64,000 nt of DNA. It comes from Xenophilus sp. AP218F. GTDB taxonomy: Bacteria; Pseudomonadota; Gammaproteobacteria; Burkholderiales; Chromobacteriaceae. Shown here in pieces: positions 1-64,000 of this stretch (its first letter is position 1; every line of letters begins with the position of its first letter). Position numbers and translations under genes: made by a program. The stretch spans positions 62,001-126,000 of the forward strand of contig NJIE01000022.1 of assembly GCA_002213445.1 (NCBI GenBank), written 5' to 3'. The notes beneath the pieces are model-generated. The model ran no database searches, was not told where the DNA came from, and saw nothing but the letters and a program-made list of their open reading frames with translations.

Positions 1-1485
1 CTGCTGACGCCGGAGCTGGCGCTGACCGGATACAGCCCGGAAGACCTGCTGCTGCGCGACAGCTTCTACCGCGAAGTGGCCAGGGGCCTGGACGCCATCG
101 AGCAACTGGACGGCATCACCGTCATCGTCGGCCACCCGGCCCGGATCGGCAACGAGCGCTTCAACGCCGCCACCGCGCTGCGCGACGGCCACCGCCTGGG
201 GCAGTATCACAAGATGCTGCTGCCCAATAACGAAGTGTTCGACGAATGCCGCTACTTCACCCCCGGCGTCGCGCCGCTGGTATTCGAACAGAACGGCGTC
301 AAGGTGGGCGTGCTGATCTGCGAGGACGTCTGGTCGCTGGAGCCCGCGGCGGAAACCGCCGACGCCGGCGCCGAGCTGGTGCTGGCGCTGAACGCCTCGC
401 CCTTCCACCGCAACAAGATAGCCGCCCGCCACGAGACGGTGCGCTACCGTGTCGAGGAAACCGGTCTCCCCTTCGCCTACGTCAACCTCTGCGGCGGCCA
501 GGATGAACTGGTGTTTGACGGCGCGTCCTTCGCCGTCAACAAGGCCGGCGAGGTGGTAGCCCAGGCTGCCGCCTACGACGACGAGCTGCTGCTGATCGAC
601 TACACAGACGGCGACCTGCAGCCGGCAAGGCAAGCCGCCCTGCCCGGCCCGCAGGAAAGCGTGTACCGCGCGCTGGTGGTCGGCGTGCGCGACTACATCG
701 GCAAGAACGGCTTTCCCGGCGCGCTGCTGGGCCTGTCCGGCGGCATAGATTCGGCGCTGACGCTGGCAGTGGCGGTGGACGCGCTGGGCGCGGACAAAGT
801 GCACGCGGTGATGATGCCCTCGCGCTACACCGCCGACATTTCAGTGACCGACAGCCGCGACATGATCGCCCGCCTGGGCGTGAAGTACGACGAAATCGAA
901 ATCTGGCCGATGTACGAAAGCTTCATGGCCGCGCTGGCACCGTCGTTTGCCGGGCTGGAGATGGATACCACCGAAGAGAATCTGCAGGCGCGCATCCGCG
1001 GCACGCTGTTGATGGCGCTGTCCAACAAGAGCGGCAAACTGGTGCTGACCACCGGCAACAAGTCGGAAATGACCACCGGCTACTGCACATTGTACGGCGA
1101 CATGGCCGGCGGCTTCGCGGTGCTGAAAGACGTGGCCAAGACGCTGGTATTCGAGCTGTGCCGCTGGCGCAATGCCGTCTCCGACGTGATTCCGGAGCGC
1201 ATCATCACCCGGCCGCCGTCAGCCGAGCTGCGCCCGGACCAGAAGGACGAGGACAGCCTGCCGCCATACGAAGTGCTGGACGCCATCATGGCCCGCTACG
1301 TCGAGGACAACCAGTCCGCCGCCGACATCATCGCCGCCGGCTTTGCCCGGGCCGACGTCGAACGCGTGGTGCGGCTGCTGAAGATCAACGAGTACAAGCG
1401 CCGCCAGGCGCCGGTAGGGCCGCGCGTCACCCAGCGCGGCTTCGGCAAGGACTGGCGCTACCCGATCACCAACAAGTTCAGCTGA
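1..1485 (+). CDS. nadE: Glutamine-dependent NAD+ synthetase, 5' truncated by the window edge
   Basis: Makes NAD+ from deamido-NAD+ in the cytoplasm, using ATP and ammonia released from glutamine. The visible 494 codons lack the first few dozen residues: the reading frame is open from base 1 and begins inside the nitrilase-type glutaminase domain (LLTPELALTGY). The glutaminase nucleophile lies in VLICEDVW and its lysine in YHKMLLPN. The ATP-pyrophosphatase loop SGGIDS is at about 736-753, followed by a complete synthetase domain ending in FGKDWRYPI. Family members are about 540 residues, so little is missing. Its stop codon overlaps the 3' end of the convergent amidase by 8 bases. Identification is secure. 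Confidence 0.96.
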   Translation: MLTPELALTGYSPEDLLLRDSFYREVARGLDAIEQLDGITVIVGHPARIGNERFNAATALRDGHRLGQYHKMLLPNNEVFDECRYFTPGVAPLVFEQNGVKVGVLICEDVWSLEPAAETADAGAELVLALNASPFHRNKIAARHETVRYRVEETGLPFAYVNLCGGQDELVFDGASFAVNKAGEVVAQAAAYDDELLLIDYTDGDLQPARQAALPGPQESVYRALVVGVRDYIGKNGFPGALLGLSGGIDSALTLAVAVDALGADKVHAVMMPSRYTADISVTDSRDMIARLGVKYDEIEIWPMYESFMAALAPSFAGLEMDTTEENLQARIRGTLLMALSNKSGKLVLTTGNKSEMTTGYCTLYGDMAGGFAVLKDVAKTLVFELCRWRNAVSDVIPERIITRPPSAELRPDQKDEDSLPPYEVLDAIMARYVEDNQSAADIIAAGFARADVERVVRLLKINEYKRRQAPVGPRVTQRGFGKDWRYPITNKFS

Positions 1486-2976
1486 GCGCCAGCGGCGGGC
1501 GACGCTGGAACCACGGCCTGGCCGCTTCCAGCTGGGCCGCCAGGCTGAACAGCGTCTCCTCGTCGCCGTAACGCGCCACGCACTGCACCCCACCGGCAGG
1601 CCGGCTTCGCTCCAGAACAAGGGCAGCGACATCGCCGGCTGGCCGCTGATGTTGAACAGCGGCGTATACGGCATGCCGGCGAAAATCCGCTCCGCCATCT
1701 TTTCCACCACCCCTAGCCAGCGCAAGGGCCGGGCGCTGCCCGCCCGCCCCCACAGCCGCAGCAGGGCCTGCTCCAGCGCGTTGGGCTGCAAAGCGCCCAC
1801 CGGATGCGGCTCGATGGCCAGGGTCGGCGTCAGCAGGATATCCGTGGTCTCGAAAAACGCGCCCAGCTGGCGGCTGATCAGGTCGAACTGGCGGCAGGCC
1901 AAGGTCAGGGCTTCGGCGCTCATGCTCTTGCCTATCAGGCCCAGCATCCAGGTGGCCGGCTCCACATCGTCCATCCGTGGCGCGCGCCCGGCCAGGCCGG
2001 CGATCCAGCGAATATCCGCCCAGGTCTCGCACGCCACCACGGTGAAAAAGGCGCGCAAGGCGGCGTCGGCGTCTATCGCCGGCGCGCCCTCTTCCACCTG
2101 ATGCCCGAGACTGGCCAGCAAGGACGCGGCGTCCGCCAGCGCGGCCCGCGCCGCCGCGCCCGGCTGCCCGTTGCCAAGCAAAGGCTGGGCGCAGACCGTC
2201 ACCCGCAAGCGCCCCGGCATCCGCCCCGCGGCATCCAGAAAGCGGCCTCCCGGCGCGGGCGCGGCGCACGGCGCGCCCGCGTCCGCTCCATGCGTGATAT
2301 CCAGCAAGGCCGCGCTGTCGCGCACCGAACGCGTCAACGCGTGCTCCTGCACCAGGCCGCGCCAGGGAATGCCCAGCTCCGGCCCGGTAGGATTGCGGCC
2401 GCGCGAGGGCTTGAGGCCGAACAGGCCGCAACAGGAAGCCGGGATGCGGATCGAGCCGCCGCCGTCGCCGCCCGAGGCCGCCGGCGCCATGCCTATCGCC
2501 ACCGCAGCGGCCGAACCGCCGCTGGAGCCGCCGCTGGTCAGCGCCGGGTTCCACGGATTGCGCGTCGGGCCGCCGGTCTGCGGCTCGGTATAGGGCGTCA
2601 ACCCCAGCTCCGGCGTCGCGGTGCGCCCGGCGATCACCAACCCGGCGCGGCGCAAGCGGGCCACCAGCTCGCTATCGCGGCGCGCCGGCACCGACTGCAA
2701 CAGCCGGTTGCCCGCGCCCAAGGGGAAGCCCTCGCAGTTGGCCAGCAGATCCTTGAGAAGGTAGGGCACGCCGCGCAAGGGCCCCTCCGGCAAGCCGGCC
2801 GCCACCCGCCGGCGGGCGTCGTCGGCCATGTCGCGATTGACCGCATTGACGATCGGATTGAAACGCGCCACCGCCGCCAGCGCCGCGTCCAGCAGCTCCG
2901 CCGGGCTGACCTCGCCGCGCCGGACCAGTTCGGCCAGCCCCATCGCGTCGCAACGCGCGTATTCGTCGTGCCGCAT
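1478..2976 (-). pseudogene. Amidase-signature family amidase with a frameshift near the C-terminus
   Basis: Serine amidase of the amidase-signature family, which hydrolyses carboxamides; the substrate is not predictable. The family signature GGSSGGSAAAVA is intact, with the catalytic lysine in PYLLKDLLAN. The frame breaks at the CCCC run at 1588-1591. After SEAGLPVG it runs into low-complexity residues and on across nadE, while the -1 neighbouring frame continues with the expected QCVARYGDEETLFSLAA and stops at 1478. Restoring one base gives a normal 499-residue protein. Only the last 40 or so residues are affected, so this is either a recent mutation or a homopolymer error in the assembly. 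Start taken at 2976 after a G-rich stretch; 3000 is an alternative. Confidence 0.85.
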
Positions 2977-3129
2977 GCCCCGCCCCAGATGAAATGACAT
3001 CAGAATGGTACGTTCAATCCCCCGCCCGGCCAAGCCCGGCCACGGCTTGACCCTCCAGGCCATGGGCAGGATACTTGGGCCTCGTCAACCGACCCGACGC
3101 CCTGCCCCGGCAGCGGCCGCATTCCGAAC

Positions 3130-3738
3130 ATGAAGACATTCCTTACTCTCATCCTGGCCGCGGCGCTGCCGCTCACCGCGCACGCCGCCGCCATCCCGCA
3201 ATTGAAAGCCTTCATCGCCGGCAGCAAGACGCTGTCGGCCGAGTTCACCCAGGTGGTCAGCAGCAAGGGCAAGCGCGAAGAAGCCAGCGGCACGCTGGAG
3301 ATCGCCCGCCCCGGCAAGTTCCGCTGGGAATACCGCAAGCCTTACAACCAGCTGATCGTCGGCGACGGCAAGACGCTGTGGATTTACGATCCGGATCTCG
3401 CCCAGGTCACCCGCAAGGCGCAAGGCGCGGCGCTCGGCACCAGCCCGGCGGCGCTGCTGGCCGGCAGCAACGCCATCGAACAGAATTACCGCCTGAAAGA
3501 AGCCGGTAAAAGCGGCGAGGCGGAGTGGCTGGCCGCCAGCCCCAAGCAGCAGGACAACACCTTCAGCGCCATCCGCATGGGCTTCAGGAACAATATGCTG
3601 GTGGAGATGGAGTTGAACGACAGCTTCGGCAACACCACCCGCATCGTCTTCGGCGCCCCGCGCCAGAACGTCTCCTTGCCGGCGGGCCGCTTCGCCTTCG
3701 CCCCGCCCAAGGGCGTAGATGTGGTCAGCGGCGACTGA
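3130..3738 (+). CDS. lolA: Outer-membrane lipoprotein carrier protein LolA
   Basis: Periplasmic chaperone that takes lipoproteins from the LolCDE transporter and hands them to LolB at the outer membrane. 202 residues, the usual length. There is a clear Sec signal peptide (hydrophobic run then AHA-A at residues 17-20) and typical LolA segments: SAEFTQVV, the RPGKFRWEY strand, and a C-terminal half ending in FAPPKGVDVV. It is single and followed by its own terminator. Identification is by overall sequence pattern and is secure. Confidence 0.95.
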   Translation: MKTFLTLILAAALPLTAHAAAIPQLKAFIAGSKTLSAEFTQVVSSKGKREEASGTLEIARPGKFRWEYRKPYNQLIVGDGKTLWIYDPDLAQVTRKAQGAALGTSPAALLAGSNAIEQNYRLKEAGKSGEAEWLAASPKQQDNTFSAIRMGFRNNMLVEMELNDSFGNTTRIVFGAPRQNVSLPAGRFAFAPPKGVDVVSGD

Positions 3739-3761
3739 GTCCTTCGCCAGACGCTCCCGCC

Positions 3762-3785
3762 AAGCCCGGCTTAGCCGGGCTTTTT
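3762..3785 (+). terminator. Rho-independent terminator of lolA
   Basis: A 9-bp stem (AAGCCCGGC/GCCGGGCTT) with a TTA loop is followed directly by a T run, 23 bases after the lolA stop codon. Confidence 0.9.
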
Positions 3786-3912
3786 CACGCCCGCCGCGCG
3801 CTTCGGCAAAAATCACACTCGGCGCAACGCCAATTGCCAATGGAATAAAATGCCGACTCCAATCCGGCCGCCGCGCGGCCATCCGGCATGAAACTCCACT
3901 CGGGAAGGCGAG

Positions 3913-5571
3913 ATGTCGCTGAACACACTCAGTCTCAAACAGCAGATGGCCTTGCTGCTGGCCGTGCCCTGCCTGGCCATGGCGCTGGCGATGGCAGCGG
4001 CGCTGCTGGCGGCGCAAACCCTGCATCGCCATGCCGGCGCGCTATACCAGCACACCGCCCAGCCCATGCGCGCCATGGCCGAAGTGGCTTCGCGCATCCC
4101 GCGCATGCGGGTGGGCATAGACATGATGCTGCTGCAGGAAACCGCGCTGCGCGACGACAAGGGCGTCGCCGGCCGCGTCAGGCAGGCTCGCGAAGAAGAC
4201 ATCCCGGCCATGCGCCAGGCGATGCGGCTGGCGGTGGAGGCCCAGGCCGATCCGGCCGCGCGCGCCAAGGCGCAGGCGCTGCGGCAGCGCTTCGACGACA
4301 TGGAGCGCCAGGCGCTGCAACCGCTGCTGCAGGCGCTGGAAGCCGGCGACCTGGCCGCCGCCCGGCAACTCTATCGCCAAACCTATATCCCGCACTACAA
4401 CGCCATGCGCGGCGACAGCGCGCGACTGCTGGACAATCTGCTCGAGCAGGCGAGCGCCGCCCATCGCCAAAGCGAAGCCGACTACCAGGCAAGCCGGCTG
4501 CGCCTGCTGCTGGTCAGCGGCGGCGCGCTGGCGCTGGCGGTGCTGCTGGGGCTGGTGATCATGCGCTATCTGGATCGGCGCGTCGTCCGGCTGCAAGGGG
4601 AAATGGCGCGCGCCGCCAGCGAGCTGGCGCTGAACAGCCGCAGCGACCTCGAAGGCCGCGACGAACTGGCCCGCATCGCCGGCTCCTACAACGCCCTGCT
4701 GGAGCGGCTGGACGACGCGATGGCTCGCGCGCAGCGCTTCAGCCGGGAAGTGCAAGGCACCGCGCAGCGCCTCACCCAGGCCGCCGGCGCGGTCAGCCAG
4801 GCGTCTGCGCGGCAGGCGGATTCGGCGCAGACGGTGGCCGCTTCGGTCGAACAGGTGGCGGTCAGCGTCCAGCACGTGGCCAGCGCCACCCACACCACCG
4901 CCCAGCTGTCGGACGCCTTGCGCCGGCGCTCGGCGGAGGGCATGCGCACGCTCAACGACAGCGCCGGCAGCATCCGCCAGGTCAGCCGCACGCTGGACCA
5001 GGCCACCGAGCAGGCCCGCGCGCTGGCCAGCCATTCCGACCACATCAGCGGCTTCGTCGCCACCATCCGCGATATCGCCGACCAGACCAATCTGCTGGCG
5101 CTGAACGCCGCCATCGAAGCGGCGCGCGCCGGGGAAAGCGGCCGCGGCTTCGCCGTGGTGGCCGACGAGGTGCGCAAGCTGGCGGAACGCACCACCCAGG
5201 CCACCGCCCAGATCGGGCAGCTGCTGGCCGATATCGACGGCCAGATCGACAAGGTGGTCGCCTCGATGCGCGACGGCGTCGGCCAGATGCGGACCAGCAG
5301 CGAGCTGGTGGAAAACGCCAGAGGCTTGATGCAGGACATCAGCGGCGAAGCCGACAGCGCGGCGCAAAGCGTGCGCGGCATCGCCGACTCCAGCCGCGAG
5401 CAAGGGCTGGCGGCGGAGACCATCGCCCACAGCATCGAGAAAATCGTGCAGATGGCGGAACAGAACCACCATCAGATAGACGGCGCCCAGCGCCAGGCCG
5501 GCGAGCTGAGCCGTCTGGCGGAGGAACTGGGCGCGGAGATGGCGCGCTTCGCCACCTCGCCGCGCGGGTGA
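3913..5571 (+). CDS. Methyl-accepting chemotaxis protein
   Basis: Inner-membrane chemoreceptor that passes a periplasmic signal to CheW/CheA. 552 residues. TM1 is about residues 12-35. A mostly helical periplasmic domain (four-helix-bundle type, unknown ligand) follows to about 190, then TM2 at about 195-217, a HAMP-like segment, and a long signalling coiled coil. The conserved hairpin tip reads [15 protein letters not shown] and continues into [15 protein letters not shown]. No CheR-binding pentapeptide is seen at the C-terminus. ATG 3913 is preceded by GGAAGG. No chemotaxis genes adjoin it, so it is an orphan receptor. Confidence 0.93.
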
Positions 5572-5589
5572 CCAAACGCCGCGGCCGGG

Positions 5590-6186
5590 CTACACCCCGC
5601 GCCGCTCGTAGACGGCCTGGGCCAGCGTGCCCAGATCGACGTATTCCAGTTCGCCGCCCACCGGCATGCCGCGGGCGATGCGGCTGACGCGCACGCCCTT
5701 GTCTTTCAGCAGCTCGGACAGCATGTGGGCGGTGACTTCGCCCTCGGCGGTGAAATTGGTGGCCAGCACCACTTCCTCCACCCGACCGTCCAGCGCCCGC
5801 GCCAGCAGCTTGTCCAGATTGAGGTCCTTGGGGCCGACGTTGTCCAGCGGCGACAAACGCCCCATCAGCACGAAATACAGCCCTTCGAAACACTTGGCCT
5901 GCTCCAGCATCATCAGGTCGGCCGGCATCTCCACGATGCACAGCTGGTCCTGCCGGCGAGTTTCGTCGGCGCACAGATGGCACAGCTCGGTCTCGCTGAA
6001 GGTATTGCAGCGCTGGCAATGGGTCAGCTGGGTCAGCGCCCGATCCAGAGCGCGCGCCAGCTTCTCCGCGCCCTTGTGGTCGCGCTGCAGCAGGTGGAAC
6101 GCCATGCGCTGGGCGCTTTTGGGGCCGACGCCGGGCAAAACTTTCAGGGCGGAAATCAGGTGATCGAGAGCGGGCGGATTTTTCAT
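5590..6186 (-). CDS. recR: Recombination protein RecR
   Basis: Ring-forming DNA-binding protein that works with RecF/RecO to load RecA on gapped DNA. 198 residues, as expected. A helix-hairpin-helix lies near the N-terminus ([19 protein letters not shown]). A four-cysteine zinc motif follows ([16 protein letters not shown]), then a Toprim domain with [12 protein letters not shown] and the [15 protein letters not shown] segment. It sits downstream of ybaB-dnaX, an order conserved in many proteobacteria, though a terminator separates it from ybaB here. Confidence 0.97.
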
Positions 6187-6259
6187 GTGCTTGCGATGGC
6201 CGGAGGGGATCGAACGGAGAGCGGGCCGGCGGCGAAATCCATTCGTCGCGGCCGAAAAG

Positions 6260-6281
6260 CAAAAAGCCCGGTTGCCCGGGC
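6260..6281 (-). terminator. Rho-independent terminator downstream of ybaB
   Basis: On the minus strand a GCCCGG/CCGGGC stem with a four-base loop is followed by TTTTTGCTTTT. It lies 16 bases after the ybaB stop codon and before the recR start. Confidence 0.8.
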
Positions 6282-6296
6282 CCGCTGCGCGCCTGC

Positions 6297-6635
6297 TTAG
6301 AACGGCAGCTTCATGCCTGCCGGCAGGTTGAGCCCGGAGGTGAAGCCGGACATCTTCTCCTGGGTGGTGGACTCCACCTTGCGCACCGCGTCGTTGAACG
6401 CGGCGGCGATCAGGTCTTCCAGCATTTCCTTGTCTTCCTTGGCGTCGTCCAGCACGCTGTCGTCGATCGCCACGCGCTTGACGTCGTGCGAGCAGGTCAT
6501 CACCACCTTGACCATGCCGGCGCCGGACTGGCCTTCCACCTCGACCTTGGCCAGTTCTTCCTGGGCCTTCTTCATATTGTCCTGCATCTGCTGGGCCTGC
6601 TTCATCAGGCCTGCGATTCCGCCTTTACCGAACAT
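6297..6635 (-). CDS. ybaB: Nucleoid-associated protein, YbaB/EbfC family
   Basis: Small DNA-binding protein that forms tweezer-like dimers. 112 residues, the family length. The sequence shows the N-terminal glycine-rich start ([17 protein letters not shown]), a coiled-coil helix, the [15 protein letters not shown] strand pair and the [12 protein letters not shown] helix. It starts 8 bases after the dnaX stop with a good AGGAG site and is surely co-transcribed with dnaX. Confidence 0.96.
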
Positions 6636-6642
6636 GTTCTGT

Positions 6643-8550
6643 TCACTCCTGTACGGGTTGAATGGTCTCGATGAGCAGCGCCGCGCCCATTTCGCGGGTC
6701 AGCTGCTGCACCACCGGATCGTTTTGCATGCATTCGCGCGCCGCCGCCAGTTGCTCCTGGCGGTGCCGCGCATCTTTCATCGCCAGCGTTTCCATGCCGA
6801 GTTCCTCGACCGTCACCGCCAGCTCCACCGCGTGGCCGAAGCGTTCGGCCAGCGCGCTCTTGAGTTTTTCCTGATAGTCCCGGCCGGTCATGTGGCGGAA
6901 GCTCTCAGGCACCGCCAGTTCCAGCCGGTCCTGGGTCCAGGCCTTCAGCACCGCATTATGCGCCAGCATGCGCGCCGCGCCGAGACGGTTGCCCATCTCG
7001 CCCACCAGCGCCAGCCAGTCGCCGTCAAAGCGGTAAGGCTGCGCCGGCGTCGCGGCTTGCCCGGCGGCGGGCGGCGCTGCCTCCCACTCTTCGTCGTCCG
7101 GGCCCTGAGCGTAGGACGGCATCGCCTCCTCCGCTTCCTGCCAGGGCACGTCCACCCTGGCCGGAGCCGGGATCGGCGTCCGAGCCGGGACCGGCGGCGC
7201 GGCGACTGCCGGAGCGGCGGGAACAACCGCCGGCGCGGGTCGGGCAGGCTCGGGTTCCGGCTCGGGTTCCGGCTCGGCGGCCGGGGCGCTTTCTTCCGCG
7301 GCCGAACGCGGCGCGGCCGGCTTGCCGCCCGCCAGGCCCGCGGCCTGCAAGGCGCGCGCGGCCGGCGACAGGCCAGGCTCGCCGCCGGAGACCGCGGCTT
7401 GCGGCGGACGCGTCGTCGCCGGCGCGGCGGACGGCGCGCGGACCGCCGGCGCCTCGGCCGTCCCGTTGACGGGATGGAAGGCCAGCATGCGCAGCAAGGT
7501 CATGTTGAAGCCGGCGTGCTCGTCCGGGGCCAGCGGCAAATCCTTGCGGCCATGGAGGGCGATCTGATAGTAAAGCTGGACGTCCTGCGGCGCGATGGCG
7601 TCGGCCAGCGCCAGCAGGCTGTCGCGCTCCGGCTCGTCGTCGGCGATGGCCGCCGGCACGGTTTGCGCCAGGGCCAGCTGTTGCAACAGCACGGCCAGCT
7701 CGGCCAGCGCGCTGTCGAAGCTGACGCCGCGCTCGGCCAGCCGGTCAGCCTCCGCCAGAAGCGCCTGGCCGTCGGCCGCCGCCAGATGCTGCAGCAAAGT
7801 GTACAGATAACGGCGATCCACCGCGCCCAGCATGGCGCGCACGCCCTCTTCCCGCACCTCGCCCAGACCGTAGGCGATGGCCTGGTCCAGCAGCGATTGC
7901 GCGTCGCGCATCGAGCCGGCCGCCGCGCGGCCCAGCAAGGCCAGCGCCGGCGCTTCGTAAGCGATGCCTTCCACTTCCAGCATGTGGGCCAGATGCGACG
8001 ACACCTGCTGCGGCGTCATGTTGCGCAGGGAAAACTGCAGGCAGCGGGACAGCACCGTCACCGGCACTTTTTGCGGATCGGTGGTGGCCAGGATGAACTT
8101 GACGTGCGCCGGCGGCTCTTCCAGCGTCTTGAGCATCGCGTTGAAGGCGCTCTTGGAGAGCATGTGCACTTCGTCGATGATGTAGACCTTGAAGCGGCCC
8201 ATGGTCGGCGCGTACTGGGCGTTTTCCAGCACTTCGCGGATATTGTCGATGCCGGTGTTGGACGCGGCGTCGATCTCCAGCAGATCGACATAGCGCCCGG
8301 CGTCGATCTGGCGGCAGGCGGCGCATTCGCCGCAGGGGTCGGCGCTGGCTCCGGTTTCGCAGTTCAGGCTCTTGGCCAGAATCCGCGCGATGGTGGTCTT
8401 GCCCACGCCGCGAGTGCCGGTCAGCAGGTAAGCGTGATGCAGCCGCTCTTCCTTGAGGGCATTGGACAGGGCGCGCACCACGTGCTCCTGGCCGACCAGA
8501 TCGGCAAAGCGCTTGGGACGCCACTTACGGGCAAGGACTTGATAGCTCAT
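6643..8550 (-). CDS. dnaX: DNA polymerase III subunits gamma/tau
   Basis: Clamp-loader ATPase of the replicative polymerase; the tau C-terminus ties the polymerase cores to the helicase. 635 residues. The AAA+ domain has Walker [13 protein letters not shown], a four-cysteine zinc module at about residues 64-79, Walker B IIDEVHML and sensor 1 [10 protein letters not shown] Pro/Ala-rich linker with a Glu-Pro repeat follows at about residues 360-490, then a C-terminal tau domain. I did not find an obvious slippery-sequence cassette for a separate gamma product, so that point is open. Operon with ybaB. Confidence 0.97.
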
Positions 8551-8658
8551 GGGGGCGGATTTTAACCCAGAAAGCGATGTTGGACACGGTAAAAGCGCGC
8601 GCCGGCCGACAGGCGGCCGGCGGCCGGCGGCGGCGATGGCTGACGCGGCGACGGAAAG

Positions 8659-9714
8659 TCAGCGGGCGGCGCTGGCCGGTTCCGGCAGCGTGGCCGCGAG
8701 TTCGGCCAGATAGCGCTGGCGCACCTGATCGGCGATTTCCTGCACCGCCTTGGCGTACAGCGTGCTGCGGTTGTAGCGGGTGATCACGAAGTAATTATTG
8801 AGGCCCAGCCAGTATTCGGTGACGCCGGGCGCGGTTTCCAGCGGCACCAGCACCGCCGGCACATCGTCGCCCACCGGCGCTTGCGGCGCCACGCCCATTT
8901 TTTTCAGCTCGCCCACCGTGTAGTGCAGATTGAATTTGTCGGCCGCCAGCTGATCGATGCGCGGGCCGGGCACCACGCTGGCCGGCAGGATCACGTCGTC
9001 GCCCAGCCGCCAGCCATGCAGCTGGAAGTAATGCGCCACGCTGCCGATGGCGTCGTCCGAGTTGTTCCAGATGTCGCGATGGCCGCTGCCGTCGAAATCC
9101 ACCGCCCACTTGCGGTAACTGGACGGCATGAACTGCGGCCAGCCCATCGCGCCGGCGTACGAGCCTTTCAAGGTCAGCGGATCCTTACCCTCTTCCTTGG
9201 CCAGCAGCAGGAATTCGGTCAGCTCCTTGCGGAAGAATTCGGCGCGCCGCGGGTAGTCGAAGCCGATGGTGGACAGCGAGTCGGCCAGGCGGAAGGTGCC
9301 GGTATTGCGGCCGTAGTGCGACTCCACCCCCAGGATGGCGACGATGATTTCCGGCGGCACCTGATACTTGGCCTCGGCGCGGGCCAGCGCGGCGCGGTTG
9401 GCCTGCCAGAAGGCGACGCCGTCGGCGACGGTGCGCTCGCTGACCGTCGAGGCGCGGAACTGGTACCAGGGACGCGAAGTGGACGGCTTGTCCAGGATGC
9501 GGATGATGTTGGGCTTGAGCTCGACATTGGCGAACACCGCTTCCAGCTCGGGACGGTTGAACTTGCCGCTGGCCACCTGTTCGTCGATGTAGCGCTGCAC
9601 GTCGGGACGCGCCAGGAAGGCCGCGTCGGCGTGCGCCGGCGCGGCCAGGAAGGAAGACGAGAGCAAGGCGGCCAGGGCCGCCAGTTTCAGCGAAGCGTTC
9701 ATGGGCGGATTCAT
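8659..9714 (-). CDS. mltB: Membrane-bound lytic murein transglycosylase B family
   Basis: Cleaves the glycan strands of peptidoglycan to leave 1,6-anhydro-muramic ends. 351 residues from ATG 9714 (an internal ATG is at 9702). It has a Sec signal peptide ending AHA-D, with no lipobox cysteine, so the product is probably soluble periplasmic rather than lipid-anchored like E. coli MltB. The catalytic glutamate lies in ILGVESHYGRNTGTF, followed by GYDYPRR-like and YAGAMGWPQFMPSSY segments that define the MltB family. Single gene just downstream of hrcA on the same strand. Confidence 0.92.
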   Translation of the reverse strand: MNPPMNASLKLAALAALLSSSFLAAPAHADAAFLARPDVQRYIDEQVASGKFNRPELEAVFANVELKPNIIRILDKPSTSRPWYQFRASTVSERTVADGVAFWQANRAALARAEAKYQVPPEIIVAILGVESHYGRNTGTFRLADSLSTIGFDYPRRAEFFRKELTEFLLLAKEEGKDPLTLKGSYAGAMGWPQFMPSSYRKWAVDFDGSGHRDIWNNSDDAIGSVAHYFQLHGWRLGDDVILPASVVPGPRIDQLAADKFNLHYTVGELKKMGVAPQAPVGDDVPAVLVPLETAPGVTEYWLGLNNYFVITRYNRSTLYAKAVQEIADQVRQRYLAELAATLPEPASAAR

Positions 9715-9752
9715 TCTTTTCTCGATTATCAATGGCGGCGCGCCAGCGGCGC

Positions 9753-10775
9753 CTATTCGCGGTAGGACAGCGCGCTGGACACCAGCCGCGCGGTAATGTC
9801 GACGATGGGGATCACCCGCTCGTAAGCCATGCGGGTGGGGCCTACCACGCCCAGCGTGCCGACCACCTGGCCGTTGATGCGGTAAGGCGCGGTCACCACC
9901 GAGCATTCGTCCAGCGTCACTACCCCAGACTCCTCGCCGATGAAAATGTTCACCCCGTGCGCTTCGCGGCTTTGCGACAGCAGCTTGAGCAGCTCGGTCT
10001 TGCGCTCGAACACGGCGAACAATTCGCGCAGACGCGACAGGTCGTCGGACAGATCGTCCACCTGCAACAAGCGGGAGCGGCCGGTCACCACCACGTCCTC
10101 GTTGCGGCTGGCCAGCGTCTGCTGGCCCAGCCGCACCGCCGCGCCCATCAGCTCGGCGATATCGCCTTGCAGTTGCCTGAGCTCGCCCTCCACCCGCAGC
10201 GTGACGGCGCTCAGGCCCTGCCCGGCGTAATGCTGATTGATGAAGTTGCCGGCTTCCACCAGTTCAGAGGCGGTATAGTCGCGCTCGGTGAGCAGCAGGT
10301 GGTTCTGCACGTCGCCGTCCAGGGTCACCAGTATCATCAGCACCCGTTTTTCCGACAGCCGCAAGAATTCGATCTGGCGGAAAGCCACATCGGAACGTTG
10401 CGGCGTCAGCACCACGCCGGCGAAGCTGGTCAGGTCGGACAGCAGCGACGAGGCCGCCTGCACGATGCGCTGCGGGCTGTCCGGCTGCAGAGTGTGCTCC
10501 AGCTCGCTGCGGGCCGATTCTTCCAGCGGCCGGATAGTGAGCAGCCGGTCGACGAACAGCCGGTAGCCGCGCGCGGTGGGCACGCGCCCGGCCGACGTAT
10601 GCGGCGAGGCGATCAGCCCCATGGCTTCCAGATCGGCCAGCACGTTGCGCACCGACGCGGACGAAAGCTCCACCCCCGGCAGCAGCGACAGGGTCTTGGA
10701 GCCTACCGGCTGACCGTCTGCGATATAGCGTTCGATCAGCACCTTGAGCAGATGTTGGGCGCGTTCGTTCATCAT
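9753..10775 (-). CDS. hrcA: Heat-inducible transcription repressor HrcA
   Basis: Represses class I heat-shock genes by binding CIRCE elements and needs GroEL to stay active. 340 residues, normal length. An N-terminal winged helix ([20 protein letters not shown], then [18 protein letters not shown] and [13 protein letters not shown]) precedes a GAF-like middle domain. The C-terminus carries the conserved [15 protein letters not shown]-type sequence (here LGVVGPTRM). No CIRCE inverted repeat was seen next to it, so its targets lie elsewhere. Confidence 0.97.
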
Positions 10776-10896
10776 GTCCCCATTTTACACATCCTGGCCG
10801 CGGCCAGAAGCCAGCCGGGGCAAGACTTTTACCGAAAACGCGCCCCGAGGCGGCTCCCCGCCGGCCCATCTCCCAGCTGTCCCGCCACTGGTTTTC

Positions 10897-10905
10897 TGCG
10901 ATAAT
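10897..10905 (+). promoter_or_regulatory. Probable extended -10 element of the recA promoter
   Basis: TG-C-GATAAT lies 41 bases before the recA ATG and fits an extended -10 box. A clear -35 is not visible and no CTGT-N8-ACAG LexA box was found nearby, so SOS control cannot be read directly here. Confidence 0.35.
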
Positions 10906-10945
10906 CGCCCCATTATTGGTCCGACCTACCCTATTTGGAGACAGC

Positions 10946-11997
<1,052 letters not shown>

Positions 11998-11998
<1 letters not shown>

Positions 11999-12462
11999 TG
12001 GCGACGGAAGGCAAAAGCCTGAAGGCGCGAGCCGCCGATCTCCTGTCGCGTCGGGAATACTCCCGGCGCGAGCTGGAGCGGCGGCTCGCGCCGTTTGCGG
12101 AAAGCGCCGAGCAACTGGCCGAAACGCTGGACGAACTGGCCGGCGCCAACTGGCAGTCGGACAGCCGCTTCGCGCAGCAATTCGCCGACAGCAAGGGCGG
12201 CAAGTTCGGCAGCCGCCGCCTGGCCCAGGAAATGCGCCAGCGCGGCGTGGACGACGACACCATCCGCGACGCGTTGCAAGATCAGGACGACCTCGCCAGC
12301 GCCCGCCTGCAGTGGCGCAAGAAGTTCGGCAAGCTGCCGGACAGCCCGCAGGAAAAGGCGCGCCAATACCGCTTTCTGGCCGCCCGCGGCTTTCCCGGCG
12401 ACGTGATCCGCCAGGTGCTGGCCGGCGGCGCGGACGACGACGACAGCTTCTTCGAGGACTAG
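11998..12462 (+). CDS. recX: Regulatory protein RecX
   Basis: Inhibits RecA filament growth and ATPase activity. 154 residues with the three-helix repeats of the family ([56 protein letters not shown]). It begins at TGATG overlapping the recA stop, the classic recA-recX arrangement. Confidence 0.95.
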
Positions 12463-12465
12463 CCG

Positions 12466-12924
12466 ATGCCGCCGTTGAGAATCAGCACCGCCATCGACAT
12501 CGCCGCCAGCCCGGAAACGGTCTGGCAAACGCTGACCGACTGGCCGCGCTATCCGCAATGGAATCCTTTCATCGTCGGTCTGCACGGCCGCCATCAGATC
12601 GGCGCGCGGCTGCTGGCCACCCTGCTCGCCCCCGGCGGCAAGCGCGTCACCTTCCGCCCCACGCTGCTGCGTCTGGACAAGGATCGCGCCCTGGTCTGGC
12701 AAGGCAGGCTGCTGCACCCGCGCCTCCTGGCCGGCCGGCATCATTTCGAACTGGAGCCTCTGCCCGACGGCGGCACCCGCTTCCACCACTACGAAACTTT
12801 CCACGGCCTGTTGCTGCCGCTATTGCGCGCCGCGCTGCTCAAAAGCGCCGGCAAGGGCTTCGAGCAGATGAACCGCGCGCTGAAACAGCGCTGCGAAACC
12901 CTTGCCAGCGCCGCCCGGGCTTGA
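12466..12924 (+). CDS. SRPBCC-fold (START/polyketide-cyclase-like) protein
   Basis: 152-residue cytoplasmic protein of the SRPBCC hydrophobic-pocket fold. The N-terminus [30 protein letters not shown] is the typical beta strand, two helices and WNPF signature. The middle strands ([13 protein letters not shown]) and the long C-terminal helix ([14 protein letters not shown]) complete the fold. The ligand and role are unknown. It starts 3 bases after recX, so it probably rides on the recA transcript, but nothing ties it to recombination. Confidence 0.85.
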
Positions 12925-12989
12925 CACAATCGACCAATTCGCCCCGACATCCTGGCGCGGGGCCAGATTTTGACATCGACGAAAACATC

Positions 12990-15623
12990 ATGAAAACCTC
13001 TGAAATTCGCACGAAATTCCTGGATTTCTTCGCCTCCAAGGGCCACCAGGTGGTGGCATCCAGCAGCCTGATTCCGGGCAACGACCCGACCCTGATGTTC
13101 ACCGTCGCCGGCATGGTGCAATTCAAGGACGTGTTCCTCGGCTTTGAAAAGCGCGACTACACCCGCGCCACCACCAGCCAGAAATGCCTGCGCGCCGGCG
13201 GCAAGCACAACGACCTGGAAAACGTCGGCTACACCGCGCGCCACCACACTTTCTTTGAAATGCTGGGCAACTTCAGCTTCGGCGACTACTTCAAGCGCGA
13301 CGCCATCACCTTCGCCTGGGAATTCCTCACCGGCGAACAATGGCTGGCCTTGCCCAAAGACAAGCTGATGGTCACCGTCTACGCCTCCGACGACGAAGCC
13401 TACGACATCTGGCACAAGACCGTCGGCCTGCCGGCCGACAAGATCGTCCGCATCGGCGACAACAAGGGCGCCCCGTACGCGTCCGACAACTTCTGGACCA
13501 TGGGCGACACCGGCCCCTGCGGCCCGTGCACCGAAATCTTCTACGACCACGGCGAAGAAGTCGCCGGCGGCCCTCCGGGCAGCCCGGACGAAGACGGCGA
13601 CCGCTTCATGGAGATCTGGAACAACGTCTTCATGCAGTTCAACCGCGACGAAGCCGGCGTGCTGCACCCGCTGCCCAAGCCGTCGGTCGACACCGGCATG
13701 GGCCTGGAACGCCTGTCCACCGTGCTGCAGCACGTGAAGTCCAACTACGAAACCGACGGCCTGGCCTGTCTGGTTCGCGCCGCCGCCCGTGAAACCGGCG
13801 TCGAGTACAGCCAGAACGTGCCGTCGCTGAAGGTGATCGCCGACCACATCCGCGCCTGCTGCTTCATGGTCGCCGACGGCATCCTGCCCTCCAACGAAGG
13901 CCGCGGCTACGTGTTGCGCCGCATCGCCCGCCGCGCCATCCGCCACGGCTACAAGCTGGGCCAGAAGGGCCTGTTCTTCCACAAGATCGTGGCCGACCTG
14001 GCGGCGGAAATGGGCGGCGCCTACCCGGAACTGCGCGAAAAGCAGGCCTATATCGAAGACGCGCTGCGCGCCGAGGAAATCAAGTTCGCCGAAACGCTGG
14101 AAAACGGCATGGCGCTGGTCGACGCCGCGCTCGCCGGCGGCAAGAAGGCGCTGGACGGCGACACCATCTTCAAGCTGTACGACACCTTCGGCTTCCCGGT
14201 GGACCTCACCTCCGACATCTGCCGCGAACGCGGCATCCACGCTGATCTGGAAGGCTTCGAGCGCGCCATGGAAGCGCAGCGCGAGCGCGGCCGCGCCGGC
14301 TCCAACTTCAAGATGACCGGCAAGATCGCCTACAACGGCGCAGACACCGCCTTCCACGGCTACGACAAGAACAGCGTAGAAGCCAAGGTGCTCGCGCTGT
14401 ACAAGGGCACCGAGCCGGTTGACAGCCTGTCCGCCGGCGAAGAAGGCATCGTGGTGCTGGACAACACCGCCTTCTACGCCGAAGGCGGCGGCCAGGTGGG
14501 CGACGTGGGCGAAATCTCCGCCACCGCCGGCCTCGACGCGCTGTTCGACGTCGTCGACACCCAGAAAATCCAGGGCGCGGCATTCGGCCACAAGGGCGTG
14601 CTCGCCCGCGGCGCGCTGAAAGTAGGCGACAGCGTCACCGCCACCATCGACCTGCACGCCCGTCTGGCCAGCGCCCGCAACCACTCCGCCACCCACCTCT
14701 TGCACGCCGCGCTGCGCCACGTGCTGGGCAGCCACGTGGCGCAAAAGGGCTCGCTGGTCAATCCGGAACGCGCCCGCTTCGACTTCGCTCACGGCGAACC
14801 GGTCAGCGCGGCGCAGATCGCCGAGCTGGAACGCGTGGTCAACCGCGTCATCTCCCACAACCTGGAGGTGAAGGCCGAAGTGATGAGCATGGAAGACGCG
14901 CAGAAGTCCGGCGCGATGATGCTGTTCGGCGAGAAATACGGCGAGGAAGTCCGCGTGCTGACCATGGGCGATTTCTCCGCCGAACTGTGCGGCGGCACCC
15001 ACGTCAAGCGCACCGGCGACATCGGCCTGTTCAAGATCGTGGCCGAGTCCGGCGTCGCCGCCGGCGTGCGCCGGATCGAAGCCGTGACCGGCGAAGGCGC
15101 CGTCGCCTGGGTTCAGGCCCAGGAAGCGGAGCTGAAAACCGCCGCCAGCGCGCTGCAAGCGCAGCCAGGCGAGCTGATCGCCAAGATCGAACGCCTGCAG
15201 GCCGAACTGAAGGCCGCGCAGAAAGAAGCCCAGCAACTGAAGGGCCAGCTTGCCTTCGGCCAGCTGGACGAGCTGGTCAGCGTCGGCATGCGCACCATCA
15301 ACGGCATCAAGTGCGTCGGCAGCCGCATCGACAACGTCGACGCCGCCACCCTGCGCGAGATGAGCGACAAGCTGATGGACCGCCTGGAAAGCGGCATCGC
15401 GCTCCTGGCTTGCGTGAATGAAGGCAAGGTCAGCCTGATCGCCCGCGTCTCCAAGGACCTGACCGGCAAGGTCAAAGCCGGCGAGCTGGTCAATCAGGTC
15501 GCCACGCAAGTGGGCGGCAAGGGCGGCGGCCGCCCGGACATGGCCCAGGCCGGCGGCACCCAGCCGGAAAACCTGCCGGCGGCGCTGCAAAGCCTGCCAG
15601 ACTGGCTGAAGACCAAGCTGTAA
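12990..15623 (+). CDS. alaS: Alanine--tRNA ligase
   Basis: Charges tRNA-Ala and clears mischarged Ser/Gly through its editing domain. 877 residues, full length. Class II catalytic core from the start ([14 protein letters not shown], then KGHQ and the [13 protein letters not shown] motif). The editing domain has the zinc-site HSATHLLH, with CGGTH near residue 665. The C-terminal C-Ala domain includes a coiled coil (about residues 720-750) and [11 protein letters not shown]. The start was placed at ATG 12990; the frame is open for a long way upstream across recX and the SRPBCC gene but those codons do not match AlaS. Confidence 0.99.
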
Positions 15624-15640
15624 GCGCGCATGGCGCGAAA

Positions 15641-15674
15641 ACCGCCCCGGCGCTTGGCCGGCGGCGGTTTTTTT
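15641..15674 (+). terminator. Rho-independent terminator of alaS
   Basis: ACCGCC and GGCGGT arms enclose an inner CCGGC/GCCGG stem (one bulged base) and are followed by seven T residues, 18 bases after the stop codon. Confidence 0.88.
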
Positions 15675-15722
15675 ACGCCTCGCGCTGGCGCGGACCGATG
15701 GCGACATGATATCCACATGGAA

Positions 15723-15736
15723 TTGATCATGATCAA
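15723..15736. promoter_or_regulatory. Perfect FNR/ANR-type site between alaS and tauE
   Basis: TTGATCATGATCAA matches the FNR consensus TTGAT-N4-ATCAA at every fixed base and extends to a 16-bp perfect palindrome. A second dyad (TGATTTT, two bases, AAAATCA) is at 15789-15804. No protein gene starts nearby on the plus strand; the tauE start is over 1 kb away. The site may drive the candidate transcript ending at the orphan terminator at 15981-16011. Confidence 0.5.
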
Positions 15737-15980
15737 TCCACGCCTTGAAACCGGCGAAATCCGGCAAATTCACCCCCGCACGGCCTTGTGATTTTCAAAA
15801 ATCAGGCGATGAAACCGGGGGAGCCATCCGCTCGCAAATCTTTGCTGGAAAAGGAATTTAAAATTTTTGGCGCAAAACTACAGAAACTTGTTTCAGGTCA
15901 AATTTCGCCTCTCGCCAAGGAAAACATTATTTACTAATATAACGGTGCTTCTTATGGCTTCTCCTTTGTTGTTTGCATTT

Positions 15981-16011
15981 ATGCCCCCGGTTTCCACCGG
16001 GGCATTTTTTT
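15981..16011 (+). terminator. Orphan rho-independent terminator in the alaS-tauE spacer
   Basis: ATGCCCC-CGG pairs with CCGGGGCAT (one bulged C) around a TTTCCA loop, followed by a run of seven T residues. alaS already has its own terminator 300 bases upstream, so this one ends some other plus-strand transcript. The 15737-15980 stretch before it is AT-richer than its surroundings and holds no convincing ORF; a small RNA is the simplest explanation. Confidence 0.7.
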
Positions 16012-16046
16012 GCCCGCCGCTCCGCCATGGGCGCGACTCCATGCAA

Positions 16047-16070
16047 ATGGCCGGCTTGCAAGCCGGCCAT
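16047..16070. repeat. 24-bp perfect palindrome downstream of tauE
   Basis: The two 12-base arms ATGGCCGGCTTG and CAAGCCGGCCAT are exact complements with no spacer. It lies 24 bases after the tauE stop on the minus strand. It lacks a T tract on either side, so it is a terminator-like hairpin or a protein-binding dyad rather than a textbook terminator. Confidence 0.75.
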
Positions 16071-16093
16071 GTCGCGACGAAAACTTCCGCCCG

Positions 16094-16861
16094 CTAAAAC
16101 ACCAGCTTGCCGCCTATCACCCCCAGCATCACCGCCAGCGTCGGTCTCAGCCAGCTCTCCGCCAGGCGCCCGGACAAGCGGCTCCCCAGCCAGATGCCGG
16201 GCAAGGAGCCGGCCAGCAGTTTGAACAGCAACAACCAGTCCAGGTGCCCCATGCCGGCATGCCCCAGGCCGGCTACCAGCGTCAGCGGCACGGCATGGGC
16301 GATTTCCGTGCCCACCAGACGGTTGGTGGCCAGCGCCGGGTACAGCAGAAACAGCGCCAGGGTGCCCAGCGCGCCCGCGCCGATGGAGCTGAGCGTCACC
16401 AGAAAACCCAACACCGCGCCCACCAGCACCGTGGGCAGCGCCCGCTGCGGCCCGGCCGCCCTCTGCAGACGCGGCCCGAGCAGCTTCAACAACTGCGGCT
16501 TGAACAGAATGGCCGTCGCGGTCAGGATCAGCGCCACGCCCAGCACCAGCTTGAACAGGGCGTCCATGGCGCGGGCGGGAATCGGCAAGCTGGCCAGCAG
16601 GGCCAAGGTCAACAGGGAAGCCGGCACGCTGCCCAGGGCCAGATAACCGGCAATGCGCCAATCGATTTGCCGCTGGCGATGGTGCACCACCACGCCGCCG
16701 GCTTTGGTCAACGCGGCGTACAGCAAGTCGGTGCCGACGGCCGTCGCCGGGGAAATGCCGAACCAAAGCAGAATGGGCGTCATCAACGAGCCGCCGCCCA
16801 CTCCGGTCAGTCCGACGATGAAGCCCACCGCCAGCCCCGCCACCGTGTAACCCAGATCCAT
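16094..16861 (-). CDS. Sulfite exporter TauE/SafE-family membrane transporter
   Basis: 255-residue integral membrane protein with two repeats of about four TM helices. The N-terminal motif VGFIVGLTGVGGGSLMTPIL and its counterpart in the second half (GAVLGFLVTLSSIGAGALG) are the family hallmark. Members export or import sulfonates, sulfite or other small organic anions; the substrate here is unknown. It stands alone, with no sulfur-metabolism gene beside it. Confidence 0.9.
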   Translation of the reverse strand: MDLGYTVAGLAVGFIVGLTGVGGGSLMTPILLWFGISPATAVGTDLLYAALTKAGGVVVHHRQRQIDWRIAGYLALGSVPASLLTLALLASLPIPARAMDALFKLVLGVALILTATAILFKPQLLKLLGPRLQRAAGPQRALPTVLVGAVLGFLVTLSSIGAGALGTLALFLLYPALATNRLVGTEIAHAVPLTLVAGLGHAGMGHLDWLLLFKLLAGSLPGIWLGSRLSGRLAESWLRPTLAVMLGVIGGKLVF

Positions 16862-17252
16862 GTCGCATCCCTGCCGCGCGTTGAAAGAGTCTTGATGCTA
16901 CGCCCATCGTTTATAACAATTTATACCATTTCGCTACATCCATATGCCGGATGGTCGCAATTTCGCGCGCCAGCCGGCCATGCGGCAACCCGGTCTCTTT
17001 CCCCATGCCCCACCGTGCGACGCTTATCATGCGCAGGTAACAATTCTGGCCTAATTTTAAAGCGACAAGCCGAGTCGACGCCCCATGTTGCGCCGCAGCA
17101 TACTTGCCACAAGTTCTCACAAATATTTGCGTAAGTACTTTACAAATCGAGCAAATAGCGTCAATTTGATGATGTCAGGCCAGAGCCTGTCGAGAAATGC
17201 CGCGGACCGGCTCTGGATCCACAGCCCACGTTTCGAGACCGAAAGGTGCAGG
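16862..17252. other. Intergenic region between tauE and the 62-aa gene
   Basis: The 391 bases divide divergent genes and must contain both promoters. They are AT-rich in two patches (about 16905-16935 and 17110-17165), the second including the palindrome CAAATATTTG. I could not pick convincing -35/-10 pairs and saw no further ORF. Confidence 0.5.
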
Positions 17253-17441
17253 ATGATTTCTCGTATCCCTCTGAGCGTTCGCCGAAAGCAAGCCCGCGAT
17301 CAACACGAGAGCTTTCTTTACGCCGTGGCCAAGCCACAACTGAGTACCGAAGAACGATCACGCCAGCAGAAGGTGCGCCAGCGCGCGCATGATCGGGACG
17401 ACGCCCGATTCCTGGCGGACAGGTGCGACGACCTGTTTTAA
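17253..17441 (+). CDS. Small basic/charged protein of unknown function
   Basis: A 62-residue ORF beginning MISRIPLSVRRKQARD with an AAAGG site 6 bases before ATG 17253. It is highly charged (RSRQQKVRQRAHDRDDARFLADRCDDLF), predicted helical and cytoplasmic, without a signal or membrane segment. I do not recognise the family. It is followed by two hairpins, so it is probably a separate transcription unit upstream of kdp rather than part of it. Good Shine-Dalgarno, flanking terminators and the absence of a competing frame are the support. Confidence 0.5.
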   Translation: MISRIPLSVRRKQARDQHESFLYAVAKPQLSTEERSRQQKVRQRAHDRDDARFLADRCDDLF

Positions 17442-17456
17442 CTCAACAACAGCCGC

Positions 17457-17498
17457 GGGAGGCGCGCCGCCTCCCCCTTCGCTCCGGATTCCATCCGG
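17457..17498 (+). terminator. Two hairpins after the 62-aa gene
   Basis: GGGAGGCG/CGCCTCCC with a three-base loop (17457-17475) is followed by CCGGAT/ATCCGG with a TCC loop (17484-17498) and then a T-rich tract. Together they probably end the upstream transcript. Confidence 0.55.
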
Positions 17499-17772
17499 CA
17501 GTTCTCCTTTTTGCCTCGCAAAACACCATCGCCCCGTCTTTAGCGCCCCCTCTTTACATCTTCATTGCAATTCCGCCGAAAACTTCCGCATGTCATTGCT
17601 GTCTATCTAAAAAAATCCCTGTTTCTGCCCAGGAAGGGTCTGATTTTTCCGGTCGAGGCTTGTTTCTCACTATTTTTATATCTTCTTTACGCTCCCTCTC
17701 CGGCTTTTATCAGGTTTTTGACGCGTATTTCATTAACTTTCGATACGCACATTACTCACGGAGATTTTCAAA
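17499..17772 (+). promoter_or_regulatory. Leader/control region of the kdp operon
   Basis: Pyrimidine-rich, AT-rich stretch of 274 bases with no credible ORF. A possible -35 TTGACG (17718-17723) is followed 18 bases later by GATACG (17742-17747), a weak -10. KdpE would be expected to bind upstream; I cannot point to its site with confidence. Confidence 0.35.
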
Positions 17773-17865
17773 ATGGATCTGGTTTATCTGGCCTTGCTGG
17801 CGCTGTTCGCCGCGCTGACCTGGCTGTTGATTGCAAGCTGCGACCGTTTGGGGGCCAAGCCATGA
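17773..17865 (+). CDS. 30-residue single-span membrane peptide at the head of kdp
   Basis: MDLVYLALLALFAALTWLL followed by a short polar tail ([11 protein letters not shown]). One TM helix fills residues 3-21. A GGAG-type site (cacGGAG) lies about 10 bases before ATG 17773. Its TGA overlaps the kdpF ATG (ATGA), which argues that it is translated and coupled to kdpF. Short ORFs of this sort sit before kdpF in some proteobacteria but I know of no assigned function; it might be an extra small pump subunit or a translational coupler. Confidence 0.7.
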   Translation: MDLVYLALLALFAALTWLLIASCDRLGAKP

Positions 17866-17951
17866 CCACCATGTATCTGATCAGTGCCGTAATCGCACTG
17901 GGCCTGCTGGGCTATCTCGTTTACGCATTGGTAAAGCCGGAGAATTTCTGA
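17862..17951 (+). CDS. kdpF: K+-transporting ATPase subunit KdpF
   Basis: 29-residue single-TM subunit that stabilises the KdpFABC complex. [20 protein letters not shown] continues into YALVKPENF, matching the KdpF pattern (GYLVYALhxxExF). It overlaps the preceding small ORF by four bases and ends one base before kdpA. A second in-frame ATG at 17871 is an alternative start. Confidence 0.92.
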
Positions 17952-17952
17952 G

Positions 17953-19761
17953 ATGACAACCATAGCAATGCTCCAGCTGGGGCTGTTCCTGGCCGTGCTG
18001 CTGGCGCTGGCATGGCCTGTTGGCGCGTATATGACCCGCGTCATGCAAGGCGAGAACCCCGGCCTCGCGCGCTGCCTCGCGCCGCTTGAGCGCGGGCTGT
18101 ACCGCCTGGCCGGCGTCAAGGCCGACGAAGAGATGGGCTGGCGCGGCTACGCAGTGGCCCTGATCCTGTTCAACGTGCTGGGCGCGCTGGCGCTCTACGC
18201 GCTGCAACGCCTGCAGGGCTTTTTGCCGTTCAACCCGCAGGCCATGGCCGCGGTTTCTCCCGATTCCTCGTTCAACACGGCCATTTCCTTCGTCACCAAC
18301 ACAAACTGGCAAGGCTACGGCGGCGAAACCACGATGAGCTACCTGACCCAGATGCTGGGCCTGACCGTGCAGAACTTCCTGTCCGCCGCCACCGGCGCGG
18401 CCGTGGTGATCGCGCTGATTCGCGGCTTCGTCCGCCACAGCAGCGCCAAGATCGGCAACTTCTGGGTGGACGTGACCCGCATCACCCTGTACGTGCTGAT
18501 CCCCTTGTCGCTGGTTTTCGCGCTGATCTTCACCCAGCAGGGCATGCTGCAGAACCTGTCCGCCTACAAGGACGCGCATACCGTCGAGGCGACCACCTAT
18601 CAGCAGCCCAAGCTCGACGCCCAGGGCAACCCGGTCAACGGCCCCGACGGCAAGCCGATGATGGAAAGCAAGACCACCCAGACGCAGACCCTGCCGATGG
18701 GGCCGGTGGCCTCGCAGGAAGCCATCAAGCTGCTGGGCACCAACGGCGGCGGCTTCTTCAACGCCAACTCCGCGCATCCGTTCGAAAACCCGACGCCGCT
18801 GACCAACTTCCTGCAAAGCATCGCCATCTTCCTGATCCCGGCGGCGCTGTGCTTCCTGTTTGGCCGCATGGTGGGCGACCGTCGCCAAGGCTGGGCCATC
18901 ATCGCGGCGATGACCATCATGTTCGTCACCGCCGTGGTGGTGGAAACGCGAGCCGAGCAAGCCGGCGTGCCGCAATACAGCAGCATGGGAATCGACCAGC
19001 AAGCCAGCGCGCTGCAATCCGGCGGCAATATGGAAGGCAAGGAAGCCCGTTTCGGCGTGATCGACACTTCGCTGTTCATAGCCGTCACCACCTCCGCCTC
19101 CTGCGGCGCGGTCAACGCCATGCACGACTCGCTGACTCCGATCGGCGGCCTGGTGCCGACCTTCCTGATGCAGCTGGGCGAGGTGGTGTTCGGCGGCGTG
19201 GGTTCCGGCCTCTACGGCATGCTGATCTTCGCCATTCTGGCGGTATTCATCGCCGGCCTGATGGTGGGGCGCACCCCGGAATACCTGGGCAAGAAGATCG
19301 AGACCTTTGAAATGAAAATGACGGCCATCACCATCCTGGTGACCCCGACGCTGGTGCTGGCGCTGACCGCCATCGCCGTCACCGCGACGGCAGGCAAAGC
19401 CACCATCTTCAACCCGGGCGCGCACGGCTTCTCCGAGGTGCTGTACGCCTTCACCTCGGCCGCCAACAACAACGGCTCCGCCTTCGCCGGCCTGGGCGCG
19501 AACAACCCGTTCTACAACATCACCACCGGTCTGGCCATGTTCTTCGGCCGCTTCTTCATGATCGTGCCCATTCTGGCCATTGCCGGCTCTCTGGCCGCCA
19601 AGAAGCGCCTGGCCGTCAACGTCGGCACCCTGCCCACCCACGGCCCGCTGTTCGTGGCCTTGCTGGTCGGCACCGTGCTGCTGGTAGGCGCGCTGAACTA
19701 CGTTCCGGCCCTGGCCCTGGGCCCGGTGGTTGAACAGCTGCAAATGGCGGCAGGCCGCTAA
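17953..19761 (+). CDS. kdpA: K+-transporting ATPase subunit KdpA
   Basis: Channel-like, K+-selective subunit of the P-type Kdp pump, related to Trk/Ktr proteins. 602 residues, about 45 longer than the E. coli protein; part of the difference is a Gln/Thr-rich loop around residues 213-245. About ten TM helices. The four selectivity loops are visible, including [48 protein letters not shown] and [16 protein letters not shown] 17953 lies one base after kdpF. Confidence 0.98.
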
Positions 19762-19788
19762 TCAGGCCCGCTGCGCAAGGAATAAGAC

Positions 19789-21912
19789 ATGAACGACAAC
19801 AAGCATTCCCAGGCCTTGGCGGCGGCGCAAGCCGCCTCCGGCAGCCACAAGAGCGCCAGCAAGTCGATGTTCGACCCGGCGCTGGTGAAGCCGGCGATCG
19901 CCGATTCTTTCAAGAAACTGTCGCCGCGCGCCCAGGTGCGCAACCCGGTGATGTTCGTGGTGTACGTGGGCAGCATCCTGACCACAGGCTTGTGGATCCA
20001 GTCGCTGGGCGGCCACGGCGAAGCCTCTTCCGGCTTCATCCTCGGCATCTCGCTGTGGCTGTGGTTCACCGTGCTGTTCGCCAACTTCGCCGAGGCGCTG
20101 GCCGAAGGCCGCAGCAAGGCCCAGGCGGCCAGCCTGCGCTCCGCCAAGAAGAACGTGGTGGCCAAGAAACTGGCCGGCCCCAGCCACGGCGCGGCCAAGA
20201 CCGTCATCGACGGCGTGAGCCTGCGCAAGGGCGACTACGTGCTGGTGGAAGCCGGCGACGTGATCCCGGTGGACGGCGAAGTGATCGAAGGCGTGGCCTC
20301 GGTGGACGAATCGGCCATCACCGGCGAATCGGCGCCGGTGATCCGCGAATCCGGCGGCGACTTCTCCTCGGTCACCGGCGGCACCCGCGTGCTGTCCGAC
20401 TGGATCGTGGTGAAGATCACCGTCAATCCGGGCGAAACCTTCCTCGACCGCATGATCGCCATGGTGGAAGGCGCCAAGCGCCAGAAGACGCCCAACGAGA
20501 TCGCGCTGACCATCCTGCTGGTGGCGCTGACCATCGTGTTCCTGATCGTCACCGTCACCCTGCTGCCGTTCTCGGTATTCAGCGTGGAGGCCGCCAAGGC
20601 CGGCTCGCCGATCACCATCACCACCCTGGTGGCGCTGCTGGTTTGCCTGATTCCCACCACCATCGGCGGCCTGCTGTCCGCTATCGGCGTGGCCGGCATG
20701 AGCCGCATGATGGGCGCCAACGTGATCGCCACCTCCGGCCGCGCCGTCGAGGCCGCCGGCGACGTGGACGTGCTGCTGCTGGACAAGACCGGCACCATCA
20801 CCTTGGGCAACCGCCAGGCCTCGGCCTTCGTGCCGGCCCCGGGCGTCAGCGAAAAAGAACTGGCCGACGCGGCCCAGCTCGCTTCGCTGGCCGACGAAAC
20901 GCCGGAAGGCCGCAGCATCGTGGTGCTGGCCAAGCAGAAGTTCAACCTGCGCGAGCGCGAACTGGCCAGCCATGAAGCCAGCTTCATCCCGTTTACCGCG
21001 CAAACCCGGATGAGCGGCATCGACTACGACGGCCGCCAGATCCGCAAGGGCGCCATCGACGCCATCCGCCGCCACATCGCCGAGCTGGGCGGCCAGTTCC
21101 CGGACGCGCTGGCCAAAAGCGCCGACGAAGTGGCCCGTCGCGGCTCCACGCCGCTGTTGGTGGCCGAAGGCAACCGCGTGCTGGGCGTGATCGAGCTGAA
21201 GGACATCGTCAAGGGCGGCATCAAGGAGCGCTTCGCCGAACTGCGCCAGATGGGCATCAAGACGGTGATGATCACCGGCGACAATCCGCTGACCGCCGCC
21301 GCCATCGCCGCCGAAGCCGGCGTGGACGACTTCCTGGCCGAAGCCACCCCGGAAGCCAAGCTCAAGCTGATCCGCAGCCATCAGGCCGAAGGCAAGCTGG
21401 TGGCCATGACCGGCGACGGCACCAACGACGCCCCCGCCCTGGCCCAGGCCGACGTTGCCGTTGCCATGAACACCGGCACCCAGGCGGCCAAGGAAGCCGG
21501 CAATATGGTGGACCTGGACTCCAACCCGACCAAGCTGATCGAGATCGTGGAAATCGGCAAGCAGATGCTGATGACCCGCGGCTCCTTGACCACCTTCTCC
21601 ATCGCCAACGACGTGGCCAAGTACTTCGCCATCATCCCGGCAGCGTTCGCCAGCACCTATCCGCAGCTAAACGCGCTGAACGTGATGGGCCTGAACAGCC
21701 CGGCCTCGGCCATCATGTCCGCGGTGATCTTCAACGCCATCATCATCGTGTTCCTGATTCCGCTGGCGCTGAAGGGCGTGAAATACCACGCCAAGAGCGC
21801 GGCGGAACTGCTGCGCGGCAACCTGCTGGTCTACGGCCTGGGCGGCCTCTTGGTGCCGTTCGCAGGCATCAAGGCCATCGACCTGCTGCTCGGCGCGGCA
21901 GGCCTGGCCTAA
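19789..21912 (+). CDS. kdpB: K+-transporting ATPase ATP-binding subunit KdpB
   Basis: P-type ATPase catalytic subunit that powers high-affinity K+ uptake. 707 residues. It carries the actuator motif [10 protein letters not shown], the phosphorylation motif [12 protein letters not shown] (aspartate near residue 331) and the hinge [14 protein letters not shown]. The [15 protein letters not shown] membrane segment precedes the P domain. The N-terminal 35 residues are Ser/Lys/Ala-rich and longer than in E. coli. AAGGA site before ATG 19789. Confidence 0.98.
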
Positions 21913-21984
21913 GACAACCCGAGCCGCCCGACCGCGCCTGCGGCCGGCCCGGGCGGCGCGCCAAATCGCAGTGAAAGGAATATC

Positions 21985-22563
21985 GTGAAACTCATTCGTC
22001 CCCTGCTGGTGGTGTTTGGCGGCCTGTCGCTGATCACCGGCCTGGCCTACCCGCTGCTGACCACCGGCATCGCCCAATCCGTGTTTCCGGATCAGGCCAA
22101 CGGCAGCCTGATCGAACAGAACGGCAAGATCATAGGCTCGCGCCTGATCGGCCAGAACTTCGCCAGCGACAAATACTTCTGGGGCCGTCCATCGGCCACC
22201 GGCCCGATGCCCTACAACGCCGGCAGCTCGTCCGGCAGCAACCTGGGACCGACCAACCCGGCGCAGCTGGACGCGGTGAAGGGCAACCTCGACAAGCTGC
22301 GCAAAGCGCATCCGACCCAGACCGGGCCGGTGCCGGTGGATCTGGTCACCGCCTCCTCCAGCGGCCTGGACCCGGAAATCTCGGCCGCCTCGGCCTATTA
22401 CCAGGTTGACCGCGTCGCCGCGGCGCGTAAACTGCCTGCAACCACGGTGCGCGCCCTGGTGGCGCAGCGCGTCATCGGCGAAACCTTCGGCCTGCTGGGC
22501 GAGCCGCGCGTCAACGTGCTGGAGCTGAACCTGGCGCTGGACAAGCTGGCCGCGCAAGCCTGA
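21985..22563 (+). CDS. kdpC: K+-transporting ATPase subunit KdpC
   Basis: Single-span periplasmic subunit that raises ATP affinity of KdpB. 192 residues beginning with GTG 21985 and a strong AAGGAA site. The N-terminal TM helix is followed by the conserved [29 protein letters not shown] region and the [22 protein letters not shown] and [15 protein letters not shown] blocks. A 72-base GC-rich gap with a hairpin separates it from kdpB. Confidence 0.97.
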
Positions 22564-22649
22564 GGCCGCGCTTCGCAGCCGCCGGCGCGAGGGCGACCTC
22601 GCGCCGGCCGGCCGTCTCCCGATTCGCCAGACAAGAACACACCGCAGCC

Positions 22650-25337
22650 ATGACTGACAACCGCCCCGATCCCGACGCCCTGCTCGACGAACTCAAACGC
22701 GAGGAAGCGCAAGCCTGCCGCGGCCGGCTGAAAATCTTTTTCGGCGCCTGCGCCGGCGTGGGCAAGACCTTCGCCATGCTCGCCGCCGCCCGCGTCAAAC
22801 AGCAGGAAGGCGCGACGGTGCTGGTGGGCGTGGTGGAAACCCATGGCCGCAAGGAAACCGAGGCGCAACTCTCCGGGCTGGAGGTGCTGCCGCCGCGCCG
22901 GATCGAATACAAGGGCCGCAGCCTGGCCGAATTCGACCTCGACGCCGCCCTGGCCCGCCAGCCGCAAATCATCCTGATGGATGAGTTCGCCCACTCCAAC
23001 GTGCCCGGCTCGCGCCACCCCAAGCGCTGGCAGGACGTGGAGGAGCTGCTGGCCGCGGGCATCGACGTCTACACCACTCTCAACGTGCAGCATCTGGAGA
23101 GCCTTAACGATGTTGTCGGCCAGATCACCGGCATCATCGTCAGGGAAACGCTGCCCGACCACGTTTTCGACCGCGCCGACGAAGTCTCGCTGGTGGACCT
23201 GCCGCCAGACGAACTGTTGAGCCGCCTGGCCGCCGGCAAGGTTTACCTGCCGCACCAGGCCGAGCGCGCGGTCAAGAATTTCTTCCGCAAGGGCAATTTG
23301 CTGGCGTTGCGCGAACTCGCGCTGCGGCGCACCGCCGACCGGGTGGACGCCCAGATGCGCGCCTACCGCGCCGACCAGTCCATCAACCCGGTCTGGCATG
23401 CCCGCGAACGCCTGCTGGTCTGCGTCGGCCCCGGCCCCGGCACGGAAAAACTGATCCGCAGCGCCAAACGGCTGGCCGCCAGCCTGGACGCCGACTGGAT
23501 CGCCGTCTACGTGGAAACCCCGCAGCTGCAACGCCTGCCGGAAGCGCGCCGCAACCGCATTCTCAAGGGCCTGAAGCTGGCGCAGGAGCTGGGCGCGGAA
23601 ACCTCGGTGCTGGGCGGCAGCACGCTGGCCGCCACCTTGCTGGCCTACGCCCGCACCCGCAACGTCTCCAAGCTGGTGGTCGGCAAATCCAATCGCAGCC
23701 GGGTCGCGCGCTGGCTGCGACCCTCGCTGGTCAGCGAGCTGAGCCGCCAATCGCGCGACGTGGACGTTTACGTGGTGGCGCACGATCACGACGAGGCGGA
23801 AGGCCCGCGCGGCAAGGAGGTCGACAGCCTGCTCTTCAGCGATGGCGAGGCCGGCAAGCCGCAGCGCGGCTATTTCGCCGCCGCAGCCATCTGCTTCGCC
23901 ACCACCGCGGTCAATCACCTGCTGGTGCCCCATTTCGCCCTGTCCAACGTGATCATGGTGCACCTGCTGGCGGTGGTGCTGATCGCCACCCGTTACGGCC
24001 GCGGCCCCGGCGTGCTGGCGTCCTTCCTGTCGGTGGCAGCTTTCGATTTCTTCTTCGTGCCGCCGCAGCTGTCGTTCGCGGTGTCCGACACCCAATACCT
24101 GCTCACCTTCGTGGTGATGCTGGCGGTGGCGCTGATCATCAGCCAGCTCACCGCCCGCTTCCGCTTCGAAGCCACCATCGCCACTTACCGCGAACGCCGC
24201 ACCCGCGCGCTCTACGACCTGGGCCGCGAGCTGGCCGGCGCGCTCACCGCCTCGCAAATCATCGAGACCGCGGTCGGCCGGCTGGAGCCGCTGTTCGGCG
24301 CCAAGGTGATGCTGTTCATCCCCAATAGCGAAGACCAACTGCGCGCCGCCACCGCCTGCGGCAGCGAGGCCGACACCGGCGTGGCGCAATGGGTGTTCGA
24401 CAATCTGCAGCCGGCCGGCCTCGGCACCAACACCCTGCCCTCCAACGCCGCGCTCTACGTGCCGCTGAAGGCGCCGATGCGCGCCCGGGGCGTGATCGCG
24501 CTTTTGCCCGACGAAACCATCCAGGCCTTCCTGCCGGAACAGCAGCGCCTGCTGGAAACCTGCGCCGCCCAGATCGCGCTGGCGCTGGAGCGGGTGCATT
24601 ACGTGGAAGTGGCGCAGGACGCCATCGTGGCGATGGAGTCGGAACGGCTGCGCAACAGCGTGCTGTCGGTGGTATCGCACGACTTGCGCACGCCGCTGAC
24701 CACCATGCTGGGCCTGGCCAACATGCTGACCTCGCCCAACCTGCCGGCGGCGCAGCAACAGGACGTCGCCCGCTCCATCCAGGACGAAGCCATCCGCATG
24801 AACAAGCTGGTGACCAACCTGCTGGACATGGCGCGGCTGCAGTCCGGCGTCAAGCTGAACAAGGAATGGCAGATGCTGGACGAGGTGGCCGGCAGCGCGG
24901 TGCGCTCCTGCGGCCGCAGCCTGGCCCGCCACCAGCTGACGGTGAGCCTGCCGCCCGATCTGCCGGTGCTGGAATACGACGCGGTGCTGATCGAGCGCGT
25001 GCTGGCCAACCTGCTGGAAAACGCCGCCAAATACACCCCGCCCGGCTCGCACATCACGCTTTCAGCCAGCTGCGACGGCCAGCGGGTCGCCGTCAGCGTC
25101 AGCGACGACGGCCCCGGCCTGCCCGCGCACATGGAACACCGGGCTTTTGACAAGTTCTCGCGCGGCGCGCCCGAGTCCACCACCCCCGGCGTGGGGCTGG
25201 GACTGGCGATCTGCCGCGCCATCATTGAAAACCACGGCGGCGACATCGAAGCGGGCAACCTCGCGCCCCACGGCGCGCGCTTCACCTTCACCCTGCCCTG
25301 CGGCACGCCGCCGGCGCTGCCGCCAGAAGAAGCCTGA
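22650..25337 (+). CDS. kdpD: Osmosensitive K+ sensor histidine kinase KdpD
   Basis: Membrane kinase/phosphatase that controls KdpE in response to K+ limitation and osmotic stress. 895 residues. The N-terminal KdpD domain has Walker A FFGACAGVGKTFAML (about residues 30-44) and DEFAHSN. A universal-stress-protein-like domain lies at about 250-375. Four clustered TM helices lie at about 405-500, then a GAF domain, HisKA with the phospho-histidine in VVSHDLRTPLTT (about residue 676), and an HATPase with NLLENAAKYTP and GVGLGLAICRAI. Follows kdpC by 86 bases. Confidence 0.98.
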   Translation: MTDNRPDPDALLDELKREEAQACRGRLKIFFGACAGVGKTFAMLAAARVKQQEGATVLVGVVETHGRKETEAQLSGLEVLPPRRIEYKGRSLAEFDLDAALARQPQIILMDEFAHSNVPGSRHPKRWQDVEELLAAGIDVYTTLNVQHLESLNDVVGQITGIIVRETLPDHVFDRADEVSLVDLPPDELLSRLAAGKVYLPHQAERAVKNFFRKGNLLALRELALRRTADRVDAQMRAYRADQSINPVWHARERLLVCVGPGPGTEKLIRSAKRLAASLDADWIAVYVETPQLQRLPEARRNRILKGLKLAQELGAETSVLGGSTLAATLLAYARTRNVSKLVVGKSNRSRVARWLRPSLVSELSRQSRDVDVYVVAHDHDEAEGPRGKEVDSLLFSDGEAGKPQRGYFAAAAICFATTAVNHLLVPHFALSNVIMVHLLAVVLIATRYGRGPGVLASFLSVAAFDFFFVPPQLSFAVSDTQYLLTFVVMLAVALIISQLTARFRFEATIATYRERRTRALYDLGRELAGALTASQIIETAVGRLEPLFGAKVMLFIPNSEDQLRAATACGSEADTGVAQWVFDNLQPAGLGTNTLPSNAALYVPLKAPMRARGVIALLPDETIQAFLPEQQRLLETCAAQIALALERVHYVEVAQDAIVAMESERLRNSVLSVVSHDLRTPLTTMLGLANMLTSPNLPAAQQQDVARSIQDEAIRMNKLVTNLLDMARLQSGVKLNKEWQMLDEVAGSAVRSCGRSLARHQLTVSLPPDLPVLEYDAVLIERVLANLLENAAKYTPPGSHITLSASCDGQRVAVSVSDDGPGLPAHMEHRAFDKFSRGAPESTTPGVGLGLAICRAIIENHGGDIEAGNLAPHGARFTFTLPCGTPPALPPEEA

Positions 25338-25352
25338 CCAGGAAAACACGCC

Positions 25353-26072
25353 ATGCACGACGCACCGATCTCCATCGTCATCATCGAAGACGAAAAACCG
25401 ATACGCCGCTTCCTGTCCGCCGCGCTGGAAGAGGAAAACCTCACAGTCTACGAGGCCGAAACCGGCAAGCAGGGCCAGATCGAGACGGCTACCCGCAAGC
25501 CCGATCTGGTGATTCTCGACCTGGGCCTGCCGGACATGAACGGCATAGACGTGATCAAGAATCTGCGCGAGTGGAGCGACATCCCCATCCTGGTGCTGTC
25601 CGCCCGCACCCAGGAAACCGAAAAGGTGGCCGCGCTGGACGCCGGCGCCGACGACTACCTGACCAAGCCCTTCGGCGTGGCCGAATGCCTGGCCCGCATC
25701 CGCGTGCTGCTGCGTCGCCGCATCCACGGCAGCGCCGCCGCGCAGCAAAGCATCTGCTTTGGCGACATCAAGGTGGATCTGGTCAACCGCCTGGTGCGCA
25801 AGGGCGACGCCCCGGTGCACCTGACCCCCATCGAATACCGGCTGCTGTCCACGCTGATACGCAACGCCGGCAAGGTGATCACCCATCGCGAGCTGCTGCT
25901 GGCGGTGTGGGGCCCGTCGTTCTCCGAGCACAACCAGTACTTGCGCGTCTACATGGGCCACTTGCGCCAGAAACTGGAGGACAACCCGGCCATGCCGCGC
26001 CACATCCTCACCGAAACCGGCGTCGGCTACCGGTTGGTGGAAGGCGAACCAAACCGCGCCGAAACGCCCTGA
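25353..26072 (+). CDS. kdpE: Response regulator KdpE
   Basis: OmpR/PhoB-family activator of kdpFABC. 239 residues. The receiver domain has acidic residues IIEDE, phospho-acceptor aspartate in [13 protein letters not shown] (about residue 56) and lysine in DYLTKPFG. The C-terminal winged helix ([33 protein letters not shown]) binds DNA. ATG is 15 bases after kdpD, in the usual kdpDE order. Confidence 0.98.
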
Positions 26073-26090
26073 ATCGCTCCCCGCGCGCGC

Positions 26091-26124
26091 AAGCGGCCGG
26101 CCGCATGCCGGCCGCTTGCATTTT
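26091..26124 (+). terminator. Rho-independent terminator of the kdp operon
   Basis: A perfect 11-bp stem (AAGCGGCCGGC/GCCGGCCGCTT) with a CGCAT loop is followed by GCATTTTGC, 18 bases after kdpE. Confidence 0.85.
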
Positions 26125-26151
26125 GCGCGCCAGCCGTCACAATTACCTTCA

Positions 26152-26203
26152 CATGAAGTAAATAACGGTTTCTTGCCCCAAGGCAAAATATTCTCACTTC
26201 ATG
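26152..26203. promoter_or_regulatory. Spaced inverted repeat upstream of udp
   Basis: CATGAAGT (26152-26159) and ACTTCATG (26196-26203) are exact complements with 44 bp between corresponding centres, about four helical turns. A -10-like GATAAT is at 26209-26214, so the second arm would overlap the promoter. This suits a looping or dimeric repressor site for nucleoside-regulated udp; the factor is unknown. Confidence 0.4.
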
Positions 26204-26295
26204 CTCCCGATAATGTAGAACACAAGTTTCGCCAGCCTGCCGCGCCTTGCGCCCGTCCCGCTGGCCGCCGACAACAACAGCAAGAGGATCACACC

Positions 26296-27069
26296 ATGTC
26301 TCACGGCGACACCCCCTCCGACGTATTCCATCTGGGCCTGACCCGCGCCATGCTCGAAGGCGCTACCGTAGCCATCGTGCCGGGCGACCCGGCGCGCGTC
26401 TCGCGCATCGCCGAGAAGCTGGACAACCCGCGCAAGCTGGCCAGCCTGCGCGAATTCACCACCTATATCGCCTACATCGACGGCAAGCCCGTCATCATCA
26501 CCTCCACCGGCATCGGCGGCCCGTCCACCTCCATCGCCGTGGAAGAGCTGGCCCAGCTCGGCATCCGCACCTTCCTGCGCATCGGCACCACCGGCGCGAT
26601 CCAGCCGCACATCAATGTGGGCGACGTGCTGGTCACCACCGGCGCGGTGCGCCTGGACGGCGCCAGCCAGCACTTCGCGCCGCTGTCCTTCCCGGCCGTG
26701 GCCGACTTCGACTGCACCACCGCGCTGGTAGGCGCAGCCAAGCAAGCCGGCGTGCCGCTGCACGTGGGCGTCACCGCCTCGTCCGATACCTTCTACCCGG
26801 GCCAGGAACGCTACGATACCTACTCCGGCCGCGTGATCAGCCAGTACAAGGGCAGCATGGCCGAATGGCAGGCGATGGGCGTGATGAACTATGAGATGGA
26901 GTCGGCCACGCTGTTGACCATGTGCGCCAGCCAGGGTCTGCGCGCCGGCATGGTGGCGGGCGTGATCGTCAACCGCACCCAGCAGGAAATCCCGGATGTG
27001 GAAGCGATGAAGAAAGCCGAGCACGTGGCGGTGGACATCGTGCTCAACGCCGCGCGCGCGCTGATGTAA
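26296..27069 (+). CDS. udp: Uridine phosphorylase
   Basis: Splits uridine with phosphate to uracil and ribose-1-phosphate in pyrimidine salvage. 257 residues from ATG 26296 with an AGAGGA site. Family motifs: [11 protein letters not shown] at the start, VPGDPARV (phosphate binding), [28 protein letters not shown] and the substrate-contact block [14 protein letters not shown]. Upstream in-frame codons are not conserved-looking. Single gene with its own terminator. Confidence 0.96.
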
Positions 27070-27091
27070 GCCAAGCGCCGATACGGATGCG

Positions 27092-27123
27092 AAAAGGCAG
27101 CTTCTTGCGAAGCTGCCTTTTTT
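27092..27123 (+). terminator. Rho-independent terminator of udp
   Basis: AAAAGGCAGCTTC/GAAGCTGCCTTTT stem with a TTGC loop and a T run begins 23 bases after the stop. The flanking A run also gives a T tract on the minus strand, so it may serve the convergent GNAT gene too. Confidence 0.92.
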
Positions 27124-27147
27124 ATTTGCCGGCGCGCATCGCCGCGC

Positions 27148-27615
27148 CTAGATGGCCTCGGCGGTATATTCCAGCACCTCGTCGCCGTATTTATCCAGCT
27201 GGCCGGTAGACGTCCAGCCCAGGTGGCGATAAAACCCGTGGGAGCGCACCGCCGGGTCGCTATTGCAACCCAGAAACAGACGCTGGTGCCCCAAACCGCG
27301 CAGAATTTCCATCACCCGGCGCAACAGCGCCTTGCCCGCGCCCCTGCCCTCGAAATCCGGCAGTAAGGCCAGGACGACGATCTCGCCGCTCTCGGCCGCG
27401 CCGAAACAATAACCCACCACCCGGCCATGCGCCTCGGCCACCACGCCGGGGAAACGGCCGTCCCTGACGCCGGCCGCCCAGAACTCGCGCGTAATGCCCG
27501 CCGCATTGAGGTCGGCCTCGGAAACGGCGTTCTCGCGGGTCTGGCCACGAATCAGGACACAGGCGGCCACGTCGCCCGGCCGGGCGGTTCGAAAGCTGAC
27601 GACATCGGTATGCAT
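27148..27615 (-). CDS. GNAT-family N-acetyltransferase
   Basis: 155 residues from ATG 27615, which has a GGGGA site. The acetyl-CoA pyrophosphate loop appears as DFEGRGAGKALLRRVME, preceded by the strand IVVLALLPDF and followed by a late strand and HGFYRHLGWTSTGQLDKYG, typical of small-molecule or peptide GNATs. The acceptor is not predictable. It is downstream of trpS on the same strand but separated by about 200 bases and a hairpin, so it is likely its own unit. Confidence 0.88.
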   Translation of the reverse strand: MHTDVVSFRTARPGDVAACVLIRGQTRENAVSEADLNAAGITREFWAAGVRDGRFPGVVAEAHGRVVGYCFGAAESGEIVVLALLPDFEGRGAGKALLRRVMEILRGLGHQRLFLGCNSDPAVRSHGFYRHLGWTSTGQLDKYGDEVLEYTAEAI

Positions 27616-27773
27616 CGATAAATTCCCCAAAGAACGAGTAGCCACAGACAGAACGGATTGCCCGGCATTGTCGCGCCGGGCAATGGAAATACAAGCCGGA
27701 TATCCGGAATGAGAAGCCGGCGCAGGAGGAACGGCGGGCAGCGTTTTAAGGCGCCGTCGACAATAGCTGTGAA

Positions 27774-27795
27774 ATTGGCCGCGCATGCGGCCAAT
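27774..27795 (-). terminator. Hairpin downstream of trpS
   Basis: ATTGGCCGC and GCGGCCAAT flank a GCAT loop, 24 bases after the trpS stop on the minus strand. Only a short TTTC follows, so termination is probable but not certain. Confidence 0.6.
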
Positions 27796-27819
27796 CTCAG
27801 TCAAGCGGCAAGGTAGAAC

Positions 27820-29016
27820 TCAGTACACCAGCCCCATCGCCTGGCGCACGTCGTTCATCGTCTCGCGCGCCACCTTCTCGGCGCGGGCGTTGCCGTCGTT
27901 CAGGATTTCCGTGACCAGCTTGGGGTTGGCCAGGTATTTCTCGGCGCGCTCGAACATCGGCTGCTGCTCGCGCACCACGGCGTCGATCACCGGCTGCTTG
28001 CAATCCAGGCAGCCGATGCCGGCGCTGGTACAGCCGGCCTTCACCCATTCCTTGGTTTCGCCGCCGCTGTACACCTCGTGCAGCTGCCATACCGGGCACT
28101 TGGCAGGCGTGCCGGGGTCGGTGCGGCGCACCCGCGCCGGGTCGGTGGGCATGGCGCGGATTTTCTTGCTGACCGCTTCCGGCGCTTCGCGCATGGTGAT
28201 GGTGTTGCCGTAGGACTTGGACATCTTCTGGCCGTCGAGGCCCGGCATCTTGGAAGCGGCGGTGAGCTTGGCTTCGCATTCCGGCAGAATGATCTTGCCC
28301 TTGTTTTCCAGATAGCCGGCCAGGCGCTCGCGATCGGCCGCGCCCAGGTTCTGGCTGGCGGCCAGCAGCTCGCGCGCCTGCAGCAGCGCTTCCTGCTCGC
28401 CGTCCTGCAGGTAGCGGTTGCGCAGCTGTTCGAACAGCTTGCCCTGCTTGCCGATTTTCTTCACCGCGGCGCGGGCCAGCTCTTCGAAGTTGGGTTCGCG
28501 GCCGAACATGTGGTTGAAGCGGCGCGCCACTTCGCGGGTCAGCTCGATGTGCGGCACCTGGTCTTCGCCCACCGGCACGAGGCCGGCCTTGTAGATCAGG
28601 ATGTCCGCCGCCTGCAGCAAGGGGTAGCCCAGGAAGCCGTAGGTGGTCAGATCCTTGTGGCTGAGCTTCTCCATCTGGTCCTTGTAGGTCGGCACCCGCT
28701 CCAGCCAGCCCAGCGGCGTCACCATCGACAGCGCCAGATGCAGTTCGGCGTGCTGCGGCACGCGCGACTGCACGAAGATGGTGGATTGTTCCGGATCGAC
28801 GCCGGAAGCCAGCCAGTCGATGACCATTTCGTTGATCGACTTGCCGATGATGGAGACGTCGTCGAAGTTGGTGGTCAGCGCGTGCCAGTCGGCCACCATG
28901 AAGAAGCATTCGTGCTTGTGCTGCAGCTCCACCCAGTTCTTGATCACGCCGTGGTAGTGGCCGAGGTGCAGGCTGCCGGTAGGGCGCATGCCGGAAAGGA
29001 TGCGGTTGGCGAACAT
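27820..29016 (-). CDS. trpS: Tryptophan--tRNA ligase
   Basis: Class I synthetase for tRNA-Trp. 398 residues, longer than the 334-residue E. coli enzyme. HIGH equivalent HLGH is in RPTGSLHLGHYHG and the KMSKS loop in DGQKMSKSYGN. The extra length is a C-terminal-half insert with four cysteines (about residues 313-344: C in KCPVW, AGCTSAGIGCLDCK), as found in many betaproteobacterial TrpS and possibly metal binding. GGAAG site. Last gene of a minus-strand run from 32300. Confidence 0.97.
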   Translation of the reverse strand: MFANRILSGMRPTGSLHLGHYHGVIKNWVELQHKHECFFMVADWHALTTNFDDVSIIGKSINEMVIDWLASGVDPEQSTIFVQSRVPQHAELHLALSMVTPLGWLERVPTYKDQMEKLSHKDLTTYGFLGYPLLQAADILIYKAGLVPVGEDQVPHIELTREVARRFNHMFGREPNFEELARAAVKKIGKQGKLFEQLRNRYLQDGEQEALLQARELLAASQNLGAADRERLAGYLENKGKIILPECEAKLTAASKMPGLDGQKMSKSYGNTITMREAPEAVSKKIRAMPTDPARVRRTDPGTPAKCPVWQLHEVYSGGETKEWVKAGCTSAGIGCLDCKQPVIDAVVREQQPMFERAEKYLANPKLVTEILNDGNARAEKVARETMNDVRQAMGLVY

Positions 29017-29042
29017 ATTATTGGCTTCCAGTCATGCGGAAC

Positions 29043-29070
29043 GAGAAAACCGCCAGCGCGGCTGGCGGTT
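29043..29070 (-). terminator. Rho-independent terminator between the site-2 protease and trpS
   Basis: Perfect 10-bp stem AACCGCCAGC/GCTGGCGGTT with a three-base loop, followed on the minus strand by TTTTCTC. It lies 24 bases after the protease stop, so trpS may depend on read-through or its own promoter. Confidence 0.8.
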
Positions 29071-29093
29071 GGTTCGGGTTTCCGCGCGGGGTT

Positions 29094-29732
29094 CTAGAGA
29101 AACAGTCGGACGAGATCATACATCAGGCCGTAGAACGGACGCAGGATGACGCTGAGCAGGCCGGTGGCAATCAGCGCCAGCAGCACCCACATCCCGTAGC
29201 GTTCGGTCTGCGCGTACTTCCAGGCGGTGCCGGGCGGCAGCAGGCTCTCCACGATGCGGCCGCCATCCAACGGCAGGATCGGCAGCAGGTTGAGCAGCAT
29301 CAGCGAGATATTGATGCCGATGCCGGCCTGGCTCATCAGCGCCAGCGGTTCGCTGTAGCCGGTATCGGTGGAGAGGGCCAGCTTGAACAGCGCCAGCCAC
29401 AGGAAAATCATCAGGAAGTTGGCGGCGGGGCCGGCGGCGGCCACCCAGCGGCTATGCTCGCGCGGCTTGCGCAAGGCGCCGAAATTCACCGGCACCGGTT
29501 TGGCCCAGCCGAAGATGAAGCCGCCCAGCGTCACCGACAGCAGCGGCAGCAGGATGGTGCCGATCGGGTCGATGTGCTTGAGCGGGTTCAGCGTCATCCG
29601 CCCCATCATGTAGGCGGTGTTGTCGCCGAAGCGGCGGGCGGCGTAAGCGTGCGCGGCCTCGTGCAGGGTGATGGCGAACAGCACCGGCAGCGCGTAAATG
29701 GTGATTTTCTGGATCAGGTTGAAGTCGCCCAT
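29094..29732 (-). CDS. Site-2 protease (S2P/M50) family membrane metalloprotease
   Basis: 212-residue integral membrane protein with five to six TM helices. The zinc motif HEAAH is in AITLHEAAHAYAARRFGD, and the second ligand region is NLLPILPLDGGRI. No PDZ or CBS domain is present, so it is the minimal, M50 class-III type. The substrate is unknown. Same gene order (PHP, YciO, S2P, trpS) is common in betaproteobacteria. Confidence 0.93.
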   Translation of the reverse strand: MGDFNLIQKITIYALPVLFAITLHEAAHAYAARRFGDNTAYMMGRMTLNPLKHIDPIGTILLPLLSVTLGGFIFGWAKPVPVNFGALRKPREHSRWVAAAGPAANFLMIFLWLALFKLALSTDTGYSEPLALMSQAGIGINISLMLLNLLPILPLDGGRIVESLLPPGTAWKYAQTERYGMWVLLALIATGLLSVILRPFYGLMYDLVRLFL

Positions 29733-29795
29733 GAGCTTTCTTGCTTGATGTGTGGGGAATGTAGCGGGTATGGGGGCCGCGGCGTCGATTTCAAG

Positions 29796-30416
29796 TCACA
29801 GCCCGAACAGCGCCGGATCGCCCTTGCCCTGGCGGATCAGCTCGACGCCGTCGGTCATGTCGATGACCGTGGTCGGCTCGGTGCCGCACCAGCCGCCGTC
29901 CACCACCGCGTCCAACTGATGCTCCAGCCGCTCGCGGATTTCGTAGGGATCGGTCATCGGCTCCTCGTCGCCCGGCAGCATCAGGGTACAGGACAGGATG
30001 GGCTCGCCCAGCATCTCCAGCAAGGCCAACGCCACCGGATGGTCCGGCACCCGCAGGCCGATGGTGGAGCGCTTGGGATGCAGGGTGCGGCGCGGCACTT
30101 CCTTGGTGGCCTGCAGGATGAAGGTGTAGCTGCCCGGCGTCGCCGCCTTCAGCATCCGGAACTGGCTGTTGTCCACTCGGGCGTAATTGGCCAGTTCGGA
30201 CAGGTTGTGGCACACCAGAGTCAGGTGATGCTTGAGGTCCAGTTGCCGGATCTGCAGGATGCGTTCCATCGCCTGCTTGTCGCCCAGCATGCAGCCCAGC
30301 GCGTAACAGGAGTCGGTGGGATAGGCGATCACGCCGCCTTCCTGCAGGATTTTCACCGCTTCCCGGACCAGCCGCGCCTGCGGATTTTCCGGGTGAATCA
30401 TGAAAAACTGTGCCAT
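29796..30416 (-). CDS. yciO: Sua5/YciO/YrdC-family protein (YciO type)
   Basis: 206-residue RNA-binding-fold protein related to threonylcarbamoyl-AMP synthases. Motifs: GGVIAYPTDSCYALGC, KHHLTLVCHNLSELANYARV, KRSTIGLRVPDHPVAL. The YciO branch lacks proven t6A synthesis activity and its role is unsettled, so an assignment to tRNA t6A modification should not be assumed. Sits between the DHFR-like gene and the site-2 protease. Confidence 0.88.
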   Translation of the reverse strand: MAQFFMIHPENPQARLVREAVKILQEGGVIAYPTDSCYALGCMLGDKQAMERILQIRQLDLKHHLTLVCHNLSELANYARVDNSQFRMLKAATPGSYTFILQATKEVPRRTLHPKRSTIGLRVPDHPVALALLEMLGEPILSCTLMLPGDEEPMTDPYEIRERLEHQLDAVVDGGWCGTEPTTVIDMTDGVELIRQGKGDPALFGL

Positions 30417-30429
30417 GTTCGCCGCCGAT

Positions 30430-31011
30430 TCAAAGCCGCGCGTCGGCGCGGCTATCGCTATTGATCAGATAATCGCTTTGCACCAGTCCGCTGGCGAAAG
30501 CCCGGGTGGACCGATGCCGCAACGCCACCGAGCGCCCCAGGCTGCCGAACAGCGGGATGCCGTCGCCCAGCAGCACCGGGACGCGACTGAGGACGATGCG
30601 ATCCAGCAGCCCCGCCGCAAGAAAGGAAGTGACCAGCCGCCCGCCATCCACATACACGTTGCGCGCGCCGTCGGCGGCCAAGCTGGCCACCAGCTCGGCG
30701 GGCGCTACGCTGCTCAGCGTCACCTTGCCGCGCAGCGCGGCGGGCAAGTCGCTCTCGCGCAGGCTGGCGCTGGCCACCACCACTTTCATGCCAGAATAAG
30801 GCCATTCGTCAAAACCCATCACCTTGGCGAAGGTGCCGCGCCCCATCACCAGCGCGTCCACCGTCTGGATGAACTCGCCATAGCCGTAATCCTCGCCTTC
30901 GGCGGCCACCTGGTCCAGCCAATCCAGGCCGCCATCCGGCCGGGCGATATAGCCGTCCAGACTGGCAGCCATATACGCCACGCATCGCACATCCGTCTTC
31001 ACGCTGTTCAT
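30430..31011 (-). CDS. Dihydrofolate-reductase/RibD-C-like NADPH reductase
   Basis: 193 residues from ATG 31011. RibD C-terminal/DHFR fold: CVAYMAASLDGYIARPDGGLDWL at the start, ALVMGRGTFAKVMGFDEWPYSGM, then NVYVDGGRLVTSFLAAGLLDRIVLSRVPVLLGDGIPLFG. Members reduce pterin-like or other substrates; this group is usually of unknown substrate. It interrupts the otherwise common PHP-YciO neighbourhood, 7 bases after the PHP gene, so it is co-transcribed and may be a local insertion. Confidence 0.85.
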   Translation of the reverse strand: MNSVKTDVRCVAYMAASLDGYIARPDGGLDWLDQVAAEGEDYGYGEFIQTVDALVMGRGTFAKVMGFDEWPYSGMKVVVASASLRESDLPAALRGKVTLSSVAPAELVASLAADGARNVYVDGGRLVTSFLAAGLLDRIVLSRVPVLLGDGIPLFGSLGRSVALRHRSTRAFASGLVQSDYLINSDSRADARL

Positions 31012-31018
31012 CGTCTCA

Positions 31019-31891
31019 TCATGCCTGTTGAGCCGGAGCCGCCGCGCGGATGATGCGCGCGTCCAGCTCGCGCCAGATCGGCTGGCAAATGGGGGGCAGC
31101 TCCTCGGTGAAGCCGACGTCGCGGCCGCCTTCGCCCGGCGCGTGGAAATCGCTGCCGGCGCTGGCGTAAAGCTGGTGGCGATCGGCATGCAGCGCGAACT
31201 TGTGCATATCGTCCAGGCTGTGGCTGCCGCTGGCGATTTCGATGCCTTGGCCGCCGGCGGCCTTGAAGTCCAGGATCAGGCGCTCGATCAGGGTGCGGCC
31301 CATATCGTAACGGCCCGGGTGCGCGATCACCGCCATGCCGCCGGAGGCCGTGATCCAGCCTACCGCGTCGGCCAGCTCCGCCCACTGGTGGGCGACGTAG
31401 CCGGGCTTGCCCGGCGTCAGATACTTGCGAAACACGGTGCGCACGTCCTTCACCGCCCCGCAGGCCACCAAGTGGCGCGCGAAGTGGGTGCGGCTGATCA
31501 TGTCCGGGTTGTCGCACAAGGCCATCGCCCCGTCGAACACTCCGGGGATGCCGGCCTGCGCCAGCGCCTCGCCCATCTGCCTGGCGCGCTCCACCCGCCC
31601 GTCGCGAATGCTCTTGAGGCCCGCCGCCAGCGCCGGGTGCGCGGGGTCCACGCCCAGGCCTACGATGTGCACCGTGTGCTTGCCCCAGGTCACCGACACT
31701 TCGACGCCGTTGAGAAAGGCCGCGCCGCGCTCCGTCGCCGCGGCGGCGGCTTCGGCGAGGCCGTCGGTGCTGTCGTGGTCGGTCAGCGCCAGCAGGGTGG
31801 CGCCGCGCTCCGCCGCGCGGGCGATCACCTCGGTCGGCGTCAAGGCGCCGTCCGAAGTGCGGGAATGAAAATGCAGGTCTACGCTCGCCAT
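31019..31891 (-). CDS. PHP-domain 3',5'-nucleoside bisphosphate phosphatase / RNase AM-like
   Basis: 290 residues from ATG 31891. Metal ligands of the PHP fold are all visible: DLHFHSRTSDG, LTDHDSTDG, FLNGVEVSV, HTVHIVGLG, IAHPGRYDM and SAGSDFHAPG. The C. violaceum member Cv1693 was shown to hydrolyse 3',5'-bisphosphonucleotides such as pAp (established knowledge, from memory), and E. coli YciV/RNase AM also trims 5' ends of RNA. The same activity is inferred here from family resemblance. It overlaps no neighbour and is 2 bases from the upstream cysteine-rich gene. Confidence 0.92.
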   Translation of the reverse strand: MASVDLHFHSRTSDGALTPTEVIARAAERGATLLALTDHDSTDGLAEAAAAATERGAAFLNGVEVSVTWGKHTVHIVGLGVDPAHPALAAGLKSIRDGRVERARQMGEALAQAGIPGVFDGAMALCDNPDMISRTHFARHLVACGAVKDVRTVFRKYLTPGKPGYVAHQWAELADAVGWITASGGMAVIAHPGRYDMGRTLIERLILDFKAAGGQGIEIASGSHSLDDMHKFALHADRHQLYASAGSDFHAPGEGGRDVGFTEELPPICQPIWRELDARIIRAAAPAQQA

Positions 31892-31893
31892 GT

Positions 31894-32085
31894 TCAGTCT
31901 TGCCTTCCAGTCGCCGCGCGCGCGGCTTGGCGCTGTTGCCAGGCGGCGAGCCGCGCGCGGTAATCGCGCAGCTCGGCCTGGTAGATATCCAGGATGCAGG
32001 GTTCGCAGCCGCTGCCGCAGCACATGTCGTCCGTCACTTCGAACGGCGGCTCCGGCATCGGATCGAAAACATCCTCCCCAGTCAT
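31894..32085 (-). CDS. Oxidoreductase-like domain small cysteine-rich protein
   Basis: 63 residues. MTGEDVFDPMPEPP is followed by the cysteine cluster CCGSGCEPCILDIYQAEL, the pattern of the oxidoreductase-like domain (PF09791 type), probably a metal site. A helical Arg/Gln-rich tail follows. ATG 32085 shares a base with the stop of the S4 gene, so the pair is coupled. No function is established. Confidence 0.85.
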   Translation of the reverse strand: MTGEDVFDPMPEPPFEVTDDMCCGSGCEPCILDIYQAELRDYRARLAAWQQRQAARAATGRQD

Positions 32086-32300
32086 CAGGCTGCCGTCACG
32101 CGGATGACAAAGCCCTCGCCGCTCACGGTCTGGCTGGGACGAATCTTGCAAGTCTTGCGCAGCTCCACCTGGCCATCCACCTTGACGTTGCCTTCGGCGA
32201 TGAAATGCTTGGCGGCGCCGCCGGATTCGCAGACGCTGCAGGTCTTGAGCAGGTCGCACAAGGCGATGTAATCGTTGCGCAGCTGAAAGGTTTCGTTCAT
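32085..32300 (-). CDS. S4-domain RNA-binding protein, YbcJ-like
   Basis: 71 residues forming one S4 module: FQLRNDYIALCDLLKTCSVC, GGAAKHFIAEGNVKVDGQVELRKTCKI, GEGFVIRV. The AKHFIAEGNVKVDG block matches the conserved alpha-L RNA-binding motif. First gene of the operon running to the site-2 protease; the DnaA-box-like array begins just upstream of it. RNA target unknown. Confidence 0.9.
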   Translation of the reverse strand: MNETFQLRNDYIALCDLLKTCSVCESGGAAKHFIAEGNVKVDGQVELRKTCKIRPSQTVSGEGFVIRVTAA

Positions 32301-32320
32301 TTTTTCACACTCGATCTGGA

Positions 32321-32514
32321 CAGGCCTGTGAGCCGGTTGTGGACAAGGCTCGCAAGTCTTTCATCTTTCAATATTTTTCAGGATTGCCCATTTTTTAGGC
32401 AATGCAAAGCCGCTATCCCCATCCGCCCGGAACAAGCTTGTGGAGGCGCTGTGGATAGCCGCGCCAAGGCCATGAAACGGCAGCGCTTTTTCAGACTGCC
32501 TGTTTTTTGGGCAG
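32321..32514. repeat. Paired TGTGG-box repeat array, units 1-2
   Basis: Unit 1 has cores at 32327 (TGTGA) and 32338; unit 2 at 32439 and 32450. Each pair is 11 bp apart and the second core lies in TGTGGACAA or TGTGGATAG, which read as TTGTCCACA and CTATCCACA on the minus strand. The units are 112 bp apart. Two hairpins with hexa-T loops accompany them: ATTGCC/GGCAAT (32383-32403) and CTGCC/GGCAG (32496-32514), the latter inside the 3' end of the kinase gene. TGCAAAGCC at 32403-32411 is shared with units 4-6. Confidence 0.85.
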
Positions 32515-33060
32515 CAAGGCGCGTATCGCCGCCAGCGCCCGCTCCATGCGCAACGCGTGCGCGCCGCCCAGCTCCAGCGGCGCGATGCCGGCCGCGGCCA
32601 GCGCCTCGCGATGCAGGCCCAGCAGCCAATCGCGCTGGGTGGGGTGGCTGCGCAGCGGGTCCGGTTCCCAGGGAATGTCCGGCAAGGCGAGCAAAGTCAG
32701 CGCGTAGTCCGTCGGCCGATACAGCGCCAGCAGCCCGGGCGAGGCCGCGCCGTGGGCCACCTCCGCCCAGATCTTGCAGGTCAGGGCCGTGGTGTCGCAC
32801 AGCAGCACTTCGCCGACGCCGGCGCGCTCCGCCGCCAACTGGCCGCGGGCGATCGCCTCGATGTCGGCCGGAGTGGAGCGGTATGGCCGATCGGCGTAAT
32901 ACTCGCGCGCATACTCGGCCACCCAGGCGGCGGCCACGCCCTCCGCGTTCAAGGCCTGCGCCAACGCGCAGGCCAGCGTGCTCTTGCCGCTGGACTCCGG
33001 GCCGACGATGGCGATCTTGAGCGCGGCGCGCGGCGGGGCTTGAGTATCTGGATGTTTCAT
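32491..33060 (-). CDS. NadR-like AAA/P-loop kinase (nicotinamide-riboside-kinase-like)
   Basis: 189-residue P-loop protein. Walker A is IVGPESSGKSTLACALA; the segments AEYAREYYADR and LLCDTTALTCKIWAEV match the ribosylnicotinamide kinase domain of NadR. The nucleotidyltransferase and repressor domains of full NadR are absent, so any role in NAD salvage would need a separate adenylyltransferase. ATG 33060 is preferred; an upstream GTG/ATG at 33102 is possible and neither has a strong ribosome site. It is embedded in the repeat array, and its last residues (LLPKKQAV) are encoded by a repeat hairpin. Confidence 0.82.
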   Translation of the reverse strand: MKHPDTQAPPRAALKIAIVGPESSGKSTLACALAQALNAEGVAAAWVAEYAREYYADRPYRSTPADIEAIARGQLAAERAGVGEVLLCDTTALTCKIWAEVAHGAASPGLLALYRPTDYALTLLALPDIPWEPDPLRSHPTQRDWLLGLHREALAAAGIAPLELGGAHALRMERALAAIRALLPKKQAV

Positions 33061-33140
33061 CTGGCAAAGGCTGCGCCGCGCCGTCGGCGGCAAGCCTGTC
33101 ATTATACCGCGTCGCGCACCGCTTACCGCGATTTCTCACA

Positions 33141-33613
33141 GCCTGCGGGGACTAGCTTGTGGGGCGGCTGTGGACAGCCGCCCCAGCCTGTTGATTTACA
33201 TGGGCTTTCCGTCGTCCGCTCATTTTTTGAGCGACGCGGCGGGTTTTCCACGCCGCGAGTGCAAAGCCGTGTGGGCGAGTTGTGGACAAGCGCGCCAAAC
33301 CCTTGACGCGCCAAGCCATTTATCGATCGCCTGTTTTTTAAGCAGAATCCGCCGCGCTTTGCCCACACCCGCAGTGCAAAGCCCTGGGGACGAGTTGTGG
33401 ACAAGCGCCGCAAACCGCTGACCGCTCAGGACAAAACCCGGCCTGCCTGTTTTTTGCGCAACCGCGCCTTGCCGCCCGCGCCGATCGCCCGCGCCGCCCG
33501 CGCCCGGCTTACCCACACCACAGGTGCAAAGCCATGTGGAGCGACTGTGGACAAGCGCCGCAAGGCCTTGATCGGCCTGCATGAAAAAGGGCCGCCTAAA
33601 AAACAGGCAGCCC
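33141..33613. repeat. Paired TGTGG-box repeat array, units 3-6
   Basis: Core pairs start at 33158/33169, 33270/33281, 33385/33396 and 33535/33546, each 11 bp apart. The second core is always TGTGGACAA or TGTGGACAG. In units 4-6 TGCAAAGCC begins exactly 10 bp before the first core (33260, 33375, 33525). Unit 3 is a strong dyad with 11-base arms GGGGCGGCTGT and ACAGCCGCCCC. T6 (or A6) tracts in short hairpins lie after each unit: 33217-33233, 33331-33345, 33446-33460 and 33589-33613. The region has no convincing gene. Confidence 0.85.
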
Positions 33614-33634
33614 CGCGGAGCGCAAAGCAGGCGG

Positions 33635-34633
33635 CTACAGACTGATCTCGCCCGCCAGCGACCAACCCAGCGCAGCGCGCAAGACTTCGCCGCGCGCGCC
33701 GGACGACAGCAGAACGTGCAGCTTGGCCAGCGCCGCCTCAGGCGTCATGTCGCCGCCCGGCAAAGCGCCAGCCTTGGCCAGCGGCTGGCTGGCCGCGTAC
33801 GCGCCCACCGCCACCGCGCCGCTCGCCGCCTGGGTCAGGTTGAGCACCGCCTTGTCCGCGGCCCGCATCGCGCGCACGCCGTCCAGCAAGGCAACCTCCT
33901 CCGGCGCGTTGCCGCTGCCGTAGCTGAGCAGGATGGCGGCGTCCAGCTCGCCCGCCGCCAGCGCCCGCCCGGCGAAGGCCGCGCCGTAACCCGGCGTCAG
34001 CATCAGGCAGGCGATGCGCAGCGCTTCGTCCAGCCGCTGCGGCTGGAACTCGCCCGACTCGGCGCGCCGCCACAAGTCGCGCCGCCAGTGCGGATGAATG
34101 GCGAAGCGGGCCAGCGCTTCGGCATTGGGGCTGGCGAAGCCGGCAAAGCGCTCGGCGTCCACCTTGCGCGCGCGGCAGCCGCGCAGCAGCAGCCGGTCGA
34201 AAGCGATGACGACTTCCCGCAAATCCGGCTGGCAGGCCGCCTCGATGGCGTCGGCCAGGTTGCTCCAGCCGTCGGAGCGGGGATGAATCAGGGGCAGCTG
34301 CGCGCCGGTCAATACCACCGGCTTGCCCAGGCCGCGCAGCGCGAAAGCCAGCACGCTGGCGGTATAGGCCAGGGTGTCGGTGCCGTGGATCACCACGAAG
34401 CCGTCGTAGCGGCCGTAGGCGTCGGCGACGGCGTCGATGATCCGGTTCCAGTCCGCCGGCTCGATGGCGGAAGAGTCGATCAGGCGCGGGAATTCCGCCA
34501 CGTCGAAAGCCAGGCCGGGGCGGCGGAAGCGCTCCAAGAGGCGCGGCAGCAGGCCGGGCGCGGGCGCCAGTCCCTCCGGCGTGTCTTCCATGCCGATGGT
34601 GCCACCGGTGTACAACATCAAAATGCGGCTCAT
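33635..34633 (-). CDS. ansA: L-asparaginase, type I-like
   Basis: Deamidates asparagine to aspartate; no signal peptide, so cytoplasmic. 332 residues from ATG 34633 with AGGAAA site. Active-site motif 1 is ILMLYTGGTIGM and motif 2 is FVVIHGTDTLAYTASVLAF; the LTGAQLPL strand and SYGSGNAP segment complete the fold. Neighbouring GntR gene is on the same strand but there is a 54-base gap, and the repeat array lies directly downstream. Confidence 0.93.
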   Translation of the reverse strand: MSRILMLYTGGTIGMEDTPEGLAPAPGLLPRLLERFRRPGLAFDVAEFPRLIDSSAIEPADWNRIIDAVADAYGRYDGFVVIHGTDTLAYTASVLAFALRGLGKPVVLTGAQLPLIHPRSDGWSNLADAIEAACQPDLREVVIAFDRLLLRGCRARKVDAERFAGFASPNAEALARFAIHPHWRRDLWRRAESGEFQPQRLDEALRIACLMLTPGYGAAFAGRALAAGELDAAILLSYGSGNAPEEVALLDGVRAMRAADKAVLNLTQAASGAVAVGAYAASQPLAKAGALPGGDMTPEAALAKLHVLLSSGARGEVLRAALGWSLAGEISL

Positions 34634-34687
34634 GCGGTTTCCTGTCTTGCTTGGCAAGCCGTCATGGTAGCCGATTCCCGTCCGGCG

Positions 34688-35425
34688 CTAAACCGCCGGG
34701 GGCGGCTCGCCGCTGTGCAGGCTCAGGTGCACGGCGTCGTGCCGCCAATACTCGTAATCGCAATCCAGCAACTGGCCGCGCCGGTCGCGATTGACGCGCT
34801 TGATCAGCAGGATGGGGCTGCCCTCGGCCAGCATCAGGGCTTGCGCCACCGCGCCGCGCGCCGCGCCGGGGCAGATGTCGAAGGCGACGTGGCCATAGTC
34901 CAGCCCGTAATGCTGGCGATAGAGACGGGTCAGCGATTGGCTCAGATCCAGTTGCAGGATGCCCGGGAAGCGCTCCGGGCGCAGATAATGCTCGGCGTAC
35001 AGCACCACCCGTCCGTCCAGGCTGCGCAGGCGGCGGATCTGCAGCACCTGCGACAAGGGCGCCATCGCCAGATCGCGGCACTGCTCCGGGCTGGCCAGCG
35101 TGAGGCCCGCCGCCAGCACCCGCGTCGCCGCCAGGCGCTGCTGGGCGTCGGCCATGCCCTGGAAGTGGCTGTCGCGCTCCAACCGGTAACGCAACCGCGG
35201 CGGAGCCACGAACCAGCCGCGCCGGTCCTCCCGATACAAGCACCCCTCCGCTTCCAGCGACTGCAAGGCTTCCTTCAGCGTAATGCGCGTGGTGTCGAAC
35301 AGCGCCGCCAGCTCGCGCTCCGAAGGCAGCTTCGCGCCGACGGCCAGCAAGCCGCTGTCGATCTGCCGCTTCAATTCCAGGCGTATCCGTGCGGCCTGCC
35401 CCAGGCCGCGCATTGGAGAATTCAT
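34688..35425 (-). CDS. GntR/HutC-family transcriptional regulator
   Basis: 245 residues. An N-terminal winged helix (IRLELKRQIDSGLLAVGAKL; ELAALFDTTRITLKEALQSLEAEG) is joined to a UTRA ligand-binding domain (LYAEHYLRPERFPG; SPILLIKRVNRDRRGQLLDCDYEYWRHDAVHL). Such proteins usually repress a neighbouring uptake or catabolic operon until bound by its substrate. It is divergent from the ABC importer, and a 10-bp palindrome overlaps its translation start, which suggests autoregulation and control of the importer. Confidence 0.92.
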   Translation of the reverse strand: MNSPMRGLGQAARIRLELKRQIDSGLLAVGAKLPSERELAALFDTTRITLKEALQSLEAEGCLYREDRRGWFVAPPRLRYRLERDSHFQGMADAQQRLAATRVLAAGLTLASPEQCRDLAMAPLSQVLQIRRLRSLDGRVVLYAEHYLRPERFPGILQLDLSQSLTRLYRQHYGLDYGHVAFDICPGAARGAVAQALMLAEGSPILLIKRVNRDRRGQLLDCDYEYWRHDAVHLSLHSGEPPPAV

Positions 35426-35427
35426 CA

Positions 35428-35437
35428 GGACTAGTCC
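35428..35437. promoter_or_regulatory. Candidate GntR operator 1
   Basis: Perfect palindrome GGACTAGTCC two bases upstream of the regulator start codon. A near copy lies before the ABC operon at 35591-35600. Placement at the ribosome site fits autorepression. Confidence 0.45.
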
Positions 35438-35590
35438 AGCAAAGAGAAGCTCTTGTTTACCAACAAATAATGACGAATAAATTACATCGAATCATGAATC
35501 GGCCGGCCGCGCGGCGCGCGCAACAAAAATGCAATGCGGATTAAACCTGAATGTCATTGTCGGCGCATACCATCGCTGCTGGTTTCCCCT

Positions 35591-35600
35591 GACCTAGTCC
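35591..35600. promoter_or_regulatory. Candidate GntR operator 2
   Basis: GACCTAGTCC, differing from operator 1 at two bases, sits just before the AAAGGA ribosome site of the substrate-binding protein gene. The pair brackets the divergent control region. Confidence 0.4.
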
Positions 35601-35614
35601 AAAGGATGGCAACA

Positions 35615-36709
35615 ATGAAAAAAGCGCTGTGCTGCGCCGTGGTAGGCGCCCTGACCCTGCTTGGCAACGCGGCCCTGGCAGACAACCTGGCCAATCTGGT
35701 GCAAGCGGCCAAGAAGGAAGGCGAACTGAACACCATCGCCCTGCCCCACGATTGGTGCGGCTACGGCAACGTGATCGCCGGCTTCAAGGCCAAATACGGC
35801 ATCAAGGTGAACGAGCTCAATCCGGACGCCGGCTCCGCCGACGAACTGGAAGCGATCAAGGCCAACAAGGGCAACAAGGGCCCGCAAGCGCCGGACGTCA
35901 TCGACGTCGGCCTGTCCTTCGGCCCGCAAGCCAAGGCCCAGGGCCTGCTGCAGCCCTACAAGGTATCCACCTGGAAGTCCATCCCCGAACACGCCAAGGA
36001 CAAGGACGGCTACTGGTACGGCGACTACTACGGCGTGCTGACCTTCCAGGTGAACCGCGACCTGATCAGCAAGCCGCCGCAAGACTGGGCCGACCTGCTC
36101 AAGCCGGAATACAAGAACGCCGTGGCGCTGGCAGGCGACCCGCGCGCCGCCAACCAGGCCATCCAGGGCGTGTTCGCCGCCGGCCTGTCCCAAAGCAAGG
36201 GCGACGTCGCCAAGGCCGCCGACGCCGGCCTGAAATTCTTCTCGCAACTGAACAAGAACGGCAATTTCGTGCCGGTGATCGGCAAGGCCGCCTCGCTGGC
36301 CCAGGGCACCACCCCCATCATCGTGCGCTGGGACTACAACGCGCTGGCCGACCGCGACACGCTGAAAGGCAACCCCAAGATCGACGTGATCGTGCCCAAG
36401 AGCGGCGTGGTGGCCGGCGTATACGCCCAGGGCATCAGCGCCTACGCGCCGCACCCCAACGCCGCCAAGCTGTGGATGGAGTACCTGTACTCCGACGAAG
36501 GCCAGGTGGCCTGGCTCAAGGGGTACTGCCACCCGATCCGCTTCAACGACCTGACCGCGCGCAACAAGATTCCGGCCGAACTGATCAACAAGCTGCCGGA
36601 TGCGGCCGCCTACAAGAAGGCCGCCTTCCCGACGCTGGAGCAGCAGGAAGCCTACAAGGCCGTCATCACCAAGCAGTGGGACGGCGTAGTCGGCAGCAAC
36701 GTCAAGTAA
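35615..36709 (+). CDS. ABC transporter periplasmic substrate-binding protein
   Basis: 364 residues from ATG 35615 (AAAGGA 8 bases upstream; ATG 35606 is too close to it). Signal peptide MKKALCCAVVGALTLLGNAALA. Class-II solute-binding fold of the iron/polyamine/phosphonate group: NLVQAAKKEGELNTIALPH, GYWYGDYYGVLTFQVNRDLI, HPNAAKLWMEYLYSDEGQVAW. The ligand is not readable; with a UTRA-type GntR beside it, 2-aminoethylphosphonate is one possibility but no phn catabolic genes are present. First gene of a four-gene operon. Confidence 0.92.
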   Translation: MKKALCCAVVGALTLLGNAALADNLANLVQAAKKEGELNTIALPHDWCGYGNVIAGFKAKYGIKVNELNPDAGSADELEAIKANKGNKGPQAPDVIDVGLSFGPQAKAQGLLQPYKVSTWKSIPEHAKDKDGYWYGDYYGVLTFQVNRDLISKPPQDWADLLKPEYKNAVALAGDPRAANQAIQGVFAAGLSQSKGDVAKAADAGLKFFSQLNKNGNFVPVIGKAASLAQGTTPIIVRWDYNALADRDTLKGNPKIDVIVPKSGVVAGVYAQGISAYAPHPNAAKLWMEYLYSDEGQVAWLKGYCHPIRFNDLTARNKIPAELINKLPDAAAYKKAAFPTLEQQEAYKAVITKQWDGVVGSNVK

Positions 36710-36763
36710 TCGCGCTGGGGCCGCGCCGCCGCGCGGCCCCGCGCTTCTTCCGAGAACACCCCG

Positions 36764-37669
36764 ATGCCCGCATCTTCAGAATCCATGCCCGCGCCGTCCG
36801 CCCTGTCCGGCAAACCCGCGCGCCGCGCCGACTGGCTATCCTGGCTGGGCGTGGCCCCGTTTTTCCTGTTCGCCCTGCTGTTCCTGATCCTGCCCGCCTG
36901 CACCCTGGCGCTGGGCGCGTTCCAGGACGCGGACGGCCGCTTCACGCTGGGCAACATCGTCCGGCTGTTCGAACCCAACATCCTCAGCGCCTACCGCATC
37001 AGCCTGCAGATCAGCGCCGCCTCCGCCCTGCTGGGCAGCCTGCTCGGCTTCCTGCTGGCGCTGTCCGCCATCCGCGGCGGCCTGCCGGCCTGGATACGGC
37101 CGACGCTGGCCACCTTCTCCGGCGTGGCGTCCAACTTCGCCGGCATCCCGCTGGCCTTCGCCTTTCTGGCCACGCTGGGCCGCATGGGCCTCGTCACCAT
37201 GCTGCTGCGCAAATACCTGGACCTAGACCTGTACGCCGGCGGCTTCTCCATCCTCAGCTTCGCCGGCCTGACGCTCACCTATCTGTACTTCCAGATTCCG
37301 CTGATGGTGCTGATCATCGCCCCGGCCATCGACGGCCTGAAGGACGAATGGCGCGAAGCGTGCGAGAGCCTTGGCGGCTCCGGCTTCGCCTACTGGCGGC
37401 ACGTGGCTCTGCCGGTGCTGTGGCCCAGCCTGCTGGGCTCGGCCCTGCTGCTGTTCGCCAACGCCTTCGGCGCGGTGGCCACCGCCTACGCGCTGACCGG
37501 CAGCTCGCTCAATATCGTGACCATCCTGCTCTACGCCCAAATCCATGGCGACGTGCTGCACGACCAGAATCTGGGCTACGCGCTGGCGTTGGGCATGGTG
37601 CTGATCACCGGCCTCGCCAACGCCGGCTACATCTGGCTGTCCAGCCGCGCGCAAAGGAGTCAAGCATGA
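36764..37669 (+). CDS. ABC transporter permease (first)
   Basis: 301-residue membrane permease of the binding-protein-dependent importer family with about six TM helices. The ATPase-contact EAA loop is seen as EWREACESLGGSGFAYWRHV followed by LPVL. The N-terminus is extended by about 25 polar residues. Its stop overlaps the next start as ATGA. Confidence 0.92.
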   Translation: MPASSESMPAPSALSGKPARRADWLSWLGVAPFFLFALLFLILPACTLALGAFQDADGRFTLGNIVRLFEPNILSAYRISLQISAASALLGSLLGFLLALSAIRGGLPAWIRPTLATFSGVASNFAGIPLAFAFLATLGRMGLVTMLLRKYLDLDLYAGGFSILSFAGLTLTYLYFQIPLMVLIIAPAIDGLKDEWREACESLGGSGFAYWRHVALPVLWPSLLGSALLLFANAFGAVATAYALTGSSLNIVTILLYAQIHGDVLHDQNLGYALALGMVLITGLANAGYIWLSSRAQRSQA

Positions 37670-38466
37670 AACCGGACGCTTCGCGCCTGGGGGCCTGGAT
37701 CGCCCTGCTGCTGGGCAGCGCCTATTTTCTGCTGCCGCTGATCGCCACTTTCGAATTCAGCCTGAAGATGAAACGCGAAGGCTACAGCCTGGAAGCCTAT
37801 CGCGTGGTGCTGTCCGATACCGCCTTCCAGCAAAGCTTCGCCTACTCGGCGCTGCTGGCGCTGTTCACCATCGTCCTTGGCGTGCTGCTGGTGGTGCCTA
37901 CCGCCTTCTGGGTGCAGCTCAAACTGCCCAGGCTGCGTCCGGTGGTGGAATTCCTCACCCTGCTGCCGCTAGTGATTCCGGCCATCGTGCTGGTCTTCGG
38001 CTACCTGCGGCTGTTCGGCAGCGATTCCTGGCTGCCGCTCACCGGCCACCCCCGCAGCACCGATCTGCTGCTGGTCTGCGGCTACGTGACGCTGGCCCTG
38101 CCCTATCTGTACCGCTCCATCGATACCGGCCTTGCCGCCATCGACGTGCGCTCGCTGACCGAAGCGGCGCAAAGCCTGGGCGGCGGCTGGTTCGACATCC
38201 TCAGACTGGTGATCTTCCCCAACCTGAAAACCGCCATCCTGTCCGGGGCCTTCCTCACCTTCGCCATCGTCATCGGCGAATTCACGCTGGCCAGCCTGTT
38301 GGCGCGCCCGGCTTTCGGCCCCTATCTGCAGCTGATCGGCGCCAATCGCGCCTACGAACCGGCCGCGCTGGCCATCATCGCCTTCCTGGTGACCTGGGCG
38401 GCGATGGGACTGATGCAGGTATTCGGCCGCCACCGCGCGGCGCTGAAAACCGCCGACTCACATTAA
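37666..38466 (+). CDS. ABC transporter permease (second)
   Basis: 266-residue partner permease with six TM helices. EAA loop: LTEAAQSLGGGWFDILRLV then IFPNLK. ATG 37666 overlaps the previous stop by four bases, with an AAGGAGT site. The two permeases should form a heterodimer in the inner membrane. Confidence 0.92.
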   Translation: MKPDASRLGAWIALLLGSAYFLLPLIATFEFSLKMKREGYSLEAYRVVLSDTAFQQSFAYSALLALFTIVLGVLLVVPTAFWVQLKLPRLRPVVEFLTLLPLVIPAIVLVFGYLRLFGSDSWLPLTGHPRSTDLLLVCGYVTLALPYLYRSIDTGLAAIDVRSLTEAAQSLGGGWFDILRLVIFPNLKTAILSGAFLTFAIVIGEFTLASLLARPAFGPYLQLIGANRAYEPAALAIIAFLVTWAAMGLMQVFGRHRAALKTADSH

Positions 38467-38470
38467 GAGC

Positions 38471-39487
38471 ATGGAATCCGACATGGCCTTTCTCGACATC
38501 GCCCAACTCTCCAAACGCTACGGCAAGCAAACCGTGGTCGACAACGTCGACATGCAAATCCAGGCCGGAGAATTCGTCACCTTCCTCGGCCCGTCCGGCT
38601 GCGGCAAAACCACGCTGCTGCGCATGATCGCCGGCTTCGAAACCCCAAGCGCCGGCGCCATCCGGCTGCAGGGCGAAGACATCACCGCCGCGCCGGCGCA
38701 GAAGCGCGGCATCGGCATGGTGTTCCAGAGCTACGCGCTGTTCCCCAATATGGACGTGGCCGCCAATATCGCCTTCGGCCTGAAGATGCAAAAACGCAGC
38801 GCCGACGACATCCGCCGCAAGGTGGCCGAAGTCATCGCGCTGGTGGAACTGAACGGCCGCGAGCGGCACTACCCGCACCAGCTCTCCGGCGGCCAGCGCC
38901 AGCGGGTGGCGCTGGCGCGCGCGCTGGTGGTGGAGCCGCGCATCCTGCTCCTGGACGAACCGCTGTCGGCGCTGGACGCCCGCATCCGCAGAAACCTGCG
39001 CGAGCAGATTCGCGACATCCAGCGACGCCTGGGCCTCACCACCATCTTCGTCACCCACGACCAGGAAGAGGCGCTGACGCTGTCAGACCGCATCTTCGTG
39101 ATGAACCAGGGCAAGGTGGAACAGGAAGGCGCGGCGGAAACCATCTACACCCAGCCGGCCACCGAGTTCGTGGCGCGCTTCATGGGCAACTACAATCTGC
39201 TCGACGCGCAGCAGAGCCATGCGCTGCTGGGCCTGGAAATCAGCGGCCACCTGGCCATCCGCCCGGAGTCCATCCACTTGCTGGCCGACGGCCAGCGCGA
39301 CGAGACGGCGCTGCCGGCGGTGATCCGCCAGCACCAGCTGCTGGGCAACATCATCCGTTATCAGGTGGAAAGCAAGGGCACCCTGCTGCAGGTGGACCGG
39401 CTCAACCGCAACGCCGGCGACCTGCTGGCGCGCGGAACCGAAGTGCGGCTGCAAATCCGCCGCAACGACATGCGCGAGGTGCGCTAG
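38471..39487 (+). CDS. ABC transporter ATP-binding protein
   Basis: 338-residue ATPase of the importer. Walker [15 protein letters not shown]-loop [10 protein letters not shown], signature [15 protein letters not shown], Walker [14 protein letters not shown]-loop [13 protein letters not shown]-terminal TOBE-type regulatory domain spans about residues 240-338, as in the Fbp/Pot/Ugp class. ATG 38471 is used; ATG 38483 has a better spaced GGAA. It ends 4 bases into the convergent chemoreceptor gene. Confidence 0.94.
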
Positions 39488-41328
39488 TCGCTCTTGCGCG
39501 CCTGGAAGTAATGCATCTGCTGACGCAGGCTGTCGGCGCGCATCGACACCTCGTGCGCCGACGCCGACAGCTGCTCGCTGGCGGCGGCGTTGGCTTGCGA
39601 CAGCTGGCTCAGCCGCTGCATCGCATCGTTGATTTCGCTGACGCGCTGCGCCTGCAGCGAGGCCTCCTGCGAAATGTCGCGCACCAGCTGCATGCTCTGG
39701 CGGCTGGATTCGACGATGTCGTTCAGGCGCTGGCCGGCGCTTTCGGCCAGCTCGACGCTGCCTATCGCCACCTGCCCGATTTCCTTGGCCGCCTTCTGGC
39801 TGCGCATCGCCAGCTTGCGCACCTCGTCGGCCACCACCGCGAACCCCTTGCCGTGCTCGCCGGCCCGCGCCGCCTCGATGGCCGCGTTCAGCGCCAGCAG
39901 ATTGGTCTGGTAGGCGATGTCGTCGATGATGTCGGTCTTGCCGGCGATCTGGTGCATGGCGTCCATGGTCTGGCGCACCACCGCGTGCCCCTCCGCCGCC
40001 TGCTCCGCCGCCTGGCTGGCGATATTGCCGGCGTGGCTCGCGTCGGTGGACATGTCGAACATGCTGTTGGCGATGGCGTCCACCGCGACGTAGGTCTGCT
40101 CGATGTCGGCCGAGGTGCACGACGCGCTCTCCGACAGCCCCTGCGAGGCGCTGTTGAGCTCCACCGAGGCGTTGGCCACCGCGTCGGCGTCGTCGCGCAC
40201 CTGCAGGATGATGCCGGAGAGGCGCGCGCCCATCTGGTTGATGTGCGCCGCCAGGCTGCTGTCGTCGTCGGGGGACAGCGCCAGCTGGAAGTCCAGCCGC
40301 CCGCCCGCCAGCTCGCGCATCCGCTGCGCCACCTCTTCGGGCTCCGCCCCCAGGGTGCGGATGATGCTGCGCCCCAGCAGCGTCGCCGACGCCACCGGCA
40401 ACAGCAGCAGCAAAACGCCGCCCAGCGCCAGCCAGCCTTGCCGCCTCACGATCTGATCCTGGTGATCCACCTTGGCCTGCATGCGGGCAACCAGCTGCTG
40501 CTGCAATTGATGCAGGGCGGCGATGCGCTGCTGCGACACGCCGATCCAGTGGCCCGGCGATTCGCTCTGCGCCGCGCCCGGGCCTCTGGCCAGCACCGCG
40601 TCGCGGATGTCGTCGAACTGCCGGGTCTGCAGCAGCGCGTCGTCCAGCAGCTTGGCGTCGCCGCCGTATTGCAGGTACAGCGAACGGCACAAGGCCTCTT
40701 GCGACAGCACGCCGCTGACCTGGCGAAAGTTGGTGATGCTGAAATTGCCGACGGTGAGCACGCCGTTGATCAGGCCGCGGCTGCGGCCCGAGTATTCCTG
40801 CTGGCACTGCAGGGCCGACCACTGCAGGGCCAGCGATTGCAGCCCGGAGTTCTGGCTGTCGAACAGGGTGATGACGCTGGCGATGCCGCCCAGCAGCTCG
40901 GAATAGCGGTCGAACGCCGGGTCCGGCGAGATGCGGCGATGGCTGACCGCCTGGCGCAGCGCCTCGAGCTGGGCGGCGTCCGGCACGCGATGGGCGAGGT
41001 AGTCGGCCAGATTGGCGCCCATCTGGCCATGCGATTGCTCGCGCAGGCCGCGCAAGACGGCGTCGGCCCGGGCGCGCGAATCGCGCAGCGCGGACTCCGG
41101 CATGCCGTGATCATTGAGGTAGCCATTGCTCAGCGCGCGTTCGGTTTGCAAGGCGTCGATCAGATCGCCCACCATGACCAGGTTGTCGGTCAAAACCCGG
41201 TCCCGCGCCAGGGCCTGCTGCGCCTGCCATTGCATGCCGGCGTAGACCACCGCGCCGATCAGCAGCACCAGCACCAGCGGCGCGATCACCAGGACCAGCT
41301 TGTGGGCAACCTTGAGGCGGGTTCGCAT
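39484..41328 (-). CDS. Methyl-accepting chemotaxis protein with a NIT-type sensor domain
   Basis: 614-residue chemoreceptor. TM1 is about residues 11-31 and TM2 about 298-318. The periplasmic part ([32 protein letters not shown]) resembles the nitrate/nitrite-sensing NIT domain. HAMP follows ([14 protein letters not shown]), then the signalling domain with tip [19 protein letters not shown] and [21 protein letters not shown] site. Nitrate as ligand is an inference from the family. It overlaps the convergent ABC ATPase gene by 4 bases. Confidence 0.9.
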
Positions 41329-41423
41329 GCGGCTTCCTCGAGCGGGGGCAAGATCAATTCACTATAGGAAAAGCCTCGCCGGCATCCCAAGCAATTAGCC
41401 GCATGCCCGGCGCATCGCGGCGG

Positions 41424-42623
41424 CTAAGGCCGCGCCAGGCATTGCCGATAGCGTCCGTCCACCCGCCGGGCGAACCACTCGGTGGTCAGCCGATGGCTGA
41501 ATTTGGGGCTGACCAGCACGATCTGCGGAATGATCTCGTGCGGCGCGGCGGGGCCGGCCAGCGCGAACACCTTCTGGTACAACGACGTCTGGGCGAAAGC
41601 CGACAGCTTTTCCTGCTTGAGGTCGCGCAGCATGTCGGCCTCGCTCATGCCCAGTCGTCCGGCGATAGCCTGCAAGGCGCGCTGGGTCTCGCTGGTTTCT
41701 CCGGACAGCACGCGATTCATCTTGTCGCTGTAGAGCATGATGTCGCCGTCCAGCGCCAGCTTGCGGCCGGACAAGCGCGCCACCGCCCGCTGGAAGGCAG
41801 CGTTGCGGCTGGCGTAACGGCCGGCGTTGTAGTCGGCGAAGCGGTAGATCATGTCGTGATACGGCGCGGGGTACTGCAGCAGGATGGCCGTGCCGAAATA
41901 GACGCTGCCGCGGCGGGTGAACACCTCGTCGCGCAGATTGGCGTAGCGGTAAGGGTACGGCCAGGCGCGCACATGGGTCTCGGCGAAGGCCACGCTCACC
42001 TGCATCGGCCCGCCGTCGCGGATCGGATTCTTGCGTTCGAAGAGGGTCTGGCCGAACGGCAGCTCGCGCGCCATGTCCTCGTACAACGCGTTCATCTCGC
42101 GCTTGGTGCGCAAGGCGTCCACCCGCTGCCTGTAGCTGCGGCCGTCGGGCGAGGCCTTGCTCATCGCCGCGTCCACCGCGAATTGCGGAATCAGGTACTT
42201 TTGCCGCCGCTGCTCGATCTCGCCCCAGACGATCTTGGACAGATTGGGCACCACCGGGTCGGGACTGAAGCCGGATTCCTGCTCCGCCACCGCCAGCACC
42301 GCGCAGAAGAACTGCGGCGTATACGGGATTTTCAAATGGCTGAACGCGCCCATGATGTCGGCGCTCCAGCCCTGGCGATCGGGGATGCCCGGCGGCAGCA
42401 GCCGATCCAGCAGCAATCGCCCCTGGTGCTCGTCGGTCTCGCTCGCCGGGGGCGGCGTCGGGCTTGCCGCGCGCGGGGCGGGTCTGGCCGGCGCGGAAAG
42501 CGGAGCCGAGGCGGCGGGCGACGGCGCGGAGGCAGGCGCTATCGGCGCGGAAACAGAGGGCGTCTGGGTGCTGCAGGCAGCCAGCGCGGCGACGCAGGTC
42601 GCCAACAGGATACGGGCGTTCAC
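41424..42623 (-). CDS. DUF1615-family outer-membrane lipoprotein
   Basis: 399 residues starting at GTG 42623. Lipoprotein signal with lipobox LAAC (cysteine 17), followed by about 45 residues of Pro/Ala/Ser-rich linker. The main domain (AVAEQESGFSPDPVVPNL; RDGGPMQVSVAFAE; YRFADYNAGRYASRNAAFQ) matches DUF1615; the QESGF, GPMQ and NAGRYASR motifs recall lytic-transglycosylase-like folds, so murein contact is plausible but unproven. Stand-alone gene. Confidence 0.85.
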   Translation of the reverse strand: MNARILLATCVAALAACSTQTPSVSAPIAPASAPSPAASAPLSAPARPAPRAASPTPPPASETDEHQGRLLLDRLLPPGIPDRQGWSADIMGAFSHLKIPYTPQFFCAVLAVAEQESGFSPDPVVPNLSKIVWGEIEQRRQKYLIPQFAVDAAMSKASPDGRSYRQRVDALRTKREMNALYEDMARELPFGQTLFERKNPIRDGGPMQVSVAFAETHVRAWPYPYRYANLRDEVFTRRGSVYFGTAILLQYPAPYHDMIYRFADYNAGRYASRNAAFQRAVARLSGRKLALDGDIMLYSDKMNRVLSGETSETQRALQAIAGRLGMSEADMLRDLKQEKLSAFAQTSLYQKVFALAGPAAPHEIIPQIVLVSPKFSHRLTTEWFARRVDGRYRQCLARP

Positions 42624-42690
42624 TTTGAGACTCGCTTGCGGACAAGCCGCCAGTGTATCCCAGCGCGCGCGACGGGCATACGCGCCGCCT

Positions 42691-43398
42691 TCAACTCAGA
42701 TCGAAGCGCCGCAAGCTGCCGTCGCGGCGCATCGCCTCGATCGCCGCGCTCATCCTGGCGATCAGGGCGTCGTCGGTTTTCAAGCTGCAACCGAGAAAGA
42801 TGTCGGCCTGCTCCACCACCAGCGCGACGCGCGGCTTGGCAATGCCCAGGGCGGTCGCCCGCGATCGCCAGCCCGCGTCCAGCGAGGCCAGCAAGTCGAA
42901 GCGGCGCAGTTGCAGCATCTTGAGTCCCGCGCCGTTGTCGGCCACCTCATCCAGCGGCCAGCCAAGCTGCTGCATCCGGCTCGCTACCGCCGAACCTCGC
43001 ACCGCGCCTATCTTCAGGCCCCGGGCCTGCTCCAGCGACGCAAAGCGCCGTTTGTCTTCCGCCGCGGCGAGCAACACCAGGCGCATCGCCACCACCGGCG
43101 CGCTCCATTTGTAATGCGCCGCCCGCTCCGGAAACCGCGCCATCGGGCTGCAGCTGCCCGCCTGCACTTCCGCCAGCTTCTGCGCCCGCGCCGGCGGGTA
43201 CAGGCGGAAATCGACATCGATGCCGGCGCGCGCGCCGATCTCGCGCAGCAAGGCTACGCCCGGTCCGCGGGGGATCGGCCCCGCTCCCTCGCCGATCAGG
43301 GGCGGCGCCGGCGCCAGCAAGATATGCAAGCCGGCCGCCATGGCCTGGCCGATGAACCAGCATGGCGACAAGGCCAAGCACGCTACCCCTCTCACCAT
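42691..43398 (-). CDS. Periplasmic solute-binding protein, family 3-like
   Basis: 235 residues from ATG 43398, which has GGAG 7 bases upstream. Signal peptide ends near QAMAA. Type-II periplasmic-binding fold of the amino-acid (SBP_bac_3) kind: VALLREIGARAGIDVDFRLYPPARA, SLEQARGLKIGAVRGSAVASRM, ALIARMSAAIEAMRRDGSL. No permease or ATPase adjoins it, so it may feed a distant transporter or act as a sensor partner. The ligand is unknown. Confidence 0.82.
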   Translation of the reverse strand: MVRGVACLALSPCWFIGQAMAAGLHILLAPAPPLIGEGAGPIPRGPGVALLREIGARAGIDVDFRLYPPARAQKLAEVQAGSCSPMARFPERAAHYKWSAPVVAMRLVLLAAAEDKRRFASLEQARGLKIGAVRGSAVASRMQQLGWPLDEVADNGAGLKMLQLRRFDLLASLDAGWRSRATALGIAKPRVALVVEQADIFLGCSLKTDDALIARMSAAIEAMRRDGSLRRFDLS

Positions 43399-43434
43399 GT
43401 TCAAGCTCCACGCGGCCGGTTTCTCTTAGCAAGA

Positions 43435-43464
43435 TAGCAAAACGGGAGGCCAAAGCCTCCCGTT
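43435..43464 (-). terminator. Rho-independent terminator of the NSS transporter gene
   Basis: Perfect 10-bp stem AACGGGAGGC/GCCTCCCGTT with a four-base loop and TTTTGC on the minus strand, 20 bases past the stop codon. Confidence 0.85.
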
Positions 43465-43484
43465 GCGCGCGTTTGAAGCCGCGA

Positions 43485-44807
43485 TCAGATGTTGACCACC
43501 AGGATCCAGCCGATCAGCGCCGGCGCCAGGAACTGGCAGAAGCGGCGCATCGCCAGCAGCAGGCTGTGAGTGGGCTCGTTGCGCGCCAGCTCGGCGGCCA
43601 CCAGCGGCCAGGCCTTCCAGCCCACGAACAGGGCCAACAGCAGCTCGCCCAGCGGCATCAGCAGCTTGGAAGTCAGATAGTCCAGCAGATCGAAGAAGTT
43701 CATGCCGAAGAGCAGCGCGTCGCTCCAGATGCCCAGCGACAGCGAAGCCGGCACGCCCAGCAGGAAAATGCCCGCGGCCATGCCGATGGCGGCCGCGCGG
43801 CGCGACAGGCCGAACTCGTCGATGGCGAAGCTGGTCACCACTTCCAGCAGCGAGATCGAAGACGTGAGCGCCGCCAGGAGCAGCAAGCAGAAGAACAGCG
43901 CCGAGAACAGCTGGCCCATCGGCAGGTGCGAGAACACCGCCGGCATGGTGATGAAGGTCAGGCCCGGGCCGGCCGCCGGATCGAAGCCGAAGGCGAACAC
44001 CGCCGGCAACACCATCAGGCCGGCCAGGAAGCAGGTGGCCACGGTCAGGAGAATCACCCACAGCGAAGCGCTGACCAGATTGGACTCCTTGCCGACGTAG
44101 GAACCGTAAGTCACCATGATGCCGAGGCCCAGCGACAACGAGAAGAACGCCAGGCCCAGCGCGTCCACCAGCATGGCGCCGCTCACCTTGGAGAAGTCCG
44201 GCGTCACGAAGTAGAGCAAGCCTTCCATCGCGCCCGGCAGCGTCAGCACCCGCACGATCAGCGCCAGCATCAGCAGGAACAGCGCCGGCATCATCCACTT
44301 GGAGAGTTTCTCGATGCCCTGCTGCACCCCGCCGATCACCACGCCCAGCGTCAGCGCGGCGAACACGCCGTGGTACACCACCGGTTCCAGCGGATGGCTG
44401 ATGAAGCTGCTGAAGATGCCGCCCAGCGCCTTGGCGTCGGCGGTCATGATGCTGCCGTCAAACGATTTGCCGATATAGGCGATGGTCCAGCCGCCCACCA
44501 CGCTGTAGAACGACAAGATCAAGAAGCAAACCAGCACACCCATATAGCCGATCACCGGCCAGCCGCCGCCGGCCAGCTTGCGGAATGCCCCCACCGCGCC
44601 GGCGTGCGCCGCGCGCCCCACCGCCATCTCGCCCAGCATCAGCACCAGGCCCAGCGTCAGGCAGATGCCCAGGTAGATGAACAGAAACGCGCCGCCGCCG
44701 TTGGTGGCCGCCACATAAGGAAACTTCCAGATGGCCCCGAGGCCGATGGCGGAGCCTGCCGCCGCCAAAATGAAACCGAGGCGCGAGCCCCACTGTGATC
44801 TTGCCAT
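43485..44807 (-). CDS. Sodium-dependent transporter, NSS (SNF) family
   Basis: 440-residue Na+ symporter with about 11-12 TM helices of the LeuT fold. TM1 signature GFILAAAGSAIGLGAIWKFPYVAATNGGGAF gives the sodium and substrate site; TM6 unwound region GLAFFSLSLGLGIMVTYGSY is also typical. Bacterial members carry amino acids such as tryptophan, tyrosine or leucine; this substrate is unassigned. ATG 44807 fits the family start although AGGA is only one base from it. Confidence 0.92.
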   Translation of the reverse strand: MARSQWGSRLGFILAAAGSAIGLGAIWKFPYVAATNGGGAFLFIYLGICLTLGLVLMLGEMAVGRAAHAGAVGAFRKLAGGGWPVIGYMGVLVCFLILSFYSVVGGWTIAYIGKSFDGSIMTADAKALGGIFSSFISHPLEPVVYHGVFAALTLGVVIGGVQQGIEKLSKWMMPALFLLMLALIVRVLTLPGAMEGLLYFVTPDFSKVSGAMLVDALGLAFFSLSLGLGIMVTYGSYVGKESNLVSASLWVILLTVATCFLAGLMVLPAVFAFGFDPAAGPGLTFITMPAVFSHLPMGQLFSALFFCLLLLAALTSSISLLEVVTSFAIDEFGLSRRAAAIGMAAGIFLLGVPASLSLGIWSDALLFGMNFFDLLDYLTSKLLMPLGELLLALFVGWKAWPLVAAELARNEPTHSLLLAMRRFCQFLAPALIGWILVVNI

Positions 44808-45335
44808 GTCCTTGATCCATATATTTTTATTGGAAAAACACGAAGACAGCCGCCGGCGACGGCCCAAGCCGGGCCGCGACCGAACATCCATGGCTGCTGT
44901 CCCACAGCCAGGGTCGACATGCGTTCGTACGGGCAGGCTGCCGTGAGCAACCCGCGTGCGCCGCGCCCTCCGCTTGTTCGCGGCTTGGACGAGCGACCCG
45001 GCAGCGCCGGGATTTGACGGCGACGGTCAGTCGCCGATGTGACAACCGCCGATCAGGCGGCGAGGGCCTTGGCTTCAGGGGTGGCGAAGCGGGTCAAGCC
45101 CTTATGAATACTGTATTCGAAAAAAATGTATCACAAGTTGCGATGATTTTTATCAAAAATTTATCCGGATGCGGCATTTTAATTCCTTGTCATGGCCGAC
45201 CGCGCGCCGTCCATGCCGCATCCGCCCGTCTCGCCGGCATGCGCCGCCGCCAGAGGTTTTCCCCTTGGTGCAAACCCTGCTCCGACGGAATACACTGGCT
45301 GGAAACCTACACGCAGCCGGTTTGGGGAGACCACC
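44808..45335. other. Divergent control region with an FNR-like site
   Basis: 528 bases between the NSS gene and the PAS/GGDEF-like gene. No credible ORF was found. ATGATTTTTATCAA at 45143-45156 matches the FNR consensus except for its first base. The surrounding 45105-45185 is AT-rich. The 44880-45080 portion is GC-rich with several short inverted repeats and no recognisable gene. Confidence 0.5.
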
Positions 45336-46274
45336 ATGCGCGACAATCTCGAAGGCTTCCAATCACTGATCGACACCATCCAGGGCGCCTTGGTGCTGGT
45401 TTCTCCGGAGCAGGGGCTGATCCGTTCCGCCAACCAGCTGGCATGCATTCTGCTGGCCTGCCCGCACGGCGATCTGATCGGCCAGGACTTCTATCAATTC
45501 ATCGACGGTCTGGAACTGGCGCGGGAGATAGACAGCGACATCCAGCGCGGCAACATGGTGTACAACCGCGGCCTGCGGATGCGCACCGCCATCGGCCGCC
45601 CCTTCGAGGTGCAACTGTCGGCGCGCAAGGTCACGCTGGGCGACGCCCAATGGCTGGCCTTCAGCTTCCAGGACCGGACCGAGGCCAAGGTAATGAGCCA
45701 GCTGCTGGATTTCGAACACCAGTTGGTGGAGCGCTCGCTCAATATCGTGCGCACGCTGCAGGCGGAAGGCAATCCGCCGGAAGAGGATGACAAGCTGACC
45801 GGCGTCGCCGGCCGCCACCGGCTGCTGGCCATCGCCCACTCCGAAACCGGGCGCGCCAGGCGCTACGGCGGCCAGCTCTCCAGCCTGGTGCTGGAGCTGG
45901 TGAATCTGCCCGACATGACGCCGAGCGAAGACGACGGCTCGGCCCGCAATCACCTGGTGCGGCTGGCGGGCAGCCTTTGCCTGCAAAGCACCCGCGACAG
46001 CGATCTGGTGGCGCGCCAGGCGGCGGGCACCTTCGTCATCCTGCTGCCGCACACCCCGCTTTCCGGCGCCAACGAACTGGGGCGACGGTTGATCCGCGCG
46101 CTGCGCCAGCTCACCTTCGTCTACCAGGGACAGGAACACCAGGCCGCCGCCTGCGTCGGCATCAGCGCGCTGCGCATCGACGAGAGCGCGCCCATGCCGA
46201 TGCTGGGGCGACTGGAGCAAGCCCTGGCCCGCGCGCGCGAGCGCGGCGCCAACTACATCATCCGCCGGCCCTGA
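45336..46274 (+). CDS. PAS-domain protein with a degenerate GGDEF domain
   Basis: 312 residues from ATG 45336 with GGGGAGA. Residues 1-125 form a PAS domain (FQSLIDTIQGALVLVSPEQGLIRSANQLACILL). Residues 150-312 have the GGDEF-domain layout (GVAGRHRLLAIAHSETGRARRYGGQLSSLVLEL, then DLVARQAAGTFVILLPHT and a final helix), but the signature GG(D/E)EF is replaced by AAGTF. It is therefore probably not a cyclic-di-GMP synthase and may bind a ligand or partner. No membrane segment. Possible FNR-like site 180 bases upstream. Confidence 0.8.
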   Translation: MRDNLEGFQSLIDTIQGALVLVSPEQGLIRSANQLACILLACPHGDLIGQDFYQFIDGLELAREIDSDIQRGNMVYNRGLRMRTAIGRPFEVQLSARKVTLGDAQWLAFSFQDRTEAKVMSQLLDFEHQLVERSLNIVRTLQAEGNPPEEDDKLTGVAGRHRLLAIAHSETGRARRYGGQLSSLVLELVNLPDMTPSEDDGSARNHLVRLAGSLCLQSTRDSDLVARQAAGTFVILLPHTPLSGANELGRRLIRALRQLTFVYQGQEHQAAACVGISALRIDESAPMPMLGRLEQALARARERGANYIIRRP

Positions 46275-46289
46275 GCCCTTCCTCGCGCC

Positions 46290-46325
46290 AAACAAAAAAC
46301 GGCCTGCTTGCAAAACCAAGCCGTT
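46290..46325 (-). terminator. Terminator of mpl (possibly bidirectional)
   Basis: AACGGC and GCCGTT arms with an inner CTTG/CAAG pair; the minus strand then runs into TTTTTTG. It lies between the convergent PAS/GGDEF gene and mpl. Confidence 0.7.
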
Positions 46326-46342
46326 TGCCAAACCGCGGACGC

Positions 46343-47716
46343 TTATCCCGCCAGCCGCGCCAGCAGCTTGCCGTGAATGCCGCCGAAGCCGCCGTTGCTC
46401 ATCACCAGCACGTGATCGCCGGGCCGGGCCGCCGCGACGATGGCCTCCAGCAGCGCGTCGAAATCGTCGAAGGTGCGCGCCTTGTCGCCCATGGGCAGCA
46501 GCGCCTCGGCCGGGTTCCAGTTGAGACCCGCCGCCGAGCAGAACACCTGATCGGCCAAGGCCAGCGAGCCTGGCAGCGCGTCTTTCATCGTGCCCAGCTT
46601 CATGGTGTTGGAGCGCGGCTCCAGCACGGCCAGGATGCGCGCCGCGCCCACCTTGCGGCGCAGGCCTTCCAGCGTGGTGGCGATGGCCGTCGGGTGGTGG
46701 GCGAAGTCGTCGTAAACGGTGACCCCGCCCGCCACGCCCTTCACTTCCATGCGGCGCTTGACGTTGGCGAAGCGCGACAAGGCGTCGATGGCGTCCTTCA
46801 CCGCCACGCCGGCGTGACGCGCGGCGGCGATGGCCGCCACGGCGTTGAGCCGGTTGTGCTCCCCCAGCAAGCCCCAGCGCACCGTGCCTTGCAGCTTGCC
46901 GTCCAGCAGCACGTCGAAGCCGCCGTCCTCATGCAGCGCGCCCAGCTGCCAGCCGGCGTCCGCGCCGAAGCGCTCCACCGGCGTCCAGCAACCGCGTTCC
47001 AGCACGCGTTCCAGATTGGGCTCGCGGCCGTTGCTGACGATGCGGCCGTTGCCGGGAATGGTGCGCACCAGATGGTGGAACTGGGTTTCGATGGCGGCGA
47101 GATCGGGGAAGATGTCGGCGTGGTCGAATTCCAGATTGTTGAGGATCGCCGTGCGCGGCCGGTAGTGGACGAATTTGGAGCGCTTGTCGAAGAAGGCGGT
47201 GTCGTATTCGTCGGCCTCGATCACGAAGAAGGGACTGACGCTGGCCGCATCCAGCGCCGGCGCGCCCGGCAGCCGCGCCGACACGCCGAAGTTTTCCGGG
47301 ATGCCGCCGATCAGAAAGCCCGGCGCGAGGCCGGCGTCCTCCAGAATCCAGGCCAGCATCGAGCTGGTGGTGGTCTTGCCGTGGGTGCCCGCCACCGCCA
47401 GCACCCATTTGTCGCGCAATACGTTCTCGGCCAGCCACTGCGGGCCGGAGAGGTAGGGCAAGCCGCGATTGAGGATTTCTTCCATCAAGGGCTTGCCGCG
47501 CGTCACCACGTTGCCGATCACGTACACGTCCGGGTTGAGATCGATCTGTTCCGCGCCGAAACCCTGCGTCAGTTCTATGCCCATCGCCTCCAGCTGGGTG
47601 CTCATCGGCGGATAGACGTTGGCGTCGCAGCCGGTGACCTTGTGGCCGGCCTGTTTGGCGATGGCGGCGATACCGCCCATGAAGGTACCGCAGATTCCCA
47701 GGATATGGATGTGCAT
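46343..47716 (-). CDS. mpl: UDP-MurNAc:L-Ala-gamma-D-Glu-meso-DAP ligase
   Basis: Re-attaches the salvaged tripeptide to UDP-MurNAc in murein recycling. 457 residues of the Mur-ligase superfamily. MHIHILGICGTFMGGIAAIA at the N-terminus is the dinucleotide-like fold, VAGTHGKTTTSSMLAWI is the ATP loop, FFVIEADEYDTAFFD and DDFAHHPTAIATTLEGL are the Mpl/MurC-type catalytic blocks. Alone on its strand with terminators on both sides. Confidence 0.96.
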   Translation of the reverse strand: MHIHILGICGTFMGGIAAIAKQAGHKVTGCDANVYPPMSTQLEAMGIELTQGFGAEQIDLNPDVYVIGNVVTRGKPLMEEILNRGLPYLSGPQWLAENVLRDKWVLAVAGTHGKTTTSSMLAWILEDAGLAPGFLIGGIPENFGVSARLPGAPALDAASVSPFFVIEADEYDTAFFDKRSKFVHYRPRTAILNNLEFDHADIFPDLAAIETQFHHLVRTIPGNGRIVSNGREPNLERVLERGCWTPVERFGADAGWQLGALHEDGGFDVLLDGKLQGTVRWGLLGEHNRLNAVAAIAAARHAGVAVKDAIDALSRFANVKRRMEVKGVAGGVTVYDDFAHHPTAIATTLEGLRRKVGAARILAVLEPRSNTMKLGTMKDALPGSLALADQVFCSAAGLNWNPAEALLPMGDKARTFDDFDALLEAIVAAARPGDHVLVMSNGGFGGIHGKLLARLAG

Positions 47717-47785
47717 GATTCAGTCAGCGTGAAACATCGAAAGCGCAAGGATACCGCAAGGGGCCGGCCGGCGGAACGCGGGCAG

Positions 47786-47808
47786 CGAAAAGCCCGCCGA
47801 AGCGGGCT
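47786..47808 (-). terminator. Rho-independent terminator of the antiporter gene
   Basis: AGCCCGC/GCGGGCT stem with a CGAA loop and TTTTCGC on the minus strand, 19 bases after the stop codon. Confidence 0.85.
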
Positions 47809-47826
47809 GGATCGCGGGGCCGGCGC

Positions 47827-49233
47827 TCAGAAGAAAATCAGCGTCAGCAAGGCGAAGGACGGCAGCAGGATGCAACCCGACCACAGCATGTAGCCGAAGA
47901 AACTGGGCATTTTGACATGCCGCTGCTCGGCGATGGCCTTGACCATGAAGTTGGGCGCGTTGCCGATATAGGTGTTGGCCCCCATGAATACCGCGCCCAT
48001 CGAGATGGCCAGCAAGGTGTCGGCCAGCGGGCCCATCAACGTGGCGGCGTTGCCGTCGGCCAGGTTGAAGAACACCAGATAGGTCGGCGCGTTGTCCAGG
48101 AAGCTGGACAGTATCCCGGTCATCCAGAAGTACATGCCGTTGATGGGCTGGCCGTTGCTGGACACCATGTGCACCAGCGGCGCCAGCGCGCCGTCCGTGC
48201 CGGCGCGCAGGATGGCGATGACCGGCGCGATGGTGATGAAGATGCCGGCGAACAGCTTGCCCACTTCCAGAATCGGCAGCCAGTTGAATTCATTGCCGGA
48301 ACGCACCTGCTTGGGCGTGATCGCCAGCGAAACGAAGGCCAGGATCACCAGGATGACGTCGCGCAGCACGTTCTGCAGCGTCAGGTGCACGCCGAAGACG
48401 GTGAACTCGACGCCGGAATGCCAGACGCCGGACATCAGCACGGCGGCGACGATGCCGGCCAACAGCCAGAAATTGCGCTTGCCGTACAACTTGAGCGGCT
48501 TGTCGTGCGACGTATCCGGCGCAAGCAGCGTGCCCTCGCGCGCCTCCAGCTGGAAATAATGCCGATCCAGAAAGAAGAACACGGTCAGCAGGATGGCAGC
48601 CAGGAGCGCCACCGGCAGCAGCATGTGCTGGAAGGTCCAGCCGAAGCTCACCCCGGCCAGGAAGCCGAGGAACAGCGGCGGGTCGCCCAGCGGGGTCAGG
48701 CCGCCGCCGACGTTGGCCACCAGGAAGATGAAGAACACCACCACGTGGACATTGCGGGTCCGCTTTTCATTCGCCTTGAGCAAGGGGCGGATCAGCAGCA
48801 TGGCCGCGCCGGTGGTGCCCATGATGGACGCCAGCGCGGCGCCTATCGCCAGGATGGCGGTATTGAGCTTGGGCGAACCATGCAGCGAGCCCCACACCAG
48901 AATCCCGCCGGACACGGTGTAGAGCGCGAACAGCAGGATGATGAAGGGCAGATATTCGGTCAGCAACGCGTGGGCGATGATGCCGCCGGTGGTGCCCAGG
49001 CCGAAGGCCACGGCGAACGGCGCCAGGAACAGCGCGGTCCAGGCGGCGGTGATCTTGCCGAAGTGGTGGTGCCAGACACCGGGGGCGAAGATGGGAAACA
49101 GGGCGATCGACAGCAGGATGCCGGCAAAAGGCCCCGCCCAGCTCAGGCTGAGGGTAGCCCCGTCCAGATCGGCTGCCCGCGCCAGCGGCGACAGGGCCGC
49201 CAGCGCCATCACGGCAAGCAATTTCTTGTTCAT
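47827..49233 (-). CDS. Na+/H+ antiporter, NhaD-like (CitMHS/IT superfamily)
   Basis: 468-residue membrane protein with about 12 TM helices after an apparent cleavable signal (MNKKLLAVMALAALSPLARA). Ion-transporter motifs: NVGGGLTPLGDPPLFLGFL and SSFLDNAPTYLVFF, the two hairpin regions of this superfamily. Close relatives are annotated sodium:proton antiporters; direct function is inferred. AGGAATGG ribosome site. Confidence 0.88.
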   Translation of the reverse strand: MNKKLLAVMALAALSPLARAADLDGATLSLSWAGPFAGILLSIALFPIFAPGVWHHHFGKITAAWTALFLAPFAVAFGLGTTGGIIAHALLTEYLPFIILLFALYTVSGGILVWGSLHGSPKLNTAILAIGAALASIMGTTGAAMLLIRPLLKANEKRTRNVHVVVFFIFLVANVGGGLTPLGDPPLFLGFLAGVSFGWTFQHMLLPVALLAAILLTVFFFLDRHYFQLEAREGTLLAPDTSHDKPLKLYGKRNFWLLAGIVAAVLMSGVWHSGVEFTVFGVHLTLQNVLRDVILVILAFVSLAITPKQVRSGNEFNWLPILEVGKLFAGIFITIAPVIAILRAGTDGALAPLVHMVSSNGQPINGMYFWMTGILSSFLDNAPTYLVFFNLADGNAATLMGPLADTLLAISMGAVFMGANTYIGNAPNFMVKAIAEQRHVKMPSFFGYMLWSGCILLPSFALLTLIFF

Positions 49234-49419
49234 CAGTCCATTCCTGTGGGGACACGGTCCCGCGGATAAAAACGCAACGCATCAGGCATCTGCCAATGAC
49301 GTCGGCCCGAAAGATTTCGGGCCGGCTCCGTCACGCTGCAAAGGTGAAACACCCCGGTCATGATTGTCGCGACAGACCAAGCTCCGGGCGCAGGTCCGCC
49401 TGGTCAGACCCTGGCGGGC

Positions 49420-49809
49420 TTAGCGCGAGCCCTTCTGGATGAACTCGATCTTGTAACCGTCCGGGTCCTCGATGAAGGCGATCACCGTGGTGCCGTGCTT
49501 CATCGGACCGGCTTCGCGCACCACCTTGCCGCCCTTGGCGCGCGCCATGTCGCAGGCGGCGTAGGCGTCGTCCACTTCGATGGCGATGTGGCCGTAGGCG
49601 TTGCCCAGCTCGTAGGATGCGGTATCCCAGTTGTGAGTCAACTCCAGCACGGTGTTCTGGTCTTCGCCGCCGTAGCCGACAAAAGCCAGCGTGAAGCGGC
49701 CTTCCGGAAAATCGGCGCGGCGCAACAATTGCATGCCAAGCACTTCTTGGTAGAACGAAAGGGAACGCTCAAGGTTCCCGACGCGCAACATGGTGTGCAG
49801 CATTCGCAT
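49420..49809 (-). CDS. gloA: Lactoylglutathione lyase (glyoxalase I)
   Basis: Converts the methylglyoxal-glutathione hemithioacetal to S-lactoylglutathione. 129 residues from ATG 49809 with AAGGAT. Metal ligands H5 ([14 protein letters not shown], the H of RMLHTM), E in [12 protein letters not shown] in [10 protein letters not shown] and E in GYKIEFIQ are all present, consistent with the Ni-type bacterial enzyme of normal length. It follows the YgjP-like gene by 17 bases and is probably co-transcribed. Confidence 0.95.
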
Positions 49810-49826
49810 AAGAATATCCTTATAAA

Positions 49827-50534
49827 TCAGTCGAAAGCAAATAAACCGGCGCCGTGCTGCTTCAGCCAGCGCCTCGCGGCCTGCCAGTCCGGGTACAACC
49901 TGGCGGTCTCCGCCCAGAAGGCCGCGGAATGATTCATGTGTTCCAGGTGCGCCAGCTCGTGGGAGATCACGTAGTCCAGAATCGCCGGCGGCGCCTGGAT
50001 CAGGCGCCAGTTGAGCCGGATCACCCCGGCCGCGGTGCAGCTGCCCCAACGGCCGCGCGCCGACGACAGCTGCCAGCCAGCCGGCTGGCGGCGGCACAAG
50101 CCGGCGAAATGCGCCAGCCGCTCGCCGTAACGCAGCGCCGCCTCGCGTTTCAGATAGCGGGCGATCAAGGCTCGAGCCGCGTCCAGATCGCCCTCCTCCA
50201 CGCCGCACAACTGCAAAACATCGCCCACGCGCCGCACCGCGCGGCGCTGTCCCGGCAGGCACCGCCAGGACAGCGTCTGGCCCTGCAGCGACGCCACCGG
50301 CGCGGCGCGCTCGGCGGCCAGCTCGCGCTGGCGGCGCAGGTGGCCGGCGATCCAGTCGCGGCGCTGCTCCAGCACCTCGCCCAGACGGCGCTCGCTGACG
50401 CCGGGCGGCGCCACCAGCTCCACCGCGCCGTCGCGCACCCGCAGGCCTATGCTCTGACGCGGGCGGCGGATCAGCCGCACCTCCACCTCGCCGTCAGGCA
50501 GCGGCAGGCGGCGCCAGACGGCTGCGCTTTTCAT
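49827..50534 (-). CDS. YgjP-like (DUF45) zinc metallopeptidase
   Basis: 235 residues from ATG 50534. The zinc motif is [19 protein letters not shown] (HExxH plus a downstream His), preceded by the conserved [20 protein letters not shown] segment. These WSS-like/YgjP proteins are putative cytoplasmic proteases of unknown substrate. It overlaps the plsC 3' end by 41 bases, an unusually long overlap, implying coupled translation. Confidence 0.88.
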
Positions 50535-51270
50535 CCGGATGGGCAAACGGGCCGACGCCGCCGATCAGACGCTGCTGCGCCTCGATCCAGGCTTCGGCCT
50601 CGCTCATCATCGCCTCTGGGCCCGCGCCCTCGGCAGGGTAAATCGCCGGGCCGACCACTACGGTGATTTCGCCCGGGTGCTTGAGAAAGGCGTTGCGCGG
50701 CCAGAATTCGCCGGCGTTGTGCGCCACCGGCACCATCGGCATGTCGAACTGCTTGGCCATGCGCGCCGCGCCCAGCTTGTACTTGCCCGGAACGCCGGGC
50801 CGGGTGCGGGTGCCTTCCGGAAACACGGTGATCCAGAAGCCGTGGCGCTTGCGCTCCAAGCCCTGCTCCAGCAGGCGCTGGTTGGCGTTGGCGCGATCGG
50901 CGCGGTTGATGATGATGGGATTCATCAGCACCAGGCCCCAGCCGAACAGCGGAATCCAGGTCAGCTCGCGCTTGGCGACATACACCTGCGCCGGAAAGAT
51001 CTTCTGCAAGGCCAGCGTCTCCCAGCCCGACTGGTGCTTGGCGGCGATCACGCCCGGCTCGGCCGGGATGTTCTCGCCGCCCACCACCTTGTACTTAAGG
51101 CCGATGACGTGCTCCAGCATCCACAGCAAGGTCATCGCCCAGCTGACGCCCAGCACATGGCGGCGGCGGCGCGGCAAGGGCGCGGCCAGCAACAGCAGAC
51201 AGAAAAACAGCGGCGTGACGATGATCAACACCAGCCAGTACACCAGATTGCGCATCCATAAACTGATCAT
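50494..51270 (-). CDS. plsC: 1-acyl-sn-glycerol-3-phosphate acyltransferase
   Basis: Adds the second acyl chain to make phosphatidic acid at the inner membrane. 258 residues with an N-terminal TM helix (YWLVLIIVTPLFFCLLLLA). Acyltransferase motif I reads KHQSGWET, so the usual aspartate of H-x4-D is glutamate; motif III is VFPEGTRTRPG, and VPVAHNAGEFW is motif IV. Follows gmhB by 16 bases, an order seen in other betaproteobacteria next to glyQS. Confidence 0.93.
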   Translation of the reverse strand: MISLWMRNLVYWLVLIIVTPLFFCLLLLAAPLPRRRRHVLGVSWAMTLLWMLEHVIGLKYKVVGGENIPAEPGVIAAKHQSGWETLALQKIFPAQVYVAKRELTWIPLFGWGLVLMNPIIINRADRANANQRLLEQGLERKRHGFWITVFPEGTRTRPGVPGKYKLGAARMAKQFDMPMVPVAHNAGEFWPRNAFLKHPGEITVVVGPAIYPAEGAGPEAMMSEAEAWIEAQQRLIGGVGPFAHPDEKRSRLAPPAAA

Positions 51271-51286
51271 GCTTGCAGCGGCTTCC

Positions 51287-51826
51287 TCAGTAATTGTGGA
51301 TCAGATGCTCTGCGGCATCATAAAGGTCATCGAACACCAGCGTGCCTTCCGGCAGGGCGTCGCTCATATGGGTTTTGGCGCCCTTGCCTGTGCGCACCAG
51401 GATGGGCAGGCCGCCCACCGCGGCGATGGCTTCCAGATCGCGCAGGCTGTCGCCGATCAGCGGCAGGCCTTCCAGCTTGAGATTGAAGCGCTCGGCGATC
51501 TCCAGCACCATGCCTGGCAACGGCTTGCGGCATTCGCAGCCTGTCTCCGGGCCGTGCGGACAGAACACCACGGCGTCGATGCGGCCGCCGGCCTGGCCGA
51601 CCAGCCGGTGCATTTTCTCGTGCATGGCGTTGAGCGCATGCATATCGAACAAGCCGCGCGCCAGGCCCGATTGATTGGTGGCCACCACCACGCGCCAGCC
51701 CGACTGGGTCAGGTTGGCGATGGCTTCCAGGCTGTGCTCGATGGGCACCCACTCCACGCTGTTCTTGACGTAGTCGTCGCGATCCTGATTGATCACGCCG
51801 TCGCGGTCGAGGATGACTAGTTTCAC
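51287..51826 (-). CDS. gmhB: D-glycero-D-manno-heptose-1,7-bisphosphate 7-phosphatase
   Basis: HAD phosphatase in ADP-heptose synthesis for LPS core. 179 residues from GTG 51826, chosen because GGGGGA lies just upstream and VKLVILDRDGVINQD is the family N-terminus. Catalytic aspartates are in LDRDGVIN; the zinc site is CPHGPETGCECRKP; GDSLRDLEAI is the last HAD motif. Operon glyQ-glyS-gmhB-plsC is likely, though hairpins after glyS may reduce expression. Confidence 0.95.
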   Translation of the reverse strand: MKLVILDRDGVINQDRDDYVKNSVEWVPIEHSLEAIANLTQSGWRVVVATNQSGLARGLFDMHALNAMHEKMHRLVGQAGGRIDAVVFCPHGPETGCECRKPLPGMVLEIAERFNLKLEGLPLIGDSLRDLEAIAAVGGLPILVRTGKGAKTHMSDALPEGTLVFDDLYDAAEHLIHNY

Positions 51827-51844
51827 GCTTCCCCCAATGAGTAG

Positions 51845-51930
51845 GGCGGAAGCCCCGCAGGGGCGTTCCGCCGTTTGCACGTTTTCCGACGAGCGGCCTG
51901 GCGGCAGCCCGGCCAGGCCGGGCTGCCGCC
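51845..51930 (-). terminator. Two strong hairpins after glyS
   Basis: A 15-base perfect inverted repeat (arms GGCGGCAGCCCGGCC and GGCCGGGCTGCCGCC, one-base centre, 51900-51930) begins 7 bases after the glyS stop. A second, GGCGGAA.GCCCC/GGGGC.TTCCGCC, is at 51845-51872. Neither has a T tract, so they may be attenuating or RNA-stabilising rather than strict terminators. Confidence 0.5.
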
Positions 51931-51936
51931 GCGCGC

Positions 51937-53997
51937 TTACTCGGCCAGCAGCGAGATGTCCGCCACGCGGTTGAACAGCTCGGCCAGACGCGCCAGCAGC
52001 GCGATGCGGTTGGCGCGCACCGCCGCATCGTCGGCCATCACCATCACGCCGTCGAAGAAGGCGTCCACCGGCGCTTTCAGCGACGCGAGCTGCGCCAGCG
52101 CGCCGGCGAAGTCGCGCGCCGCGAACTGGGCGGCCACGGCCGGCGCCAGCGCTTCCACCGCGGAGAACAGCGCGCGCTCGGCGTCCTCGGCGAACCGCGC
52201 CGGGTCGACCGCGCCGATGTCGCCTTCGGCTTTCTTCAGGATGTTCTTCACCCGCTTGTTGGCGGCGGCCAGCGCGGCGGCTTCCGGCAGCGCCTTGAAG
52301 GCGGCCACGGCGGCCAGCGCGGCGCGCACTTCGGACAGCGAACTGGGCGCTTGCGCCAGCACGGCTTCGATCTCGTCGCCCTTGTATTCGCCGGCCAGGA
52401 AGTTCTTCAGGCGGTCCATCATGAAGCCGTACACTTCGTCGGCCGTCCTGGCGGACAGCTTGCCTTCCGGGAAGGCCGCGGCGACGATGGCCAACAGCTT
52501 GTTCAGGTCCAGATCGGCTTCCAGCGCCATGCGCACCACGCCCAGCGCAGCGCGGCGCAGCGCGAACGGGTCCTTGTCGCCGGTCGGGATCAGGCCGATG
52601 CCCCAGATGCCGACGATGGTTTCCAGCTTGTCGGCCAGCGCCACGGCGGTGGCGATCTTGCCTTGCGGCAGGCTGTCGCCGGCGAAGCGCGGATGGTAAT
52701 GGCCTTCGATGGCGGCGGCCACTTCCGGATGCTCGCCGTCGTGCTGGGCGTAGTACATGCCCATCACGCCCTGCAGTTCCGGGAACTCGCCCACCATGCC
52801 GGTCACCAGGTCGGCCTTGGCGAGGTAAGCGGCGCGCGAGGCCAGCGCGGTGTCCGCGCCCAGTTCGCGGGCGATGGCGCCGGCGATGCTCTGCAGGCGC
52901 TCGACGCGTTCCAGTTGCGAGCCGATCTTATTGTGGTAGACGACATTGGCCAGACGCGGCAGACGGCTGTCCAGACGCGCCTTCTGATCCTGCTCGAAGA
53001 AGAACTTGGCGTCGGACAGGCGGGCGCGCAGCACGCGCTCGTTGCCGCCGATGATGAAGGACGGGTCGGCGGTTTCCAGGTTGGACACCAAGAGGAAGCG
53101 GTTCATCAGCTTGCCTTGCGCGTCCAGCAGCGGGAAATACTTCTGGTTCTGCTGCATGGTCAGGATCAGGCACTCCTGCGGCACTTGCAGGAATTCGGCC
53201 TCGAAGCCGGCTTCCAGCACCACCGGCCATTCCACGAGGCCGGTCACTTCGTCGAACAGCGCGTCCGGCGCGGCGATGGTCGCGCCAAGCCGGGCGGCGG
53301 CTTCGGCCAGCTTGTGGCCGATCAGCTCGCGGCGGGCCTCGAAGCTGGCCACCACCTTGCCCTCGTCATGCAGGGCGCGAGCGTAAGCGTCGGCCTCGGC
53401 GATGACGACGTCGCCTTGCGACAGGAAGCGATGGCCGCGGGTGCTGCGGCCGCTTTGCAGGCCCAGCACTTCGCCCGGCACCACCTGGTCGCCGTGCAAC
53501 ATGATCAGGCCGTGCACCGGGCGCACGAACTGCACGTCCAGATCGCCCCAGCGCATCAGTTTCGGGGCCGGCAGCTTCTTCAGCGCCAGCGCCACCACGT
53601 CGGCCAGCACCGCGGACAGGGCCTCGCCCTTCTTGCTGCTGGCGTAGGCGTAGACGTCCTGCTTGCCGTTGTTGACGATGGACAGATCGGAGACTTCCAC
53701 GCCGCAGGAGCGGGCGAAGCCGGCCAGCGCCGGCGTCGGCTGGCCGTCCTTCATGCCGGCGGCCACCGCCGGGCCCTGACGGGTGATGTGCTGGTCCGGC
53801 TGCACGGCGAGCACGCCCGGCAGCTGCACCGCCAGGCGGCGCGGCGAGGCGTAGGCCACGGCCTTGGCGTCGGCGGCGGCGAACTGCATCTTTTTCAGTT
53901 CGTCGCTGATGGTTTGGGAAAAACTGGCGGCCAGTTTGGCCAGCGCCTTGGGCGGCAATTCCTCGGTCAGGAGTTCAATCAGCAGGGTTGCGTTCAT
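51937..53997 (-). CDS. glyS: Glycine--tRNA ligase beta subunit
   Basis: Beta chain of the alpha2-beta2 glycyl-tRNA synthetase; binds tRNA-Gly. 686 residues, full length. Conserved start LLIELLTEELPPKAL, central RPVHGLIMLHGDQVV and PQECLILTMQQNQKYFP, and C-terminal VLARFNRVADIS-like end (ALLARLAELFNRVADISLLAE). Separated from glyQ by the small secreted-protein gene. Confidence 0.98.
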   Translation of the reverse strand: MNATLLIELLTEELPPKALAKLAASFSQTISDELKKMQFAAADAKAVAYASPRRLAVQLPGVLAVQPDQHITRQGPAVAAGMKDGQPTPALAGFARSCGVEVSDLSIVNNGKQDVYAYASSKKGEALSAVLADVVALALKKLPAPKLMRWGDLDVQFVRPVHGLIMLHGDQVVPGEVLGLQSGRSTRGHRFLSQGDVVIAEADAYARALHDEGKVVASFEARRELIGHKLAEAAARLGATIAAPDALFDEVTGLVEWPVVLEAGFEAEFLQVPQECLILTMQQNQKYFPLLDAQGKLMNRFLLVSNLETADPSFIIGGNERVLRARLSDAKFFFEQDQKARLDSRLPRLANVVYHNKIGSQLERVERLQSIAGAIARELGADTALASRAAYLAKADLVTGMVGEFPELQGVMGMYYAQHDGEHPEVAAAIEGHYHPRFAGDSLPQGKIATAVALADKLETIVGIWGIGLIPTGDKDPFALRRAALGVVRMALEADLDLNKLLAIVAAAFPEGKLSARTADEVYGFMMDRLKNFLAGEYKGDEIEAVLAQAPSSLSEVRAALAAVAAFKALPEAAALAAANKRVKNILKKAEGDIGAVDPARFAEDAERALFSAVEALAPAVAAQFAARDFAGALAQLASLKAPVDAFFDGVMVMADDAAVRANRIALLARLAELFNRVADISLLAE

Positions 53998-54012
53998 TTT
54001 GGCTTGATCAGT

Positions 54013-54438
54013 TTATTTGGAAGCGGCGCCGGCGGCGTCGCAGATTACCTTCATCATGGCGGCGGCGACGGAACCGTCGTAAACCGGCTGCCACTTCCAG
54101 GCGTAGCGCGGCACCGGAAACATGGTTGAAAACAGGTGCTTGTTGTTCTTGTCGAAATACTCGGAACTGACAAACACGTACTGGTACTGCTTGCAATCGG
54201 CGTAGCCGTTGGTGCGCCGGATGTTGTAGTTCAGGCGATAGGCCTTTTCGTAACGCGCCTTGTCGAAACGCTCCTGGTTGACGAAGTGCACCAGGCCGTC
54301 CTTTTCCATCCACAGCGAGTTGGCGTCTATCGCCAGCTGCAAGGCCTGGCCGTCCTGGTACGCCACCCAGTCCGCCAGCGGCTGGGCCATGCCCGGCGCG
54401 GCCAGCAGGCCCAGCAACAGGCCACTATAGATTTTCAT
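54013..54438 (-). CDS. Secreted protein resembling the surface-adhesin E-like family
   Basis: 141 residues with a Sec signal peptide (MKIYSGLLLGLLAAPGMAQP) and AGAGGAC site. The mature part has the layout of small periplasmic/surface proteins of the surface-adhesin E type: LQLAIDANSLWMEKDG, a mid-protein cysteine (YADCKQYQYVFVSSEYFD), a late W-x-P-V (KWQPVYDGSVAAAMM) and a C-terminal cysteine that could form a disulfide with the first. Family placement is tentative and function unknown. It lies between glyQ and glyS on the same strand with a 15-base gap to glyS. Confidence 0.75.
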   Translation of the reverse strand: MKIYSGLLLGLLAAPGMAQPLADWVAYQDGQALQLAIDANSLWMEKDGLVHFVNQERFDKARYEKAYRLNYNIRRTNGYADCKQYQYVFVSSEYFDKNNKHLFSTMFPVPRYAWKWQPVYDGSVAAAMMKVICDAAGAASK

Positions 54439-54521
54439 GCGCTTGTCCTCTGGCTATGGATTGACGAAACGGCGCGCCGCGAAACCGGCATTAGCAGCTT
54501 AGGCCATGCCGGCGCTGCCCA

Positions 54522-55412
54522 TCAGTCCTTCCTGCACATCGGGAAGCCCAGGGCTTCGCGCGCATCGTAATAGGCTTGCGCCACGCCGCGGGACAGATTG
54601 CGGATGCGGCCGATGTAGGCGGCGCGCTCGGTCACCGAGATGGAGCCGCGCGCGTCCAGCAGGTTGAAGGTGTGGCCGGCTTTGAGGATCATTTCGTAGG
54701 CGGGCAGCGGCAGGCTGGCTTCCAGCAGCTTCTTGGCTTCCGATTCGTAGTCGGCGAACTGCTTGAACAGCAGCTCGACGTTGCTGTGTTCGAAAGCATA
54801 GCGCGACTGCTCGACTTCGTTCTGGTAGAAGACGTTGCCGTAAGTCACCGGCTGGCCGTCCGGCAGATGGGTCCAAATCAGGTCGTAGACGTTTTCCACG
54901 CCCTGCAGATACATGGCGAGGCGCTCCAGGCCATAGGTGATCTCGCCCAGCACCGGCTTGCAATCCAGGCCGCCCACTTGCTGGAAGTAGGTGAACTGGG
55001 TCACTTCCATGCCGTTCAGCCACACTTCCCAGCCCAGGCCCCAGGCGCCCAGCGTCGGGTTTTCCCAGTCGTCCTCGACAAAGCGGATGTCCTGAACCTT
55101 GGGATCGAGGCCCAGCTCCTGCAGCGAGCCGAGGTACAGCTCCTGGATGTTGGACGGCGAGGGCTTGAGCACGACCTGGAACTGGTGGTGCTGGAACAGG
55201 CGGTTCGGGTTTTCGCCGTAGCGGCCGTCGTTGGGCCGGCGCGAAGGCTGCACGTAAGCCGCATTCCACGGTTCCGGGCCCAGCGCGCGCAGGAAGGTGG
55301 CGGTGTGCGAAGTGCCGGCGCCGACTTCGGTGTCATACGGCTGCAACAGCGCGCAGCCCTGGCGGTTCCAGTAATGCTGGAGCTTGAGGATGATTTCCTG
55401 GAAGGTAAGCAT
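54522..55412 (-). CDS. glyQ: Glycine--tRNA ligase alpha subunit
   Basis: Catalytic class II chain of glycyl-tRNA synthetase. 296 residues, normal length. Motifs: [39 protein letters not shown] (motif 2 region), LQVVLKPSP-like [12 protein letters not shown] and [18 protein letters not shown]. First gene of the glyQ / secreted protein / glyS run. Confidence 0.98.
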
Positions 55413-55520
55413 AAACGTGGGTAATCAATAGTAAAGGGTCAAAGGTCGATTCTACCGCCTCGCGCCTCGCGCGCAAAGCCGCGACGGCGGGCTCGGCGAA
55501 ACTGCCGGCCGCCGCGGCGC

Positions 55521-56825
55521 TCAGGCGGCCAGCCGCTCGGCCAGCCGCTTGCCCTTGGCCAGGCAGTCCGGCAGCGACACGCCGTCCAGCCAGTTGGCGC
55601 AAACGTGCAGCCCGCGCTCGGGCCATGGCGCCAGCGCCCGCCGCACCTCGGCCAGCGCCGCCGTCGCCTGCGGAATCGCCCGCGGCCAGCGCATCACCGT
55701 CTGCCGCGCGGCGGCCTGCAAGCCGAAATGGCGTTCCAACTCCGGATTAAGCCGAGACAGCAGCTCGGCGTCGTCCAGCGCCGCCAGCCCGGCCTGACGC
55801 CGGCCGCCGACAAAGCTGGTCAGAAGCGCGCTCCCGGGCGGGCAGCAGTGAGGATAGAGCCGCCCCACCATCAGATGGCCCAGCGCGAAAACCTGCTCGC
55901 TGGCCGGGTTCAGCCCGCCGAATCCATCCAGGGCGCGCGGCAGCGCCTCGGCCGGGACGACGCTGGCCACCACCGCCATCGGCGCGTACGGCACCTGGCG
56001 ACAGGCGGCCGACAATTCCGGAGCTTCATGCGCCAGCAAGGCCGCCGCCGCATCGGCCGGCAGCGCCAAAACCACCTGGCTCGCGCGCGTCACGCCGCGA
56101 TCGGTGTACAGCAACCAGCCGGCGGCGTCGCGGCGCAGCGCGCGCACCGCCTGCTCCAGCCGCACGTCCACATCGCGCGCCAGCCGACGCGGCAGGCTCT
56201 CGAGGCCGTCTTGCAAGGTGCATGCCCGCTTGCGCCGCAACTGCCCGCCGCGCGCCGCGCGCCAGATGCCGGCCAGCAGCGATCCGGGCTCGCGCTCGCG
56301 CGCCGCCAGCCGCGGCAAGGCCTCTTCCAGCAGCATCTCCTCGGGGTCGCCGGCGAACACGCCGCCGACAAACGGGTCCACCGCCTTGTCCAGCCACTCC
56401 GCGCCGAAACGGCGACGCACGTAGGCGGCCAGCGTCTCGCCCGCCGGCGGCGGCGCGTGCCGCCCCGCCACGCCGCGCAACAGCGACCACTTGGCCGCCG
56501 CGCTGAAGTAATCGCCCAGCAACAGGCTGCGCGGGCCGTCCGGCAACAGCCGATAGCGCCCTTGCCTCAACACGAAGCGACGCTGCGCGTCTTTGGGCGG
56601 CAGCACCGGCGTCAGATCCAGCTCCCGCAGCCAGGCGAGCAAATCGTCGTCGGCCAGCAAGGTGTTGGGGCCGGCTTCCACCAACGCGCCGGCGTGGCGG
56701 ACGGTTTTCACCTTGCCGCCGCAGCGCGCCTCGGCCTCGTACACCCGCACCGACTCCGCGCCCAGTCGTCGCAACCACCAGGCGCAAGACAGGCCGGACA
56801 CCCCGGCGCCTATCACTGCGATCAT
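55521..56825 (-). CDS. hemG: Protoporphyrinogen oxidase, FAD type
   Basis: Oxygen-dependent oxidation of protoporphyrinogen IX to protoporphyrin IX, next-to-last step of haem synthesis (hemG/hemY naming varies). 434 residues from ATG 56825 with GGGGAGA. FAD-binding start IAVIGAGVSGLSCAWWLRRLGA and VYEAEARCGGKVKT; central PFVGGVFAGDPEEML; C-terminal NWLDGVSLPDCLAKGKRLAE matches the conserved GxGxxDCI-type end. Stand-alone, between glyQ and tdh. Confidence 0.93.
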   Translation of the reverse strand: MIAVIGAGVSGLSCAWWLRRLGAESVRVYEAEARCGGKVKTVRHAGALVEAGPNTLLADDDLLAWLRELDLTPVLPPKDAQRRFVLRQGRYRLLPDGPRSLLLGDYFSAAAKWSLLRGVAGRHAPPPAGETLAAYVRRRFGAEWLDKAVDPFVGGVFAGDPEEMLLEEALPRLAAREREPGSLLAGIWRAARGGQLRRKRACTLQDGLESLPRRLARDVDVRLEQAVRALRRDAAGWLLYTDRGVTRASQVVLALPADAAAALLAHEAPELSAACRQVPYAPMAVVASVVPAEALPRALDGFGGLNPASEQVFALGHLMVGRLYPHCCPPGSALLTSFVGGRRQAGLAALDDAELLSRLNPELERHFGLQAAARQTVMRWPRAIPQATAALAEVRRALAPWPERGLHVCANWLDGVSLPDCLAKGKRLAERLAA

Positions 56826-56924
56826 GCTTGTCTCCCCGGATAATGTGATCGGCTCCATTATCCGGGGCGCGGCCTCGGCCAAGATTGACAGGCGTCAACC
56901 GCTCCCGGCCGCGGGCGCGACGCG

Positions 56925-56956
56925 GACAAAACAAAGCCGGCCCAAGCGGGCCGGCT
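56925..56956 (-). terminator. Rho-independent terminator of kbl-tdh
   Basis: A perfect 9-bp stem AGCCGGCCC/GGGCCGGCT with an AAGC loop, followed on the minus strand by TTGTTTTG, 23 bases after the tdh stop. Confidence 0.85.
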
Positions 56957-56978
56957 GCGCGTCGTCGAGAGGACGGGA

Positions 56979-58004
56979 TCAGCTCCAGTCCAGAATCACC
57001 TTGCCGCTCTGGCCGGAGAGCATGGCGGCGAAGCCCTGCTCGAAATCGCCCACCTTGAAATGGTGGGTGATGATGGGGGTGATGTCGAGGCCGGACTGGA
57101 TCAGCGCCACCATCTTGTACCAGGTCTCGAACATCTCGCGGCCGTAGATGCCCTTGATTTCCAGACCCTTGAAGATCACCTGGTTCCAGTCGATGGCGGT
57201 ATTGGCCGGCGGAATGCCGAGCAAGGCCACCTTGCCGCCGTGGTTCATCGTCTCCAGCATCTGGCGGAAAGCCTGCGGGTTGCCGGACATTTCCAGGCCG
57301 ACGTCGAAACCTTCGGTCATGCGCAGCGCTTGCATCACCGTCTTCAAGTCTTCCTTGGCGACGTTGACGGCGCGGGTGGCCCCCATCTTCCTGGCCAGCT
57401 CCAGCCGGTAATCGTTGACGTCGGTGATCACCACGTGGCGCGCGCCGACGTGTTTGGCGATGGCCACCGCCATGATGCCGATCGGGCCGGCGCCGGTGAT
57501 CAGCACATCCTCGCCCACCAGGTTGAAGCTCAACGCGGTGTGCACGGCGTTGCCGAAGGGGTCGAAAATGGACGCCAGATCGTCGGAGATATCGTCCGGA
57601 ATCGGGAAGGCGTTGAAGGCCGGAATCACCAGGTATTCGGCGAACGCGCCTTCGCGGTTGACGCCCACGCCGGTGGTGTTGCGGCACAGGTGGCGGCGGC
57701 CGGCGCGACAATTGCGGCAATGGCCACAAGTGATGTGGCCTTCGCCGGACACGCGCTGCCCGATCTGGAAACCCTGCACTTCGGAACCCATGCCGGCGAC
57801 GACGCCGACGTATTCGTGACCGACGTGCATCGGCACCGGAATGGTCTTCTGCGCCCAGTCGTCCCAGTTCCAGATGTGGATGTCGGTGCCGCAGATCGCG
57901 GTCTTGACGATCTTGATCAAGAGATCGTTATGGCCGACTTCCGGCATCGGAACGTCGGTCATGGAGAGGCCGGGAGCGGCCTGCAGTTTGGCTAGTGCTT
58001 TCAT
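56979..58004 (-). CDS. tdh: L-threonine 3-dehydrogenase
   Basis: NAD+- and zinc-dependent oxidation of threonine to 2-amino-3-ketobutyrate. 341 residues, as in E. coli. Catalytic zinc ligands are in [15 protein letters not shown] and [10 protein letters not shown]; structural zinc cysteines are in [15 protein letters not shown]; the nucleotide loop is [19 protein letters not shown] ribosome site. Works with Kbl, whose gene lies 161 bases upstream on the same strand. Confidence 0.97.
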
Positions 58005-58165
58005 GAAAACCTCATTCTTGCCGCGGCATGCCGCGACAATATTTTAAGCCGCGGAAACACACCGAAGAACGCGAAAAGGCTATCGCTCCTTGCAAAGCGC
58101 CAAGGCAACCCATCCCTCGGTTTGCTTCCGTGCCTTTCCGTGTGGCGCCGCGGCTCATTCCTGAC

Positions 58166-59365
<1,200 letters not shown>

Positions 59366-59506
59366 GGCGATCCTTTTATGGTGGGCCGTGACTCGGCACG
59401 GCGCGGCCCGCCGCCAGCCAGGCGGCGAAGCGAATGGGCGAGAGGGTGGGCGCCCCCGCAAACTGGGTGCATTCTAGCCCAGAGCCCTGGCCGCCAGCAG
59501 TGACAG

Positions 59507-59719
59507 TTAACCCTGTTTTCCCTTGTCGCTGTCACTTGCGCGCGCCGGCGGCTCGTCATCGTCGCCTTCGGTTTCGTCCTGCCAGCGCAAGGGCGAGACG
59601 CCCGGCGGCAGCTTGGGCGGCGGCTCGCGCCGGGCCAGCCTCGCCAGCGTGGCCAGCACGGTGAAGATCGGGGCGACGATGATCGCCACCCAGAACCAGG
59701 TGGCATGCAGCAAATCCAT
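59507..59719 (-). CDS. Small membrane protein of unknown function
   Basis: 70 residues from ATG 59719 with AGAGGA 6 bases upstream. One TM helix (WFWVAIIVAPIFTVLATLA, about residues 8-26) precedes a polar, Pro-rich then acidic tail (EPPPKLPPGVSPLRW; ETEGDDDEPP). Cytoplasmic tail is likely. It sits between hemB and kbl on the same strand. I do not recognise a family. Confidence 0.72.
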   Translation of the reverse strand: MDLLHATWFWVAIIVAPIFTVLATLARLARREPPPKLPPGVSPLRWQDETEGDDDEPPARASDSDKGKQG

Positions 59720-59807
59720 AATTTTCCTCTCGCCCCCGCAAGCAGGCAAACAAAAACGCCTTCTCCGCTCGGGCAAGAAGGCGTCGGTCCCGCATTCGCC
59801 CGAGGGC

Positions 59808-61272
<1,465 letters not shown>

Positions 61273-62388
61273 ATGAAAAAAACTATTCTGGCCGCAGCCA
61301 TTGCCGCCTCCGTTCCGTTGATCGCTCAAGCAGACGTTACCCTTTACGGCTCCGTTCGCGCCGGCGTATCCATCACCAAAAACACCGATACCAGCTTCAA
61401 CTCGGTCTTCGGCGTTGACGACTTTGGCAGCCGCATCGGCTTCAAGGGCAGCGAAAATCTGGGCAACGGCCTGAAAACCATCTGGCAGGTGGAAACCGGC
61501 TTCGCCGTAGACGGCACCACTGGCAATTCGAGCACAGACTCCGGCACCTTCGCCAACCGTGAGAGCTACGTCGGCCTGCAAGGCGAATTTGGCAAGCTGC
61601 GCATCGGCTATCTGGGCGATATTCTGGGCGACACCGAAGCCACCGACAATCTGTACGGCCCGCGTCGCGACGCTGCCGGCGCAGGCTTCCCGTTGTACGA
61701 AGCCACCGACCTGTTCGGCGCGGACTACGGCGACAGCCGCTTCAAGAACAGCATCCGTTACGACTCCCCGAACGTAGGCGGCTTCACGGCCTCGCTGCAA
61801 TACGGCGCAGGCGAAAAACAAGACGCTGGCGGCATGAAAAAGGGCAACCACGTCGGCACTCGCCTGGCTTACCAGAATTCCGGCTTCTTCGGCGCCTGGG
61901 CCTTCGCCACCAAACTGAATACGACCGGCGACAACAACAGCCTGATCAATCGCCTGGAAGCCGGCTATGACGCCAACAATCTGTACATTGCGGCTACCTA
62001 CAACTGGGTGAACCTGCGCGCCAACGCTTACCAGAAAGACAGCAATGGCAAGCTCAAGATTCCCAACATTTCTCTGCTTCCCGGCGTCGACGACACCGGC
62101 AGCCACAATCTGAAGAACACCAGCTGGGCAATCAACATCGCCTATGCTTTTGGCAACTTCAAACCGTCTATCGTTTACTCCAAGCGCGACAACGCCAAGA
62201 TCAACGGCGTACGCTACCAACTGGGCGCCACCCAGTATGCCGCCGCGGTCGATTACACCGTCAGCAAGCGCACCATGCTGCAAGCGGGTTATGGCCAGGT
62301 GAAGGAAAACGCCGACATGGTGAAAGCCCTAGGCCGAACCAACGACACCTCCTCCACCTATTGGGCAATGGTCAAGCACAACTTCTGA
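61273..62388 (+). CDS. Gram-negative porin 1
   Basis: 371-residue trimeric outer-membrane beta-barrel. Signal peptide MKKTILAAAIAASVPLIAQA, mature start DVTLYGSVRAGV. Typical neisserial/betaproteobacterial general porin: FGSRIGFKGSENLGNGLKTIWQ and GTFANRESYVGLQGEFG; C-terminus ends WAMVKHNF with the terminal phenylalanine needed for BAM insertion. Paralogous to the next porin; it has extra loop residues (about 235-255). Confidence 0.95.
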   Translation: MKKTILAAAIAASVPLIAQADVTLYGSVRAGVSITKNTDTSFNSVFGVDDFGSRIGFKGSENLGNGLKTIWQVETGFAVDGTTGNSSTDSGTFANRESYVGLQGEFGKLRIGYLGDILGDTEATDNLYGPRRDAAGAGFPLYEATDLFGADYGDSRFKNSIRYDSPNVGGFTASLQYGAGEKQDAGGMKKGNHVGTRLAYQNSGFFGAWAFATKLNTTGDNNSLINRLEAGYDANNLYIAATYNWVNLRANAYQKDSNGKLKIPNISLLPGVDDTGSHNLKNTSWAINIAYAFGNFKPSIVYSKRDNAKINGVRYQLGATQYAAAVDYTVSKRTMLQAGYGQVKENADMVKALGRTNDTSSTYWAMVKHNF

Positions 62389-62416
62389 TTTCGCACCCGA
62401 GTCCGATCAAGCTTCG

Positions 62417-62442
62417 AACCACCGCCCCGGCGGTGGTTTTTT
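62417..62442 (+). terminator. Rho-independent terminator of porin 1
   Basis: AACCACCGCC/GGCGGTGGTT perfect stem with a two-base loop and a T run, 29 bases after the stop codon. Confidence 0.92.
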
Positions 62443-62798
62443 CATTCTCGCCCGGCAGCGCTTTGCGAAGCGTCTGGTAATTCAATGTAAAAATACAACA
62501 GTCTGAAACTGTTTAACTACAAACTTTTCATCGCGGACTGCAGGCGTGAAATTTTACTTCATTGCCAAATTACATAAAAATCGCCAGCAGGCACATGGGC
62601 TTATCGGAAATAAAGGCGGAAAACTCTAAAAATTTTCTTTCGGCGACATGAAAAATCCGATGAATTTGTTAATAATTGTTTCTTGACGCAAAGAATCTCT
62701 CTGCGCACACTGGCTCGGCAACAAGGCAGGCCCCACAGCAGGGTCGCCGTTTTCTGGCCTGGCAGGGCCAAATCCAGTAACACAGGGAAGTTTGCGTG
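62443..62798 (+). promoter_or_regulatory. Control region of porin 2
   Basis: About 356 bases, AT-rich, no ORF of note. TTGTTTCTTGACG at 62676-62688 matches the block upstream of porin 1 and may hold the -35 (TTGACG); CACACT 17 bases later is a weak -10. No full FNR site was seen here, unlike porin 1. AGGGAAG precedes the ATG. Confidence 0.45.
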
Positions 62799-63839
62799 AT
62801 GAAAAAAACTATTCTGGCCGCCGCACTGTGCGTTGCCATCCCCTCCTTCGCTCTGGCCGATGTCACCGTATACGGCTCGGTTCGCGCCGGCATCTCCAGC
62901 ATCAAAACCAAAGAAACCAACTTCAAGCAAAGCTTTGGCGTTGATGACTTCGGCAGCCGCATCGGCTTCAAGGGCAGCGAAAATCTGGGCAATGGCCTGA
63001 AGGCCATCTGGCAAGTGGAAACCGGCTTCGGCATCGACGGCACCACCGGCAACTCCAGCACCGACACCGGCACTTTCGCCAACCGCGAATCCTTTGTCGG
63101 TCTGCAAGGCAGCTTCGGTAAAGTACGCGTTGGCCACGTAACCGACCTGCTGTCCGACACCCAGGCGACCGACAACCTGACCTCGCCCCGCCGCGACTTC
63201 AGCGGTGCCATGTTCCCGCTGTACGAAAAGCACAGCTACTACAACGACTTCGGCGATGGCCGTTTCAAGAACAGCGTTCGCTACGACTCGCCGGAATTCG
63301 CCGGCTTCAGTGGCAGCATCCAGTACGGCGCGGGCGAAAAGCAAGACGCTGGCCAAATGAAGCAGGGCAACCATGCAGCCGCCAAGCTGGCGTACAAGAA
63401 CTCCGGCTTCTTCGGCGCATACGCTCACGCTGAGAAATTCAACACCTTCGGTTCCGAAAACCACAAGGTTGACCGCATCGAAGGCGGCTACAGCGCCAAT
63501 GACCTTTACCTGGCGGCGACTTATCAGCGCGCCAAAGCGGCCAAATCCGCCGGCGAAGTGAAAGTTGACGCATGGGCCTTGGCTGCAGGCTACACCATCG
63601 GCCAATGGGTACCGTTCGTGCAGTACTCCCAGCGCGGCGACTACTCGCTGAACGGCCAGAATGTAGCCGACAGCGGCACCAAACAGTGGGCCATTGCCGT
63701 AGATTACAAGCTCAGCAAGCAAACTACCCTGCGCGCCGGCTACGGCGAAGCCAAGCAGGAAAGCCAGGCCCAGAAGATCCACGGCTGGACCGAAGACAAG
63801 GCCACTTCCACCTGGGCCATGGTCAAGCACAACTTCTAA
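62799..63839 (+). CDS. Gram-negative porin 2
   Basis: 346-residue outer-membrane porin from ATG 62799 (a GTG directly before is unlikely to be used). Signal peptide MKKTILAAALCVAIPSFALA, mature start DVTVYGSVRAGI. Highly similar to porin 1 in the first 110 residues (FGSRIGFKGSENLGNGLKAIWQ) and at the end (WAMVKHNF), differing mainly in surface loops. The pair looks like a tandem duplication with separate control. Confidence 0.95.
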   Translation: MKKTILAAALCVAIPSFALADVTVYGSVRAGISSIKTKETNFKQSFGVDDFGSRIGFKGSENLGNGLKAIWQVETGFGIDGTTGNSSTDTGTFANRESFVGLQGSFGKVRVGHVTDLLSDTQATDNLTSPRRDFSGAMFPLYEKHSYYNDFGDGRFKNSVRYDSPEFAGFSGSIQYGAGEKQDAGQMKQGNHAAAKLAYKNSGFFGAYAHAEKFNTFGSENHKVDRIEGGYSANDLYLAATYQRAKAAKSAGEVKVDAWALAAGYTIGQWVPFVQYSQRGDYSLNGQNVADSGTKQWAIAVDYKLSKQTTLRAGYGEAKQESQAQKIHGWTEDKATSTWAMVKHNF

Positions 63840-63868
63840 GCCTTCGCTTCGAGGTTAGGGAATGTCTG

Positions 63869-63896
63869 AACAGCCGCCTTTCTGGGCGGCTGTTTT
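63869..63896 (+). terminator. Rho-independent terminator of porin 2
   Basis: ACAGCCGCC/GGCGGCTGT stem with a TTTCTG loop and TTTT, 30 bases after the stop codon. Confidence 0.92.
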
Positions 63897-63910
63897 GCAT
63901 CTCCGCCATG

Positions 63911-63940
63911 AAAAACGCCAGCCGGAAAACCGGCTGGCGT
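63911..63940 (-). terminator. Terminator of the minus-strand gene at the window end
   Basis: Perfect 11-bp stem ACGCCAGCCGG/CCGGCTGGCGT with an AAAA loop; on the minus strand it is followed by TTTTTC. It lies 22 bases past the stop of the partial gene at 63963. Confidence 0.88.
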
Positions 63941-63962
63941 CGATGGCTTCACGCAGGCGCGC

Positions 63963-64000
63963 TTATTCGAAGAAGTCGCGCAGCTTGTCCATGAAGGACT
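63963..64000 (-). CDS. C-terminal fragment of a truncated gene, possibly DnaJ
   Basis: Only the last 11-12 codons are visible, ending SFMDKLRDFFE then TAA. A following terminator supports a real gene end. The sequence is reminiscent of the C-terminal tail of betaproteobacterial DnaJ (a short helix ending in KxRDFF), but 12 residues cannot prove identity. Confidence 0.45.
   Translation of the reverse strand, partial: SFMDKLRDFFE

Follow-up and report, generated by a model that had tools for sequence, protein, structure and literature searches.

DARS loci recharge DnaA and so contribute to the timing with which Escherichia coli initiates replication. In these loci DnaA boxes I and II are opposed, and ADP release is stimulated by the head-to-head pairing across them, as described in PMC8682772. 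DARS1 is stated to need no protein factor (PMC4585315). For DARS2, a conserved spacing of core, IHF and Fis sites is attributed in a review (PMC5742627) to those beta- or gamma-proteobacteria that are proximal to E. coli, and in PMC4245941 to gammaproteobacteria. By comparing these systems with a repeat array in the window, i.e. the whole 64-kb stretch of DNA that was analyzed, we arrived at the view that the array probably represents six tandem DARS-type modules of the DARS2 kind, which would convert ADP-DnaA to ATP-DnaA.

The array is situated on the plus strand and falls into two groups of units. Units 1 and 2 lie between a small S4-like ORF (32085..32300, minus strand) on the left flank and a NadR-like kinase ORF (32491..33102, minus strand), while units 3 to 6 are bounded by the kinase and, on the right flank, by an asparaginase-like ORF (33635..34657, minus strand); the three gene labels are presumptive, having been given on reading the sequence. 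Unit 1 (32301..32400) comprises an inverted DnaA box I at 32301-32309, boxes II, III and IV at 32315-32323, 32327-32335 and 32338-32346, an IHF-like site at 32353-32365 and a Fis-like site at 32386-32400, and scores 72.0 bits with R1, a model of the unit described below. Unit 2 (32413..32512, 66.7 bits) has its boxes I to IV at 32413-32421, 32427-32435, 32439-32447 and 32450-32458, followed by an IHF-like site at 32465-32477 and a Fis-like site at 32498-32512, the latter overlapping the last codons (3' end) of the NadR-like ORF. The same succession is found in unit 3 (33132..33232, 59.9 bits), with boxes at 33132-33140, 33146-33154, 33158-33166 and 33169-33177, IHF-like site at 33184-33196 and Fis-like site at 33218-33232, and in unit 4 (33244..33343, 73.7 bits), with boxes at 33244-33252, 33258-33266, 33270-33278 and 33281-33289, IHF-like site at 33296-33308 and Fis-like site at 33329-33343. 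Unit 5 (33359..33459, 65.3 bits) has boxes at 33359-33367, 33373-33381, 33385-33393 and 33396-33404, an IHF-like site at 33411-33423 and a Fis-like site at 33445-33459. In unit 6 (33509..33608, 67.4 bits) the boxes are found at 33509-33517, 33523-33531, 33535-33543 and 33546-33554, the IHF-like site at 33561-33573 and the Fis-like site, with an A tract on the plus strand, at 33594-33608, inside a hairpin which, judged by eye, could terminate the asparaginase-like gene. Six adjacent modules with a DnaA/IHF/Fis pattern, conserved in relatives as described below, suggest a control station, present in multiple copies, that would govern when the chromosome is replicated.

An earlier, sequence-only reading of this DNA had reported six pairs of TGTGG-type cores, and all twelve cores were found at the positions it gave, 11 bp apart in each unit and with one mismatch in the first core of units 1 and 5. 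What it had taken for units are the unit middles, i.e. boxes III and IV of modules of about 112 bp; the inverted box I and box II of these modules, as well as their IHF-like and Fis-like sites, had escaped it. Likewise, the recurrence at 112-150 bp that it described holds inside each group but not across units 2 and 3, where the step is 719 bp and contains the NadR-like kinase ORF. The paired motif TGTGGN6TGTGGAYA has four exact matches in the window, all in the array, against none in 100 shuffles, and the own genome of 3.98 Mb contains no exact match besides these four. Employing a 108-position model of the unit, seven places were identified in this genome at E<=1e-3, namely the six units and one further site (G000:C18:183010). 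The whole-genome scan which the sequence-only reading had proposed returned four exact matches and seven model matches in all, and thus not the hundreds of dispersed copies expected of an ordinary interspersed repeat. No Rfam family reached its gathering threshold in the 64-kb window.

The anatomy of the unit was derived from 127 aligned units in 35 family loci, the window included, with position 0 set at the first TGTG. In the module of about 112 bp, box II follows the inverted box I at 14 bp, box III comes 12 bp and box IV another 11 bp later, and an IHF-like and then a Fis-like site complete it; boxes I to III accordingly stand at -26, -12 and 0. In the profile, box I appears as the block TTTTCCACA at -26, box II as GKGGACAG from -11 to -4, box III as TGTG at 0 and box IV as TGTGGAYAR at +11; the downstream part shows CAAGCCNNTGA at +26, TGCCTRTTTTTTAGGCA in the region from about +58 to +75 and, between the two, a run of A/T around +49. 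The box I pattern TTWTNCAC is exact in 37 of the 127 units and the box II pattern KGGAYAR in 57; as a putative DnaA box, box II is degenerate, and weak in the own genome. In PMC8682772 and PMC4245941 the consensus for IHF is given as TAAnnnnTTGATW, to which the +26 block is similar, and that for Fis as GnnYAnnnnnTRnnC, to which the last block is similar. At +26, an IHF-like YAANNNNYTGA was found in 69 units (shuffled mean 0.005), the stricter YAANNNNTTGA in 29 and the full 13-letter YAANNNNTTGATW in four. The relaxed Fis pattern GNNYRNNNNNYRNNC occurs at +57 to +63 in 120 units (shuffled mean 2.6) and the published consensus GNNYANNNNNTRNNC in 74 (shuffled mean 0.8), which makes the Fis-like site a consensus-level match. 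Its arms covary as palindromes (GCCT/AGGC, GCTT/AAGC, GATT/AATC) around a T6 centre that is A6 in some units, and at least four of the five arm pairs together with an A/T-rich centre were found in 55 units, as opposed to 3 out of 381 control windows.

Certain deviations from this layout were also encountered. In five units of two loci (L114 and L115) the IHF-like block lies 11 bp further downstream, about one helical turn; for the DARS2 IHF sites, a move by 5 bp is described as worse for activity than one by 10 bp in one direction (PMC4245941). The 14/12 spacing is not an absolute rule, since boxes III and IV come one base later relative to box I in 7 of 52 units at other loci (taken from 78 R1 matches, the six window units and weaker matches being left out).

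In the E. coli sequences, we assigned boxes I, II and III of the DARS1 core (L074) to 2108, 2122 and 2134 and those of the DARS2 core (L075) to 1636, 1650 and 1662. The latter core was chosen because it is followed by a pair of IHF sites (1729 and 1745), each with one mismatch and 3 bp from the other, and by a Fis match (1781); such a 3-bp separation of two IHF sites is also described for DARS2 (PMC4245941). The core geometry of DARS1, located between bioD and uvrB, is identical to that of the family units, but DARS1 is present in a single copy and has a stronger box II. DARS2, located between rppH and mutH, shares with the array the three-box core with its inverted box I and its spacings of 14 and 12 bp, the succession of IHF and then Fis downstream (IHF-like and Fis-like sites in the array), and an intergenic location between origin and terminus. 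It differs in that its IHF and Fis sites are 79 and 131 bp from box II (by our assignment), compared to 38 and 71 bp in the array, and in being a single core with no strong box 11 bp past box III, whereas the array has six units, each with its own IHF-like and Fis-like site. With datA the array has DnaA boxes plus an IHF site (IHF-like in the array) in common, but the datA boxes lack the 14/12 triplet and datA is nearer to oriC. The datA spacing, with boxes at 3245 and 3407 and IHF at 3310 (L076), is not matched by that of the array (box IV at +11, IHF-like site at +26 and the next box I at about +86).

The model R1 was built from 71 of the 127 family units after dropping similar ones, without any E. 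coli sequence. When it was run with filters off on 14,503 bases of DARS1, DARS2 and datA DNA, the two DARS cores ranked first and second out of 29 matches, albeit with weak scores of 7.6 and 7.3 bits (E 0.042 and 0.055); the third match had 6.3 bits (E 0.11), and the best one among the datA boxes 5.0 bits, a small gap. These scores are weak taken alone, and the identical register of the putative boxes is in our judgment the stronger fact.

Within the family, the paired pattern was found in 57 out of 61 genomes (own included), and the reversed pattern once in each of two genomes. Forty loci were fetched from 36 of the 60 other family genomes, and 34 of these, one each from 34 genomes, are syntenic, with the units on the strand opposite to the neighboring genes. 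The synteny comparison which had been suggested beforehand thereby places the array among the same neighbors in 34 of 36 relatives, only G031 and G032 having exclusively non-syntenic matches. The six non-syntenic loci (L048, L049, L054, L055, L056 and L062) were excluded from the unit set; L048 and L049 have one R1 match each. Among the 34 kept loci, the kinase was not matched in L045, L064 and L066, nor the asparaginase in L058. G037 is without the exact pattern, yet its locus (L120) is syntenic. Two family loci, L042 and L043, carry about 3 kb of extra DNA between the unit groups and have kept the units.

As counted by nhmmer, the 35 syntenic family loci hold three to seven units each. The units located by pattern gave 92 steps from one neighbor to the next, of which 34 measure exactly 112 bp and six 111 or 113 bp. 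For 120 units with a position label (seven of the 127 had none and were left out), the nearest unit of another genus occupies the same array position in 67 cases, with 30.2 expected, and for first units in 24 out of 26. Only eight of the 120 are nearer to a sister in their own array than to any other-genus unit. Because units match by array position across genera, the array is older than the genera and not a recent duplication.

With respect to the chromosome, the absence of a nearby dnaA that had been pointed out earlier was borne out, the gene being located on a different contig (G000:C16:268138). In 13 relatives with both on one contig, the distance between array and dnaA is 0.154-0.385 of that contig (for G018 and G056, a second contig was left uncounted), and the units are oriented against the replication fork in all 13. 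In these relatives the array is placed between oriC and terminus, as expected for a DARS. The map minutes in PMC4585315 correspond to distances from oriC of about 0.21 for DARS2, 0.33 for DARS1 and 0.10 for datA in E. coli.

The own genome encodes DnaA, Hda, IHF-alpha and a Fis homologue (an 81-aa open frame, 49% identity). Nine of its loci were scanned for DnaA, and only the origin locus (L299) was positive. Just upstream of dnaA there is a core-like triplet with three mismatches, i.e. at near-chance level (L299:1501-1530, G000:C16:267870). The additional array-type unit at G000:C18:183010 is a single one (L107:7011-7115), situated between ABC-F-like and accD-like ORFs. A strict E. coli-like core, TTWTNCACN7GTGGAYARN3TGTG, has no exact match in this genome, against expectation. 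With up to three mismatches there are nine, including units 1, 4, 3 and 6 with 1, 2, 3 and 3 mismatches, respectively, and units 2 and 5 are missed even then; the three-mismatch matches are near chance, since the reversed pattern gives two at the same level. A further core with two mismatches, at L297:1501-1632 (G000:C24:98198), is a second, gamma-like DARS candidate, having an exact IHF match at offset 119 in addition to a Fis match at 85. It lies beside an ORF which, judged on reading the sequence, we take to be hemE-like, and its core-IHF pattern has counterparts in 7 of the 61 family genomes, own included.

Beyond the family, R1 matches at E<=1e-3, E-values in these genome searches being only rough, were found in 162 out of 399 genomes of the order, 149 of which belong to other families, and in 32 out of 369 genomes of the class (30 belonging to other orders; E mostly between 1e-6 and 1e-3). 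In 60 loci, nhmmer gave 239 matches forward (training units included) and none on the reversed loci. Two to six units, not all adjacent, were seen in 16 of the 18 other-family loci fetched, and none of the ten window proteins was found beside the units in any of the 18. The strict core itself occurs in 186 of the 369 class genomes (reversed pattern 0 of 369) and in 85 of 398 genomes drawn from the phylum; members of the class account for 69 of these (out of 137 drawn) and other genomes for 16 (out of 261). In this draw, one DARS1-like and one DARS2-like core are found together in six genomes. Among the matches listed are Pseudomonas, Legionella, Lysobacter, Nitrosomonas, Janthinobacterium, Duganella and enterics, as well as a few far relatives, e.g. 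Paenibacillus.

Of the 145 class cores, one incomplete, 142 non-redundant ones entered a profile and 135 had flanks for offset counts. The relaxed Fis pattern was located 85-86 bp from box I in 54 of the 135 and absent there in 81, while the strict one was found at 85-86 in 36 and at 85-87 in 39 (shuffled 0.31); in the family units the Fis-like site has the same offset of 85-86 bp. An exact IHF pattern at 110-135 was seen in 24 class cores, with none in two control ranges. The class-wide cores differ from the array in their stronger boxes, despite the Fis offset shared in 54 of 135, and in having exact IHF matches at 119-121, reversed (21), more often than at 51-52 (5). No fourth box was observed at +37 in these cores. 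When downstream profiles of family and class were compared, the best correlation was at shift 0 (3.50), with the next at shift 1 (2.72), over a background mean of 0.27 (sd 0.96, 41 shifts). As each feature is present in a minority of the class cores, this class-wide architecture is a tendency and not a rule. A DnaA gene was found in 0 out of 138 class loci (L127-L264), a scan which a dnaA farther off could escape because flanks were at most about 1.5 kb in 20 loci and 2.3-8 kb otherwise. We consider it possible, though on balance somewhat doubtful, that the beta-proteobacteria hold an ancestral, compact class of DARS with a fourth DnaA box, amplified into fixed tandem arrays of cooperating units, in which copy number and helical phase would set the gain of the switch from ADP- to ATP-DnaA, and that DARS constitute a general control system in beta- and gamma-proteobacteria, the two E. 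coli loci being derived.

The sequence facts support a platform for a DnaA oligomer, and with it the earlier proposal of DnaA boxes in a dedicated nucleoprotein structure, for which the conserved place, phase and orientation speak; an activity in nucleotide exchange, and a use for having several units, are what we infer. In such a module, DnaA would bind head to head on the inverted box I and on box II, boxes III and IV would extend the oligomer, IHF would bend the DNA just downstream, and Fis, bound some 85 bp away from where box I starts, would stabilize the complex. The strained oligomer could then release ADP, leaving apo-DnaA that would rebind ATP. Placing several modules in series might raise the output of ATP-DnaA or make the response to IHF and Fis steeper. 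Binding of these proteins, release of ADP and the purpose of having several copies are all predictions from the sequence; the main doubts about a DARS concern box II, which is weak, and the IHF-like site, which matches its consensus loosely.

A DARS2-like function is proposed here rather than a titration site, which the sequence-only reading had favored in the form of a datA-like locus. Up to 24 boxes, some of them weak, could bind DnaA, or the IHF-bent DNA could promote ATP hydrolysis, as the numerous clustered boxes and the IHF-like sites would allow, and DnaA-box clusters in B. subtilis and Streptomyces are reported to repress untimely initiation (PMC5742627). We nevertheless regard this as unlikely, in that the 14/12 triplet is absent from the E. 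coli datA boxes, datA is 0.10 from oriC (PMC4585315) compared to 0.154-0.385 between array and dnaA, and titration alone has no need for a fixed inverted box I, a fixed IHF place or a Fis site. The earlier interpretation is supported as regards a DnaA-box platform, but core spacings of 14 and 12 bp, IHF-like and Fis-like sites and the distance to dnaA match a DARS, and datA fits less well. Titration may still occur, and could coexist with a DARS role.

The other explanations that were weighed, i.e. gene regulation, an interspersed repeat, an RNA and an origin, were like titration alone ranked below a DARS. The units are upstream of the S4-like and NadR-like genes, and box III and the end of the S4-like match are separated by 26-27 bp in 21 out of 26 labelled first units, as might be expected of a regulatory region of these adjoining genes under DnaA, IHF and Fis control; this is improbable, however, considering that all ten window proteins are absent beside the units in 18 of 18 other-family loci and in the single-unit locus of the own genome (L107), and that L042 and L043 keep their units despite the extra DNA between the groups. 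Palindromes centred on T6 or A6 could also be those of an interspersed repeat, a mobile-element remnant or a structured RNA, but we give this very little credence: a centre switching between T6 and A6 fits double-stranded DNA, only seven units exist genome-wide at E<=1e-3, no match in the window reached an Rfam gathering threshold, and array position is kept across genera (67 of 120, 30.2 expected) with only eight of 120 units nearer to a sister. A replication origin or backup origin is the least credible proposal, the near-chance triplet with three mismatches upstream of the own dnaA (C16:267870) being set against a dnaA that is 0.154-0.385 genome lengths away in 13 genomes, so that the array is not at the dnaA-linked place of an oriC.

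A DARS as such is known, while the tandem array and the fourth box look new; no description of a DARS array in a beta-proteobacterium was found in the literature (open PubMed Central papers). Of the "undescribed repeat family" that had been offered as an alternative, the tandem arrangement was indeed not found described, but the array is of a known kind. If the DARS interpretation is true, the loci with three to seven units constitute a natural series for testing how module number tunes initiation, and the array would be an ancient, syntenic, multi-copy DARS with an IHF-like and a Fis-like site in every unit, so that a system known from work on enterics would reach a large part of the beta- and gamma-proteobacteria. 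Lastly, a second core-like triplet exists in E. coli itself (L075:1952-1986), in the rppH-mutH gap that also contains the DARS2 core and some 316 bp away from that core; its outer boxes are weak and its spacings, by eye, are 14 and 12.
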